From Candidatus Thorarchaeota archaeon (GTDB taxonomy: Archaea; Asgardarchaeota; Thorarchaeia; Thorarchaeales; Thorarchaeaceae): a DNA stretch of 41,334 bases. Below, piece by piece: positions 1 to 41,334 of this stretch. The stretch's first letter is position 1. The number at the start of each line of letters is the position of its first letter. Under the pieces are notes generated by a model. The model was not told where the DNA came from. It did not search any database and worked only from the letters and a program-made list of their open reading frames with translations. The position numbers and the translations under genes were made by a program. The DNA lies in the NCBI GenBank assembly GCA_013388835.1, contig JACAEL010000067.1, positions 1 through 41,334 of the forward strand, read 5' to 3'.

Positions 1-2
1 AC

Positions 3-404
3 ATGGTTGTACGAGGCTCCAGGGTTGTCCTGTCCGACGAGCGCCTTCAGTTGATCGAACGTGAACTCGCACGGGTCAAGAAGTGGGGTGCATTGGCTCT
101 TTTCATAGCAGCCGCCTCGCCGGTACCAGATGACCCACTCATCGTGTACGTCGCATTGACAAAGTACAATGCAGCGAAGTTTGTGCTGGTGTACTTCACT
201 GGCAAGGCACTAGTGACCATCTTGGGTGCATTCATAGGTTACAGTGTCGGAACATACTTTGAGTCTGCACCCGTTGTCATTGCGTCAGTGGCACTCACTG
301 CAATCATCACTGGTCTGCTGTTCAAGCGACGTGAGGCAAAGGAGACCTCCCTTATGCAAGATGCACTCGAGGAGTCTATCGGCGGCCGCGACTCGGGCGT
401 GTGA
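3..404 (+). CDS. VTT/SNARE-associated (DedA-like) membrane protein, 5'-truncated by window edge
   Basis: The visible 133 residues match the C-terminal part of a VTT-domain (DedA/SNARE-associated) integral membrane protein, a family linked to lipid scrambling or membrane homeostasis. The clue is the PVPDDPL block (residues 40-46) followed by a long hydrophobic segment with a glycine-lysine kink (about 58-82), the usual re-entrant loop plus helix pattern; further hydrophobic segments are at about 30-50 and 88-107, then a charged cytoplasmic tail. Family members are near 200 residues, so the N-terminal half probably lies upstream of the window and the ATG at base 3 is likely internal. Assignment is by motif only; a generic small membrane protein is the alternative. 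Confidence 0.6.
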   Translation: MVVRGSRVVLSDERLQLIERELARVKKWGALALFIAAASPVPDDPLIVYVALTKYNAAKFVLVYFTGKALVTILGAFIGYSVGTYFESAPVVIASVALTAIITGLLFKRREAKETSLMQDALEESIGGRDSGV

Positions 405-461
405 CTCAGGCTTCGCAAGTCTTAAGTGGTGTGTGGAGGTCCTCGCAAAGAGGAAAGAGCA

Positions 462-857
462 ATGCCCGGTACCAGCACTGTCGAAGTCAAGTGCGAGAAG
501 TGTAGTCACGTCTACGAGTCGACAGTAATCGATCATATCTCGCTTGCCGAGGACCCTGATTTGGCCAAGTCCCTCCGGACAGGAAAGATAAACCGTGTAC
601 AGTGTCCGAAGTGCAAGAAAGTGTCTTACATCGAGCGAACCGTTGTTGTGAACTTTGAGCCTCAGAGTATCATCGTGGTGTACGCACCAACAGCGACGAC
701 CCCGGAGGCTGTCTCTGAGATACAGAGTGACTACGACAGTGTCACATCCTTCAATGAAACCCTGCAGGAGATTCGTGCAGAAACCGAGTTCAAGGTGGTC
801 ACTGACGCCGAGAAGCTCAAGGAGCTAATCGATGAACACCTGAAGACCTACGGCTAG
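462..857 (+). CDS. CpXC domain protein (putative zinc-binding)
   Basis: A 131-residue soluble protein with two Cys pairs, CEKC (C11, C14) and CPKC (C48, C51), separated by a DPDLAKSLRTGKIN stretch. This layout is typical of the CpXC domain, a small presumed zinc-ribbon domain found in bacteria and archaea whose function is unknown. The ATG at 462 is preferred over the in-frame GTG at 426 because an AGAGGAAAG ribosome-binding-like stretch lies directly upstream. The C-terminal third is charged and helical (EIRAETEFK...ELIDEHLK). It follows the VTT gene by 57 bases on the same strand and could be cotranscribed with it. It is convergent with the inositol-phosphate synthase gene. Confidence 0.75.
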   Translation: MPGTSTVEVKCEKCSHVYESTVIDHISLAEDPDLAKSLRTGKINRVQCPKCKKVSYIERTVVVNFEPQSIIVVYAPTATTPEAVSEIQSDYDSVTSFNETLQEIRAETEFKVVTDAEKLKELIDEHLKTYG

Positions 858-899
858 CATCTCCCCATGCGTTTCTCGTCGGTTACTATCAAGTGGAGA

Positions 900-915
900 T
901 GCTGCGATTGCAGCA
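900..915. terminator. hairpin between convergent genes
   Basis: TGCTGC (900-905) and GCAGCA (910-915) form a perfect 6-bp stem with a GATT loop in the 175-base gap between the convergent CpXC and inositol-phosphate synthase genes. A T-richer stretch (GTTTGTCTTC) follows on the plus strand. A termination role is inferred from position only. Confidence 0.3.
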
Positions 916-1032
916 CTCCGTTTGTCTTCGATGTTAGTTCTGTTATGAATGGATGGCGTACCTGTGTCAGTCCAGTCAGTTTCAACTCCGACTTCAGAGA
1001 TGGAATGACTGGACCGCAGGCCTACTCCACGT

Positions 1033-2100
1033 CTAGATCCTTCTCTTTCCGAGGAGGAACTGCTCCACCCATCGCTCGGCCTCATACATGGTCGTTGTCT
1101 TCGGCGGCTTCTTGAAGCCATATGCAGAAATAGACTCGAGCGACCCTCCGAGTCCGCGCCTGAGTGCGAGCTTCGTACCCCTGATCGCATCTAGCAGTAT
1201 TGGACCCGCGTTAGGTCCGTCAGTGACCTCCATCCTTATGTCAATCGTGACGGGTGCTCCTCCGAACTGCCTGCCGTATATGTAGAAGTATGACTCACGG
1301 CCATTGTTAAGGAATGGAACATAGTCTGAGGAACCTGCCACAAGGGGAGCCTCATAGGGAAGGTCTTGGCTAATGGCCTGTGTCTTGACCTCACGCTTTG
1401 TCATGCGTCCTCTGTAGTGAGAGTCCAGTGACTCGGCGCCTCCGCCGACATCAAGCTGATAGCTCTTGTCAACCTTCACACCACGCGCCACTAGGAGCTG
1501 CAAGATGCTTCGGTGAAGTATGGTGGAACCAATCTGGTCCTGAAGGTCATCTCCCACCAGGGGTAGTCCCCTGTCTTCAAACCTTCTGCTCCACTCCGGG
1601 TCGGACGCAATGGGTGTGGGTGTACAGTTGATGAACGCGCAGCCCGCCTCCAGGCAGGCGTTTGCATAAGCGGCCGTTGCCTGCTGTGCTGAGCCCGGTG
1701 TCAAGTTCACCAGAATCTCTGCGCCGGACTCCTTGAGCGCCTTGACAATATCTACCTCTCGGCCTTGGTCGAGTTGTACAAGTGTTCTCAGATTGTCGTC
1801 TATGCCATCTAGGCTTGGGCCTCTTAGGACCTTTACGCCCAGTGTTGGTACCTTTGCGAACTGAATCACGTTGTTTGGCTTAGCAAACACAGCTTCTGCG
1901 AGGTCATGGCCTACCTTGGCAGAAGTCACATCGAATGCAGCAACAAACCTGATGTCGCTTATGTGATACCCCGCAAAATCGGGGTGGTTCAAACCTATTG
2001 CATCATCTGCAGCCTTCTGCGTCTTGTAGTATTCTACTCCCTGAACAAGTGCGCTGGCACAGTTGCCGATTCCTGCAAGGGCCACCTTTATTCCGTCCAC
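1033..2100 (-). CDS. ino1: myo-inositol-1-phosphate synthase
   Basis: Converts glucose 6-phosphate to inositol 1-phosphate with NAD as internal redox cofactor, the first step to inositol phospholipids and inositol-based solutes. The sequence has the Rossmann motif GIGNCAS (residues 10-16), the NLTPGSAQQ and NCTPTPIASD blocks, DDLQDQIGST, the DVGGGAESLDS segment and the C-terminal YGRQFGG region. Length (355) and sequence style fit the short archaeal/actinobacterial class rather than the longer eukaryotic enzyme. The longer reading frame begins at a GTG at 2127, but GTG 2100 is preferred: GAGGTGAG lies four bases upstream of it, and the TATA-like box at 2145-2154 would put transcription start near 2124, inside the longer frame. 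In archaea the product feeds archaetidylinositol synthesis; no lipid partner gene is adjacent. Confidence 0.93.
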   Translation of the reverse strand: MDGIKVALAGIGNCASALVQGVEYYKTQKAADDAIGLNHPDFAGYHISDIRFVAAFDVTSAKVGHDLAEAVFAKPNNVIQFAKVPTLGVKVLRGPSLDGIDDNLRTLVQLDQGREVDIVKALKESGAEILVNLTPGSAQQATAAYANACLEAGCAFINCTPTPIASDPEWSRRFEDRGLPLVGDDLQDQIGSTILHRSILQLLVARGVKVDKSYQLDVGGGAESLDSHYRGRMTKREVKTQAISQDLPYEAPLVAGSSDYVPFLNNGRESYFYIYGRQFGGAPVTIDIRMEVTDGPNAGPILLDAIRGTKLALRRGLGGSLESISAYGFKKPPKTTTMYEAERWVEQFLLGKRRI

Positions 2101-2144
2101 AGGACTCACCTCTGGTTTCAGAGTCACATCTCCGAGTCCGCATT

Positions 2145-2154
2145 TAAGTTTATT
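2145..2154 (-). promoter_or_regulatory. TATA-like box for ino1
   Basis: On the minus strand the sequence AATAAACTTA sits about 45 bases before the GTG at 2100, giving a predicted transcript start near 2124 and a leader of about 24 bases containing the Shine-Dalgarno GAGGTGAG. This is a sequence-based guess; it supports the shorter ino1 start. Confidence 0.45.
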
Positions 2155-2761
2155 CTACGGTCATATATTGCTTAAATCCTTCGCTGATAGGTTTAGTATC
2201 TGATCGGCCTGTCGCTGAGACGTGCCGAATGACTCGATCGTAATACTTTCCGAGACACCGCGTCTGTCCAACCTCATTGCATGAGCCGTGTCGGCGTCTT
2301 GTTACTGACCCATAATCGACACGTGTAGTGGGACATGTCGCCTGTCTCTGTACAGCGACAAAGACATGGTTGCCATCTGCAGACGCTTGTTGTGGCTTGT
2401 ATGGCTAATCCAAGTACTTGCAAATACTTATGAGGATAAGTGCGGATAGTAGTGTGGACGTCTGGCAGACAAACTTGGCTCCTCGCGGTCCTTTCACGGG
2501 TGGGGACCGCCAAGATTGCTGCTCAGTGTGCCAATGCGAATGTCCAAGTGCGGTGGAGATTCGCTTCTCACCAGATGGTTCAGAGAGAGGCACTGGAGCA
2601 GAACGAGCAGGAGTGTCAATGACGTTTATCTGACGAACGGGTGCGTCTAGTAGCCTGAGCGGCAAGGCGTGCCAGTCTGCCAGCGTCCACCTCATTCTTC
2701 ACACTGACCACGACTCCTGAGGACGTTTCAGGCCCTGTGTGGCGGTACTAGTGATATTGGG
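2155..2761. other. gene-poor region, possible structured RNA or small ORF
   Basis: No convincing gene fills these 600 bases. A TATA-like stretch (CAAATACTTATG, about 2420-2431) precedes a segment with paired bases: GCGGTCC (2485-2491) with GGACCGC (2504-2510), extended by CTTG/CAAG around a bulge, and GGTG-AGA with TCTCACC around 2551-2571. The same segment can be read on the plus strand as a Cys-containing 71-residue frame from ATG 2433/TTG 2418 to 2633, or as a 60-residue frame 2440-2622 after a GAGG motif. Neither resembles a known family, so a non-coding RNA, a young small ORF or unconstrained sequence are all possible. Confidence 0.3.
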
Positions 2762-3922
2762 CTAGTCCAAGCTGCGCGCAAGCAGCTCGACGACATCAAG
2801 CACTCCGACCTTTGAGTCGATGAGTTCTCTGCCTGCATTGAGGTTCGTTTCACAGAATGGACATGCAGATGCCATGACATCCGCCTTGACCACCTCCGCT
2901 GAAGCCATTCTGTCGGCAGCTATCCTCTTGGAGAGATTGGAGTCGAATGACCTGAGTCCACCTCCGGCTCCACAGCACATGGCCGCACTAGTCTTGGTTG
3001 GCATCTCGACCAGTTCGATGCCCGGGATTGCACGGAGGACCGACCTGGGCGCATCGTAAATGCCCAGTTCCCTGCCCATGTGGCATGGATCATGGTATGT
3101 CACTCTGAAGCGTTCCTTCAGCTGTCTGGGATGAAGTCTGCCGGCCCGTATCAACTCCTCCGCAAGCTCTACAATATGGACCACCTCAGGCATTTCCAGT
3201 CCCATACCCGCATAGTCCTCTCTCAGGGTCTTGAGACAGCCTGCGCAGGACACGACCAACCTCTTCGCTCCTGTGGCCGCTATCGCCTCTGCAGCCTTCG
3301 AAGCGTTCTGCCGCGCCTCGTTTCCCTTTCCTGTCCTGAGCATGACAGAACCACAGCAGGGCTCATCTTCCATGACGGCGAAGTCAACTCCAGCTGCTCT
3401 CATTATCTTGGCTGAAGCCAGAGCTACCTGAGGCATCTTCATGGCTGCAGTGCACCCGACGAAGTAGACTGTTTCGCCCTTCGTCGGAACCTCAAAGCTG
3501 AGCTGGGCGACCCACTCTCTCTTGCCGCCCCCTGTCTCGGTGTATGGATTGTCATGTGCCATTATCTTCTGTGCAATCGAGTCTCTTGATTCATTGGGTA
3601 TGTCGTTCAGTACTTGCCTCACCTGTTCCAGAGCTCTGGCAGGATGAAACTCGGATGCACATATCTTGGCGCAGTTGCCACACAGAGTGCACTGGAATAG
3701 CGCTTCCGCATTTTGGGGAGTCTTCTCGATGATGCCATCCAGAAGAGCAAGCGCTACCATGATCTTACCGCGCATGAAGCTGGTTTCGAATCCGGAAGTG
3801 TTCTTCCAGACGGGGCACACTCCATCGAAGCCCATGGTCTCGTAGACTGCGTTGCGGCACAGTCCGCATCGTCTACACTGAAGGAGTTCCTCTTTCAGAG
3901 TGTCCATGTCGATTTGGGTCAT
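2762..3922 (-). CDS. GlcF/HdrD-type Fe-S oxidoreductase subunit with two CCG domains
   Basis: Electron-transfer partner of an FAD-linked oxidase. The N-terminus carries two 4Fe-4S ferredoxin motifs: C16, C19, C22 with C36-P, and C78, C81, C84 with C88. The rest contains two CCG (cysteine-rich) domains: EPCCGSVM and SCAGC in the first, HDPCHMG, MCCGAGGG and ACPFC in the second. This is the architecture of glycolate oxidase GlcF and of heterodisulfide reductase HdrD. It starts with ATG one base after the stop of the upstream FAD subunit gene, so translation is probably coupled. Together with that subunit it likely forms a membrane-associated or soluble dehydrogenase delivering electrons to a quinone, menaquinone or thiol/disulfide acceptor; the substrate cannot be read from sequence. 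Confidence 0.88.
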   Translation of the reverse strand: MTQIDMDTLKEELLQCRRCGLCRNAVYETMGFDGVCPVWKNTSGFETSFMRGKIMVALALLDGIIEKTPQNAEALFQCTLCGNCAKICASEFHPARALEQVRQVLNDIPNESRDSIAQKIMAHDNPYTETGGGKREWVAQLSFEVPTKGETVYFVGCTAAMKMPQVALASAKIMRAAGVDFAVMEDEPCCGSVMLRTGKGNEARQNASKAAEAIAATGAKRLVVSCAGCLKTLREDYAGMGLEMPEVVHIVELAEELIRAGRLHPRQLKERFRVTYHDPCHMGRELGIYDAPRSVLRAIPGIELVEMPTKTSAAMCCGAGGGLRSFDSNLSKRIAADRMASAEVVKADVMASACPFCETNLNAGRELIDSKVGVLDVVELLARSLD

Positions 3923-3923
3923 C

Positions 3924-5330
3924 CTAAATGCCTCCCATGACGCCGGGGTTCATTATGCCATTGGGGTCCAAGACTCTCTTCAGCGTCTTGACCAGGTCGA
4001 GATACTTGGTCATCTCCCCTGCGGATCCCGCCCAGTATGGGGCCATCTTGAATGGGACAGCTCCAGTCTTGAACAATCTCCTTGCAAGCTCCTCATGGGC
4101 GTTTCTCACTTTCTCCTCCTCTGCGGGGTCGGCTGGGTCGAAGTACAGATGAGGATACATGTTGTAGGTCGCATGGTCTGTCAGGAACCCAGCAGTGTGT
4201 CCGAGCAGGCCGAACTCGTCCATGACCTTCCAGATCTCTTCCACTGACCTGTGCCAGTTCGCAGGTGTCTGATGGTGATACAGTATGCGCCAGTGCCAAC
4301 CGTGCGCGTATGACGAACGAGCAAAGGTCCTCATTCGGTCATCCCACTCTCCTCGTGGCAGCTCTCCAATGCCAATGACCTTGCCCCCCAGTTCCTCGCA
4401 TAGCCTGCGCGCAAGCAGTGCGTCGCTGGCGAGCTGATCCTCTCTCAGCCTTCCGATTGTGGCTGAGACCGTGAACGCGGGCCACTCGTGCTTAGGTATA
4501 CCGTATTCCTCACCAAGCATGTCAAGGAAGAACTCAAGGATTCTGCCCTCGTATATGGAAGCAAAGACTGTATTGACGTCGTTCTGCCTTAGCTGGATGA
4601 GGAACTTCTCCGCCTGTTCCGCGGTGTCAAATCCGTACGTGTTGTAGTCAAAGTGACGGATTCTCTTGAATGTCTTGAGTGAGACCTTGGTGATGATTCC
4701 AAGAGACCCTAGCGAACCGATGAAAAGCCCTGTCAAGTCGGGACCGAAGGCGTACCGTAGAAACGGTCCTGGGGCGTTTGGATTGGCCTCTGAACCCGTC
4801 TGAACAGTCTCACCGTTGGGCAGCACGACCTCAAGGCCCAACACCATCTCAGCTATGCAACCATAGGTGCTGCTTCCGGGCCCTGCACCATTCACTGCGA
4901 CATTGCCAGCAACAGTACATACAAGTGATGACTCGGGGTAGATTGGCACCCACAGGTCGTACTGATTCAGGAACTTGTCGAGCATACCGAATGTCACGCC
5001 AGCACCGACTGTGACCGACCTGAGTTCCTGATGCAGTGTGATGTCATTGAGGCGCATCAGTTCCACGACCAGTCCGTCTGGCTGGGGTATGACCTCGCCC
5101 TGAAGACTCGATCCTCCAGACCGGGGCGTCACAGGAATTCTGTGTTTGTTTGCTATTCTCAGGACCTCCGAGACTTCCGCTGTGCTGCCCGGCCTCACGA
5201 CGCATCCGGGTCTGACAGAGTCATATCCCGTTGAGGCCGATGCCGAATATGACAGTAGGACATCTTCCCTGGTTGAAACGTACTCGTCACCCACTACAGC
5301 GGCCAGCTGTCTCACCACATTCCTGTCCAA
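3924..5330 (-). CDS. FAD-binding oxidase, GlcD/D-lactate dehydrogenase type
   Basis: Predicted flavoprotein oxidising a 2-hydroxy acid (glycolate, D-lactate) or a related compound. The PCMH-type FAD domain covers about residues 35-210, with PRSGGSSLQG (69-78) and the glycine-rich AGNVAVNGAGPGSSTYG block (141-157) that wraps the FAD pyrophosphate; the FAD-oxidase C-terminal domain follows and ends in the family hallmark GIMNPGVMGG. Length 468 is normal for GlcD. The start is TTG at 5330, supported by GGAGG with a seven-base spacer. It is the middle gene of a minus-strand operon: SCP2-like gene 29 bases upstream, Fe-S subunit one base downstream. A VAO-family alternative such as an alkyl-glycerone-phosphate synthase-like enzyme is possible, but the GlcF-type neighbour argues for an oxidase. 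Confidence 0.87.
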   Translation of the reverse strand: MDRNVVRQLAAVVGDEYVSTREDVLLSYSASASTGYDSVRPGCVVRPGSTAEVSEVLRIANKHRIPVTPRSGGSSLQGEVIPQPDGLVVELMRLNDITLHQELRSVTVGAGVTFGMLDKFLNQYDLWVPIYPESSLVCTVAGNVAVNGAGPGSSTYGCIAEMVLGLEVVLPNGETVQTGSEANPNAPGPFLRYAFGPDLTGLFIGSLGSLGIITKVSLKTFKRIRHFDYNTYGFDTAEQAEKFLIQLRQNDVNTVFASIYEGRILEFFLDMLGEEYGIPKHEWPAFTVSATIGRLREDQLASDALLARRLCEELGGKVIGIGELPRGEWDDRMRTFARSSYAHGWHWRILYHHQTPANWHRSVEEIWKVMDEFGLLGHTAGFLTDHATYNMYPHLYFDPADPAEEEKVRNAHEELARRLFKTGAVPFKMAPYWAGSAGEMTKYLDLVKTLKRVLDPNGIMNPGVMGGI

Positions 5331-5359
5331 TTCGAGGCCTCCGTTGAAGACACTTGTGT

Positions 5360-5686
5360 CTAGAATATGTGACGAATCTTCATCAGGTCTGAGGCCGAAC
5401 CTTTGACCTTCAGTTTTCGTGTCAGGAGTGCATTCGCAGCACTGATCTGTTCTGTGAACAGCTTCTGAATTGTATCTCCGTCGCTTTCAATTCTCATGTC
5501 CGGGTCAGCTATTGCCCCTTCGTGGACGGTGATGTTGTTGTCCTTGACAATGAAGTGGTATTGCCTTCCATCTTTCAGGGTCAGTAGTGCCTTCCTTTCC
5601 CAACCTTCAATTGCCTCTATGGTCTTTGTCCTCTGAAGGCCGACTGCGATTCTCTCACGCATTAGTCCAATCAGGTCATCTGTCAT
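5360..5686 (-). CDS. SCP2-domain (sterol carrier protein-like) protein
   Basis: A 108-residue protein with the SCP2 fold pattern: a helical N-terminus, then a beta-rich centre (ERKALLTLKDGRQYHFIVKD), the PDMRIESDGDTIQKLFT block typical of SCP2 domains, and a C-terminal KLKVKGSASDLMKI helix. SCP2 domains bind hydrophobic ligands such as fatty acyl groups. It is the first gene of the operon with the FAD oxidase and Fe-S subunit, which hints that the oxidase substrate is hydrophobic or that the protein supports the enzyme at the membrane; that is inference. The ATG at 5686 follows a CAGGTGAGG ribosome-binding site. Confidence 0.75.
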   Translation of the reverse strand: MTDDLIGLMRERIAVGLQRTKTIEAIEGWERKALLTLKDGRQYHFIVKDNNITVHEGAIADPDMRIESDGDTIQKLFTEQISAANALLTRKLKVKGSASDLMKIRHIF

Positions 5687-5857
5687 ATGAACCTCACCTG
5701 ACCGGAATGCTCGCTCTGTGTCCGTTTTAGTTGTTTCTCTAGGTCTTCATCCGAAGCTCGACGCTTGTCGTAGTGAGTAGCAGACCGAGGCGCAGCACTG
5801 ACTGAGCGACAGCAACGCAGATAAGCTCTCTTCGGAGTCTCGCCTCGAGGCTTTAGC

Positions 5858-6391
5858 ATGGACAAGGAATGCACGAGTGACGCACGCGAGGACGAGATTG
5901 ACTATTCGCCCCAGCGGTGGACGCGTCGGGATGAGATAGTGGAGAGCTTTCATGTGCTCGTGTCGCACCACCCCCCGTCTCTTTTCAGCCACTGTGTGAG
6001 AATCTCCGTCCGTGGCAGGTCCTTGTATCTCTGTGGTCGATGCACTGGTATGTATGGGGGACTCGGGTTCGGCATTGTTGTCATTCTTGCATTCAACGTG
6101 TCAATGGAACCCACTTGGCTGTGGTTCCTTCTAGCACTGGCTCTCGGATTCGCCACTGTGACAGACTGGATGACACAGCGACTGACTCCCAGAAAGACCA
6201 CAGTCCGCGTCAGATTCTCGACCGGATTCGCCAGCGGCGTCGGCCTCGCCATCGTGTTCCTCCTGAGGGACATGTCCGTCATGCTCGTCACACTGGCCAT
6301 TATGGCGGTATCAGTGGGCGTCGTCAGCCTGATTGAGAACCGAAGGACTAGGACAGCGCAACAGGATGATCCCCGACTCACGGAGGTCTAA
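5858..6391 (+). CDS. DUF2085 family membrane protein
   Basis: A 177-residue protein with the DUF2085 signature: a HHPP...HC segment (37-46), then LYLCGRCTGMYGG (57-68) leading into the first membrane helix. Hydrophobic helices lie at about 67-82, 85-103, 123-137 and 140-158. The conserved His and Cys residues before the first helix suggest metal binding or a redox role at the membrane surface, but the family has no established function. It is transcribed divergently from the SCP2-GlcD-GlcF operon across a 171-base gap, and ends 71 bases before the aminotransferase gene, which appears to have its own TATA-like box (GGTTAAAACA near 6420). Confidence 0.8.
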   Translation: MDKECTSDAREDEIDYSPQRWTRRDEIVESFHVLVSHHPPSLFSHCVRISVRGRSLYLCGRCTGMYGGLGFGIVVILAFNVSMEPTWLWFLLALALGFATVTDWMTQRLTPRKTTVRVRFSTGFASGVGLAIVFLLRDMSVMLVTLAIMAVSVGVVSLIENRRTRTAQQDDPRLTEV

Positions 6392-6462
6392 GGATAGAGC
6401 AGTCTTGTTACCATAAGAACGGTTAAAACAGAGGCGCCATTGGCAATGCCAGTGATAGTAGA

Positions 6463-7599
6463 ATGATTCCCTTTGCGCGACCCCATATTGACCACGAAGA
6501 GATTGAAGCTGTCAAGAAAGTCCTAGAGTCAGGGATGCTTGCCGAAGGCAAGTTGTCTCACGAGTTCGAGAAGCAGTTCTCTTCATTCGTCGGCACAAAG
6601 TTCGCGTCCGTAACAAACAGCGGCACGACGGCTCTCAGTACTGCGCTTGAGGCTCTCGACATCCAGCCCGGCGACGAAGTGATAACTTCTCCGTTCACTT
6701 TCATTGCCTCTGCGAACACTATCGCCATGATTGGTGCAATCCCTGTCTTCGTAGACGTGGATCCTGACACATATAACATCAGTCCTGAGATGATTCGTGC
6801 AGCAATCACCAAGCGAACGAAGGCTATCATGCCAGTGCACATATTCGGTATGCCTTGCGATATGAAGCAGATAATGGAGATAGCTGAAGAGAAGAGCCTC
6901 TATGTCATAGAGGATGCGTGCCAGGCACATGGCGCAAAGGTTGAGGGCAAGATGGTGGGGTCGTTTGGTCATGCGAGTGCATTCTCCTTTTATGCCACGA
7001 AGAACATGATGACTGGCGAGGGTGGGATGATAACCATGAACGATGAGGATCTTTACGACCGTGTGAACATGATAAAGAACCACGGTCGGGGAAAACAGGG
7101 CGGCTACAGTCACTTCAGGATTGGTTACAACAGCCGGATGATGGACTTGGTTGCAGCCTTGGGACTTGTCCAGCTCAAGCGTCTTCCCAAGGCCATAGAG
7201 AAGAGAAGAAAGAACGCAGCAGTCTACAACGCTCTCCTCGATGAGCTTGACACCGTGAAGCCGCAAGCTGAACCGCATGGCTATGAGTCCTGCTACCATG
7301 TATATGCGCCTAGGCTGTTCTCGAAGAGCGTCACCAGAGACCAGCTGGTGCAGATACTGAAGGACAAAGGAGTTGGTGCCAGAACCGTCTATGCCCTGCC
7401 GTGTCACAAGCAGGAGACGTATCGTAACATACGTCAGTGGCGTTGGGCGAAGTTTGTGAAGTATCCCGACTATTCGAAGCTGCATCTGCCTGTCTCGGAG
7501 GACATCGGCAACCGCCACTTCGATATCCCTGTGCATCCTCTGCTGACCGACTCCGAGATCGGAACTATTACACACGCCCTGAGAGAGGCATTGGCGTAG
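6463..7599 (+). CDS. DegT/DnrJ/EryC1/StrS-type PLP aminotransferase
   Basis: A PLP-dependent aminotransferase, most likely acting on a nucleotide-linked keto-sugar for surface polysaccharide or glycan precursors. The N-terminus has IPFARPHID and the TNSGTTALSTALEAL substrate/PLP phosphate block (51-65); EDACQAHGA (150-158) supplies the acidic residue that contacts the pyridine ring, and SFYATKN (175-181) gives the Schiff-base lysine K180. The C-terminal HLPVSEDIGNRHFDIPVHPLL segment is also typical. Length 378 is standard. The sugar substrate is unknown because no sugar dehydratase is adjacent; the GlmS and glycosyltransferase genes elsewhere in the window could belong to the same surface-glycan economy. 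Confidence 0.92.
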   Translation: MIPFARPHIDHEEIEAVKKVLESGMLAEGKLSHEFEKQFSSFVGTKFASVTNSGTTALSTALEALDIQPGDEVITSPFTFIASANTIAMIGAIPVFVDVDPDTYNISPEMIRAAITKRTKAIMPVHIFGMPCDMKQIMEIAEEKSLYVIEDACQAHGAKVEGKMVGSFGHASAFSFYATKNMMTGEGGMITMNDEDLYDRVNMIKNHGRGKQGGYSHFRIGYNSRMMDLVAALGLVQLKRLPKAIEKRRKNAAVYNALLDELDTVKPQAEPHGYESCYHVYAPRLFSKSVTRDQLVQILKDKGVGARTVYALPCHKQETYRNIRQWRWAKFVKYPDYSKLHLPVSEDIGNRHFDIPVHPLLTDSEIGTITHALREALA

Positions 7600-7809
7600 T
7601 CAGTGGACCGGTGGCACGAAGTCAGGTCCCGGCAAGACTGCCAGCGATTTCCGACCTCTATTCTCGCGGTCCTCGGGACTGACCTGTACCAGCAGACCCT
7701 ATCGAGAATAAGGGTGACAACGAGTAGACCCGGTCTTAGCTGGACGGTCCTTGCTGTGCTGAACATGCGCGAAACGTTATTATCGGTTCTGATGGTTAAT
7801 CTTGACACC

Positions 7810-8964
7810 ATGAACATAATCTCGAAGGCTCGCCGACCCGGTTCTGTGAACGAGGTCTACAAGATGATGTCGATGCCTAAGAAGCATCGTCAACTCTCCT
7901 TCCCTGTGGCAAGGTTGCCTCGGGACTTGCTGAGCCAGATGCTCGTCGTATGCGGTAAGATTGGCAGTGAGAGCATAGATTTGTGTCGAGCAAAGGCAAA
8001 GGAGATTGGCGTGATTCTCATCGAGTGTCGTGACTCCTCATGGCAGCTCACACTAAAGAGCATTCGAAAGCACTTTGACACAGGAAGACACAAGGGAGTC
8101 CTGCTTCTGGGTGGCAGCAAGGAAATCCCCAGCACAAACATCATGTATCAGGGGACCCCGGGATACACTGACTGGTTCTTGCAGGATGTCGATGGAGACG
8201 GGTCCCCAGATGTTCCTGTCGGCAGGGTCTTTGGAGACTCTGCAACATTGACGTACCACATGGACCCTTTCATAATCGACAGCAACATCGCCGTGGTATT
8301 CGACAGCCAACCGGGCCGTTCGAACAGGCATGTTGATGCTCTGGTCAAGCTCGGCTTTGACGTGGAGGTCCTGCCGCGGTATGAGCCTGATCATTCGAAG
8401 CTACTTGGGGTCAGTGAGTTCATTCTCCAGTTTTCAGACGGTCTCTACAGCTCGCGAATCCATGGCACGCCCGACATGTGGGCGACACACAACTCACTGA
8501 TACTGAGTCATGAACAGGCAGCTTCAATCAAGTTCGAGGGGTATCCCGTCGTCTACTCGGAAGCCTGCAGCACTGCACGGGAGGGTGCGCTTGTGAAGGC
8601 ATTCCTTTCTAGGGGTGCAGCATACATAGGTTCGACCCTCGACACAATGAACAATACTCGCCCCTTTGACGACTGGCGTGACTGTGCATATGCAGACGGG
8701 TACAAGTTCGGATTCATGGACCTATTGGACAGCAATGGTCTCATAGGACAGGTCAAGCTTGGAGTCGACCGGGCAATCTTTGAGCACTTGGGAACTGCAG
8801 AGACCGCAGAAATCGAAGCGATACGAACAGGCCGTGGGACCGAGCTCAAGTCAGAGAAGGCCCTGTCCGCTATCGAGTGGGTCATGTATGGAAACCCTCT
8901 CCGGCGAACGACTGTCGGTCCCAATGCAGACTTCAAACCCGGTCGGATAATCGTGGACACCTAA
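7810..8964 (+). CDS. C25 (gingipain-like) caspase-fold cysteine peptidase, no signal peptide
   Basis: The central part matches peptidase family C25: an Asp-rich calcium-like loop DVDGDGSPDVPVGR (D126 onward), then the catalytic pair in caspase-fold order, H218 in HGTPDMW and C253 in YSEACSTA, followed by FLSRGAAYIGST, a usual C25 stretch. The longer reading frame starts at 7603, but its first 69 residues overlap a TATA-like sequence (CGTTATTATC, about 7774-7783), and ATG 7810 gives a short leader and a plausible 384-residue protein; ATG 7792 is the alternative. Known C25 enzymes are mostly secreted, yet no signal peptide or membrane segment is visible here, which suggests a cytoplasmic role. 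It overlaps the convergent membrane-protein gene by four bases. Confidence 0.8.
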   Translation: MNIISKARRPGSVNEVYKMMSMPKKHRQLSFPVARLPRDLLSQMLVVCGKIGSESIDLCRAKAKEIGVILIECRDSSWQLTLKSIRKHFDTGRHKGVLLLGGSKEIPSTNIMYQGTPGYTDWFLQDVDGDGSPDVPVGRVFGDSATLTYHMDPFIIDSNIAVVFDSQPGRSNRHVDALVKLGFDVEVLPRYEPDHSKLLGVSEFILQFSDGLYSSRIHGTPDMWATHNSLILSHEQAASIKFEGYPVVYSEACSTAREGALVKAFLSRGAAYIGSTLDTMNNTRPFDDWRDCAYADGYKFGFMDLLDSNGLIGQVKLGVDRAIFEHLGTAETAEIEAIRTGRGTELKSEKALSAIEWVMYGNPLRRTTVGPNADFKPGRIIVDT

Positions 8965-9305
8965 CAACTGTCTGCTCTCCCGGTCCCTCGGAGTACTGTA
9001 CCGACGAGTCCAAAGATGCCACTGATGACTGCCATAATCAAAGAAGCAGCAGCCATTGTTGGTAGGTATATGGTCGAGCCCGCTGCGATGTTAACCCAGA
9101 GGAACAGCGGCAGGTAGGCAATGAGCCCACCGAGAAAGGATGCCGCCACGGCATACCGCTTTTCACCCAGTAGTAGACCCGCAATGAGACCTGATGCCAC
9201 AGGTGCCAGCACGAAGAGTACGTTGAACAACCCGACATCAAGCAGTGCAGCCGCTACAGTGAGGGCAGCAGCACGTCTACGCAGGAAGACTATATCGTGG
9301 CTCAT
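8961..9305 (-). CDS. small membrane protein of unknown function
   Basis: A 114-residue protein made almost entirely of hydrophobic helices (about 12-42, 48-70 and 78-105), with glycine-rich spacing such as APVASGLIAGLLLGEKRYAVAASFLGGLIAY, split here as seen in DUF5518-like small archaeal membrane proteins. I do not recognise a definite family. A TATA-like GATTATAAC lies about 30 bases before the ATG, which would give a nearly leaderless transcript. Its stop codon overlaps the stop of the C25 peptidase gene within a four-base CTAA sequence. Confidence 0.6.
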   Translation of the reverse strand: MSHDIVFLRRRAAALTVAAALLDVGLFNVLFVLAPVASGLIAGLLLGEKRYAVAASFLGGLIAYLPLFLWVNIAAGSTIYLPTMAAASLIMAVISGIFGLVGTVLRGTGRADSC

Positions 9306-9440
9306 TGATTGGGCATAGGGTCACGGAGTTATAATCCTGCTGTACTGTGATGGAGATGCCGCTCTCTCAGAAGCCTCGGCCAACGAGCGTGAAGTATCCG
9401 TTGTGAGTGGAGGTGAGCAGAGTTGTCAGAGTACAGTATG

Positions 9441-9450
9441 ATTCAAATAC
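9441..9450 (+). promoter_or_regulatory. TATA-like box for the 37-residue protein gene
   Basis: ATTCAAATAC lies about 70 bases before the GTG at 9514, predicting a transcript start near 9470 and a 40-base leader. It is the most AT-rich stretch in the gap and is offered as the likely promoter of the small gene. Confidence 0.35.
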
Positions 9451-9513
9451 AAGTTGTGTCCTCCCGGTGCCTGTATCATGCACGCCTGAATTAATGTCAG
9501 GAAGGCGAGAGAT

Positions 9514-9627
9514 GTGAGCGAAGAAAAGGAGACCACAGGTCAAAAACTCAAGCGCAACGCGTCGTTTAAGATTGGCAAACCCAAGAATCCCTTCAAGGGC
9601 AACCCCTACAAGAAGAAGCAAGAGTGA
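9514..9627 (+). CDS. very small basic protein (37 residues)
   Basis: A short frame missed by ordinary length cut-offs. It begins at GTG 9514 after GGCGAGAG and encodes 37 residues: an acidic start (SEEKE), then a Lys-rich chain with a KPKNPFKGNPYKKK tail. The charge pattern, the alternating Pro-Phe/Asn-Pro blocks and the presence of both a start signal and an upstream TATA-like stretch suggest a real gene, possibly an RNA- or DNA-binding peptide or a ribosome-associated factor. No family is recognised and function is not assigned. The opposite strand also has a 113-residue frame here, which looks like a shadow. Confidence 0.5.
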   Translation: MSEEKETTGQKLKRNASFKIGKPKNPFKGNPYKKKQE

Positions 9628-9961
9628 CTCATCTGTTGCTGCGTTGGGGCTATGAACGCTGACATGGCAAGAGCCCCCTCCCTCATTTTTAGAATCCATG
9701 TTCACCATTCATTCTTAGTTGGAAACATCGGACACAAGACTCCTGCATGTCACTTCTAGGAAACTGCACTAGGAAGGGTCACTCCTTGAGGTGTCATCAA
9801 GTATTGAGCCGGGCTGAGGTTCAGCGCTCCCGCACGAAAGTATACATGCACCACTCGTCGCCGCCCATGGACGTCCAACTCCTGGCCAGCTGCTCCAGAC
9901 CTATGAAGAGTCAGGCTTATGGACACTGCAAGACCGGCTGGCGTTGTTCATCAGCTCGTTG
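9628..9961. other. intergenic region carrying repeat copy A and the alkA promoter
   Basis: This 334-base gap holds copy A of the dispersed element (9704-9898) and, after it, a TATA-like stretch (GGCTTATGG near 9914) about 45 bases before the ATG at 9962. Nothing else is recognised. Confidence 0.6.
9704..9898 (+). repeat. dispersed element, copy A
   Basis: One of three related segments of about 195 bases. It begins with ACCATTCATTCTTAGTTGGA, has GGGTCACTCCTTGAGGT (9776-9792) and GTATACATGCACCAC (9840-9854), both identical in copy C, and ends in GTCCAACTCCTGGCCAGCTG. AGTTGGA near the left end and TCCAACT near the right end form an inverted pair. Read on the opposite strand it encodes conserved blocks such as VVHVYFRAG, TPQGVT and QLRMNG, interrupted by a stop, as expected for a decayed coding region. 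It ends about 60 bases before the DNA glycosylase gene. Confidence 0.75.
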
Positions 9962-10906
9962 ATGGATTTGCAAGCTGCAGAGGCGTTAGGAGTGTCTCAC
10001 GCGGTCCGAATAACAGTGCCCGAAGAGTACAGTCTTTACCAGTCAGTGAGTGCGTGGATCTACTCTGACATCCAGCCGGTACCGGAGATAACATCCCCCA
10101 GTCAACTGTCGCGCGTGGTCTCGATATCCTCTGTTGAGATGCCAGTGATAATCAGACAAGAACAGCCGGGCGCGCCACTGAGTGTGTACAGTCCTCAAGC
10201 TGGCGAATCATTAAGAGATGTCGTCACGCGCATGCTTGGACTGGACATCGACACAACAGGCGCGCTGCGAGTGCTAGAGGAGGACCCTGTGCTGAGTTCC
10301 CTTCACATGCAGGTGCGTGGCATACGGCCCTACTCTACCCCTTCTGTCTTTGAAGCACTGATCAAGACGGTGATTCAGCAACAGATCTCCTATCGGGCTG
10401 CAAATGTGTTGACAAAGAGATTGATTGAACGAATGGTCATCCCAGTCCGCTACAGTGAAATGGATGTCTATGGGTTTCCGAATCCTGACAAGTTCATTGC
10501 ACTTGGCATTGAAGGGTTACGTTCAATCGGATTGGGTTACAAGGCGTCGATTCTGCTATCCTTGTGTAACGAGGTAGTATCAGGTCGGCTTGAGTTGGAG
10601 AATATGCATCGCATGACCTATGAAGAGTTATCGTCGCTGCTGCTATCCTTGCGAGGAGTAGGGGAATGGACGCTGCAGACAGTCTGCATCGCTGGTCTGC
10701 GCCGATTCGATGTGTTTCCGAATTCTGACATAGGGATTCGCAATCTGCTGGGTCGGCTGTACTTTGGAGGCGTTCGTGCTACAAACCAACAGGTTCTGGA
10801 CCTCATGGAGTCGTGGGGCAGACATGCAGCCATGGCCCTCTACCTTTTGATGTGCGCCGATGTCCTGGGACTTGTAGGCCCTCATTCGCGGACTCGCTCG
10901 CGCTAG
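9962..10906 (+). CDS. AlkA-like HhH-GPD DNA glycosylase (3-methyladenine DNA glycosylase)
   Basis: Base-excision repair enzyme removing alkylated purines from DNA. The helix-hairpin-helix motif LRGVGEWTLQTVCIAGL lies at about residues 229-245 and is followed by the catalytic aspartate in VFPNSDIGI (D256). Upstream is the typical PSVFEALIKTVIQQQIS block that precedes the HhH domain, and the N-terminal 100 residues form the AlkA-type beta domain. Length 314 is usual for archaeal AlkA. ATG 9962 is preferred over an in-frame TTG at 9944 because the TATA-like box near 9914 would place transcription start around 9940-9945. It stands alone, preceded by repeat copy A. Confidence 0.87.
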   Translation: MDLQAAEALGVSHAVRITVPEEYSLYQSVSAWIYSDIQPVPEITSPSQLSRVVSISSVEMPVIIRQEQPGAPLSVYSPQAGESLRDVVTRMLGLDIDTTGALRVLEEDPVLSSLHMQVRGIRPYSTPSVFEALIKTVIQQQISYRAANVLTKRLIERMVIPVRYSEMDVYGFPNPDKFIALGIEGLRSIGLGYKASILLSLCNEVVSGRLELENMHRMTYEELSSLLLSLRGVGEWTLQTVCIAGLRRFDVFPNSDIGIRNLLGRLYFGGVRATNQQVLDLMESWGRHAAMALYLLMCADVLGLVGPHSRTRSR

Positions 10907-11011
10907 ATGTGGGTATGCGAAAGTGTCACTGTGCGTGCTGACTCATGGACAGAACACGACGGCTACTCTTATAAGACACGAACCGAAGCTGAGGGGACAA
11001 CGCAGAGTTGA

Positions 11012-11125
11012 GAGTGCCCTGCGCTTGATGCACCTGAGTCAGGCAGGGACGGTCACATCCACAACGAGCTATTGTTCAAGCTCATAGGACAACTGAAGGC
11101 ATTAGAGAGCATAGTGGTGTTCTAG
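11012..11125 (+). pseudogene. possible remnant ORF upstream of the ABC-2 permease
   Basis: An open frame with no start codon runs from just after a TGA to a TAG that abuts the permease start. It encodes a chain such as SGRDGHIHNELLFKLIGQLKALESIV, split across the frame, with no recognised family. It may be the tail of a lost gene (for example the missing partner of the permease) or simply a leader. The TATA-like CTTATAAG near 10970 would be its promoter as well as that of the permease. Confidence 0.2.
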
Positions 11126-12292
11126 TTGACAGAGATTCGAAACTCCAAGATGTGGCGAATATGGTCCATGTTCATCAAGGAGTTGTATCTCATACGAATC
11201 GACAAGTTCGCAATGCTTCTGGTGTTCGTGCTTCCCACAATGGTGATGGGCACCATGTACGTAGCCATCAACCAGGGCAGTCCGATGAGTTCAGATGGCA
11301 ATACGGGTGAAGATGTCATCGCTATGGGGGTTGTTGATCTAGACCCCACTGATACGTTCCCTGGCGAGGACCTATCGTACAACTTCACCCTGTACCTGTC
11401 GCGAAGCCCCAGCTTCATGGTGACCATATACGACACTGAAGAGGACGCGCTCGATGGACTCTATAGGGACACTGTGGACGCCTACGCAGTCCTGCCTTAT
11501 GGCTTCGAGGGCAACATCACTGGTGATATTCCTGCACTTGTTCCCATTCACATAAGCAGCACGAACTTTGACAGTCAGGCGAAGGTGTTCGGCGCGTTCA
11601 GTGAAGTGGTCACGGAGTTCAGAGCCGACCATGGCTGGGTCAAGGGCGAGATTGTCATGAACAACATTCTTGAGTTCAAGCCAACAGGCAACTACATGGC
11701 TGCGACATTCGGTGCCTTCATGCTGGTGTTTGCAGTCTTCATTGCAGTGGCGGCGACTGCTGCCCAAGCAGTGGTGGGTGATGTGCCGCTGAGTAGGATG
11801 CTTCTCACCCCTGCCACCAAGATGGAGTCGATAGTATCCAAGACCCTTGCCTACTTCTGCGTCGGCATGCTGCAGAGCATATTCCTCATCGGTCTGTGGT
11901 CCGGTCTGTTTGGCATAACCCCTGTTGCTCAGGACTGGTGGGAATTCATCTTGTGGTACCTCGACATCTTTCTGATAATGGGACTGATGTCATTTGCAGG
12001 TTCATCACTCGGAGTCCTGATATCTACACTGGTCACTACACGGCTGCAGGCCAACCAGTCCTTCTTGTTTCTGCTATTCGGTTCCCTCATAGTGGGGACT
12101 GGCTTCATGGACGTTGGGATAGTCGATGACCTCTATCCGCTGAACATAGGTCGAGCCATGATTATCGATGTGGCCTTCAAAGGGGTCGCACTTCTCAGTT
12201 TCATGGACCAGATTGTTCTCGTTCTGCAGGTTTCCGTCGGGTTCATTCTTGTGGCGTGGATTGTGTTCTCAAGGAGACGGAACCTCGCGTGA
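11126..12292 (+). CDS. ABC-2 type transporter permease with large external domain
   Basis: Membrane subunit of an ABC-2 exporter. One helix at about 27-48 is followed by a 140-residue external domain (50-190), then about five helices at 192-217, 237-262, 274-300, 311-330 and 362-381: the topology of the NatB/YhgE-like ABC-2 permease class, in which an N-terminal helix and soluble loop precede the core. It starts at TTG 11126, immediately after a stop codon; ATG at codon 9 is an alternative. No ATPase gene is adjacent, so the partner must be encoded elsewhere. It is convergent with the CPBP protease gene, five bases apart. The exported substrate cannot be inferred. Confidence 0.78.
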   Translation: MTEIRNSKMWRIWSMFIKELYLIRIDKFAMLLVFVLPTMVMGTMYVAINQGSPMSSDGNTGEDVIAMGVVDLDPTDTFPGEDLSYNFTLYLSRSPSFMVTIYDTEEDALDGLYRDTVDAYAVLPYGFEGNITGDIPALVPIHISSTNFDSQAKVFGAFSEVVTEFRADHGWVKGEIVMNNILEFKPTGNYMAATFGAFMLVFAVFIAVAATAAQAVVGDVPLSRMLLTPATKMESIVSKTLAYFCVGMLQSIFLIGLWSGLFGITPVAQDWWEFILWYLDIFLIMGLMSFAGSSLGVLISTLVTTRLQANQSFLFLLFGSLIVGTGFMDVGIVDDLYPLNIGRAMIIDVAFKGVALLSFMDQIVLVLQVSVGFILVAWIVFSRRRNLA

Positions 12293-12297
12293 CAAGC

Positions 12298-13104
12298 TCA
12301 GAACCCAAGCCATAGCAACCAGATGATTGCAGAATTGTTCAGTCCGTGGGCAACAGTAGGTCCCAAGATAGAGTACCTCTTCCTCTGTGCAAGATACCCC
12401 AAGAACATGCCGAGGATGAATCTTGCTAGGAACCCAGTCAAGTCCATATGTGATAAGGAAAAGATGAAAGAAGTGATGAGTAGCGCTGCTACCCCGGGTC
12501 TGCTCTTCGACCGTGTCTTGAGGTACATCTCCATTCTTCTCTGCAGAAAGCCCCTGAACAGCAGCTCCTCACTGAAACCGACAATCACGAACATGATGAT
12601 TGTCCAGAGAACTACATCTGCCACATTCCTTAGCGAGAAGGGGTCAATGCCCGCCTCGGGAGTCACCCCGAAGAGAGATGTCAGCCAGCTGATAGCAAGG
12701 TTGGATGCGAGCATGACTGTGCCTACCCCGAGGCCTATGACGACTTCGTGTGTTGGTCTTCGCCACCTGAGGCCAAGTGACTTTACGGCAAGTCCTCGTC
12801 TCTTGACATAGTAAAGGGGTGGGACTATGAATCCCAGTTCTGAGAGAGTAATCATCTGAAGTGCCGCGGGTTCGAAGTGTACCTCAAAGGTAAGAAAGTC
12901 AACGTAGATCAGACCTGTCAGGACCGCCACTAACGTCAGTAGGAATGTGAATGTGAGCATCAGACCGAGGGCTATCCCTGTGGCAACTAGCACGCTAGTC
13001 ATCTGCTTGCCATCTATCGAGGACTCCAGAAGTCTTCCTGGTGTAAAGACGTCGATTGTAGTGTCTTCATTCATTCCCTCAAGGTCCGGATCATCCATCA
13101 CCAT
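12298..13104 (-). CDS. CPBP-family intramembrane metalloprotease (CAAX protease/Rce1-like)
   Basis: A 268-residue multi-helix protein with all CPBP motifs: SEELLFRGFLQRR with E179, E180 and R184, then FSLSHMD with H219, and HGLNNS with H253 and N257. Hydrophobic helices flank these at about 38-70, 85-105, 120-146, 165-180, 207-220, 228-241 and 254-266. Family members cleave proteins or peptides within the membrane (CAAX processing, bacteriocin immunity); the substrate here is unknown. The open frame extends to TTG 13170, but ATG 13104 is preferred: a TATA-like CGCTTATCA is about 35 bases upstream and an AGGGA motif precedes it. The intact catalytic set suggests an active enzyme. Confidence 0.88.
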   Translation of the reverse strand: MVMDDPDLEGMNEDTTIDVFTPGRLLESSIDGKQMTSVLVATGIALGLMLTFTFLLTLVAVLTGLIYVDFLTFEVHFEPAALQMITLSELGFIVPPLYYVKRRGLAVKSLGLRWRRPTHEVVIGLGVGTVMLASNLAISWLTSLFGVTPEAGIDPFSLRNVADVVLWTIIMFVIVGFSEELLFRGFLQRRMEMYLKTRSKSRPGVAALLITSFIFSLSHMDLTGFLARFILGMFLGYLAQRKRYSILGPTVAHGLNNSAIIWLLWLGF

Positions 13105-13357
13105 CGTAGAATCCCTGCGATGATGACGTCCTGTCCAGTGATAAGCGTTTGGCCATGTTCGGTCCGTCAATCAGGCCGGACAGAGAATAAAGCACTCTGA
13201 GGAGCCATCTTGCGATCATCTCGGCATTAGAGAGTCCTGTCACTGCCGCGATTCATTCCACTGACGGTCGGGGGTGCCTTGGCTCCGCTCTTGAGTTGTG
13301 TGAGGTATTTGGTCTGCACGCCGCATAGTGCCACATCTGGTTGTATTGGCATGACGA

Positions 13358-13741
13358 CTAGAGCATTGTGGATATCTTCTCGCATGCCGTCTTTGCAGCA
13401 TATACTAGGAGACCCGTCTTCATCCCCTTTGCTGCTGCCATGACAAGAATTGCCTTCTCACCCGCGCTCTTCATTATGATGTGGCCCTGTTCGTTGGTCA
13501 GTAAAACCTCTTCCAGGAGCCCTTGGTCCATTCGCTCAGCCGCAAGGTCCGCGACTCCCAGAATGGATGCTGCCATTGCTGCAATCTCTGCTTCCTCCAA
13601 GCCTTGCGGTACCGCGGAGGCGATAGGAAGGCCCTCTTTGGATAGCAGCATCCATGCCTTGATGCCTGCGGCTAGGTTGGTAGCTTCCTCCATGACCTGC
13701 CTGAGCTTGGTTTGTAGCTCCTCAAAGTCGGCATCGAACAT
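13358..13741 (-). CDS. Roadblock/LC7 domain protein
   Basis: A 127-residue protein consisting of one Roadblock/LC7 domain: an N-terminal helix (ADFEELQTKLRQVMEEA), the AWMLLSKEGLPIASA strand-turn, a long EAEIAAMAASILGVADLAAERM helix, then TNEQGHIIMKSAGEKAILVMAA. In archaea and bacteria such proteins pair with small Ras-like GTPases of the MglA type or act as dimeric scaffolds; no GTPase gene is in this window. The frame is open to 13816 but ATG 13741 (or GTG 13750, better spaced from GAGGT) is preferred because the TATA-like ACTTTATTAA at 13791-13800 would start transcription near 13770. Confidence 0.87.
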   Translation of the reverse strand: MFDADFEELQTKLRQVMEEATNLAAGIKAWMLLSKEGLPIASAVPQGLEEAEIAAMAASILGVADLAAERMDQGLLEEVLLTNEQGHIIMKSAGEKAILVMAAAKGMKTGLLVYAAKTACEKISTML

Positions 13742-13790
13742 GGTATGCACCCGGACCTCAAACTGCAGTTTCTTCGTACCTGACTGCGCA

Positions 13791-13800
13791 TTAATAAAGT
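13791..13800 (-). promoter_or_regulatory. TATA-like box for the single Roadblock gene
   Basis: ACTTTATTAA on the minus strand, about 50 bases before the ATG at 13741. It excludes the longer reading frame, whose start (13816) would lie upstream of the promoter. It lies between the gene and repeat copy B. Confidence 0.55.
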
Positions 13801-13835
13801 TTGGTTGAATATGCACCGGAAGACAGGCGGCGGGG

Positions 13836-14037
13836 GGGTTGGCAGCTGCTGCCGCAAGTTTGGACAGTCTTGTACATACGCAGTGTGATGCATGTGTGTC
13901 TGTGCGGTCACACTACTCCCGGGGTCTGCTCGACAGTCGATGAGTAGTCAAGGTGTGCTCCTTCACAATGTCGCTCCTTGACGGACCACGTTGGCATCCC
14001 ATGGATGCCCAACTCCCTCCAACTAAGAATGAACGGT
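13836..14037 (-). repeat. dispersed element, copy B (reverse orientation)
   Basis: Third related segment, on the minus strand relative to copies A and C. Its ends match best: ACCGTTCATTCTTAGTTGGA at the 14037 side and the CATGCATCAC...GTCCAAACTT...GGCAGCAGCTGCCAACCC side near 13836; the middle has diverged. It contains an imperfect palindrome around GTTGGCATCC/GGATGCCCAAC (13990-14013). The plus strand can be read as AAAASLDSL... and QLRMNG, the same order as in copies A and C, with a stop between. It sits just upstream of the Roadblock promoter in the same orientation as that gene. Confidence 0.65.
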
Positions 14038-14092
14038 GCCGAGGCATGAAGGACTTATAGTGGAGACTGGTCTGTTACGATGTGCTTGACTG

Positions 14093-14722
14093 ATGAATGA
14101 AATGCTACGCATCGGTACAGGACACGCTGTTCGAGAAGAGAGACAGTGGAAGACAGGAATCAGGGTTCTGGGTGTTGCAGAGAGCTTTGAACGGTCTGAC
14201 CTCAACAGCACGGTCGTCGGTGTCGTGATGCGAGGTGACATGAGAATTGATGGCATGGCGTTCTGCACTCCCAGAGTGGGCGGTCTGGACTCAACCGATA
14301 GGCTGTTGGAGATGTATGAACGGCTACATCGTTCTGACATCCGCCTATGGCTGCTGAGCGGAGGAGTGATATCGTGGTTCAATATCGTCGATTTGGGCAG
14401 GCTGTACCATGAGACCTCCATACCGGTGATCTCAGTCTCGTATGATGACTCCGAAGGCCTCGACAAGTATCTCCGCGAGTACTTCCCAGCGGATTGGACG
14501 CAACGAGTGCTGACTCTGGAGAAAAATGGCCCTAGACATCGTGTATCTCTACAGACAGGACACGAGGTATACGTAAATCTGGCTGGAATCGACGATAGGG
14601 ACGCCAAGGCTATCTTGGATCGTTTTACTCTGGATGGCAAGACTGCCGAGCCGCTTCGTGTTGCTCGTATTGTCGCATTCGCACTTCGTCGAGATTTGCG
14701 TCCGGAAGTATCGGGCCAGTGA
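14093..14722 (+). CDS. DUF99 family protein (endonuclease V-like fold)
   Basis: A 209-residue archaeal protein of the DUF99 family, recognised by the N-terminal VLGVAESF motif, the TVVGVVMRGDMRIDG strand pair, and the central LLSGGVISWFNIVDL and PVISVSY blocks. The family has an RNase H/endonuclease V-like fold by structural relation and is confined to archaea; its function is not established. A TATA-like ACTTATAGTG about 35 bases before the ATG at 14093 predicts a near-leaderless transcript. It ends three bases before the convergent HD nucleotidase gene and begins just after repeat copy B. Confidence 0.85.
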   Translation: MNEMLRIGTGHAVREERQWKTGIRVLGVAESFERSDLNSTVVGVVMRGDMRIDGMAFCTPRVGGLDSTDRLLEMYERLHRSDIRLWLLSGGVISWFNIVDLGRLYHETSIPVISVSYDDSEGLDKYLREYFPADWTQRVLTLEKNGPRHRVSLQTGHEVYVNLAGIDDRDAKAILDRFTLDGKTAEPLRVARIVAFALRRDLRPEVSGQ

Positions 14723-14725
14723 CCA

Positions 14726-15325
14726 TCAGCTCTCCTGCTCATCTGGGACTTGACTGCTGGGCTGATGACGGTTCATGTGCTCTTGATAGAGCAGCTCGAA
14801 GAGGTCTATGGCAGCCTGTATCCCTGTCTTGCGCACTCTCGCTAAACCGCTTGTAAAGAACTCGTGAAGGGCTTCTGGTCGCACTCCAGCTCTCTCGAAG
14901 AACAGCGCTTGGACCACCATGTCTATGACGTCTGCCGCTAGCACAGTCCTTGCCTCGACAGTCCTGCCTTCGGTCAGTTCTCTCCATGCTTCTGACAGCT
15001 GTCCCTGCTGGTCGAGTCTGGCGACGAGCTCAGTAAACACCTGTTTCTCAAGTCGTGTCTTCAGGTCCGCAGGAATCCGATCATGAGGGATGTCCGACAA
15101 TATGGCCTCGGGAAGGTCATGCAGTATTGCCATCAGGAGTACTCTCGCGATGTTGACATCATGAGCATGTTCGCTCTCATTCACAAGAAGAAGAGCTGCA
15201 AGTGCAGTTCCCCACATGTGACTTGCGACAGACTCATCTGCACCGACTGACATGAGCCATCCGACTCGATGAAGTCGCTTGAGGCGGCTGGCAGTCAGAA
15301 GAAACTCTACATCACTGGGTTTCAT
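14726..15325 (-). CDS. HD-domain 5'-deoxynucleotidase-like protein (YfbR/HDDC2 type)
   Basis: A 199-residue HD-domain phosphohydrolase. Metal ligands are visible in order: H36 in SVASHMW, H69-D70 in AILHDLPEA with E73, and D132 in LAADVIDM. This order and the short length match the YfbR/HDDC2 group, which removes phosphate from deoxynucleoside 5'-monophosphates and so tunes dNTP pools. The C-terminal tail is polar and probably unstructured. ATG 15325 follows AGAGGA with a five-base spacer. Substrate specificity is inferred from the family only. Confidence 0.85.
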   Translation of the reverse strand: MKPSDVEFLLTASRLKRLHRVGWLMSVGADESVASHMWGTALAALLLVNESEHAHDVNIARVLLMAILHDLPEAILSDIPHDRIPADLKTRLEKQVFTELVARLDQQGQLSEAWRELTEGRTVEARTVLAADVIDMVVQALFFERAGVRPEALHEFFTSGLARVRKTGIQAAIDLFELLYQEHMNRHQPSSQVPDEQES

Positions 15326-15594
15326 GCAATTCCTCTCGTGGTCTGAAATGGCTGCTTACTGGTTGCACATTCCATGACTTGTCTTGTGTGGTGTTCGCAT
15401 GGCCCGATGGTTAGCGACAGTGCTTTGAGTGTTGGGGCGCTCCACCAGTACTGACGGCGTGACCGTGGCGCCGTATAGTTGGCATGACAAGACTCCCAAG
15501 TGTCTTCTGTACTGCTTGCAACAAACGATACTTGAAAGAAAGAACGAGAGCGGACGACTCTCAGAGAATCGTCCGTCTGTTGAAGCATCTCTCA
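15326..15594. other. intergenic region with inverted repeat
   Basis: No gene is recognised in these 269 bases. The clearest structure is CGGACGA (15551-15557) paired with TCGTCCG (15569-15575), an exact 7-bp stem with an 11-base loop, between the end of the Bmp gene and the HD gene. Shorter pairings such as CTTGTC with GACAAG (about 15376 and 15487) enclose a GC-rich segment. It may contain a termination signal for the minus-strand Bmp gene or a small RNA. Confidence 0.35.
15551..15575. terminator. 7-bp hairpin downstream of the Bmp gene
   Basis: Exact inverted repeat CGGACGA/TCGTCCG, 20 bases beyond the Bmp stop codon on the minus strand. A T-rich stretch (CTCTCGTTCTTTCTTTC) follows it in the minus direction, which makes a transcription-terminator role reasonable. 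Confidence 0.5.
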
Positions 15595-16689
15595 CTATGG
15601 TGGAAGGCCACCAAGACTGATTATGAGCGCCTTCCAGTAAGCGATGATCTCGCGTAGCTCTGTGCTGATATACTGGGTGCTGTATCTGAAGCTGGTCAGG
15701 CTCACCCCATCATTGGTAAGGTTGTACTTGAGGTGTTGTCCAGCGGGATAGTTGTCCCACGCCGTAGCGTTGAGAATGGTGGCTATGGCGTAGTCTGTGT
15801 GCGGCACCACGCTGGTCGCAATCAGGCTTATGCCGATATCAAGATGGTAGTCTGGCAGGCCAAGATAGTCTTGGTTGCCCTCAGCACCTATGACGAGCGG
15901 CAAGCGTCGGTTGGAGGCTGGTACTCCTGCGTTCCAGGTCGCATTGACAGCGAGTGCGGCCTGTGCCACTCCCATGATGCTTGCTCTGACGGGAGCGAAG
16001 ATCACGGAGGCATTTCGTACAGAGAACATGAACTGAGTCTGTGTTCGCGCTGCTTCAGTGTCGTTGTAGCTGTTAAGGTATATGTCGTTTGGAAGAAGAC
16101 TGACTCCGAGGGCGTAGGTCTCGTTTGCGGCACTGACTCCAGCCTTGAATCCAGCGACCATCTTAGTGACCTCTGTGTCGTCTTCGAATGAACCGATAAT
16201 CCCTATCTTCTTGCTGTAATTGGGGGCAGCTGCTAGATGTGCAGCCAACACACCCGCCAGAAAGGCAGCCTGCTCGGTGCTGAAGTCTGCTGAAACAACA
16301 TTTGCCCCTGAGACCTCTGCGCCTATGATTGCGAACCTCTGGTCCGGGAACTGTGGGGCTACTGTAGTGAGCGCGGACTTGAGTCCGTGGCCAACAACGA
16401 CTATGATGTCATAGTACCCACCAGTACCTGCAAGTTCTTGGAGCTTGCTGACAGCATTCGTTTCGCTGACAACATACCAGTAGTACGAGAAGGATACAGT
16501 ATCACTAAGATTCTCTAGGCCTAGCTCCATCTGGTCCATTAGGCTCAGGTCTCCTCGGCCCGGTTCCAACATCACAATCGCAACTCTCGAGGGCTCGTAT
16601 GGATTGGTGACGAAGAGGTATCCTCCGACAGCTCCGAAGACCAAAGTCACAACAATGAATGATGTAATGAGGCTGGATGTAGAGCTCAA
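15595..16689 (-). CDS. Bmp/Med-family substrate-binding protein, membrane-anchored
   Basis: A 364-residue extracytoplasmic binding protein of the Bmp (PnrA-like, nucleoside-binding) family. After a hydrophobic N-terminal signal/anchor (about 7-30) come the family landmarks: YYDIIVVVGHGLKSAL, FPDQRFAIIGAEV, FSTEQAAFLAGVLAAHLA, KIGIIGSFEDD, GFKAGVSAAN and a late HLDIGISLIATSVVPHTDYAI block. Members deliver nucleosides or autoinducer-like ligands to ABC importers or act as sensors; no importer genes are adjacent. The open frame continues to 16773, but TTG 16689 is chosen because GGAGG lies seven bases upstream and a strong TATTTAAA box at 16735-16742 would start transcription near 16712. Confidence 0.85.
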   Translation of the reverse strand: MSSTSSLITSFIVVTLVFGAVGGYLFVTNPYEPSRVAIVMLEPGRGDLSLMDQMELGLENLSDTVSFSYYWYVVSETNAVSKLQELAGTGGYYDIIVVVGHGLKSALTTVAPQFPDQRFAIIGAEVSGANVVSADFSTEQAAFLAGVLAAHLAAAPNYSKKIGIIGSFEDDTEVTKMVAGFKAGVSAANETYALGVSLLPNDIYLNSYNDTEAARTQTQFMFSVRNASVIFAPVRASIMGVAQAALAVNATWNAGVPASNRRLPLVIGAEGNQDYLGLPDYHLDIGISLIATSVVPHTDYAIATILNATAWDNYPAGQHLKYNLTNDGVSLTSFRYSTQYISTELREIIAYWKALIISLGGLPP

Positions 16690-16734
16690 GATGCTTCCTC
16701 CAGTGTGAATGGTTGGGGTTCGGCCGGTGGTTGA

Positions 16735-16742
16735 TTTAAATA
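16735..16742 (-). promoter_or_regulatory. strong TATA box for the Bmp gene
   Basis: TATTTAAA on the minus strand, the best archaeal TATA match in the window, 46-53 bases before the TTG start at 16689 and directly before the GGAGG ribosome-binding site. It rules out the longer frame starting at 16773. Confidence 0.7.
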
Positions 16743-16883
16743 TGTTGTTTCTTGTCACGAGGACAATGTGCAAGGCCTGTTTCCTTGCGGCATGCTCGTG
16801 ACATGATGGCTCCCCGCTTCAGCCAGACATATAAGTGCCTGACGACGAACATGTAGACGGACTGTCACGGAGGTACAAGTGCT

Positions 16884-17597
16884 GTGTCAAGCGAAGTGCT
16901 AAGCAGGGTCGCAGAGCTGTTAGAGGAGGCACTCAACTCAGACGAGAGTATGACCAACATCGTGCTCTGCACAAAGGAAGGTGTGGTGGTCACAGCAGTT
17001 TCCAGAGATGAGGAGCTTGATCCCCGTGTGCTGGCCACCGTCAATGCAGCTATTGCGTCTGCAAGTAGTAACACATTCACCCAGGCGCGAGGTGAGCGCG
17101 CGTCGTGCCTTATCCACTCGACCGAGAACAAGACAATCTTCACTGTCTTGCAACCCAACTGCTACATGGTGTTCGTGACCAAGGGGACGTACAACCGTAC
17201 GGATCTTGAGGCACGAGTAGCCCCCATGCAGTCGACTGCCTCGAGGATTGCATTGTTCATGTCATCAAGCACCAGCTTTGGAGCCGAAACGCTCGTGGAG
17301 AACATAGCTCGGCGAATACCGGGAATCTCGAAGGTGCTGCTTCTGACCCATGAGGGACTCCCACTGGGGTCACTCGGTTTTGAGAGTGAGATTGAGATGG
17401 CCGCTCTTGCAAGCTCCATTTTCGGGAATGGAGTCACTCTTTCGGAGCTGACCGAGCATATTCTCATCTTCTCACAGGAGGTGGCCATGCTAATAGCGCG
17501 AGTGGACGAGAAGAGGTTGCTGCTGGCAATCTGCGTGGGGAGAGACAGAATCAATGCAGCCCACCGTATCCTTGATATGATTGAGGCTGGAGCATAA
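16884..17597 (+). CDS. tandem Roadblock/LC7 domain protein
   Basis: A 237-residue protein with two Roadblock-like halves. The first (about 4-120) has VLSRVAELLEEAL, IVLCTKEGVVVTAV and CYMVFVTKG; the second (about 137-235) has ENIARRIPGISKVLLLTHEGLPLGS, split here into helix and strand, then EIEMAALASSIF and LLLAICVGRDRINAAHRIL. The fused arrangement mimics the dimer that single Roadblock proteins make and resembles archaeal scaffold proteins for small GTPases. Start GTG 16884 follows GGAGGT; a TATA-like ACATATAAG (about 16827-16835) is about 50 bases upstream. It is divergent from the Bmp gene and convergent with the regulator gene. Confidence 0.82.
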   Translation: MSSEVLSRVAELLEEALNSDESMTNIVLCTKEGVVVTAVSRDEELDPRVLATVNAAIASASSNTFTQARGERASCLIHSTENKTIFTVLQPNCYMVFVTKGTYNRTDLEARVAPMQSTASRIALFMSSSTSFGAETLVENIARRIPGISKVLLLTHEGLPLGSLGFESEIEMAALASSIFGNGVTLSELTEHILIFSQEVAMLIARVDEKRLLLAICVGRDRINAAHRILDMIEAGA

Positions 17598-17602
17598 TCG
17601 GA

Positions 17603-18298
17603 TTAGTCGCTGGTGTCGGACTTGACCTCCGATGGCGTCTCGCTCTCCTCCATGAATTGAAACTGCCACTCGGTCAGGTTGATGGTTATGAAACAGTCCT
17701 TCCCGCGCTCGGGGCAGTCTATTCTGATTGTCACATGATCAGGAGTTCTTTCTCTTATCTCCGGATTCAGACATCCGCTCTCAAGCTTTTCCATCAAGAA
17801 CATGACGTATGCTTCCGTGATGGAGTTGAGGCTTCCTTGCACCAGTGCAGTACCAAGCTCATCCAGGTAGTGCTTCTTTGTTCGACCTTCTCTGACCACT
17901 CGAATGAGGCCTGTCTGTTCCATTCTTGCAACATGCCATCTGATTGTGTCATGATGAACACTCAGCGCTTCTGCCAACTGCTCCTGATAACAGCCGGGAT
18001 TGTTCACAATGAATGCAAAGACTCTCTGGGCGGTCTCAGTCCGTAGCGTGGAGTACGCCATCTCGGCCTCCCGTGTCCGGAGCATCTTCGGGTAGTAGAG
18101 CCTCTTGCCTGCGAACTTTATTGACTTGACGAGTCCTTCTCGCTCCAGGATTCTCAGGTGCCATGTCAGTGTACCGATGGGTGACTCTAGCATATCTACA
18201 AGTTCGAGTAGATATGTGCCCGGGTTCTCACATAGTATTGTATAGAGGTCCCTCCTGAATGGGTGCAGCAACAATGTCAAGCGTTTCTGCCGTCCCAT
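17603..18298 (-). CDS. double winged-helix (ArsR/MarR-like) transcription regulator
   Basis: A 231-residue DNA-binding protein with two winged helix-turn-helix domains. Domain 1 (about 14-70) has the recognition helix GTLTWHLRILEREGLV; domain 2 (about 88-146) repeats the pattern with DTIRWHVARMEQTGLI. Both show the ArsR-like WHL/WHV spacing of archaeal regulators. The C-terminal part (about 150-231) has ERGKDCFITINLTEWQFQFM and may sense a ligand or dimerise. ATG 18298 is chosen because GAGGTG lies upstream and the TATA-like box at 18341-18350 precedes it; the longer frame starts at 18331. It is divergent from glmS and may regulate it or itself; no operator is recognised. Confidence 0.82.
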   Translation of the reverse strand: MGRQKRLTLLLHPFRRDLYTILCENPGTYLLELVDMLESPIGTLTWHLRILEREGLVKSIKFAGKRLYYPKMLRTREAEMAYSTLRTETAQRVFAFIVNNPGCYQEQLAEALSVHHDTIRWHVARMEQTGLIRVVREGRTKKHYLDELGTALVQGSLNSITEAYVMFLMEKLESGCLNPEIRERTPDHVTIRIDCPERGKDCFITINLTEWQFQFMEESETPSEVKSDTSD

Positions 18299-18340
18299 CT
18301 CGTACACCTCTTGCCAGAAGCGAAGCATCAACTCGCTAAC

Positions 18341-18350
18341 AGTGATAAAA
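18341..18350 (-). promoter_or_regulatory. TATA-like box for the double winged-helix regulator
   Basis: TTTTATCACT on the minus strand, about 45 bases before ATG 18298. The glmS promoter lies 50 bases further along, so the two divergent promoters are close enough for a shared operator. Confidence 0.5.
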
Positions 18351-18399
18351 GGACTTCGACGGAGTGTTGCTGGTCGTACACTTGACTTCCTACAGAACG

Positions 18400-18409
18400 C
18401 TTTATTATC
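18400..18409 (+). promoter_or_regulatory. TATA-like box for glmS
   Basis: CTTTATTATC about 55 bases before the TTG start, predicting transcription from near 18430 and a leader of about 28 bases that carries GTGAGGGA. Confidence 0.5.
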
Positions 18410-18457
18410 ACTCGCTCCTTTGACGATGACACAGAAACCCGATTGTGAGGGACCAAT

Positions 18458-20290
18458 TTGTGCGGAATCACTGGTGTCGTCGGTCAGAATAGAGATGACA
18501 TTGGCAAGATCCTAGTGACCTGTAGTCGCAAACTCACCTACCGCGGTTATGACTCGGTGGGAGTCGCAGCTGTTAGGAGCGGTAGGGTCGACCTTCGAAA
18601 AGACGTGGGTACAATTGATGAAGTGGACAGGCTACTGGGTCTATCTTCTATGCGAGGTGACCGAGGGATTGCACAGCTGAGGTGGGCCACATACGGCGCG
18701 CCGACGAAGGTAAATGCTCAGCCCCACTTTGGATGTCAGGAGGTCTTCTATGGGGCACACAACGGAAACATCCACAACTATGTGGAATACCGAAGAGAGC
18801 TTGTTGAGAGCGGCCACGTTGTCCGTTCAGAGAATGATGGTGAGCTCTGTGTCCACGCGGTGGACAAGTACTACGAGAAGACCGGTGACATGTTTGAAGC
18901 AGTCCGGTTGTCAACTCGTGACCTCAGGGGTGCATTTGCATTTGCTGTTGGCAGGGCTGATGAGAGAGAGATATACGCAGTCAAGATGGGTTCTTCTCTC
19001 GTTGCAGGGGTCGGGAAAGAGGACACCATTGTGTCAAGCGACTTGCCTTCAATCCTACCATTGACCAACAACGTTGTCTACCTCAAGGATGGAGAGATGG
19101 TAGTGCTCAGTCCTGACAGAGTGAGAGTCTACAGGGTGCAGGACGGCAAGGAGCTGGACCGCAAGCCAGAGGTCAGCATAGTCGACGCACATGCTGCAGA
19201 GAAGGGCGGGTTTCCTCACTTCATGCTCAAGGAGATAAACGAACAGCCCAGGGTCGTGCAGGATGTCATGGGTGTGCTTCAGGGGGCAAAGTGCGATGAA
19301 TGGCTCCGTCTAATGGATGAGGCGTCGAATCTCTTCATTGTTGCCTGCGGGTCTTCGTACAATGCGGGAGTGGTGGGGACCTACTACTTCGGCAATCTTG
19401 CAGGACTTGCTGTTGTCCCTGTCATCGGAGGCCAGTTCGAGCCGATGTATGGCAAGGCCATGAGAGATGACTCACTGTGTATCCTTGTGTCACAGAGTGG
19501 CGAGACGAAAGACATTATCAATGTACTCAATCTGGTACGGAACACGGGTCGTGGAAAGACTCTGGGAATCGTGAACGTCATTGGCAGTACTCTGATGTTC
19601 AACGCTGATGCCTATGTACCAATGGCGTGCGGCTATGAGGTGAGTGTGCCGGCTACAAAGACATACTTCTCGCAGTCAGTGATCTTCGCATATCTTGCTG
19701 CTCGACTGGGTGAGCGCAACGGTCATCTCGACTCCCAAGAGGCACGGTCATTCATACGTCTCCTGGAAAACGACCTTCCAAAGCTCGCCCAAGACACCAT
19801 CGACCGTACAGGCATTCTCGCGAAGAATCTGGCTCGCACGCTAGTGGATGTCAAGGACCTGTACTGTCTGGGCTATGGCTTCACCGATGGTGTTGCGCGT
19901 GAGGGGGCCTTGAAGATCAAGGAGATCTGTTACAACCATTGCGAAGGCATGTACTCGTCTGAGTTCAAGCATGGGCCGCTGAGCATTGTCACCGAGAACT
20001 ATCCGGTGATATTCGTGACAACCCCAGATGACAGCTGGATGGTCATCAACCACATAAACGAAGTGCGTGCAAGGCTTGGGCGGACAATCATTGTCGGTGA
20101 GAATCAGGAAACGTTGACTCCGTACGTAGCATCCAAGGAGGACTATCTCACGGTGCCAAAGTCACACCCACTTCTCAATCCTCTGCTGGATGTGATTCCT
20201 CTGCAGATGCTGAGCTACTTCCTCTCGGTTGACCTCGGGATAAACCCGGACCTTCCAAGAAACCTGTCCAAGACACTGACTGTGGACTAG
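18458..20290 (+). CDS. glmS: glutamine--fructose-6-phosphate aminotransferase (isomerizing)
   Basis: Makes glucosamine 6-phosphate from fructose 6-phosphate and glutamine, the entry to UDP-GlcNAc and surface glycans. The N-terminal glutaminase domain (1 to about 220) begins with CGITGVVG; Cys2 becomes the catalytic N-terminal nucleophile after Met removal. RWATYGAPTKVNAQPH, AHNGNIHNYVEYR and SENDGEL are the glutamine-site blocks. Two SIS sugar-isomerase domains follow (about 285-420 and 455-600), with CGSSYNAG, SQSGETKD and EFKHGPLS, and the chain ends PRNLSKTLTVD with K605 at the ring-opening lysine position. The start is TTG 18458. Length 610 is standard. The stop overlaps the stop of the next, opposite-strand gene within CTAG. 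Confidence 0.96.
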   Translation: MCGITGVVGQNRDDIGKILVTCSRKLTYRGYDSVGVAAVRSGRVDLRKDVGTIDEVDRLLGLSSMRGDRGIAQLRWATYGAPTKVNAQPHFGCQEVFYGAHNGNIHNYVEYRRELVESGHVVRSENDGELCVHAVDKYYEKTGDMFEAVRLSTRDLRGAFAFAVGRADEREIYAVKMGSSLVAGVGKEDTIVSSDLPSILPLTNNVVYLKDGEMVVLSPDRVRVYRVQDGKELDRKPEVSIVDAHAAEKGGFPHFMLKEINEQPRVVQDVMGVLQGAKCDEWLRLMDEASNLFIVACGSSYNAGVVGTYYFGNLAGLAVVPVIGGQFEPMYGKAMRDDSLCILVSQSGETKDIINVLNLVRNTGRGKTLGIVNVIGSTLMFNADAYVPMACGYEVSVPATKTYFSQSVIFAYLAARLGERNGHLDSQEARSFIRLLENDLPKLAQDTIDRTGILAKNLARTLVDVKDLYCLGYGFTDGVAREGALKIKEICYNHCEGMYSSEFKHGPLSIVTENYPVIFVTTPDDSWMVINHINEVRARLGRTIIVGENQETLTPYVASKEDYLTVPKSHPLLNPLLDVIPLQMLSYFLSVDLGINPDLPRNLSKTLTVD

Positions 20291-20679
20291 TCTCGGTCTT
20301 GGCTCTCCCCAATCCTTATGGCCCGCATTGCAGCGGACGTGACGTTCCCGGCGTCGAAGCCATCTCTGATTCCCCTGACCTCCTCGTCACTCACCCTGAA
20401 GATGCCGACGAGTCCTGTCTGGTCTGCGAGAGCCCACTGTCCAAACACACTGACTCCGTCATCCAAGTCACACTCGATGAGACCGATGTTACCGTTTCCT
20501 GACCACCAGCTGAGACACCTCCTAACATTCCCGAATTCCCTCATCAGCTCGTTCCACAACTTCTCCAGCGCTGTGGGTCCGTGACTGTTCCGGAATGTGA
20601 TGAGCACATTACCAGATCCGTTTCGAATCTCCTCTCCAATTCTCTCGGTGTCTTGGGGTGGGAACAGAGCCATAACCAT
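20287..20679 (-). CDS. hypothetical protein
   Basis: A 130-residue protein that I do not recognise. It has a beta-rich centre with NVLITFRN, CLSWWSGNGNIGLIECDLDDG and FGQWALADQTGLVGIFRVSDEE, a mix of helices at the N-terminus (GPTALEKLWNELMREFGN) and a helical C-terminus (AAMRAIRIG), and no signal peptide or membrane segment. ATG 20679 or the in-frame ATG 20673 could start it; a TATA-like CTTTTAAC (about 20698-20705, minus strand) lies about 25 bases upstream, suggesting leaderless translation. The coding overlap with the glmS stop and the promoter position support a real gene. Confidence 0.6.
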   Translation of the reverse strand: MVMALFPPQDTERIGEEIRNGSGNVLITFRNSHGPTALEKLWNELMREFGNVRRCLSWWSGNGNIGLIECDLDDGVSVFGQWALADQTGLVGIFRVSDEEVRGIRDGFDAGNVTSAAMRAIRIGESQDRD

Positions 20680-20761
20680 TCGTCATAATGCGGTATGTTA
20701 AAAGTGACTCGTTATGGATACTAGGTGCGTACTCAACTGAACCTGGAGATGATTTGGTTCG

Positions 20762-21661
20762 GTGTGTCCTGCACGTCATACAGTGGGACTATTCTCCTCT
20801 GACCCGTGGTCCCCCAGAGTCTTGGAATTGGGTCAGTCCTTCTCAAGCCTAGGTGCAAAGCCGTTTGCTGTGCTACCTTGGAAGGTGCTGAGGTCTGTTG
20901 GAAACCATGACTGCAAGGCAACTATGGGTGATGTTGATCTCACGTTGCTCGACCTATTAGTCGTGCTTGACTTGGGCGGATTCGAGCTGGGGCCGTTTCT
21001 CAACCGAATTGGACTGCTGTCCTCGCTTGAAGAGGTGGGAGTTCGCGTGGTCAATCGTGTCGCCTCCATCATGAGGATGCGTGACAAGGCGGAGTGCCTT
21101 CGACGCCTTGTCTCTGCAGGACTGCCGGTACCAACCACGGTCATCACCGAGTCCATTGAGGATGCTGCTCGTTTCGCAAGAACGCACGTCCCCTGTGTCC
21201 TCAAGCCTCTGTCCGGTTTTGGTGGGACTGGCGTCCAGCTGATAGAACGGCAGTTTGACATTGACAACATCTACGACTTCCTGAAGTATCACAGTCAGGT
21301 GTTTGGAAGAGGCGCATACTTGTTGCAAGAGTACGTTTCGAACAGTGGGTTTGACATCCGGGTGCTCGTGTGTGGAGGTGAAGTCATCGGCTCAATGCAG
21401 AGAGTGGGTCAGGGAGGTCTGGTGACGAATATTCACTCAGGCGGGGTTCCACGCAGAAACACGATTGATGTCGATGAGCTCGCATTAGAGGCAGCAGCAT
21501 CCGTAGGCGGTGACCTCGTGGGTGTTGACATCATTCCTGACCAAGAAGGCAAGCTCTGGTTGTTAGAGGCAAACGCCACACCCGGATGGGCGGGTCTCCA
21601 GACAGTGTGTGAACACAGTCTATCCGATGCAATTGCGAGGAAGCTGCTGTCGGTCTCTTGA
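20762..21661 (+). CDS. RimK-like ATP-grasp ligase
   Basis: An ATP-dependent carboxylate-amine ligase of the RimK/MptN/LysX type, which adds glutamate or another amino acid to an acceptor. After an N-terminal Rossmann-like domain (about 1-100) come VNRVASIMRMRDKAECLRRL, LPVPTTVI, the ATP-grasp core VPCVLKPLSGFGGTGV (K148), LLQEYV (E190), FDIRVLVCGGEVIGSMQR and the metal-site strand VGVDI...LWLLEANATPGW (D255, E269, N271). All ATP and magnesium ligands appear present. The GTG at 20762 gives 299 residues, a normal length. Acceptor is unknown: a cofactor tail, ribosomal protein or amino-group carrier are all possible. Confidence 0.87.
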   Translation: MCPARHTVGLFSSDPWSPRVLELGQSFSSLGAKPFAVLPWKVLRSVGNHDCKATMGDVDLTLLDLLVVLDLGGFELGPFLNRIGLLSSLEEVGVRVVNRVASIMRMRDKAECLRRLVSAGLPVPTTVITESIEDAARFARTHVPCVLKPLSGFGGTGVQLIERQFDIDNIYDFLKYHSQVFGRGAYLLQEYVSNSGFDIRVLVCGGEVIGSMQRVGQGGLVTNIHSGGVPRRNTIDVDELALEAAASVGGDLVGVDIIPDQEGKLWLLEANATPGWAGLQTVCEHSLSDAIARKLLSVS

Positions 21662-21672
21662 GTTTCTAGCGT

Positions 21673-23481
21673 TCAGCTGCGTGTCGTGCCGAGGCTCTTG
21701 GCACTCGTGACCTCTGCGCCGTACCGTCCCAGAGCCCTTGCAGCGTATGGTAGTCCAAACAGGTCTGCACACAGCGCGACTGCTCTGTCTACAAGAGCGA
21801 AGGCGACGCCCATTTCGATACTGCCTCCCAGAATCAGGAACACGACTGCAAACCCTCCTTCGACGACCCCAAGTCCGGATATTGAAACAGGGATAAACGA
21901 GACTGCACTGAGAGCGGGAAATAGAAAGAGGTACCACTCAAGGGGCAGGTCGATTCCGAGAGCGTATCCTACAACCATCCATCGCAGTGCCGTGAGAAGC
22001 CACCCCAACAGAGTGAAGAGGAATACTCCCAGTGCTCGCCGTGGGGTGTAGTCTATGGAACCAACGTAGTTCACATATCTGTGGTAGAGGCGCGACACGA
22101 ATCCAATCCTGTCAATGACGCGCACCAGTGACGGCGGCACCTTGTTGAATGCAAGCACGAAGAACGCTGCAGCCAGTGCAGCGACGAGTGCAAGAGAGAG
22201 CAGCCCGTAAAGGTACAGGTCACGGGACACTCCAAGAGTGTAGAACACAGTAAGCATCGCTGCCGCGAGCAGTCCCGCGCGAAGCAGGAACTCGAACATC
22301 TGCCCGAAGAAGATGGCATTTAGGACCTTCCCTCTCTTAAGGTCCGGAATAATGTCGGTCACAACTACAGGCGTGACAAAGTAACCGCTACGGCCCGGGG
22401 TCACATCTGCGAGGAGCATACCCGCCAGGTTCGCTTTGAACACACTGCCAAAGCGGTCGCGCTTGTCACAAAGGACTGCAATCTTACCTGCATTACCGAC
22501 AGTTGCAGTAAGGTGAACGATGCCGGCGAGAACAAGATAGAGTACTGAAACTCCCGAAATCACTGCCCATAACTCCGCAGGTCTGGAGTACCAGATAACA
22601 ACAGCCAGCAGCGCTATGCCGACGAGTAGTCTGATTCCATTTGCCGTGCTAAGATGCCATCTGGGTTGAAGGTCCGAGTCATCAGTCTCCCGTGCGTCTA
22701 GGGTTGGATCTGCAGGTCGGGGGCCAATTCTTCCAGTGGTGGTCAGCATCCTGATGTAGGTCCGAATCGTCCTGAGGACCTTCATCTTGCTCTGTCCTCT
22801 CTTCTTTCCGTAGTCAAGGTCGATGGGACTCTCTTTGACTCGAGCACCTGAGCTCTGGAGGTGGACCAGTATCTCCACTGTTGCTGTGAACTCCGTAGTC
22901 GTGATGAATGAGTGTTGATACTTGTCCAGGGCTCTCTTGAGGGCGTCGACGCGTATGCATCTGAATCCGGACGTGTTGTCTAGGACCTTGCTTCCCTTGA
23001 GCCGTAGTAGGGTGTTAATCCCTCGACTCAGCACCCGTCTTGACAGTGCAAGATTGTGCTGTCCTCCTCCTCTGACATACCGCGACGTCACCACCACATC
23101 GTATCCTCGTTCAATCTCGCGGACCATCGCAGGCACAAGTGCCGGATCGTGAGTCAGGTCAGAGTCCATAGTGACAACTACCGCGTCAGGTTCTGCATGA
23201 GCAACAATGTATCTGATACCTGTGTTCAATGCAGCTCCTAATCCACCGTTCCTCCTGTGGGTCAGAATCGTGATTGGCATCCTCATCGCGTACTGACGGG
23301 CAATGTCACCTGTCCTGTCTTTTGACCCATCGTTGACGAGCACCACTCTATAGTTGGTCACAGCTGCATCTATGGCTTCGAACAGGTCCGGCAGGTTCTG
23401 CTCCTCGTTGTACGCCGGGAGCAGGAAGTAGATTGTGCTCATCGACTCGTCATATCCCCATATTCCGTAACGTGGTGTCAC
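21673..23481 (-). CDS. GT2 glycosyltransferase fused to an AglD/LPG-synthase-like membrane domain
   Basis: Two-part protein. Residues about 15-250 form a DPM1-like GT2 domain: LPAYNEE, VNDGSKDRTGDIA, the DSD metal motif (106-108), TSRYVRGGG and DYGKKRGQSKMKVLRTI. Residues about 280-600 form an eight-helix LPG_synthase_TM (UPF0104) domain like that of haloarchaeal AglD. This architecture adds a sugar to, or flips, a polyprenyl phosphate and fits an N-glycosylation or lipid-linked sugar role. The GTG at 23481 is kept as start because a good TATA box (AGTATAAAAC, 23511-23520) predicts transcription from near 23490; ATG 23442, 13 codons later, starts right at the GT2 domain and is equally possible. 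It follows the GT39 gene by 51 bases but has its own promoter. Confidence 0.85.
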   Translation of the reverse strand: MTPRYGIWGYDESMSTIYFLLPAYNEEQNLPDLFEAIDAAVTNYRVVLVNDGSKDRTGDIARQYAMRMPITILTHRRNGGLGAALNTGIRYIVAHAEPDAVVVTMDSDLTHDPALVPAMVREIERGYDVVVTSRYVRGGGQHNLALSRRVLSRGINTLLRLKGSKVLDNTSGFRCIRVDALKRALDKYQHSFITTTEFTATVEILVHLQSSGARVKESPIDLDYGKKRGQSKMKVLRTIRTYIRMLTTTGRIGPRPADPTLDARETDDSDLQPRWHLSTANGIRLLVGIALLAVVIWYSRPAELWAVISGVSVLYLVLAGIVHLTATVGNAGKIAVLCDKRDRFGSVFKANLAGMLLADVTPGRSGYFVTPVVVTDIIPDLKRGKVLNAIFFGQMFEFLLRAGLLAAAMLTVFYTLGVSRDLYLYGLLSLALVAALAAAFFVLAFNKVPPSLVRVIDRIGFVSRLYHRYVNYVGSIDYTPRRALGVFLFTLLGWLLTALRWMVVGYALGIDLPLEWYLFLFPALSAVSFIPVSISGLGVVEGGFAVVFLILGGSIEMGVAFALVDRAVALCADLFGLPYAARALGRYGAEVTSAKSLGTTRS

Positions 23482-23510
23482 TCTGATGTCATGCGGATGG
23501 TCGTGCCGCC

Positions 23511-23520
23511 GTTTTATACT
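23511..23520 (-). promoter_or_regulatory. TATA box for the GT2-flippase gene
   Basis: AGTATAAAAC on the minus strand, between the stop of the GT39 gene (23533) and the GT2 start (23481). It indicates separate transcription of the two glycosyltransferase genes even though they are adjacent and codirectional. Confidence 0.6.
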
Positions 23521-23532
23521 TGCCCCAAGCCT

Positions 23533-25182
23533 TCACGAGTGGAAGGGATTGCTTTGAACTGAGAACAGGCACACGACAAGTCTGCCATGATCTGTCTGGG
23601 AGTAGAGGTATCCATTGGATGAGGCCCACTGTATCACTTGTCCCTCCGGGTCCAGTGTGTATGCATATGACCACACGTACCATACAGACCCCTCTGCAAG
23701 AATCAGCGACTCTAACAAGCTGGTAAGACTCGCTCCATAGGACACACCGGTCACGTTGATTCGTCCTTGGTATGTTCTCGCATAGTAGTCAAGAACTCCT
23801 GCACCAAAGGTGGGTTCCACTAGGACCGTCATGTTAGTGTCAGAGTATGACGCGATATACTTGATAGCTCCTCGATTGTCTTCTGCCCCGCCGGCAATGC
23901 TGTAGGGATAAGAGCTGTCGGCCTCTATCAGTATCCTCGGTGCATATACAAGACCAAACAGGGTCACACCCAAGACAAACACAGCAAGCCAGCTGACTCT
24001 TCGACTTGTCCATGTCCGATGCGTAAGTCTACCGAGAGCACTGCCGGCCACCGAGAGAATCATGAATCTGGAAGACACCAGGTCAACGAGCCCGGCCAGC
24101 CCTTCTGCAATCAGTATGATGAGTACAGGTAGCAGGCACAGTACGTATCGGATATTGAAGAACCAATAACCCGTGAGGTGAAGAGCATAGTTGGCTGCAA
24201 CAAAGGCCGCCATGATCATGGTCAGGTCTAGTGGAAGAGGTGCTGTTCTTCTGGCCTGTAGGGTCCTCCAGAACCCGGCCAGAATCAGAAGCAGGAATGG
24301 AGTGCTCCATGCAGCCACATAGGCGACAGCCTCGAGTGTGAGTTCGTATCCCGTGGTACTGGCAGGCAGGAAGAACGCACTTGTGAGAAAGAGTATCTGC
24401 TGTGGCTTGATGAGTCGTCCTGCATGGGCTGCTGCCAGAACGCCAAACTGGTCAACAACAATGGGCACCAACGGCAGTGCTGCAAGTCCAATCAAGACAT
24501 ATGCACCAAGAATGCCCTTCAGCTGCATGGCTCTACCTCTTGCCACTCTTGCATAGGCAGAGTTGACGATGTGGTAACAGAAGAGCAACGCCAAGTATGC
24601 AACGCCGTAGTAGTGGACATATGCAAGGGCAACTCCTGATGCGGCTGTCGTCAACCACGGTCTCATCTGGTCTTGGTCACGCGCAATGAAGTACAGGTAG
24701 GTGGTCAGCAGTATCAGAAATGGCAGAAGCGTGTATGCTCGTGCCTCGTTTCCGAAGCGGACCAAGTACGGATTTGTCGCCAGCATTGGAACAGTGAGAA
24801 TTGAGACTCTGTGGTCCGCGGAGACTCTGTCGGCAAGCAGGTAGGTCATCCATATCACTGCCACTCCAAACACCAGTGATGGAAAGCGAACAGTCCACTC
24901 CGCATCCCCAAACAGGTGAACCAGTGGCCAGAGCAGCAGGAAGTAGCCCGGTGGATGCCCGGGGTCTTGCGCAGTAGCTTCGAGAGACCCTGATGAATCA
25001 ACTATGGTCGCATACTCGTCAATCCAAAGGCTTCGCCCAAAACCTACGAGTGCGAGCGTCGAGTAGACGACACTCCACAGCAGGATCCAGACTGCTCTGT
25101 TTCTGGTGATCAACTTGCCCATCTCATCCGAGAGCTTTTCTTGGGTCGAGAAGGCCTCCGCTTTATCCCTGTTGGTACTCAT
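23533..25182 (-). CDS. GT39/ArnT-like membrane glycosyltransferase
   Basis: A 549-residue multi-helix enzyme using a lipid-linked sugar, of the PMT/ArnT/GT39 superfamily. The first external loop carries the catalytic acidic pair in LWIDEYATIV (D55, E56) after helix 1, then HPPGYFLLLW (H76) at the start of helix 2, a hallmark block of this superfamily. About ten to twelve helices follow, then a C-terminal external domain (about 440-549). It probably transfers mannose or a related sugar to surface proteins. ATG 25182 is used because the TATA-like CTTAAAAA (25213-25220) would start transcription near 25192, after the longer-frame ATG at 25206. Its neighbour, the GT2-flippase fusion, probably makes its lipid-linked donor. 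Confidence 0.8.
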   Translation of the reverse strand: MSTNRDKAEAFSTQEKLSDEMGKLITRNRAVWILLWSVVYSTLALVGFGRSLWIDEYATIVDSSGSLEATAQDPGHPPGYFLLLWPLVHLFGDAEWTVRFPSLVFGVAVIWMTYLLADRVSADHRVSILTVPMLATNPYLVRFGNEARAYTLLPFLILLTTYLYFIARDQDQMRPWLTTAASGVALAYVHYYGVAYLALLFCYHIVNSAYARVARGRAMQLKGILGAYVLIGLAALPLVPIVVDQFGVLAAAHAGRLIKPQQILFLTSAFFLPASTTGYELTLEAVAYVAAWSTPFLLLILAGFWRTLQARRTAPLPLDLTMIMAAFVAANYALHLTGYWFFNIRYVLCLLPVLIILIAEGLAGLVDLVSSRFMILSVAGSALGRLTHRTWTSRRVSWLAVFVLGVTLFGLVYAPRILIEADSSYPYSIAGGAEDNRGAIKYIASYSDTNMTVLVEPTFGAGVLDYYARTYQGRINVTGVSYGASLTSLLESLILAEGSVWYVWSYAYTLDPEGQVIQWASSNGYLYSQTDHGRLVVCLFSVQSNPFHS

Positions 25183-25212
25183 CACTCGACCTTCCAACTG
25201 GCGCATCCATAG

Positions 25213-25220
25213 GTTTTTAA
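25213..25220. promoter_or_regulatory. AT-rich box between divergent GT39 and coiled-coil genes
   Basis: TTTTTAAG read on plus, CTTAAAAA on minus. Placed about 31-38 bases before the GT39 ATG at 25182 it is a good TATA box; on the plus strand it would give an 80-base leader for the coiled-coil gene, so it may serve one or both. Confidence 0.4.
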
Positions 25221-25326
25221 GAAGCCTGGCCGGGACCCACTCACCAGACCTCTCCCATAGGGGCTAGAGGCGTAATCCACCCTAAGAGACAGGGTTCGCA
25301 AAACGAAGTTCTGGGGTAAGAATCAG

Positions 25327-26439
25327 TTGACAGAAGCTGCCGAAACGCCAGTAGAAGACATTGAGATGTTGCGGGAGAAGCTGCGCGAGCTCAAGGCAAA
25401 GGCAAGACAGGACCTTGAGGAGCTCAGAAGAGACCGCGACAAGATGCGAGAGTACAAGACGCTGCGTGACGAGCACAACAAGGAAGTGCGTGCTCTGATC
25501 GAGTCGGTGAAGGCCGAACGTGAAGAACGTGACAGAATAAACAAGGAGATTGCAGAGGCCAAAGAGAGGCGTGCTGCAATACACGCCCAGCTCAAGAGCG
25601 TCTACGATGAGATTCGTGAGCTGCGAAGCGTCATTGTCGGGAGTCCATCCACCGATCAGCGAAGGATGATGCGTCGGGTCGAGGAGCTCGAGTGGCGACA
25701 GCAGACCGAGCTGTTGACTCGGGAAGATGAAGCATCTATTGTGGAGGAGATTGCCAAGATCGAGGCCACGCTCGTGAAGATTGGGCAGGAGAAGGAGAAA
25801 CAGGACAAGATTCACGAGCTGCGACGACTGGCTCGACGACTGAAGGACGAGGCCACGGAGGTTCATCAGAAGGTCTTGGAGCTGTCAGAGCAGTCCCAGA
25901 CGCACCACCAAGAAGTGGTTCGCATACGTCCTCAGCTGGAGCAGTACAAGAAGGCCGCTGACACTGCACACCAGAACTTCGTTGAGTGGCTCAAGCGTGT
26001 GAAGGAGGGAGAGGAGAAGCTCAAAGAAGCCCGGACACAGATCGAGGAGATTCAGGGCAAGATTCGGAAATACGCGTCCGAGAAACAGACCGCTTCGCGG
26101 ACCGAGAAGCGGACGCAGCAGAAGGTGGCCGAGCAGGAACGCCTTGACGCCGCCGTAGAGAAGCTGCAGTCCGGGAAACGCCTCACTTTTGACGAGTTCA
26201 TACTGGCCCAGCGAGTCGTTTCTGATGACTCTAGACGAAGGCCCTTCCGACATGAGGCGGCCGATGAGGACGACGGTGATACGAGCGAGTCGGTTGAGGA
26301 CGCAGCGTCGACTGAGGAAGCAGAGACAGTTGAGGAAGCAATGACCCCCTCGGATGAGCCCTCCGATGATGAGGGCGAGCTGGACGCTGAACTCGATACT
26401 GAGCCTCTTCAAGACGGACAAGACAGTACTGACAGCTGA
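25327..26439 (+). CDS. long coiled-coil protein with acidic tail (COG1340-like)
   Basis: Residues about 10-290 are a nearly continuous coiled coil rich in Glu, Arg, Lys and Leu heptads (for example EMLREKLRELKAKARQDLEE, split across heptads), broken near residues 100-115 (GSPSTDQRRM) where the helix may fold back. A FDEFILAQR segment near 290 is followed by a very acidic Ser/Asp/Glu tail (about 305-370). Archaea encode similar proteins of unknown function, grouped as COG1340. A structural or chromosome/cell-surface linker role is possible. Start TTG 25327 has only a weak GGGGTAA motif upstream. It ends before a hairpin terminator-like sequence, so it is probably monocistronic. Confidence 0.7.
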   Translation: MTEAAETPVEDIEMLREKLRELKAKARQDLEELRRDRDKMREYKTLRDEHNKEVRALIESVKAEREERDRINKEIAEAKERRAAIHAQLKSVYDEIRELRSVIVGSPSTDQRRMMRRVEELEWRQQTELLTREDEASIVEEIAKIEATLVKIGQEKEKQDKIHELRRLARRLKDEATEVHQKVLELSEQSQTHHQEVVRIRPQLEQYKKAADTAHQNFVEWLKRVKEGEEKLKEARTQIEEIQGKIRKYASEKQTASRTEKRTQQKVAEQERLDAAVEKLQSGKRLTFDEFILAQRVVSDDSRRRPFRHEAADEDDGDTSESVEDAASTEEAETVEEAMTPSDEPSDDEGELDAELDTEPLQDGQDSTDS

Positions 26440-26462
26440 TTGCCCACAGTACTGCCCGCGAG

Positions 26463-26489
26463 GTTAGAGGGACGACTGGTTCCTCTAAC
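26463..26489 (+). terminator. terminator-like hairpin after the coiled-coil gene
   Basis: GTTAGAGG (26463-26470) and CCTCTAAC (26482-26489) form an 8-bp stem, extendable by a G-T and an A-T pair to ten, followed by TCTCTC. It is 24 bases beyond the stop codon and 12 bases before the transporter start, so it may either end the first transcript or act in the leader of the second. Confidence 0.5.
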
Positions 26490-26500
26490 TCTCTCACGGC

Positions 26501-27778
26501 ATGGTGAGTGAATTGAGCAGCACAACTCAGAGACCAGTCAGCAGGTGGCCTGCAGGAACCGTCTTCTACTTGCTAGCTCTCGGTTCGGGTGTCATGCGGA
26601 CTCTCAGTATTGCCACTGACTATGTTGCCTTAGGTGAGTTTGATCCACTGGTCTTCGGCTTTGTAGCACAGTGGGTGTCCTTCCTCGTCACTCTCACGAC
26701 TGTCCTGTTTCTATCATTGAAGAAGCGTCACGGGACCGCTCGCAGGCCTCTTGGCTACTCGCTTGATCCTGACTTTGGAAGACTCAGCCTCCTTCCGAGG
26801 AAGCCTATGCAGTACGTGCTGCTTGCTGGATTCTTTGCTGGAGTGTCCACCGCATGTTACTTTTTCTTGATTGGATTCACTGATGCCTCAGCAGTGCTTC
26901 CATATGGGCAGCTTGTCATCATCTACCTCCTCATCGGTGATCTCCTAGCCGAGAAGGACACACCCACGATAATTGAAATACAGTGCATCATATCCATTCT
27001 CTTTGGTGCTCTACTCGTTGGCATGACTCCCGAAGGCTTTGAATCGCCCTACTTCCTTGTTACCCTTCTAATTGTCCTAGGACCGCTCAATCTGTCCTCT
27101 GCATTGATAACCTACTATCAGAAGAAGGCCAAGCGATATGAGGTTGCACCAGGGCTTAAAGTCGATGCTCTGAACATGAGAGTCTGGTCGCTGTTCGTCC
27201 TGAACTCGGTCTTCACCCTGCTAATCCTGCCCGTTGTAACTCCGGAGCAGTGGGCAACGGTGCCGCTTGTCACCCCAACGATGATTGTCTGGATGGCGAT
27301 TGGTTCACTGGCAACCTTCTTGTCAATAGTGTTGTACATCCGTGCGCTGGCCAGAGGATCGATGGCAATTGTCAACTCACTCACATCCATATCCGTGGTA
27401 TTGGGAATCCCTGTAAGCGTGATTGGGAGCCTGACACTCCCCGGCTCCTTTGGGCCAATCACTAGCGACCCCACTACATGGATACTTCGCACGTTTGGGG
27501 TCATACTCGTAGTCGTTGGTATTGTGGCACTTGAAGGGTCTGATGTCCGTTCGATAATCCTGATTCGGACGAAATCCAACGCCGGGGACCTCCTGCCCGC
27601 TCTCTTTAGCGTCAAGGGCGTGGAGAGCGCATCGGCGCTGGCAGGGCGAGAAGACTACCTGCTTAGCGTAAGAAGCCGGAGTCTAGCCAAGACGAGAAAA
27701 CTTGTCCTGAAGAAGATTCAGCAAATCGAGGGTGTCAACACTATCCAGACACTGGTGGTTCTCAAGGAGTATAGGTGA
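26501..27778 (+). CDS. EamA/DMT-like ten-helix transporter fused to a Lrp/AsnC RAM domain
   Basis: Residues about 20-345 are ten hydrophobic helices in the five-plus-five pattern of the drug/metabolite (EamA) transporter superfamily, with the typical internal LPYGQLVIIYLLIGD and ARGSMAIVNSLTSISVVLG helices (the latter like the second EamA repeat). The last 75 residues (about 350-425) are soluble and match the RAM/Lrp-AsnC ligand-binding fold: SIILIRTKSNAGDLLPAL, then GREDYLLSVRSRSLAKTRK, and GVNTIQTLVVLKEYR, the end of many Lrp proteins. RAM domains bind amino acids and dimerise, so the tail could sense a transported amino acid. The stop overlaps the start region of a second RAM gene. A fusion like this is unusual in my knowledge. 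Confidence 0.78.
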   Translation: MVSELSSTTQRPVSRWPAGTVFYLLALGSGVMRTLSIATDYVALGEFDPLVFGFVAQWVSFLVTLTTVLFLSLKKRHGTARRPLGYSLDPDFGRLSLLPRKPMQYVLLAGFFAGVSTACYFFLIGFTDASAVLPYGQLVIIYLLIGDLLAEKDTPTIIEIQCIISILFGALLVGMTPEGFESPYFLVTLLIVLGPLNLSSALITYYQKKAKRYEVAPGLKVDALNMRVWSLFVLNSVFTLLILPVVTPEQWATVPLVTPTMIVWMAIGSLATFLSIVLYIRALARGSMAIVNSLTSISVVLGIPVSVIGSLTLPGSFGPITSDPTTWILRTFGVILVVVGIVALEGSDVRSIILIRTKSNAGDLLPALFSVKGVESASALAGREDYLLSVRSRSLAKTRKLVLKKIQQIEGVNTIQTLVVLKEYR

Positions 27779-27783
27779 TAGTA

Positions 27784-28029
27784 ATGGCAGTGACTGCATA
27801 CATGTTGATGTCAATAGAGATTGGAAGGACTGAAGCTGTTGTCGAGAGGCTGCGAGCAATCGAGCCTATCACTAAAATAGCTGTGACTACAGGGGTTTAT
27901 GACATCATCCTGCGGCTGGAGGTACCCAGTCTTGACGACCTCTATGACATCACGCTTAAGATACATAGCATTCCGGGGATTAAGGAGACCTCGACAGCCG
28001 TGGTAGAAAAGATGTTCATGTCAGTATGA
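27784..28029 (+). CDS. stand-alone Lrp/AsnC ligand-binding (RAM) domain protein
   Basis: An 81-residue protein consisting only of a RAM domain: AYMLMSIEIGRTEAVVERL, TTGVYDIILRLEVPSLDDL and IPGIKETSTAVVEKMF follow the beta-alpha-beta-beta-alpha-beta order, and the same block order is seen in the tail of the preceding transporter. No DNA-binding domain is present. ATG 27784 is preferred over GTG 27775, because GGTGAT, an exact anti-Shine-Dalgarno match, lies four bases upstream; that signal sits across the stop codon of the transporter, so translation is coupled. The pair probably assembles into mixed RAM dimers or octamers, regulating transport or sensing amino acids. Stand-alone RAM (SraA-like) proteins are known in archaea. 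Confidence 0.85.
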   Translation: MAVTAYMLMSIEIGRTEAVVERLRAIEPITKIAVTTGVYDIILRLEVPSLDDLYDITLKIHSIPGIKETSTAVVEKMFMSV

Positions 28030-28440
28030 GCCCATACCATTCATGCTGGAATGGCCTTACTACACCGGTCTTCTCGGTCTCTGACCGCGAAGTCGAGGAT
28101 CATCCCCGATTCAGTCGTCGTTGTCCATGTACGTACTGGTTCGGGAATGCAAATGCCGCTCTGCAAGCCGCAGTGCAGGGGTTTCAAGAGAGCATACTGG
28201 GCAGACCTTCTATGACAGCTCAGCGCATAGTCAGGCGGGCACACAGATGGACCGACCGTGAGTCATTCACATTGACATGAACGGGCTGGTACGCTACTAT
28301 GCATACTACCAGTCTCTTCAGACGCTCGGCCTTTCGTCTCCGACCTAGTCACCTCATACCTTTTATTCGATTGTGCTCTAGCCGCCAGTTGCTGGTTCCA
28401 GCATCAGGGGCCACATTCCATGAGTGAGGTGTGTTGAGCT
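28030..28440. other. intergenic region before the ABC exporter genes
   Basis: No gene is recognised in these 411 bases. The end nearest the ABC gene has a TATA-like CCTTTTATTC (28359-28368). Short pairings include CGGTC-TCT-GACCG (about 28076-28088) and CTGGTA with TACCAG (28286-28312), which could form small hairpins. None resembles a tRNA or a known RNA. Confidence 0.5.
28359..28368 (+). promoter_or_regulatory. TATA-like box for the ABC exporter operon
   Basis: CCTTTTATTC, with a predicted transcript start near 28390 and a 50-base leader carrying GAGGTG before TTG 28441. Confidence 0.5.
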
Positions 28441-29382
28441 TTGTATGAAGTGTCCGCCAACGAATTGACGAGAAGATTCGGTGACATTGTCGCCGTGGAC
28501 AACATGACTCTCGATGTCCCACAGGGCTCCATCTTCGGCTTGCTTGGTCCCAACGGTGCTGGCAAGTCCACTACCGTGAGACTGCTATGTACTCTGCTTA
28601 GACCGGACGCAGGTACCGCCACAGTCTCAGGCCATGACATCATCAAAGAGCCTGTCGCAGTGCGTCAGACTACGGGTGTTCTGCCCGAAGAGGGCAACCA
28701 CACGCTTTACCCTACGATGACCGCAATGGAGAACCTAGAGTACTTCGCTCGACTCTATGGCGTACCAGAAGAGGAGATTCGACCTCGCATTCAGGAACTG
28801 CTTGAGTTCATGGGTCTCTGGGAACGCCGCGACGACCTCGCAGGTGCACTCAGCACCGGCAACCGGCAGCGGCTTGCACTCTGCAGAGCACTACTACACA
28901 AACCCACTGTGTTGTTGCTAGATGAGCCCACTTCCGCACTGGATCCCTTGGCAGCCAAGCGCGTACGAGAATTGATTCTGAGTCTGTCACAGAAGTACGG
29001 TCAGACGTTCTTCATCAACAGCCACAACTTGGCAGAGGTTCAGAGAATCTGTGACAGGATTGCAATCATAGACAAGGGCAAGATACTGCTCATGGGCTCC
29101 ACCGAGGAGTTGAGAAGGGAGCTGAGTTCCGAGCAGGTCTTCCGCATACGTGTCTATGGGGACGTTGCAAGAGCAGAGTCCATCGTACGCTCGCAGGAAT
29201 ACGTTCTTGAGTCAACAGTGGAGGTGGACACAGTCGTGGTCAAGATAAGCGACCCCCTTGAGAACAACTCTCGACTCATGAGCACACTTCTCAACGCGGG
29301 GATCAAGATAGTTGAGTTTGCAGAGGAGGAAGCCACTCTTGAGGACGTCTATCTTCGGACTATAAAGGGAGGTGACCAGTGA
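28441..29382 (+). CDS. ABC transporter ATP-binding protein
   Basis: The ATPase of an ABC-2 exporter. Walker A is GPNGAGKST (36-44), Walker B LLLDEP (158-163), the switch histidine is H195 in FINSHNLAEV, and the D-loop SALDP follows. Two motifs deviate: the Q-loop position is LPEEGN (Glu where Gln is usual) and the signature is LSTGNRQR rather than LSGGQ. LSTGM-like signatures occur in NatA/DRR-type exporters. A C-terminal extension (about 230-313) with IKIVEFAEEEATLEDVYL is also typical of that group. Start TTG 28441 follows GAGGTG. Its stop overlaps the permease start (TGATG), so the two form one operon. Confidence 0.9.
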   Translation: MYEVSANELTRRFGDIVAVDNMTLDVPQGSIFGLLGPNGAGKSTTVRLLCTLLRPDAGTATVSGHDIIKEPVAVRQTTGVLPEEGNHTLYPTMTAMENLEYFARLYGVPEEEIRPRIQELLEFMGLWERRDDLAGALSTGNRQRLALCRALLHKPTVLLLDEPTSALDPLAAKRVRELILSLSQKYGQTFFINSHNLAEVQRICDRIAIIDKGKILLMGSTEELRRELSSEQVFRIRVYGDVARAESIVRSQEYVLESTVEVDTVVVKISDPLENNSRLMSTLLNAGIKIVEFAEEEATLEDVYLRTIKGGDQ

Positions 29383-30140
29383 TGACAAGCAAGTCGATGT
29401 TGGTCGCCAAGGCGGACCTCAAGATGGCCATGAAGTCGAAGCACATCAAGTATAGCTTGGTCTTCCTCGCAGCACTGGCTCCAGTCATGCTAATTCTGAT
29501 TATAGGCTTGCCAGCGGCACTGATTGACCCCGCCAGCCCAGACTACATTGTCGTCAATCTATTCTTGCCCTTGGGTGCAAGTATGCTGACCCTCATGGCG
29601 GTGATTCCCGCAGGACTGATTGCTGCAAATGCCCTTGTGGGTGAGAGAGAGTCCAACACCCTTGAGCCTCTTCTATGCACACCCCTCACGGATCGTGAGT
29701 TGATCTGGGGCAAGACGCTCAGCTCACTGATTCCATGCTTGACAATTCTGTTCGCTGGCACGCTTGCTTCTAGCATCGGCATCAACATACTCATGGTTGC
29801 CTTCAATCGGCCCCTCCTCCTGTTTCCTGACCCTGCTGGCGCATTCCTGATATTCGCTGCAGGACCCGTCGTCGTGTTGTCAATTGTGTCTACCATGATC
29901 CTCGTGAGCGGCAGGGTCAGCAAGGTCTATGAGGCCTATCAGAGTGGTACCATAGCTGCGTTGGTATTGATGATTCCACTATTCGCACCAATGACCTCGT
30001 TGGAGACTGGCATGGCAGACCCCAGCACTATCTGGTTCACCAACATAGTCACGTTCATCATCGCATCAGCAATTGCAAGCATAACGTGGGCGATTGCCCT
30101 GAAACGCTTCAACCGTGACAAGATGGTCTCTCTTGTCTAG
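29382..30140 (+). CDS. ABC-2 type transporter permease
   Basis: A 252-residue membrane protein with about six helices (about 22-44, 58-83, 104-128, 144-171, 182-206 and 218-240), LTDRELIWGKTLSSLIP between the second and third helices (a motif recurring in NatB/ABC-2 permeases), and an ERESNTLEPLL stretch after helix two that is also common to the group. It is the membrane partner of the ATPase directly upstream; start ATG 29382 lies within TGATG with GGAGGTGA upstream. The exported substrate is unknown. The operon ends at a bidirectional hairpin terminator. Confidence 0.87.
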   Translation: MTSKSMLVAKADLKMAMKSKHIKYSLVFLAALAPVMLILIIGLPAALIDPASPDYIVVNLFLPLGASMLTLMAVIPAGLIAANALVGERESNTLEPLLCTPLTDRELIWGKTLSSLIPCLTILFAGTLASSIGINILMVAFNRPLLLFPDPAGAFLIFAAGPVVVLSIVSTMILVSGRVSKVYEAYQSGTIAALVLMIPLFAPMTSLETGMADPSTIWFTNIVTFIIASAIASITWAIALKRFNRDKMVSLV

Positions 30141-30147
30141 TCTCCTG

Positions 30148-30166
30148 GGAGTGGCGACGCCACTCC
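30148..30166. terminator. bidirectional terminator-like hairpin
   Basis: GGAGTGGC and GCCACTCC form a perfect 8-bp stem with a three-base loop, between the convergent permease and carbonic-anhydrase-like genes. The plus side is followed by a pyrimidine-rich run (ACTCTCTTTCTT). It lies eight bases after one stop and 18 bases before the other. Confidence 0.6.
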
Positions 30167-30183
30167 ACTCTCTTTCTTATGGC

Positions 30184-30708
30184 CTATCTGACTCTCCTCA
30201 ATCCCTTTGGATACCTCATGGCTAGGTCACGATAGATCCTCTTGAACTCGCTGAGCTCCTTCTTGTGGTGTTCCTGCACATCGCCGACCACCTTGGCAGG
30301 CACTCCGATTGCAATCTTGCCGTCTGGTATCTTGGTTCGTGCAGTCACTACTGCGCCCTCTCCAACGACCGACCACTCTCCAACCTCCGCGTAGTCTGAC
30401 ACTACTGCCCCCATTCCGATGACTGCTTGACTTCTGACAGTGGCATTGTGGATGATGCAACCGTGGCCAAGCGTCACATCGTCGCCGATGACAGTCCTTT
30501 CACCAGGTCGTGCATGCACCACAACATTGTCTTGGACGCTGCACCCGTTCCCAATCTGTATCTCTCCATAGTCCCCCTTGATGACTGCACCTGGAGCGAC
30601 GTAGCAGAGGCTGCCAAGTGTCACTCTCCCAATCACCGACGCGGAGTCGCTTACATAGGTGTCGTTTCCAACTATTGGTACTCTGCCTTCGAATTCGTAG
30701 ACTGCCAT
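30184..30708 (-). CDS. gamma-carbonic-anhydrase-like hexapeptide-repeat protein
   Basis: A 174-residue left-handed beta-helix protein of the gamma-carbonic anhydrase/PaaY family. It shows repeated hexapeptide turns (VIGRVTLG, VIGDDVTLG, VIGMGAVVS) and the three zinc histidines in order: H65 in NVVVHA, then H82 and H87 in GHGCIIHN. The usual RGD-type strand is KGD here (K44, D46), so a catalytic Arg position is replaced by Lys. Q59 and the rest of the site are kept. Members bind zinc or iron as trimers; some hydrate CO2 and others act as acyltransferase-like proteins, so activity is uncertain. A TATA-like CATTTAATG lies about 40 bases upstream of the ATG. Confidence 0.87.
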   Translation of the reverse strand: MAVYEFEGRVPIVGNDTYVSDSASVIGRVTLGSLCYVAPGAVIKGDYGEIQIGNGCSVQDNVVVHARPGERTVIGDDVTLGHGCIIHNATVRSQAVIGMGAVVSDYAEVGEWSVVGEGAVVTARTKIPDGKIAIGVPAKVVGDVQEHHKKELSEFKRIYRDLAMRYPKGLRRVR

Positions 30709-30812
30709 GTGTCCAGTGTAATCTCACACAGGTATTAGGTCTCCGAAACATTAAATGGCCCCTGTGAGATACTAATCCAGTCTGTTGAAACCTTAGCTGG
30801 GAGCAATCTGCA

Positions 30813-31211
30813 GTGTCACCGAAACGAGACAATCGAGAAGCAGGACCGCTCTTTCCGATACTGAGAGGGGAGTCCGTGGGCCATCACGGTGAGTTCACGG
30901 GCTATGCTGTGATTGTCAAGAGCCCCACGCAGCTCAGAAGGGAGTGGCGCGCTGATCACATTGCGGTACTGGACTCTGCACTCAAGACCTATCTGAGTGA
31001 GAACCCAAACGAAATGGAGTGTCTCTTCGCTGCAGTGTCGGCAGTCCTGTCCGAGTTCGGAGAGTCGATTGGTGACAGTGCTGCAATGGCATATGTCAAT
31101 GAGTGCATATACATAGTGAAGGTCTCCGATGCAAGCCATGTACTTGAAGATGGTATGCACATCCGTGTCGTGGCGCATGAGAACCTCGGCGAGGTCTTCT
31201 TCATAGATTAG
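30813..31211 (+). CDS. stand-alone swivelling-domain protein (PEP-utilizer mobile-domain-like), possibly inactive
   Basis: A 132-residue protein whose pattern resembles the phosphohistidine swivelling domain of PEP-utilizing enzymes or the related aconitase-X small subunit: GEFTGYAVIVKSP near the N-terminus, DHIAVLDS, a helical-rich centre and the terminal strand pair LEDGMHIRVVAHENLGEVFFI. The phospho-His motif expected in PEP utilizers (TxGGxxSHAA) is not present; the aligned segment reads FGESIGDSAAMAYVN. It could be a regulatory or binding module with the swivelling fold. GTG 30813 follows GGGAG. No partner PEP enzyme is adjacent. The call rests on fold-like spacing and needs a profile search. 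Confidence 0.45.
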   Translation: MSPKRDNREAGPLFPILRGESVGHHGEFTGYAVIVKSPTQLRREWRADHIAVLDSALKTYLSENPNEMECLFAAVSAVLSEFGESIGDSAAMAYVNECIYIVKVSDASHVLEDGMHIRVVAHENLGEVFFID

Positions 31212-31440
31212 GGACCTGCTATTGCCCTGCTTCGGCAGGACCATCAGGTGAGGCGACTTGAAGAGTGAAGTCGGAGGCTCCGAGAAGAATGGGCGAGAGT
31301 GACAGTCCTCCATCCTCTCATGCTCACTGTCATCGAAGAGCCCCGAGTTCAGCAGACTGTCTTGCCAACGAGCCAGTTGAATCCGAAGGCATATGACCAC
31401 CTTCCTGCGTGTACTGGACTTGGATGACTTGAAATAGCTG

Positions 31441-32769
31441 ATGTGCAAGTCTTGCAGTGAATCCAAGTTGAAAGCACGTCTGAAGGTCGACAGTCAGTGG
31501 CTCGAACTCGAGAAGAAAAGCATGGCCAAGATGCGCCAGGCGTACGAACGGTGGCAGTCCGAGACACTGCAACGAGCCAAGGACGCAAAGGACCTCCGGT
31601 CACTTCGTGAGCTGTTCTATGAGATGGGTGACCGTTGGGAGTGGGACCAAGCGACGGGCTCTTGGTTGTCAAAGACATCTGAGATTGAGATGGTGGGCCT
31701 TGTGCTGCGTATGCCCGGACTCGATGAGAACAAGGAACGGTTTGTTATCTATCTCGTCATGGCATACAGCAAGGGCGTCACAAGTGCGTTCGACCATCTT
31801 GGTGACAAGGAACGGATAATCATTGAGCAGGACCTGAGACAGGGGTCACTGCGTGTCTGGTCCACCACTGGTCACGGTGCCATGGACCTCTTTCCCACTG
31901 AGTTGAGAGGTTTCGAGTCCGTCAACAACAGCCTGCAGTCGTGCATCTTGGTGGCACAGCCGGGTGACCATGCGCTCAGACTCGAGCTTCCCAAGTCCAG
32001 TGATGAGTACTGGACGCTCGGTCAAAGACTGTGGTCCATAGTCACAGGAGAGACTTCTTTCTCAACCAGAAGATTCAATCTGCTTGATGCTGAGGGCATA
32101 GAAGAGAAACTTGAGTTCAGATTCTATCGATACGCCAAGGCGGTGATCGACCTTGAACATCTGTGGAAACGACTTCAGGGCACCATACTCGGAGCAGCAC
32201 GAGAAGCGGTCTTGGACCGAGTCCCTGACCACATCGAGACCTACAACAGACATGTTCTGCGCAGAATCGAGGGTCTCCTGCATGTCCTCTGGTTTAGACC
32301 GCCCTACAGACAGATCGATGTCGCGAAGAGACTCTATTCTCAGCTCAGCTCGGAATCGGTAGCAACCGAGATGAAACACGAGGTGCTGGCCGCGCTTGAT
32401 CAGCTTGTACGCAGCCTCACGGACGTCATTGAGAAGGCCAAGTATATCAAGTGGAAGAGCGTCATTGACCGAAAGAGCTTCGGCAACAGTGAAGCATTCA
32501 GGGGACTTGAGATCAGCGACATGGCAAAGGAGGCCTTCGCAGCCGCTCTGGACGACATTTTGAAAGAGCACACCCTAGCGTATATTGGCTATCCCGAGCG
32601 CGCGACAATGAAGGGCAAGGTGACGAGAGTGGTCTTTGGGTTATTGGTGCTACCGACAAGACTGATGGTGACAGGGATCAAGCACTTCAGACAGGCCGCA
32701 GCAAGACTCCGACATGACATTTCGAGGCGGCTGGTCAAGACATCTGTGACAAGTCCGCAGCCCGAATGA
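31441..32769 (+). CDS. hypothetical 442-residue soluble protein
   Basis: I do not recognise this protein. It begins MCKSCSES (a CxxC pair at C2 and C5), continues as a mixed helical protein with charged segments (KLRELFYEMGDRWEW style, about 50-75), a beta-rich part (about 95-200, RFVIYLVMAY ... SLRVWSTTGHG), and a helical C-terminal half (about 225-440) including RRIEGLLHVLWFRPPYRQI. One mildly hydrophobic segment (VVFGLLVLPTRLMV, about 396-409) is followed by a basic amphipathic end, which may touch the membrane. The ATG follows GGATGA. It is preceded by 229 bases with no gene and followed by the first beta-helix gene, with which it might share regulation. Confidence 0.6.
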   Translation: MCKSCSESKLKARLKVDSQWLELEKKSMAKMRQAYERWQSETLQRAKDAKDLRSLRELFYEMGDRWEWDQATGSWLSKTSEIEMVGLVLRMPGLDENKERFVIYLVMAYSKGVTSAFDHLGDKERIIIEQDLRQGSLRVWSTTGHGAMDLFPTELRGFESVNNSLQSCILVAQPGDHALRLELPKSSDEYWTLGQRLWSIVTGETSFSTRRFNLLDAEGIEEKLEFRFYRYAKAVIDLEHLWKRLQGTILGAAREAVLDRVPDHIETYNRHVLRRIEGLLHVLWFRPPYRQIDVAKRLYSQLSSESVATEMKHEVLAALDQLVRSLTDVIEKAKYIKWKSVIDRKSFGNSEAFRGLEISDMAKEAFAAALDDILKEHTLAYIGYPERATMKGKVTRVVFGLLVLPTRLMVTGIKHFRQAAARLRHDISRRLVKTSVTSPQPE

Positions 32770-32789
32770 GCTGTCTTGACTTGCAAACG

Positions 32790-32799
32790 CTTTTAGCCT
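32790..32799 (+). promoter_or_regulatory. shared promoter-like motif of the beta-helix genes (first copy)
   Basis: CTTTTAGCCT, 103 bases before the TTG start of the first beta-helix gene. The identical ten bases lie 102 bases before the TTG of the second gene (37156-37165), preceded in both by an AAAC-type stretch. A common TATA-like promoter and regulation are inferred. Confidence 0.55.
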
Positions 32800-32892
32800 C
32801 AGTTGTCTGTTGGTCTGATGTCTGTTTGAAGCTGTGTTTCATTCATAGGGCACAGCAACACTGTAGGTATTGCCTATGGAGGCACACTCGGA

Positions 32893-35800
32893 TTGAAGTC
32901 TCTAAGAGGACTACTATTGGTTTTCATGCTCCTCTCTGTCAGCGTACCAGTCGTTGGCAGTCTTGGAGTTCTGTTTCCTGTGACATCTGAACCACATGAA
33001 GCCATGCACGTTATCGTCTCGGAAGAACCGGGAACGCGACTGGACCCTGATGAACACACTCCGCATGTGCCAATCTTCATCAATGGCACAGCAGACTTTG
33101 TGTCCCAGGGATGGCCGGGCGCGGGCACCGAGATGTCACCTTATCGCATTCGGGGACTGAACATAACGACAGTCGCTGATGTGGTGAACATCAGGATCAT
33201 CAATACAGATGCCTACTTCCTCATTGAGGACTGCTTCGTGCGCCAAGTCTTCTCCAGCCATGCCGTATCCTTTGTGAACGCGTCGCATGGTCTGATAGAG
33301 TATGCAACTATAGAAGCAGCGGACCTGGCGGTGTCCTTCTACAATGCCAGCAATGCCCGCATCAGCCGCTCTGTAATAACATCCACTTCCGATTACTGCC
33401 TGCAAGTCCAGTACTCCAACGACTTCTTGATGCAGCACTCTGTACTCAATTCCAAGTACCGGCTCATCGGTTTCTATCAGAATGTGGGTGCCCAGTTGAT
33501 TAACAACACGTTACATGGTCACCCCGATTGGAATGGCATCTACATGCAGTACTGCAACTACACACTGCTTTCCAACTTGGTTCTCTATGACACATTCAGA
33601 CCAGTCTACGCATACTACTGTCCCCATACTGATGTGCTCGATCTTGTGACCGATGCAGATGGAGGCCTGTTCTTCGCGTATTGCAATGACGTTGCCATCA
33701 GAGACTCTACAATCATCTCCCACATGGAACAAGCAGTGTATCTGTTTTTCAGTAACGACAGTGTTGTTCAGCACTGCGTACCGCGGTCAGATACTGGAGC
33801 AGCCATTAGCGCTTTGCACTGCACAGATGTGGAGCTGAGTGGCAATACAGTGCCCTCAGACTCCTATGGAGGCATCTTCGCCGACTCATGTCCGAGGCTA
33901 CTCGTCTCCCAGAACACTGTCCGTTGTAATTCGACGCAAGGAATCAGCCTGAGTACCTGTGAGAACTCCACGGTGATCTACAACAGCGTCTTTGACGGAG
34001 ACTCGACTGGCATCTACCTGGTCTCCAGTCCCAGAGCTGAGGTCAGCCACAACACCGTTGCAAACGTCAATGACGATGGTATATTCCTCGAGTCTTGCTT
34101 CCTGTCTGTGGTGTCATTCAATACTCTGACTGAATTTGCAAGTGAGGCCATCTATGCCACGAACTCCGGCAATCTCACTATATCCTCAAACACAATCGAG
34201 GGTGCAGACAGCGACGCAGTCCACATCGATGGCTGCGACAACTCATCGATATCTGACAACGTTGTTACAGGAGATGGCGGCTTCTATGTCGAATCCTGTG
34301 ACTCGGTTCGCATTAGCAACAACCTCCTCACAGAGGTCAGCGACTATGCCATAAACACAGAGCTCAGCGCAGATGCGCTGGTGGAGTTCAATACAATCAC
34401 CGACTGCCTGAACGGAATTCGTCTGCATCAGTGTGATTCATGCGACATCAGAAACAACGATGTGTCGTCTGCGCAGACTGGTGTGTACGTTGGCGGATGC
34501 ACAGGCGCCACACTATTCCATAACACCGTTGATGATTGCGTTGAGGGGATTCTGTTGAAGATGAGCCCGAACGCGAGTCTGGAAGGCAATGCTGTCACAG
34601 ACTGCGGCTATGGGATTGAGGTTGATGAATGCACTGGGATGGTCCTGCTTAGCAACAGCATGACCAGCTGTGGTTTCTGGTGGGTTGAGGGTTATGCCAT
34701 TGAGTACTACAATCACACACTGAGCGGCAACACCGTCAATTCGAAGCCAGTGTACTACGGACTGAGTCAGACTGGTGGCGATGTCGACGGCAACTCGTAC
34801 GGCCAAGTGATTCTCGTCGACTGTAATGGTACACGCGTGTCCGGCGGGACATTCACTGCGGCCGGTCCGTTTATGATCTACTTCAGCGTGCTAATCAATG
34901 CCAGTCATGTCACGACGGCATCCAGTCACTACTGCGGAGTCGTCGCCTACCTGTCTCAAAACCTCACGCTGAGCGATGTGCACCTAGACGGTGAGCATGT
35001 CCCGGACAATTGTGGCATCCTTCTACTGGGGTCTCCGTATTTCCACATCTCGAACTCAGAGATCTTGAGATACAACTCAGGGCTCAGGCTTATCAGTTCT
35101 GGTTATGGGACCGTGTCCCAAACCACTTTCTCGCAGAATCATTTCTCGGTAGTTGAGGTCACACCGGGCCACAATGTTTCAGTGCTGTTCTGCGAATTCT
35201 ACCATGCCGTCGATACTCACATTGTAGCCAACGCGAATGGTGACTACTGGAATGTGACTGGATGTGTGTTCCACAACGCAACGGCAGCAATCACGTGGTA
35301 TGGCAATCGGCCCTATTTCTCCTCGAACACATTCACCCACTGTGGATATGGGGTGTATGTGACGGGCAGTGCATCCGATAACGGCATGATTACTCGCAGT
35401 CAGTTCGAGAGTTGTGACACTGCGATATACATCTTGTCTGGAGACTACTGGACAATCACAAACAACACGATCATGTGGAGCAACAGTTACGGCGTGTGGC
35501 TTTCAGGGTCAACCGGTACAGTCGTCTACTATAACACAATTGCCCTGAGTGCGTCTGACAACGGCTACGACTCTGGCACCAAGTATTGGGACGATGGTAT
35601 GTCGCAGGGCAACGTCTGGGATGACTATACTCCTCCGCCTCCGTACATTGTGAGTGGTAGTGGGGCATCGCAGGACAGGTATCCCAGTCAGTTCGTGGTC
35701 ACCCTACCCATCATCAACCACCCTCTGGACAGGTCCTACGCTGAGTTCTCAGAAGGCCACTCTATTGGATGGAGAGCGTTCGACGACTACCTGAAGGACT

Positions 35801-36633
35801 GGTGGGTCACTATCGATGGTCTGCCGTGGGCCAATGGCATCTGGACCTTTGACCCCGCTCACTACATCACCGTCAATGTGGACGGTCTTCCGTACGGCAT
35901 GCACACTGCCACTATCACCGTACGTGACATCAACCTCAACACGGTCTCTGATACAGTCATCATCCATGTCTACGATGATACTCCTCCGACCATAGATGGT
36001 CCTCCCGATACGGAGGCCTTCGAGACCGGCACGGGTCAGACCCTGATGTTCGAAGTGTACGATCAGAACCCACAGAACTACGTCGCCACCCTCGATGGCA
36101 ACAGCTTTGCCAGCGGTACGTGGAGCAGTCCCCTACTGAGCATGAACATAGACTCCATACCTCTGGGTGTGCACGAGGTCCTGCTGACCATCTACGACGT
36201 CGATGGCAACTCGGCATTCGACGCGGTTCAGGTGCTTGTGTTGAGTGATACCACTCCTCCCACGATTGACAACCCCAACAATATGACCATCATCTTCGGC
36301 ACGGTGGGGAACTTTGTGGTCTGGACTCCCGCGGATGCTCATCCCTCTTTCTTCGAAGTGCGCACCGGGTCCATGGTCGTGGAATCGGGCTCCTGGGGCG
36401 GCGGAAAGGTCCTACTCGCACTTGACGACATTCCTGTGGGTAACCACAACTTCACACTGACTGTGTGGGACAAGGCTGGAAACAGTGCAAGCGACAACGT
36501 CTTGGTGACAGTCTTGCCGCCGGGTTACCAGCCTCCACCTCCGTTCGATCTCGGTCTCCTACTGATAGTGGCGGGAATCACGGCCGGTGTCGTTGTTGTG
36601 GTGGCTGTTGTCTACAAGCTCAAGAAGAAATAG
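32893..36633 (+). CDS. large secreted right-handed beta-helix surface protein, C-terminal membrane anchor
   Basis: A 1246-residue cell-surface protein. A signal peptide (about 1-23, SLRGLLLVFMLLSVSVPVVG) is followed by INGTADFVSQGWPGAGT (63-79), an N-terminal cap block shared with the next gene, then about 850 residues of parallel beta-helix (PbH1/NosD-like) turns with repeating NxI/NTV and GIxL/YxxxC patterns. About 930-1210 are three Ig-like repeats, each opening with TPPTID and containing GTW or GSW; a Pro-rich PPPPFD linker leads to a single helix (about 1218-1241) and KLKKK. Many NxS/T sequons suggest glycosylation. No catalytic residues of a polysaccharide lyase are evident, so adhesion or S-layer-like roles are possible. 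Start TTG 32893 follows GGAGG. Confidence 0.88.
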   Translation: MKSLRGLLLVFMLLSVSVPVVGSLGVLFPVTSEPHEAMHVIVSEEPGTRLDPDEHTPHVPIFINGTADFVSQGWPGAGTEMSPYRIRGLNITTVADVVNIRIINTDAYFLIEDCFVRQVFSSHAVSFVNASHGLIEYATIEAADLAVSFYNASNARISRSVITSTSDYCLQVQYSNDFLMQHSVLNSKYRLIGFYQNVGAQLINNTLHGHPDWNGIYMQYCNYTLLSNLVLYDTFRPVYAYYCPHTDVLDLVTDADGGLFFAYCNDVAIRDSTIISHMEQAVYLFFSNDSVVQHCVPRSDTGAAISALHCTDVELSGNTVPSDSYGGIFADSCPRLLVSQNTVRCNSTQGISLSTCENSTVIYNSVFDGDSTGIYLVSSPRAEVSHNTVANVNDDGIFLESCFLSVVSFNTLTEFASEAIYATNSGNLTISSNTIEGADSDAVHIDGCDNSSISDNVVTGDGGFYVESCDSVRISNNLLTEVSDYAINTELSADALVEFNTITDCLNGIRLHQCDSCDIRNNDVSSAQTGVYVGGCTGATLFHNTVDDCVEGILLKMSPNASLEGNAVTDCGYGIEVDECTGMVLLSNSMTSCGFWWVEGYAIEYYNHTLSGNTVNSKPVYYGLSQTGGDVDGNSYGQVILVDCNGTRVSGGTFTAAGPFMIYFSVLINASHVTTASSHYCGVVAYLSQNLTLSDVHLDGEHVPDNCGILLLGSPYFHISNSEILRYNSGLRLISSGYGTVSQTTFSQNHFSVVEVTPGHNVSVLFCEFYHAVDTHIVANANGDYWNVTGCVFHNATAAITWYGNRPYFSSNTFTHCGYGVYVTGSASDNGMITRSQFESCDTAIYILSGDYWTITNNTIMWSNSYGVWLSGSTGTVVYYNTIALSASDNGYDSGTKYWDDGMSQGNVWDDYTPPPPYIVSGSGASQDRYPSQFVVTLPIINHPLDRSYAEFSEGHSIGWRAFDDYLKDWWVTIDGLPWANGIWTFDPAHYITVNVDGLPYGMHTATITVRDINLNTVSDTVIIHVYDDTPPTIDGPPDTEAFETGTGQTLMFEVYDQNPQNYVATLDGNSFASGTWSSPLLSMNIDSIPLGVHEVLLTIYDVDGNSAFDAVQVLVLSDTTPPTIDNPNNMTIIFGTVGNFVVWTPADAHPSFFEVRTGSMVVESGSWGGGKVLLALDDIPVGNHNFTLTVWDKAGNSASDNVLVTVLPPGYQPPPPFDLGLLLIVAGITAGVVVVVAVVYKLKKK

Positions 36634-36790
36634 ATAGCATGACAATACCAGCTCCGTAGACTGTGGCGGAGGTCTGCACGTCCGCACCCTTCGTTTTCAC
36701 CGGGGCCATTCGGTCCTATGACACTCGCTGCTCGTTGCAGCGCTCCTAGGGCAAGTCGTTGAGGTCAGTGAGAGTGCCACTCCTTTTCAG

Positions 36791-36982
36791 ACCGTTCATT
36801 TCTAGTTGGACAGAGTTGGACACAGGAGTCTTGTCACTCCCAGGATACGGCACTGGGGTCACTCCTTGAGGTCTCATGATGTGTCGAGCCGACCTCGAGC
36901 TCTCCGTTCCCGCACGGAGGTATACATGCACCACGCAGCGATGTCCAAGGCCGTCCAGCTTCTGGGCAGCTGCTGCTAACCC
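36791..36982 (+). repeat. dispersed element, copy C
   Basis: Related to copy A over its whole length, with two identical blocks (36856-36872 and 36920-36934) and the left end ACCGTTCATTTCTAGTTGGA; its right end (TGTCCAAGGCCGTCCAGCTT, GGCAGCTGCTGC, AACCC) is closest to copy B. On the minus strand it is fully open and reads AAAAQKLDGLGHR, VVHVYLRAG, MRPQGVTP and QLEMNG, which are the blocks also found in copy A in the same order. It lies 158 bases after the first beta-helix gene. Confidence 0.75.
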
Positions 36983-37155
36983 AATGCCTCTGCGGCGTAC
37001 CTGCATGTGTCGTGTACAGTACATGGACTTGCCTCGTGGCGTCCTCGTGTGGCTGTACGGTCTTCTCCGTCTGTGCTGTCCTCAAACCTTCACACTCAGC
37101 AGCTAACTGCTGTTCCTTGCAGATACACTTGATGAAACCAGCATGTACCAAACTC

Positions 37156-37165
37156 TTTTAGCCTT
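37156..37165 (+). promoter_or_regulatory. shared promoter-like motif of the beta-helix genes (second copy)
   Basis: CTTTTAGCCT, 102 bases before TTG 37258, identical to the first copy and at nearly the same distance. The leaders also share TGGAGG followed ten to eleven bases later by the TTG, with CTCG just before it. Confidence 0.55.
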
Positions 37166-37257
37166 GCGCAGCCCATTGATGGCACTAGTATTATGGACTG
37201 GCAACTCGAGCCAGTGCTCCAAGAGTAGGTGTAGACGAACTGGAGGAAAACCTCGAT

Positions 37258-40200
37258 TTGAGAAGAACTCATGGACTGCTTGTTATAATCATGCTTCTGG
37301 CTGTCGTTGTCACGTATAGCAATGGCCCAACGTCACTCACATGCGCTTGTGATGATGCTAACACTGGGCGGCACTTGCTGTCGGACGACTATGGAACGCG
37401 GCTTGGTCCCACAGAACTGGAAGACCATGTGCCTATCTTCGTCAATGGCACGGCCGACTTCGCATCTCAAGGATGGCCCGGTGCAGGCAGTGCGATGTTT
37501 CCTTACGTCATATCAGCGCTGAGAATAAACCCTGTTATCCCCGTTGCTGCTGTCCGGATAATCAACACAGACGCTCACTTTGTCATACGAGACTGCCTTC
37601 TCAACCAGACTTACATGCTTGATGCGATTGTGCTCGAGAACGTGTCTCACGGGTCTGTCGAGTATAACACCGTCCGCGCAGGCAACAGAGGGATCTATGT
37701 CGAAAATGGAAACAACACTGTCATCTCTCATTGTGATGTGATGGCATCCAACTATATAGCAGTGGATGTGCATGAATCGAATGACTGCAGGCTTGAGAGC
37801 AACTCAGTTGTGTCCGTTGGCCACAGGGCAGTGTACGCAGTGGAATCACACAGACTAGTGTCAACCCACAACACCCTGTCTGCCGCCGCGGGGTCATTTG
37901 CATTACACTTCTACGGCTGCAATACGACATCCTCCGCGGATGACGTGGTACTGTCCGGGCTCGGAGGTATCGCTGGCGAGTACTGCCATGGAATGCATAT
38001 AGAGAGAATGGCAGCGACCAGCGTGGGTTACGGGGCCTATGTGTCTTACTGCACCGACGTTTCCGTGGATGGGAGTGTCCTGCACGCTACGGAGTATGAG
38101 GGAGTCCACTTGTCATATTCTCCAGAAACGAGCATCGTCGGCTGCACCATCAGCTCAGAGGGAGCAGACGGCATCTATGTGAGTCATTCGAACGGCACTC
38201 TGATCCATGGCAGCACGATTGTTTCGGCTGGTGCCTCGGGAGTTTACTTGACCGCTTCTCACCACTCCGAGCTGGTCGGTAATACGATAGAGAACTGTGA
38301 CAGCAATGGAATAGAAGCTTACACCTCCGTGGGTCTTGTCATTCTTAACAACGTGATTGACGGTGTCGGTGGCGATGGGATCTACCTTGATCACTGCGAA
38401 GATGCCCATCTCGAGGACAATGCAATCCACGACGCCAGGGCAGGTGTCGATACGAATGGATGCGACCGGTTGAGTGTCTTCGACCACACCATTAGTCATG
38501 TGGACGCAGCTGTGGTGGCAGTCGGCTCCACGAATGTGACCATCCGAAGTGGTCTCTACTCATATGCGATTGCGGCGGTGTACCTTCAGGACTGTGTGAA
38601 CGCGCAAGTCATGGACAACCTGATTGAGGAGGTGAATTACGGAGTCGTTGGGGACTCGACCCCTAACGCGACAGTGTCGCACAATGAGATTAGTTCGGTG
38701 TACGAGCAGGCCATCGCCATGGTTGGCCAGACGGACTCTGAGATCCGCTCGAACGTAATCAAGGAGGCCGAGTTGGGAATATACATTGGGAGCGACCAGG
38801 GAATTGACGTGGTCTACAACAGGCTGGAGGAGATCAATGGGCGCGCTATTGTTGTCGAGGCGCTTGAGAACGGGACTCTCAGTCATAACGTCATTGACGG
38901 ACATAACAGCATTGACGGACGCGGCACCATTGGTATTGCGCTGACCGCCGTTGGTCTGAGTGTGGTCAACAACACGATTGTGGATTTCGAAGTGGGCATC
39001 AGCTTAGATGGCTCGTTGCTTCTTACCTTTACAGACAACCACATGACTCGTTGTGGTTTCTACTGGTCCCCAGGTGACACCTTCGACTTCTACAACCACT
39101 CGATGTTCAACAACTGGGTCAACTCGCTTCCAGTCTACTTCTCTGTGGGACAGACTGGCGTTGACTTGGATGGCAGTCTCTACGGCCAGGTCATCCTCCT
39201 CGACAACAACGGCACTCACATCACTGGTGGAGTGTTTGACACCTGCACATCTGCAGTGATGGTCTTCCATAGTCTTCTGGTTCACGTTGCCGACATTGTC
39301 GTGCCGTCATGTGTGCATGGTGTGGTCATATCCTCCTCTGAGAATGTCTCCCTTCAGAACATCTCTGTAGAGGGTCTGGCAATGGCTGTGAACGATGGTG
39401 TGACACTCAGCCAATCCGATTACTTCGTGATCAGCGCTTCTGATTTCATGCACTTGTCTGATGCAGTCCGGATTGACCGGTCAGACTATGGACTTGTCAG
39501 TGACTGCGACTTCGACTCGAACGGCTATGGTATTCTTGCCTACGGCCAGTCTAGCTCATATCTCAGGGTGGAGAGTTCCCGATTCAGCAATGCCGAGTTC
39601 ACGCACATCTCTGGGGAGGTTGCTCCCCTCAACAACTACTGGAATGTTACCGACTGCGAATTCTTCAACGCAAGCAAGGGCATCAGCATATTGGGTGCTT
39701 ACCTCCATCTGTATCTCAACAGTTTCGTGCACATGAGTCAATATGGCATAGAGGTCACGAATGCCGCCTCCGACTACGGGTACGTTGCGTCCAACACCTT
39801 CGAGAGCTGTGGCACGGCTGTGTACATTTTTAGCGGCGACTACTGGAACGTCACCTCAAACGACATACTCTGGAGCACCAACTACGGTGTGTGGCTCTCA
39901 GGCTCTACTGGCACCTATGTATACTACAATACAATCGCGCTTAGCGGTATCCAAAACGGGTATGACGCGAACACAAAGTACTGGGACGACGGAGTTGCGA
40001 TTGGCAACACATGGTCTGACTATGTCCCACCACCTCCCTACGTGGTGTCCGGCGCAGGTGGTTCAACTGACAGATACCCGATCCAGTGGGTAATTACGGA
40101 ACCGATTGTGAATCATCCACTTGACGTATCCTATGCTGAGGGCTCCACTGACAACTATCTGACTTGGCTGGCCTCTGACGACTACCTTCGCGACTGGAGC

Positions 40201-41043
40201 GTCACTATCGACGGCGCATTCTGGGCTGAAGGTATCTGGGACCTCAAGCAGCGCTTTGTCATCAGCGTTGACGTAGATGGTCTGCAGTACGGAACGCACA
40301 CTGCAGTGATCACAATCTGGGACGTTGACCAGCACAGTGTAACTGACACGGTACTCATCAAGGTCTATGATGGCACCCCTCCTGAGATTAGCGGGCCGCC
40401 AGACACAACGGTTTTTGAGACCGGTGTGGGTCAGACACTAGAGTGGGTTGTCAGTGACCTTCATCCTGCCACGTACATGGTCACAGTGGATGATTTGACT
40501 GTGGCCTCCGGTTCGTGGTCCAGTGGTGTGCTGTCCATAAACGTTGACACTGTTGAATTGGGACTGCATGACGTTCTCATGACTGTGTACGACATAGATG
40601 GCAACGCGGCTCAGGACTATGTTCTGCTGCTGGTCGACTCGGACACCACCGCTCCAACTATCGACCACCCTGATGATGTAGTCATGATCAGTGGCACAAT
40701 TGGGAACAAGGTGGTGTGGAACCCGAGCGATGATAACCCATCTCGCTTCAGTGTCATCTCCAATGATACCGCTGTTCTCTCTGGCCCGTGGCATGGAGGA
40801 AGAATCATGCTGAACCTTGACAGCCTGCCTGTCGGTAATCACACCTTCACTCTGACTGTCACTGATGGCGGTGCCAATTCTGTCAGCGATACCGTGACAG
40901 TGTCTGTCAGGTCTGCGGGCCCTGAGACAGTGCCTCCCCCATTCGACGTGGGTCTCCTTCTCATTATCGCTGGAATAGGGGCAGGTGCAGTTGTCGTTGT
41001 GGTGATTGTGTATACGCTCCGGAAACGGACCGCGGGGACATAG
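37258..41043 (+). CDS. large secreted right-handed beta-helix surface protein, paralog of the preceding gene
   Basis: A 1261-residue paralog of the first beta-helix protein. It has a signal peptide (about 4-22), FVNGTADFASQGWPGAG (about 61-77) as N-terminal cap, a long PbH1/NosD-like beta-helix, NGYDANTKYWDDGV followed by VPPPPYVVSGAGGSTDRYP linking to Ig-like repeats (TPPEISGPPD, TAPTIDHPDD), and a C-terminal helix (FDVGLLLIIAGIGAG...) with a KRTAGT tail. The same linker is in the first protein. The GTADF and KYWDDG blocks are highly similar between the two, while the central turns differ, as expected for duplicated surface proteins diverging in their binding face. Start TTG 37258 follows GGAGG; promoter motif shared. 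Confidence 0.88.
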   Translation: MRRTHGLLVIIMLLAVVVTYSNGPTSLTCACDDANTGRHLLSDDYGTRLGPTELEDHVPIFVNGTADFASQGWPGAGSAMFPYVISALRINPVIPVAAVRIINTDAHFVIRDCLLNQTYMLDAIVLENVSHGSVEYNTVRAGNRGIYVENGNNTVISHCDVMASNYIAVDVHESNDCRLESNSVVSVGHRAVYAVESHRLVSTHNTLSAAAGSFALHFYGCNTTSSADDVVLSGLGGIAGEYCHGMHIERMAATSVGYGAYVSYCTDVSVDGSVLHATEYEGVHLSYSPETSIVGCTISSEGADGIYVSHSNGTLIHGSTIVSAGASGVYLTASHHSELVGNTIENCDSNGIEAYTSVGLVILNNVIDGVGGDGIYLDHCEDAHLEDNAIHDARAGVDTNGCDRLSVFDHTISHVDAAVVAVGSTNVTIRSGLYSYAIAAVYLQDCVNAQVMDNLIEEVNYGVVGDSTPNATVSHNEISSVYEQAIAMVGQTDSEIRSNVIKEAELGIYIGSDQGIDVVYNRLEEINGRAIVVEALENGTLSHNVIDGHNSIDGRGTIGIALTAVGLSVVNNTIVDFEVGISLDGSLLLTFTDNHMTRCGFYWSPGDTFDFYNHSMFNNWVNSLPVYFSVGQTGVDLDGSLYGQVILLDNNGTHITGGVFDTCTSAVMVFHSLLVHVADIVVPSCVHGVVISSSENVSLQNISVEGLAMAVNDGVTLSQSDYFVISASDFMHLSDAVRIDRSDYGLVSDCDFDSNGYGILAYGQSSSYLRVESSRFSNAEFTHISGEVAPLNNYWNVTDCEFFNASKGISILGAYLHLYLNSFVHMSQYGIEVTNAASDYGYVASNTFESCGTAVYIFSGDYWNVTSNDILWSTNYGVWLSGSTGTYVYYNTIALSGIQNGYDANTKYWDDGVAIGNTWSDYVPPPPYVVSGAGGSTDRYPIQWVITEPIVNHPLDVSYAEGSTDNYLTWLASDDYLRDWSVTIDGAFWAEGIWDLKQRFVISVDVDGLQYGTHTAVITIWDVDQHSVTDTVLIKVYDGTPPEISGPPDTTVFETGVGQTLEWVVSDLHPATYMVTVDDLTVASGSWSSGVLSINVDTVELGLHDVLMTVYDIDGNAAQDYVLLLVDSDTTAPTIDHPDDVVMISGTIGNKVVWNPSDDNPSRFSVISNDTAVLSGPWHGGRIMLNLDSLPVGNHTFTLTVTDGGANSVSDTVTVSVRSAGPETVPPPFDVGLLLIIAGIGAGAVVVVVIVYTLRKRTAGT

Positions 41044-41334
41044 GTATCTGCAGTGAGCCATGCAGTGTTGATTCTGCCACTGCAAGGTGGTGGAATCTCA
41101 GACAGAGGTCCTTCCTGACCTCTGTCGCCTCCACAAGTTACACTGAGATACTGAACAGGTGTCTTGGGCGTTTCCGTACATCCACACAGGTACGCGTCCA
41201 CGTATCACTCAGTACAAAACGACACGGGAGCCGACATGAGCACTAATGCGTGAAGAGGACAATCCGAGGAGACGTACCGCATGTGAGTCAAGTGCTTCTC
41301 GGCAAGAACGCTGGGACCTAGGTCAACTCGATAC
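41044..41334. other. intergenic end of window
   Basis: The last 291 bases hold a perfect 10-bp hairpin (41101-41126). No gene is recognised before the window ends. Confidence 0.6.
41101..41126 (+). terminator. perfect 10-bp hairpin after the second beta-helix gene
   Basis: GACAGAGGTC (41101-41110) and GACCTCTGTC (41117-41126) pair exactly around a CTTCCT loop, 57 bases beyond the stop codon. There is no T run after it. A 3'-end or RNA-stability structure is the likely role. Confidence 0.5.

Follow-up and report, generated by a model that had tools for sequence, protein, structure and literature searches.

We identified, in a Candidatus Thorarchaeota archaeon, a pair of adjacent genes that we interpret, with a probability of about one half, as a single functional unit in which a putative membrane transporter would be gated post-translationally through RAM–RAM assembly with a cytosolic ligand. 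The RAM domain (the Lrp/AsnC ligand-binding domain, PF01037, with a Pfam cut-off of 25 bits) is mainly known from Lrp/AsnC transcription factors, in which it senses amino acids. In the present pair it is fused to a membrane carrier and also encoded on its own next door. The pair lies on the forward strand of the window, that is, the whole stretch of 41,334 nucleotides that was analysed, and comprises the following features:

26501..27778, + strand: putative RAM-tailed transporter of DMT/EamA fold, 425 aa (open frame, Pfam, AF2, Foldseek, loop charges)
26552..27538, + strand: ten predicted transmembrane helices spanning residues 18-346, the fourth and ninth broken (AF2/DSSP; hydropathy scan)
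27545..27757, + strand: predicted cytoplasmic RAM tail, residues 349-419, beta-alpha-beta-beta-alpha-beta (Pfam, AF2, Foldseek)
27775..27786, + strand: gene junction, a 4-nt overlap (GTG start) or a 5-nt gap (ATG start) (sequence, start-codon scan)
27775..28029, + strand: stand-alone RAM protein, 84 aa from the GTG or 81 aa from the ATG at 27784 (Pfam, AF2, Foldseek)

The product of 26501-27778 is, on its predicted structure, a ten-helix putative transporter of the DMT/EamA fold with a RAM tail. The AF2 model, for which the window protein and its GTDB relatives served as input (pLDDT 78, pTM 0.77), contains ten membrane helices and a C-terminal RAM domain; DSSP places the helices at residues 18-44, 49-71, 100-126, 129-151 (broken), 157-174, 185-211, 223-242, 259-285, 288-312 (broken) and 324-346, and a second, independent method, a hydropathy scan, likewise yields 10 segments. 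Foldseek against the PDB assigns the model to the DMT fold via 5y78 (E 2.4e-6), 5oge, 9i20, 7paf and 5i20, these matches being the triose-phosphate translocator, Vrg4, SLC35B1, LicB and YddG; no DMT structures were found for the transporter from sequence alone. The original prediction of an EamA-like transporter is thus upheld by model and fold comparison, the EamA profile itself giving the window protein a weak 23 bits against a cut-off of 28.2; two relatives exceed this cut-off (L071, 43.2 bits; L135, 39.8 bits).

A RAM domain had also been predicted at the C-terminus, and a profile search, in which its absence from residues 350-425 would have counted against the idea, found PF01037 at residues 363-423 (E 2.6e-9, 37.3 bits). 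AF2 builds a RAM fold over residues 349-419, and Foldseek matches the tail to the RAM proteins 2djw, 1ri7 and others; with a score above the curated cut-off and a tail that models as RAM, a chance domain match is ruled out. In the model only about 2 residues separate helix 10 from the first RAM strand. Net charge is negative in the odd loops and positive in five of the six cytoplasmic stretches, all but the two residues that precede the RAM tail; because these charges fit the positive-inside rule, the transporter is predicted to be N-in/C-in, with its RAM tail in the cytoplasm.

The second gene encodes, as foreseen, an isolated RAM domain. In the 84-aa product PF01037 covers residues 14-77 (E 1.8e-13, 50.6 bits), and the protein has nothing besides this domain; the AF2 model has a pLDDT of 89.6, and its best short-chain Foldseek match is Pyrococcus FFRP-DM1 (2e1a; TM-score 0.90 by target, 1.3 Å, 38% identity). 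The beta-alpha-beta-beta-alpha-beta fold is present in the models of both RAM domains, tail and free. A Pfam search for an HTH in the two proteins was empty at E up to 1, in agreement with the predicted lack of a DNA-binding domain, and neither carries the N-terminal HTH that defines an Lrp/AsnC transcription regulator. Whether the genes overlap, as originally proposed, depends on the start chosen: the claim stands with GTG 27775, which gives a 4-nt overlap, and falls with the first in-frame ATG, which lies 5 nt past the transporter stop. Since such gaps are short or negative and a Shine-Dalgarno-like GGAG lies upstream of the free RAM start, translational coupling of the two genes is plausible from the sequence.

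Several other features of the window were noted. Just upstream of the transporter start, at 26424-26489, lie two perfect inverted repeats, CAGTACTG...CAGTACTG and GTTAGAGG...CCTCTAAC, which are not conserved in the relatives. Two large NosD-like right-handed beta-helix proteins of 1246 and 1261 aa are encoded at 32893-36633 and 37258-41043, and a Roadblock/LC7-domain protein, expected for an Asgard genome, at 16884-17597.

RAM-tailed transporters are widespread in the window's phylum. Among 228 Asgard genomes, relatives of the window transporter (clade A) occur in 85, a few of them as fragments at contig ends; a survey for PF01037 uncovered strongly divergent RAM-tailed transporters in genomes without clade A, and a search with these sequences added 48 further genomes (clade B). 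The two clades never share a genome and jointly account for 133 of the 228, which rules out a one-genome oddity. Each is supported at 100/100 in the tree, and both stand apart from ordinary Asgard EamA carriers. The unconstrained tree does not unite A with B, but the AU test does not reject their union in one clade (p 0.13); one or two fusion origins are therefore possible. A first scan of GTDB contigs with the window protein alone as query returned no relatives. A second, which used an alignment of Asgard relatives and depends on one peptide pattern, returned 31 in Heimdall, Odin, Baldr, Njord and Asgard-group MAGs, two of them titled otherwise (one 'archaeon', one Thermoproteota). Two further proteins with a C-terminal RAM domain, of 473 and 487 aa (L233:2558-3979 and L234:3289-4752, families f13 and f14), have few membrane helices, the hydropathy scan predicting less than seven in each; they represent another RAM fusion and were set aside.

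One argument for a functional unit is the constancy of the pair. With every locus counted once and taken as informative where the contig allows a look, 103 of 107 have a same-strand free RAM gene adjoining the transporter, so that the anticipated conservation of the pair in other Asgard genomes is strongly borne out. Clade A contributes 66 of 66 (leaving aside L025, L063 and L066, where the contig ends at the gene) and clade B 37 of 41; among the 31 GTDB loci, drawn largely from the same genomes, 29 have a RAM gene next to the transporter, a contig edge truncating the remaining two. The gap from stop to first ATG between paired genes has a median of 14-21 nt. Given this recurrence, and just 9 PF01037 matches in the 3.0 Mb of the window's own genome, chance pairing is excluded. 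No other neighbour gene recurs widely beside the pair across families, and none names a substrate; the pair itself is hence the conserved unit. All four exceptions (L181, L183, L185 and L188) belong to family f21 of clade B, come from large genomes and have transporter tails that look degenerate. In three f21 loci viewed with longer flanks, a RAM gene lies 2-4 kb downstream in two and none was seen in the third. The partner is thus not always encoded adjacently.

Some loci carry additional RAM genes. At the Loki-type loci L144/L132, L145 and L146 (family f19), two free RAM genes follow the transporter in tandem; L051, L053 and L062 (f5, f8) have, beside the upstream partner, a third, divergent RAM gene downstream, which forms its own clade with a support of 100.

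The pair has also persisted through changes in gene order. In clade A, family f1, to which the window belongs, has the free RAM gene downstream, and the other families have it upstream. Families f5, f8 and f18 include loci with one free RAM on each side of the transporter. The RAM tree, built on 81 columns and weakly resolved, places the clade-A free RAMs in one weakly supported group (SH-aLRT 79), the tails in another (78) and the clade-B free RAMs in a third (97); within it, the window's downstream free RAM groups with the upstream RAMs of family f12 (87). The simplest reading of these sequence relationships is that the free RAM gene changed sides while the pair stayed together. That the order changed yet the pair persisted argues for a working relation beyond shared descent.

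This working relation could run in the opposite direction, with the tail acting as a membrane anchor for the free RAM or for Lrp-type factors, such that transport status controls expression and not the reverse. There are precedents for such a transceptor or sequestration scheme: a stand-alone RAM is known to form hetero-octamers in vitro with an Lrp protein that binds DNA (PMC2995911), and the transporter AmtB sequesters its partner GlnK at the membrane (PMC10710835). Suitable factors are likewise at hand, as the window's genome encodes further RAM and Lrp-type proteins, including a 344-aa double-RAM protein with HTH matches. We nevertheless regard this scheme as unlikely, since the conserved partner clusters in the tree with other partners, apart from Lrp-type proteins, and the pair lacks a conserved regulator gene as neighbour. 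The 344-aa protein (L136:3334-4368, contig C61), with two PF01037 stretches and HTH matches, is apparently a tandem double Lrp-like regulator.

Residue conservation bears on whether the RAM domains sense a ligand at all. Residues G382 and D385 of the tail, in a G-x-x-D hairpin, align with G111 and D114 of E. coli Lrp, and neither position varies among the tails and free RAMs that were compared with Lrp; the hairpin Asp of the window's free RAM is D43. R393 of the tail is invariant in 25 clade-A proteins. In E. coli Lrp, D114 is tied to oligomerisation and to the low-affinity effector site (PMC10127797). The invariance of this effector-linked hairpin in both tails and free RAMs makes it improbable that the two merely set transporter stoichiometry by oligomerisation, without ligand sensing, although it is through RAM that Lrp-family proteins oligomerise (PMC2995911) and some clade-B tails, those of f21, are degenerate. 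The rates of change also speak against a mere scaffold, the free RAMs evolving slowest (mean distance 0.77) compared with the tails (0.98) and the TM domain (0.93). A mirror-tree distance-correlation test gave no specific tail-partner signal beyond shared ancestry: the partial r between tail and free RAM given the TM domain is 0.27, exceeded by that between free RAM and TM domain given the tail (0.53).

Least probable of the readings weighed here is that the free RAM works elsewhere, either as an amino-acid-responsive Lrp partner or as an enzyme, and shares no more than a transcript with a transporter from its pathway. In its favour, Lrp proteins can take stand-alone RAMs as partners, and hydrolytic activity has been reported for one such RAM (reference list of PMC2995911); yet this would leave unexplained the constant RAM-carrying transporter neighbour in two clades and both gene orders.

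We return to a transporter gated by RAM–RAM assembly as the preferred reading, for which we infer complex formation, ligand, substrate and gating by analogy. We envision that the cytoplasmic RAM tail of a DMT-family secondary transporter would assemble with its dedicated free RAM subunit, and that this assembly would be made, broken or reshaped under the membrane on binding a ligand from the cytosol, for which an amino acid or related metabolite is most likely. The change would be passed to the transporter, which would open or shut, so that export or import of amino acids would come under feedback control. Amino-acid exporters (EamA) are found among the DMT carriers, which makes amino acids the first candidates for both cargo and ligand. 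A ligand would be expected to alter the assembly because RAM domains dimerise and bind effectors at dimer-dimer interfaces, and the change could reach the membrane because the tail joins helix 10 with almost no linker. In RAM proteins the pockets lie between dimers and effectors shift the oligomer state, and DM1 responds to amino acids (PMC2995911). Counting against the mechanism, amino-acid binding is not expected, on prediction, for certain members of the group (PMC2995911). Extended to both clades, the proposal would be that RAM-gated transporters make up a pan-Asgard family: under the membrane, the fused tail and its dedicated free RAM subunit, at times two of them, would build a ring that responds to ligand and opens or closes a DMT carrier; we hold this broader version tentatively, at a little short of even odds.

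The combination of a RAM fusion and a free RAM is kept phylum-wide, in two divergent clades and in both gene orders. If the proposed gating is correct, RAM, a domain familiar chiefly from transcriptional regulators, would gain a post-translational function in transport across the membrane, and the archaea closest to eukaryotes would have a direct, fast nutrient switch on transport, parallel to PII-Amt control and unrelated to it. Such gating would also supply a concrete function for stand-alone RAM proteins, whose purpose has so far been unclear.

No description of a RAM-tailed transporter with a free RAM was found in the literature searched, most subscription journals aside, in keeping with the original statement that no described system with this arrangement was known. 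Uncharacterised DMT families appear in a survey of Asgard transporters, which does not mention AsnC/RAM fusions (PMC7997004). The DMT carriers YddG, TPT, Vrg4, LicB and SLC35 share the 10-helix DMT fold, but the matched PDB structures, of 255-350 residues, cover the membrane part only, and RAM structures match separately. The nearest RAM-EamA link in the literature searched is PA2577/PA2576 of Pseudomonas aeruginosa, in which a RAM-containing Lrp/AsnC regulator is functionally linked to an EamA transporter; there, however, the regulator carries an HTH domain, is not fused to the transporter and represses transcription at a divergent promoter (PMC8707732). The free RAM is DM1-like in fold (2e1a, 1.3 Å), and DM1, itself a stand-alone RAM, forms a hetero-octamer in vitro with the longer RAM protein FL11 (PMC2995911); FL11 is a DNA-binding regulator, whereas the longer partner here is a membrane transporter.

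Similar in working principle is GlnK-AmtB of bacteria and archaea, where a small cytoplasmic metabolite sensor is encoded beside a transporter and blocks it by direct binding (PMC3831643, PMC10710835); for the Asgard pair, such contact is suggested by the pairing. GlnK has a PII fold, AmtB is an Amt channel and not a DMT protein, and no sensor copy is fused to it, whereas the Asgard folds are RAM and DMT. Control by a cytoplasmic regulatory domain is familiar from the MetNI methionine importer. Its C-terminal domain controls amino-acid transport by feedback inhibition (PMC10710835); MetNI differs in being an ABC transporter that carries the regulatory domain on its ATPase and has no free partner copy. 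By analogy, the Asgard pair resembles GlnK-AmtB and MetNI in how it would work, while being a member of neither.
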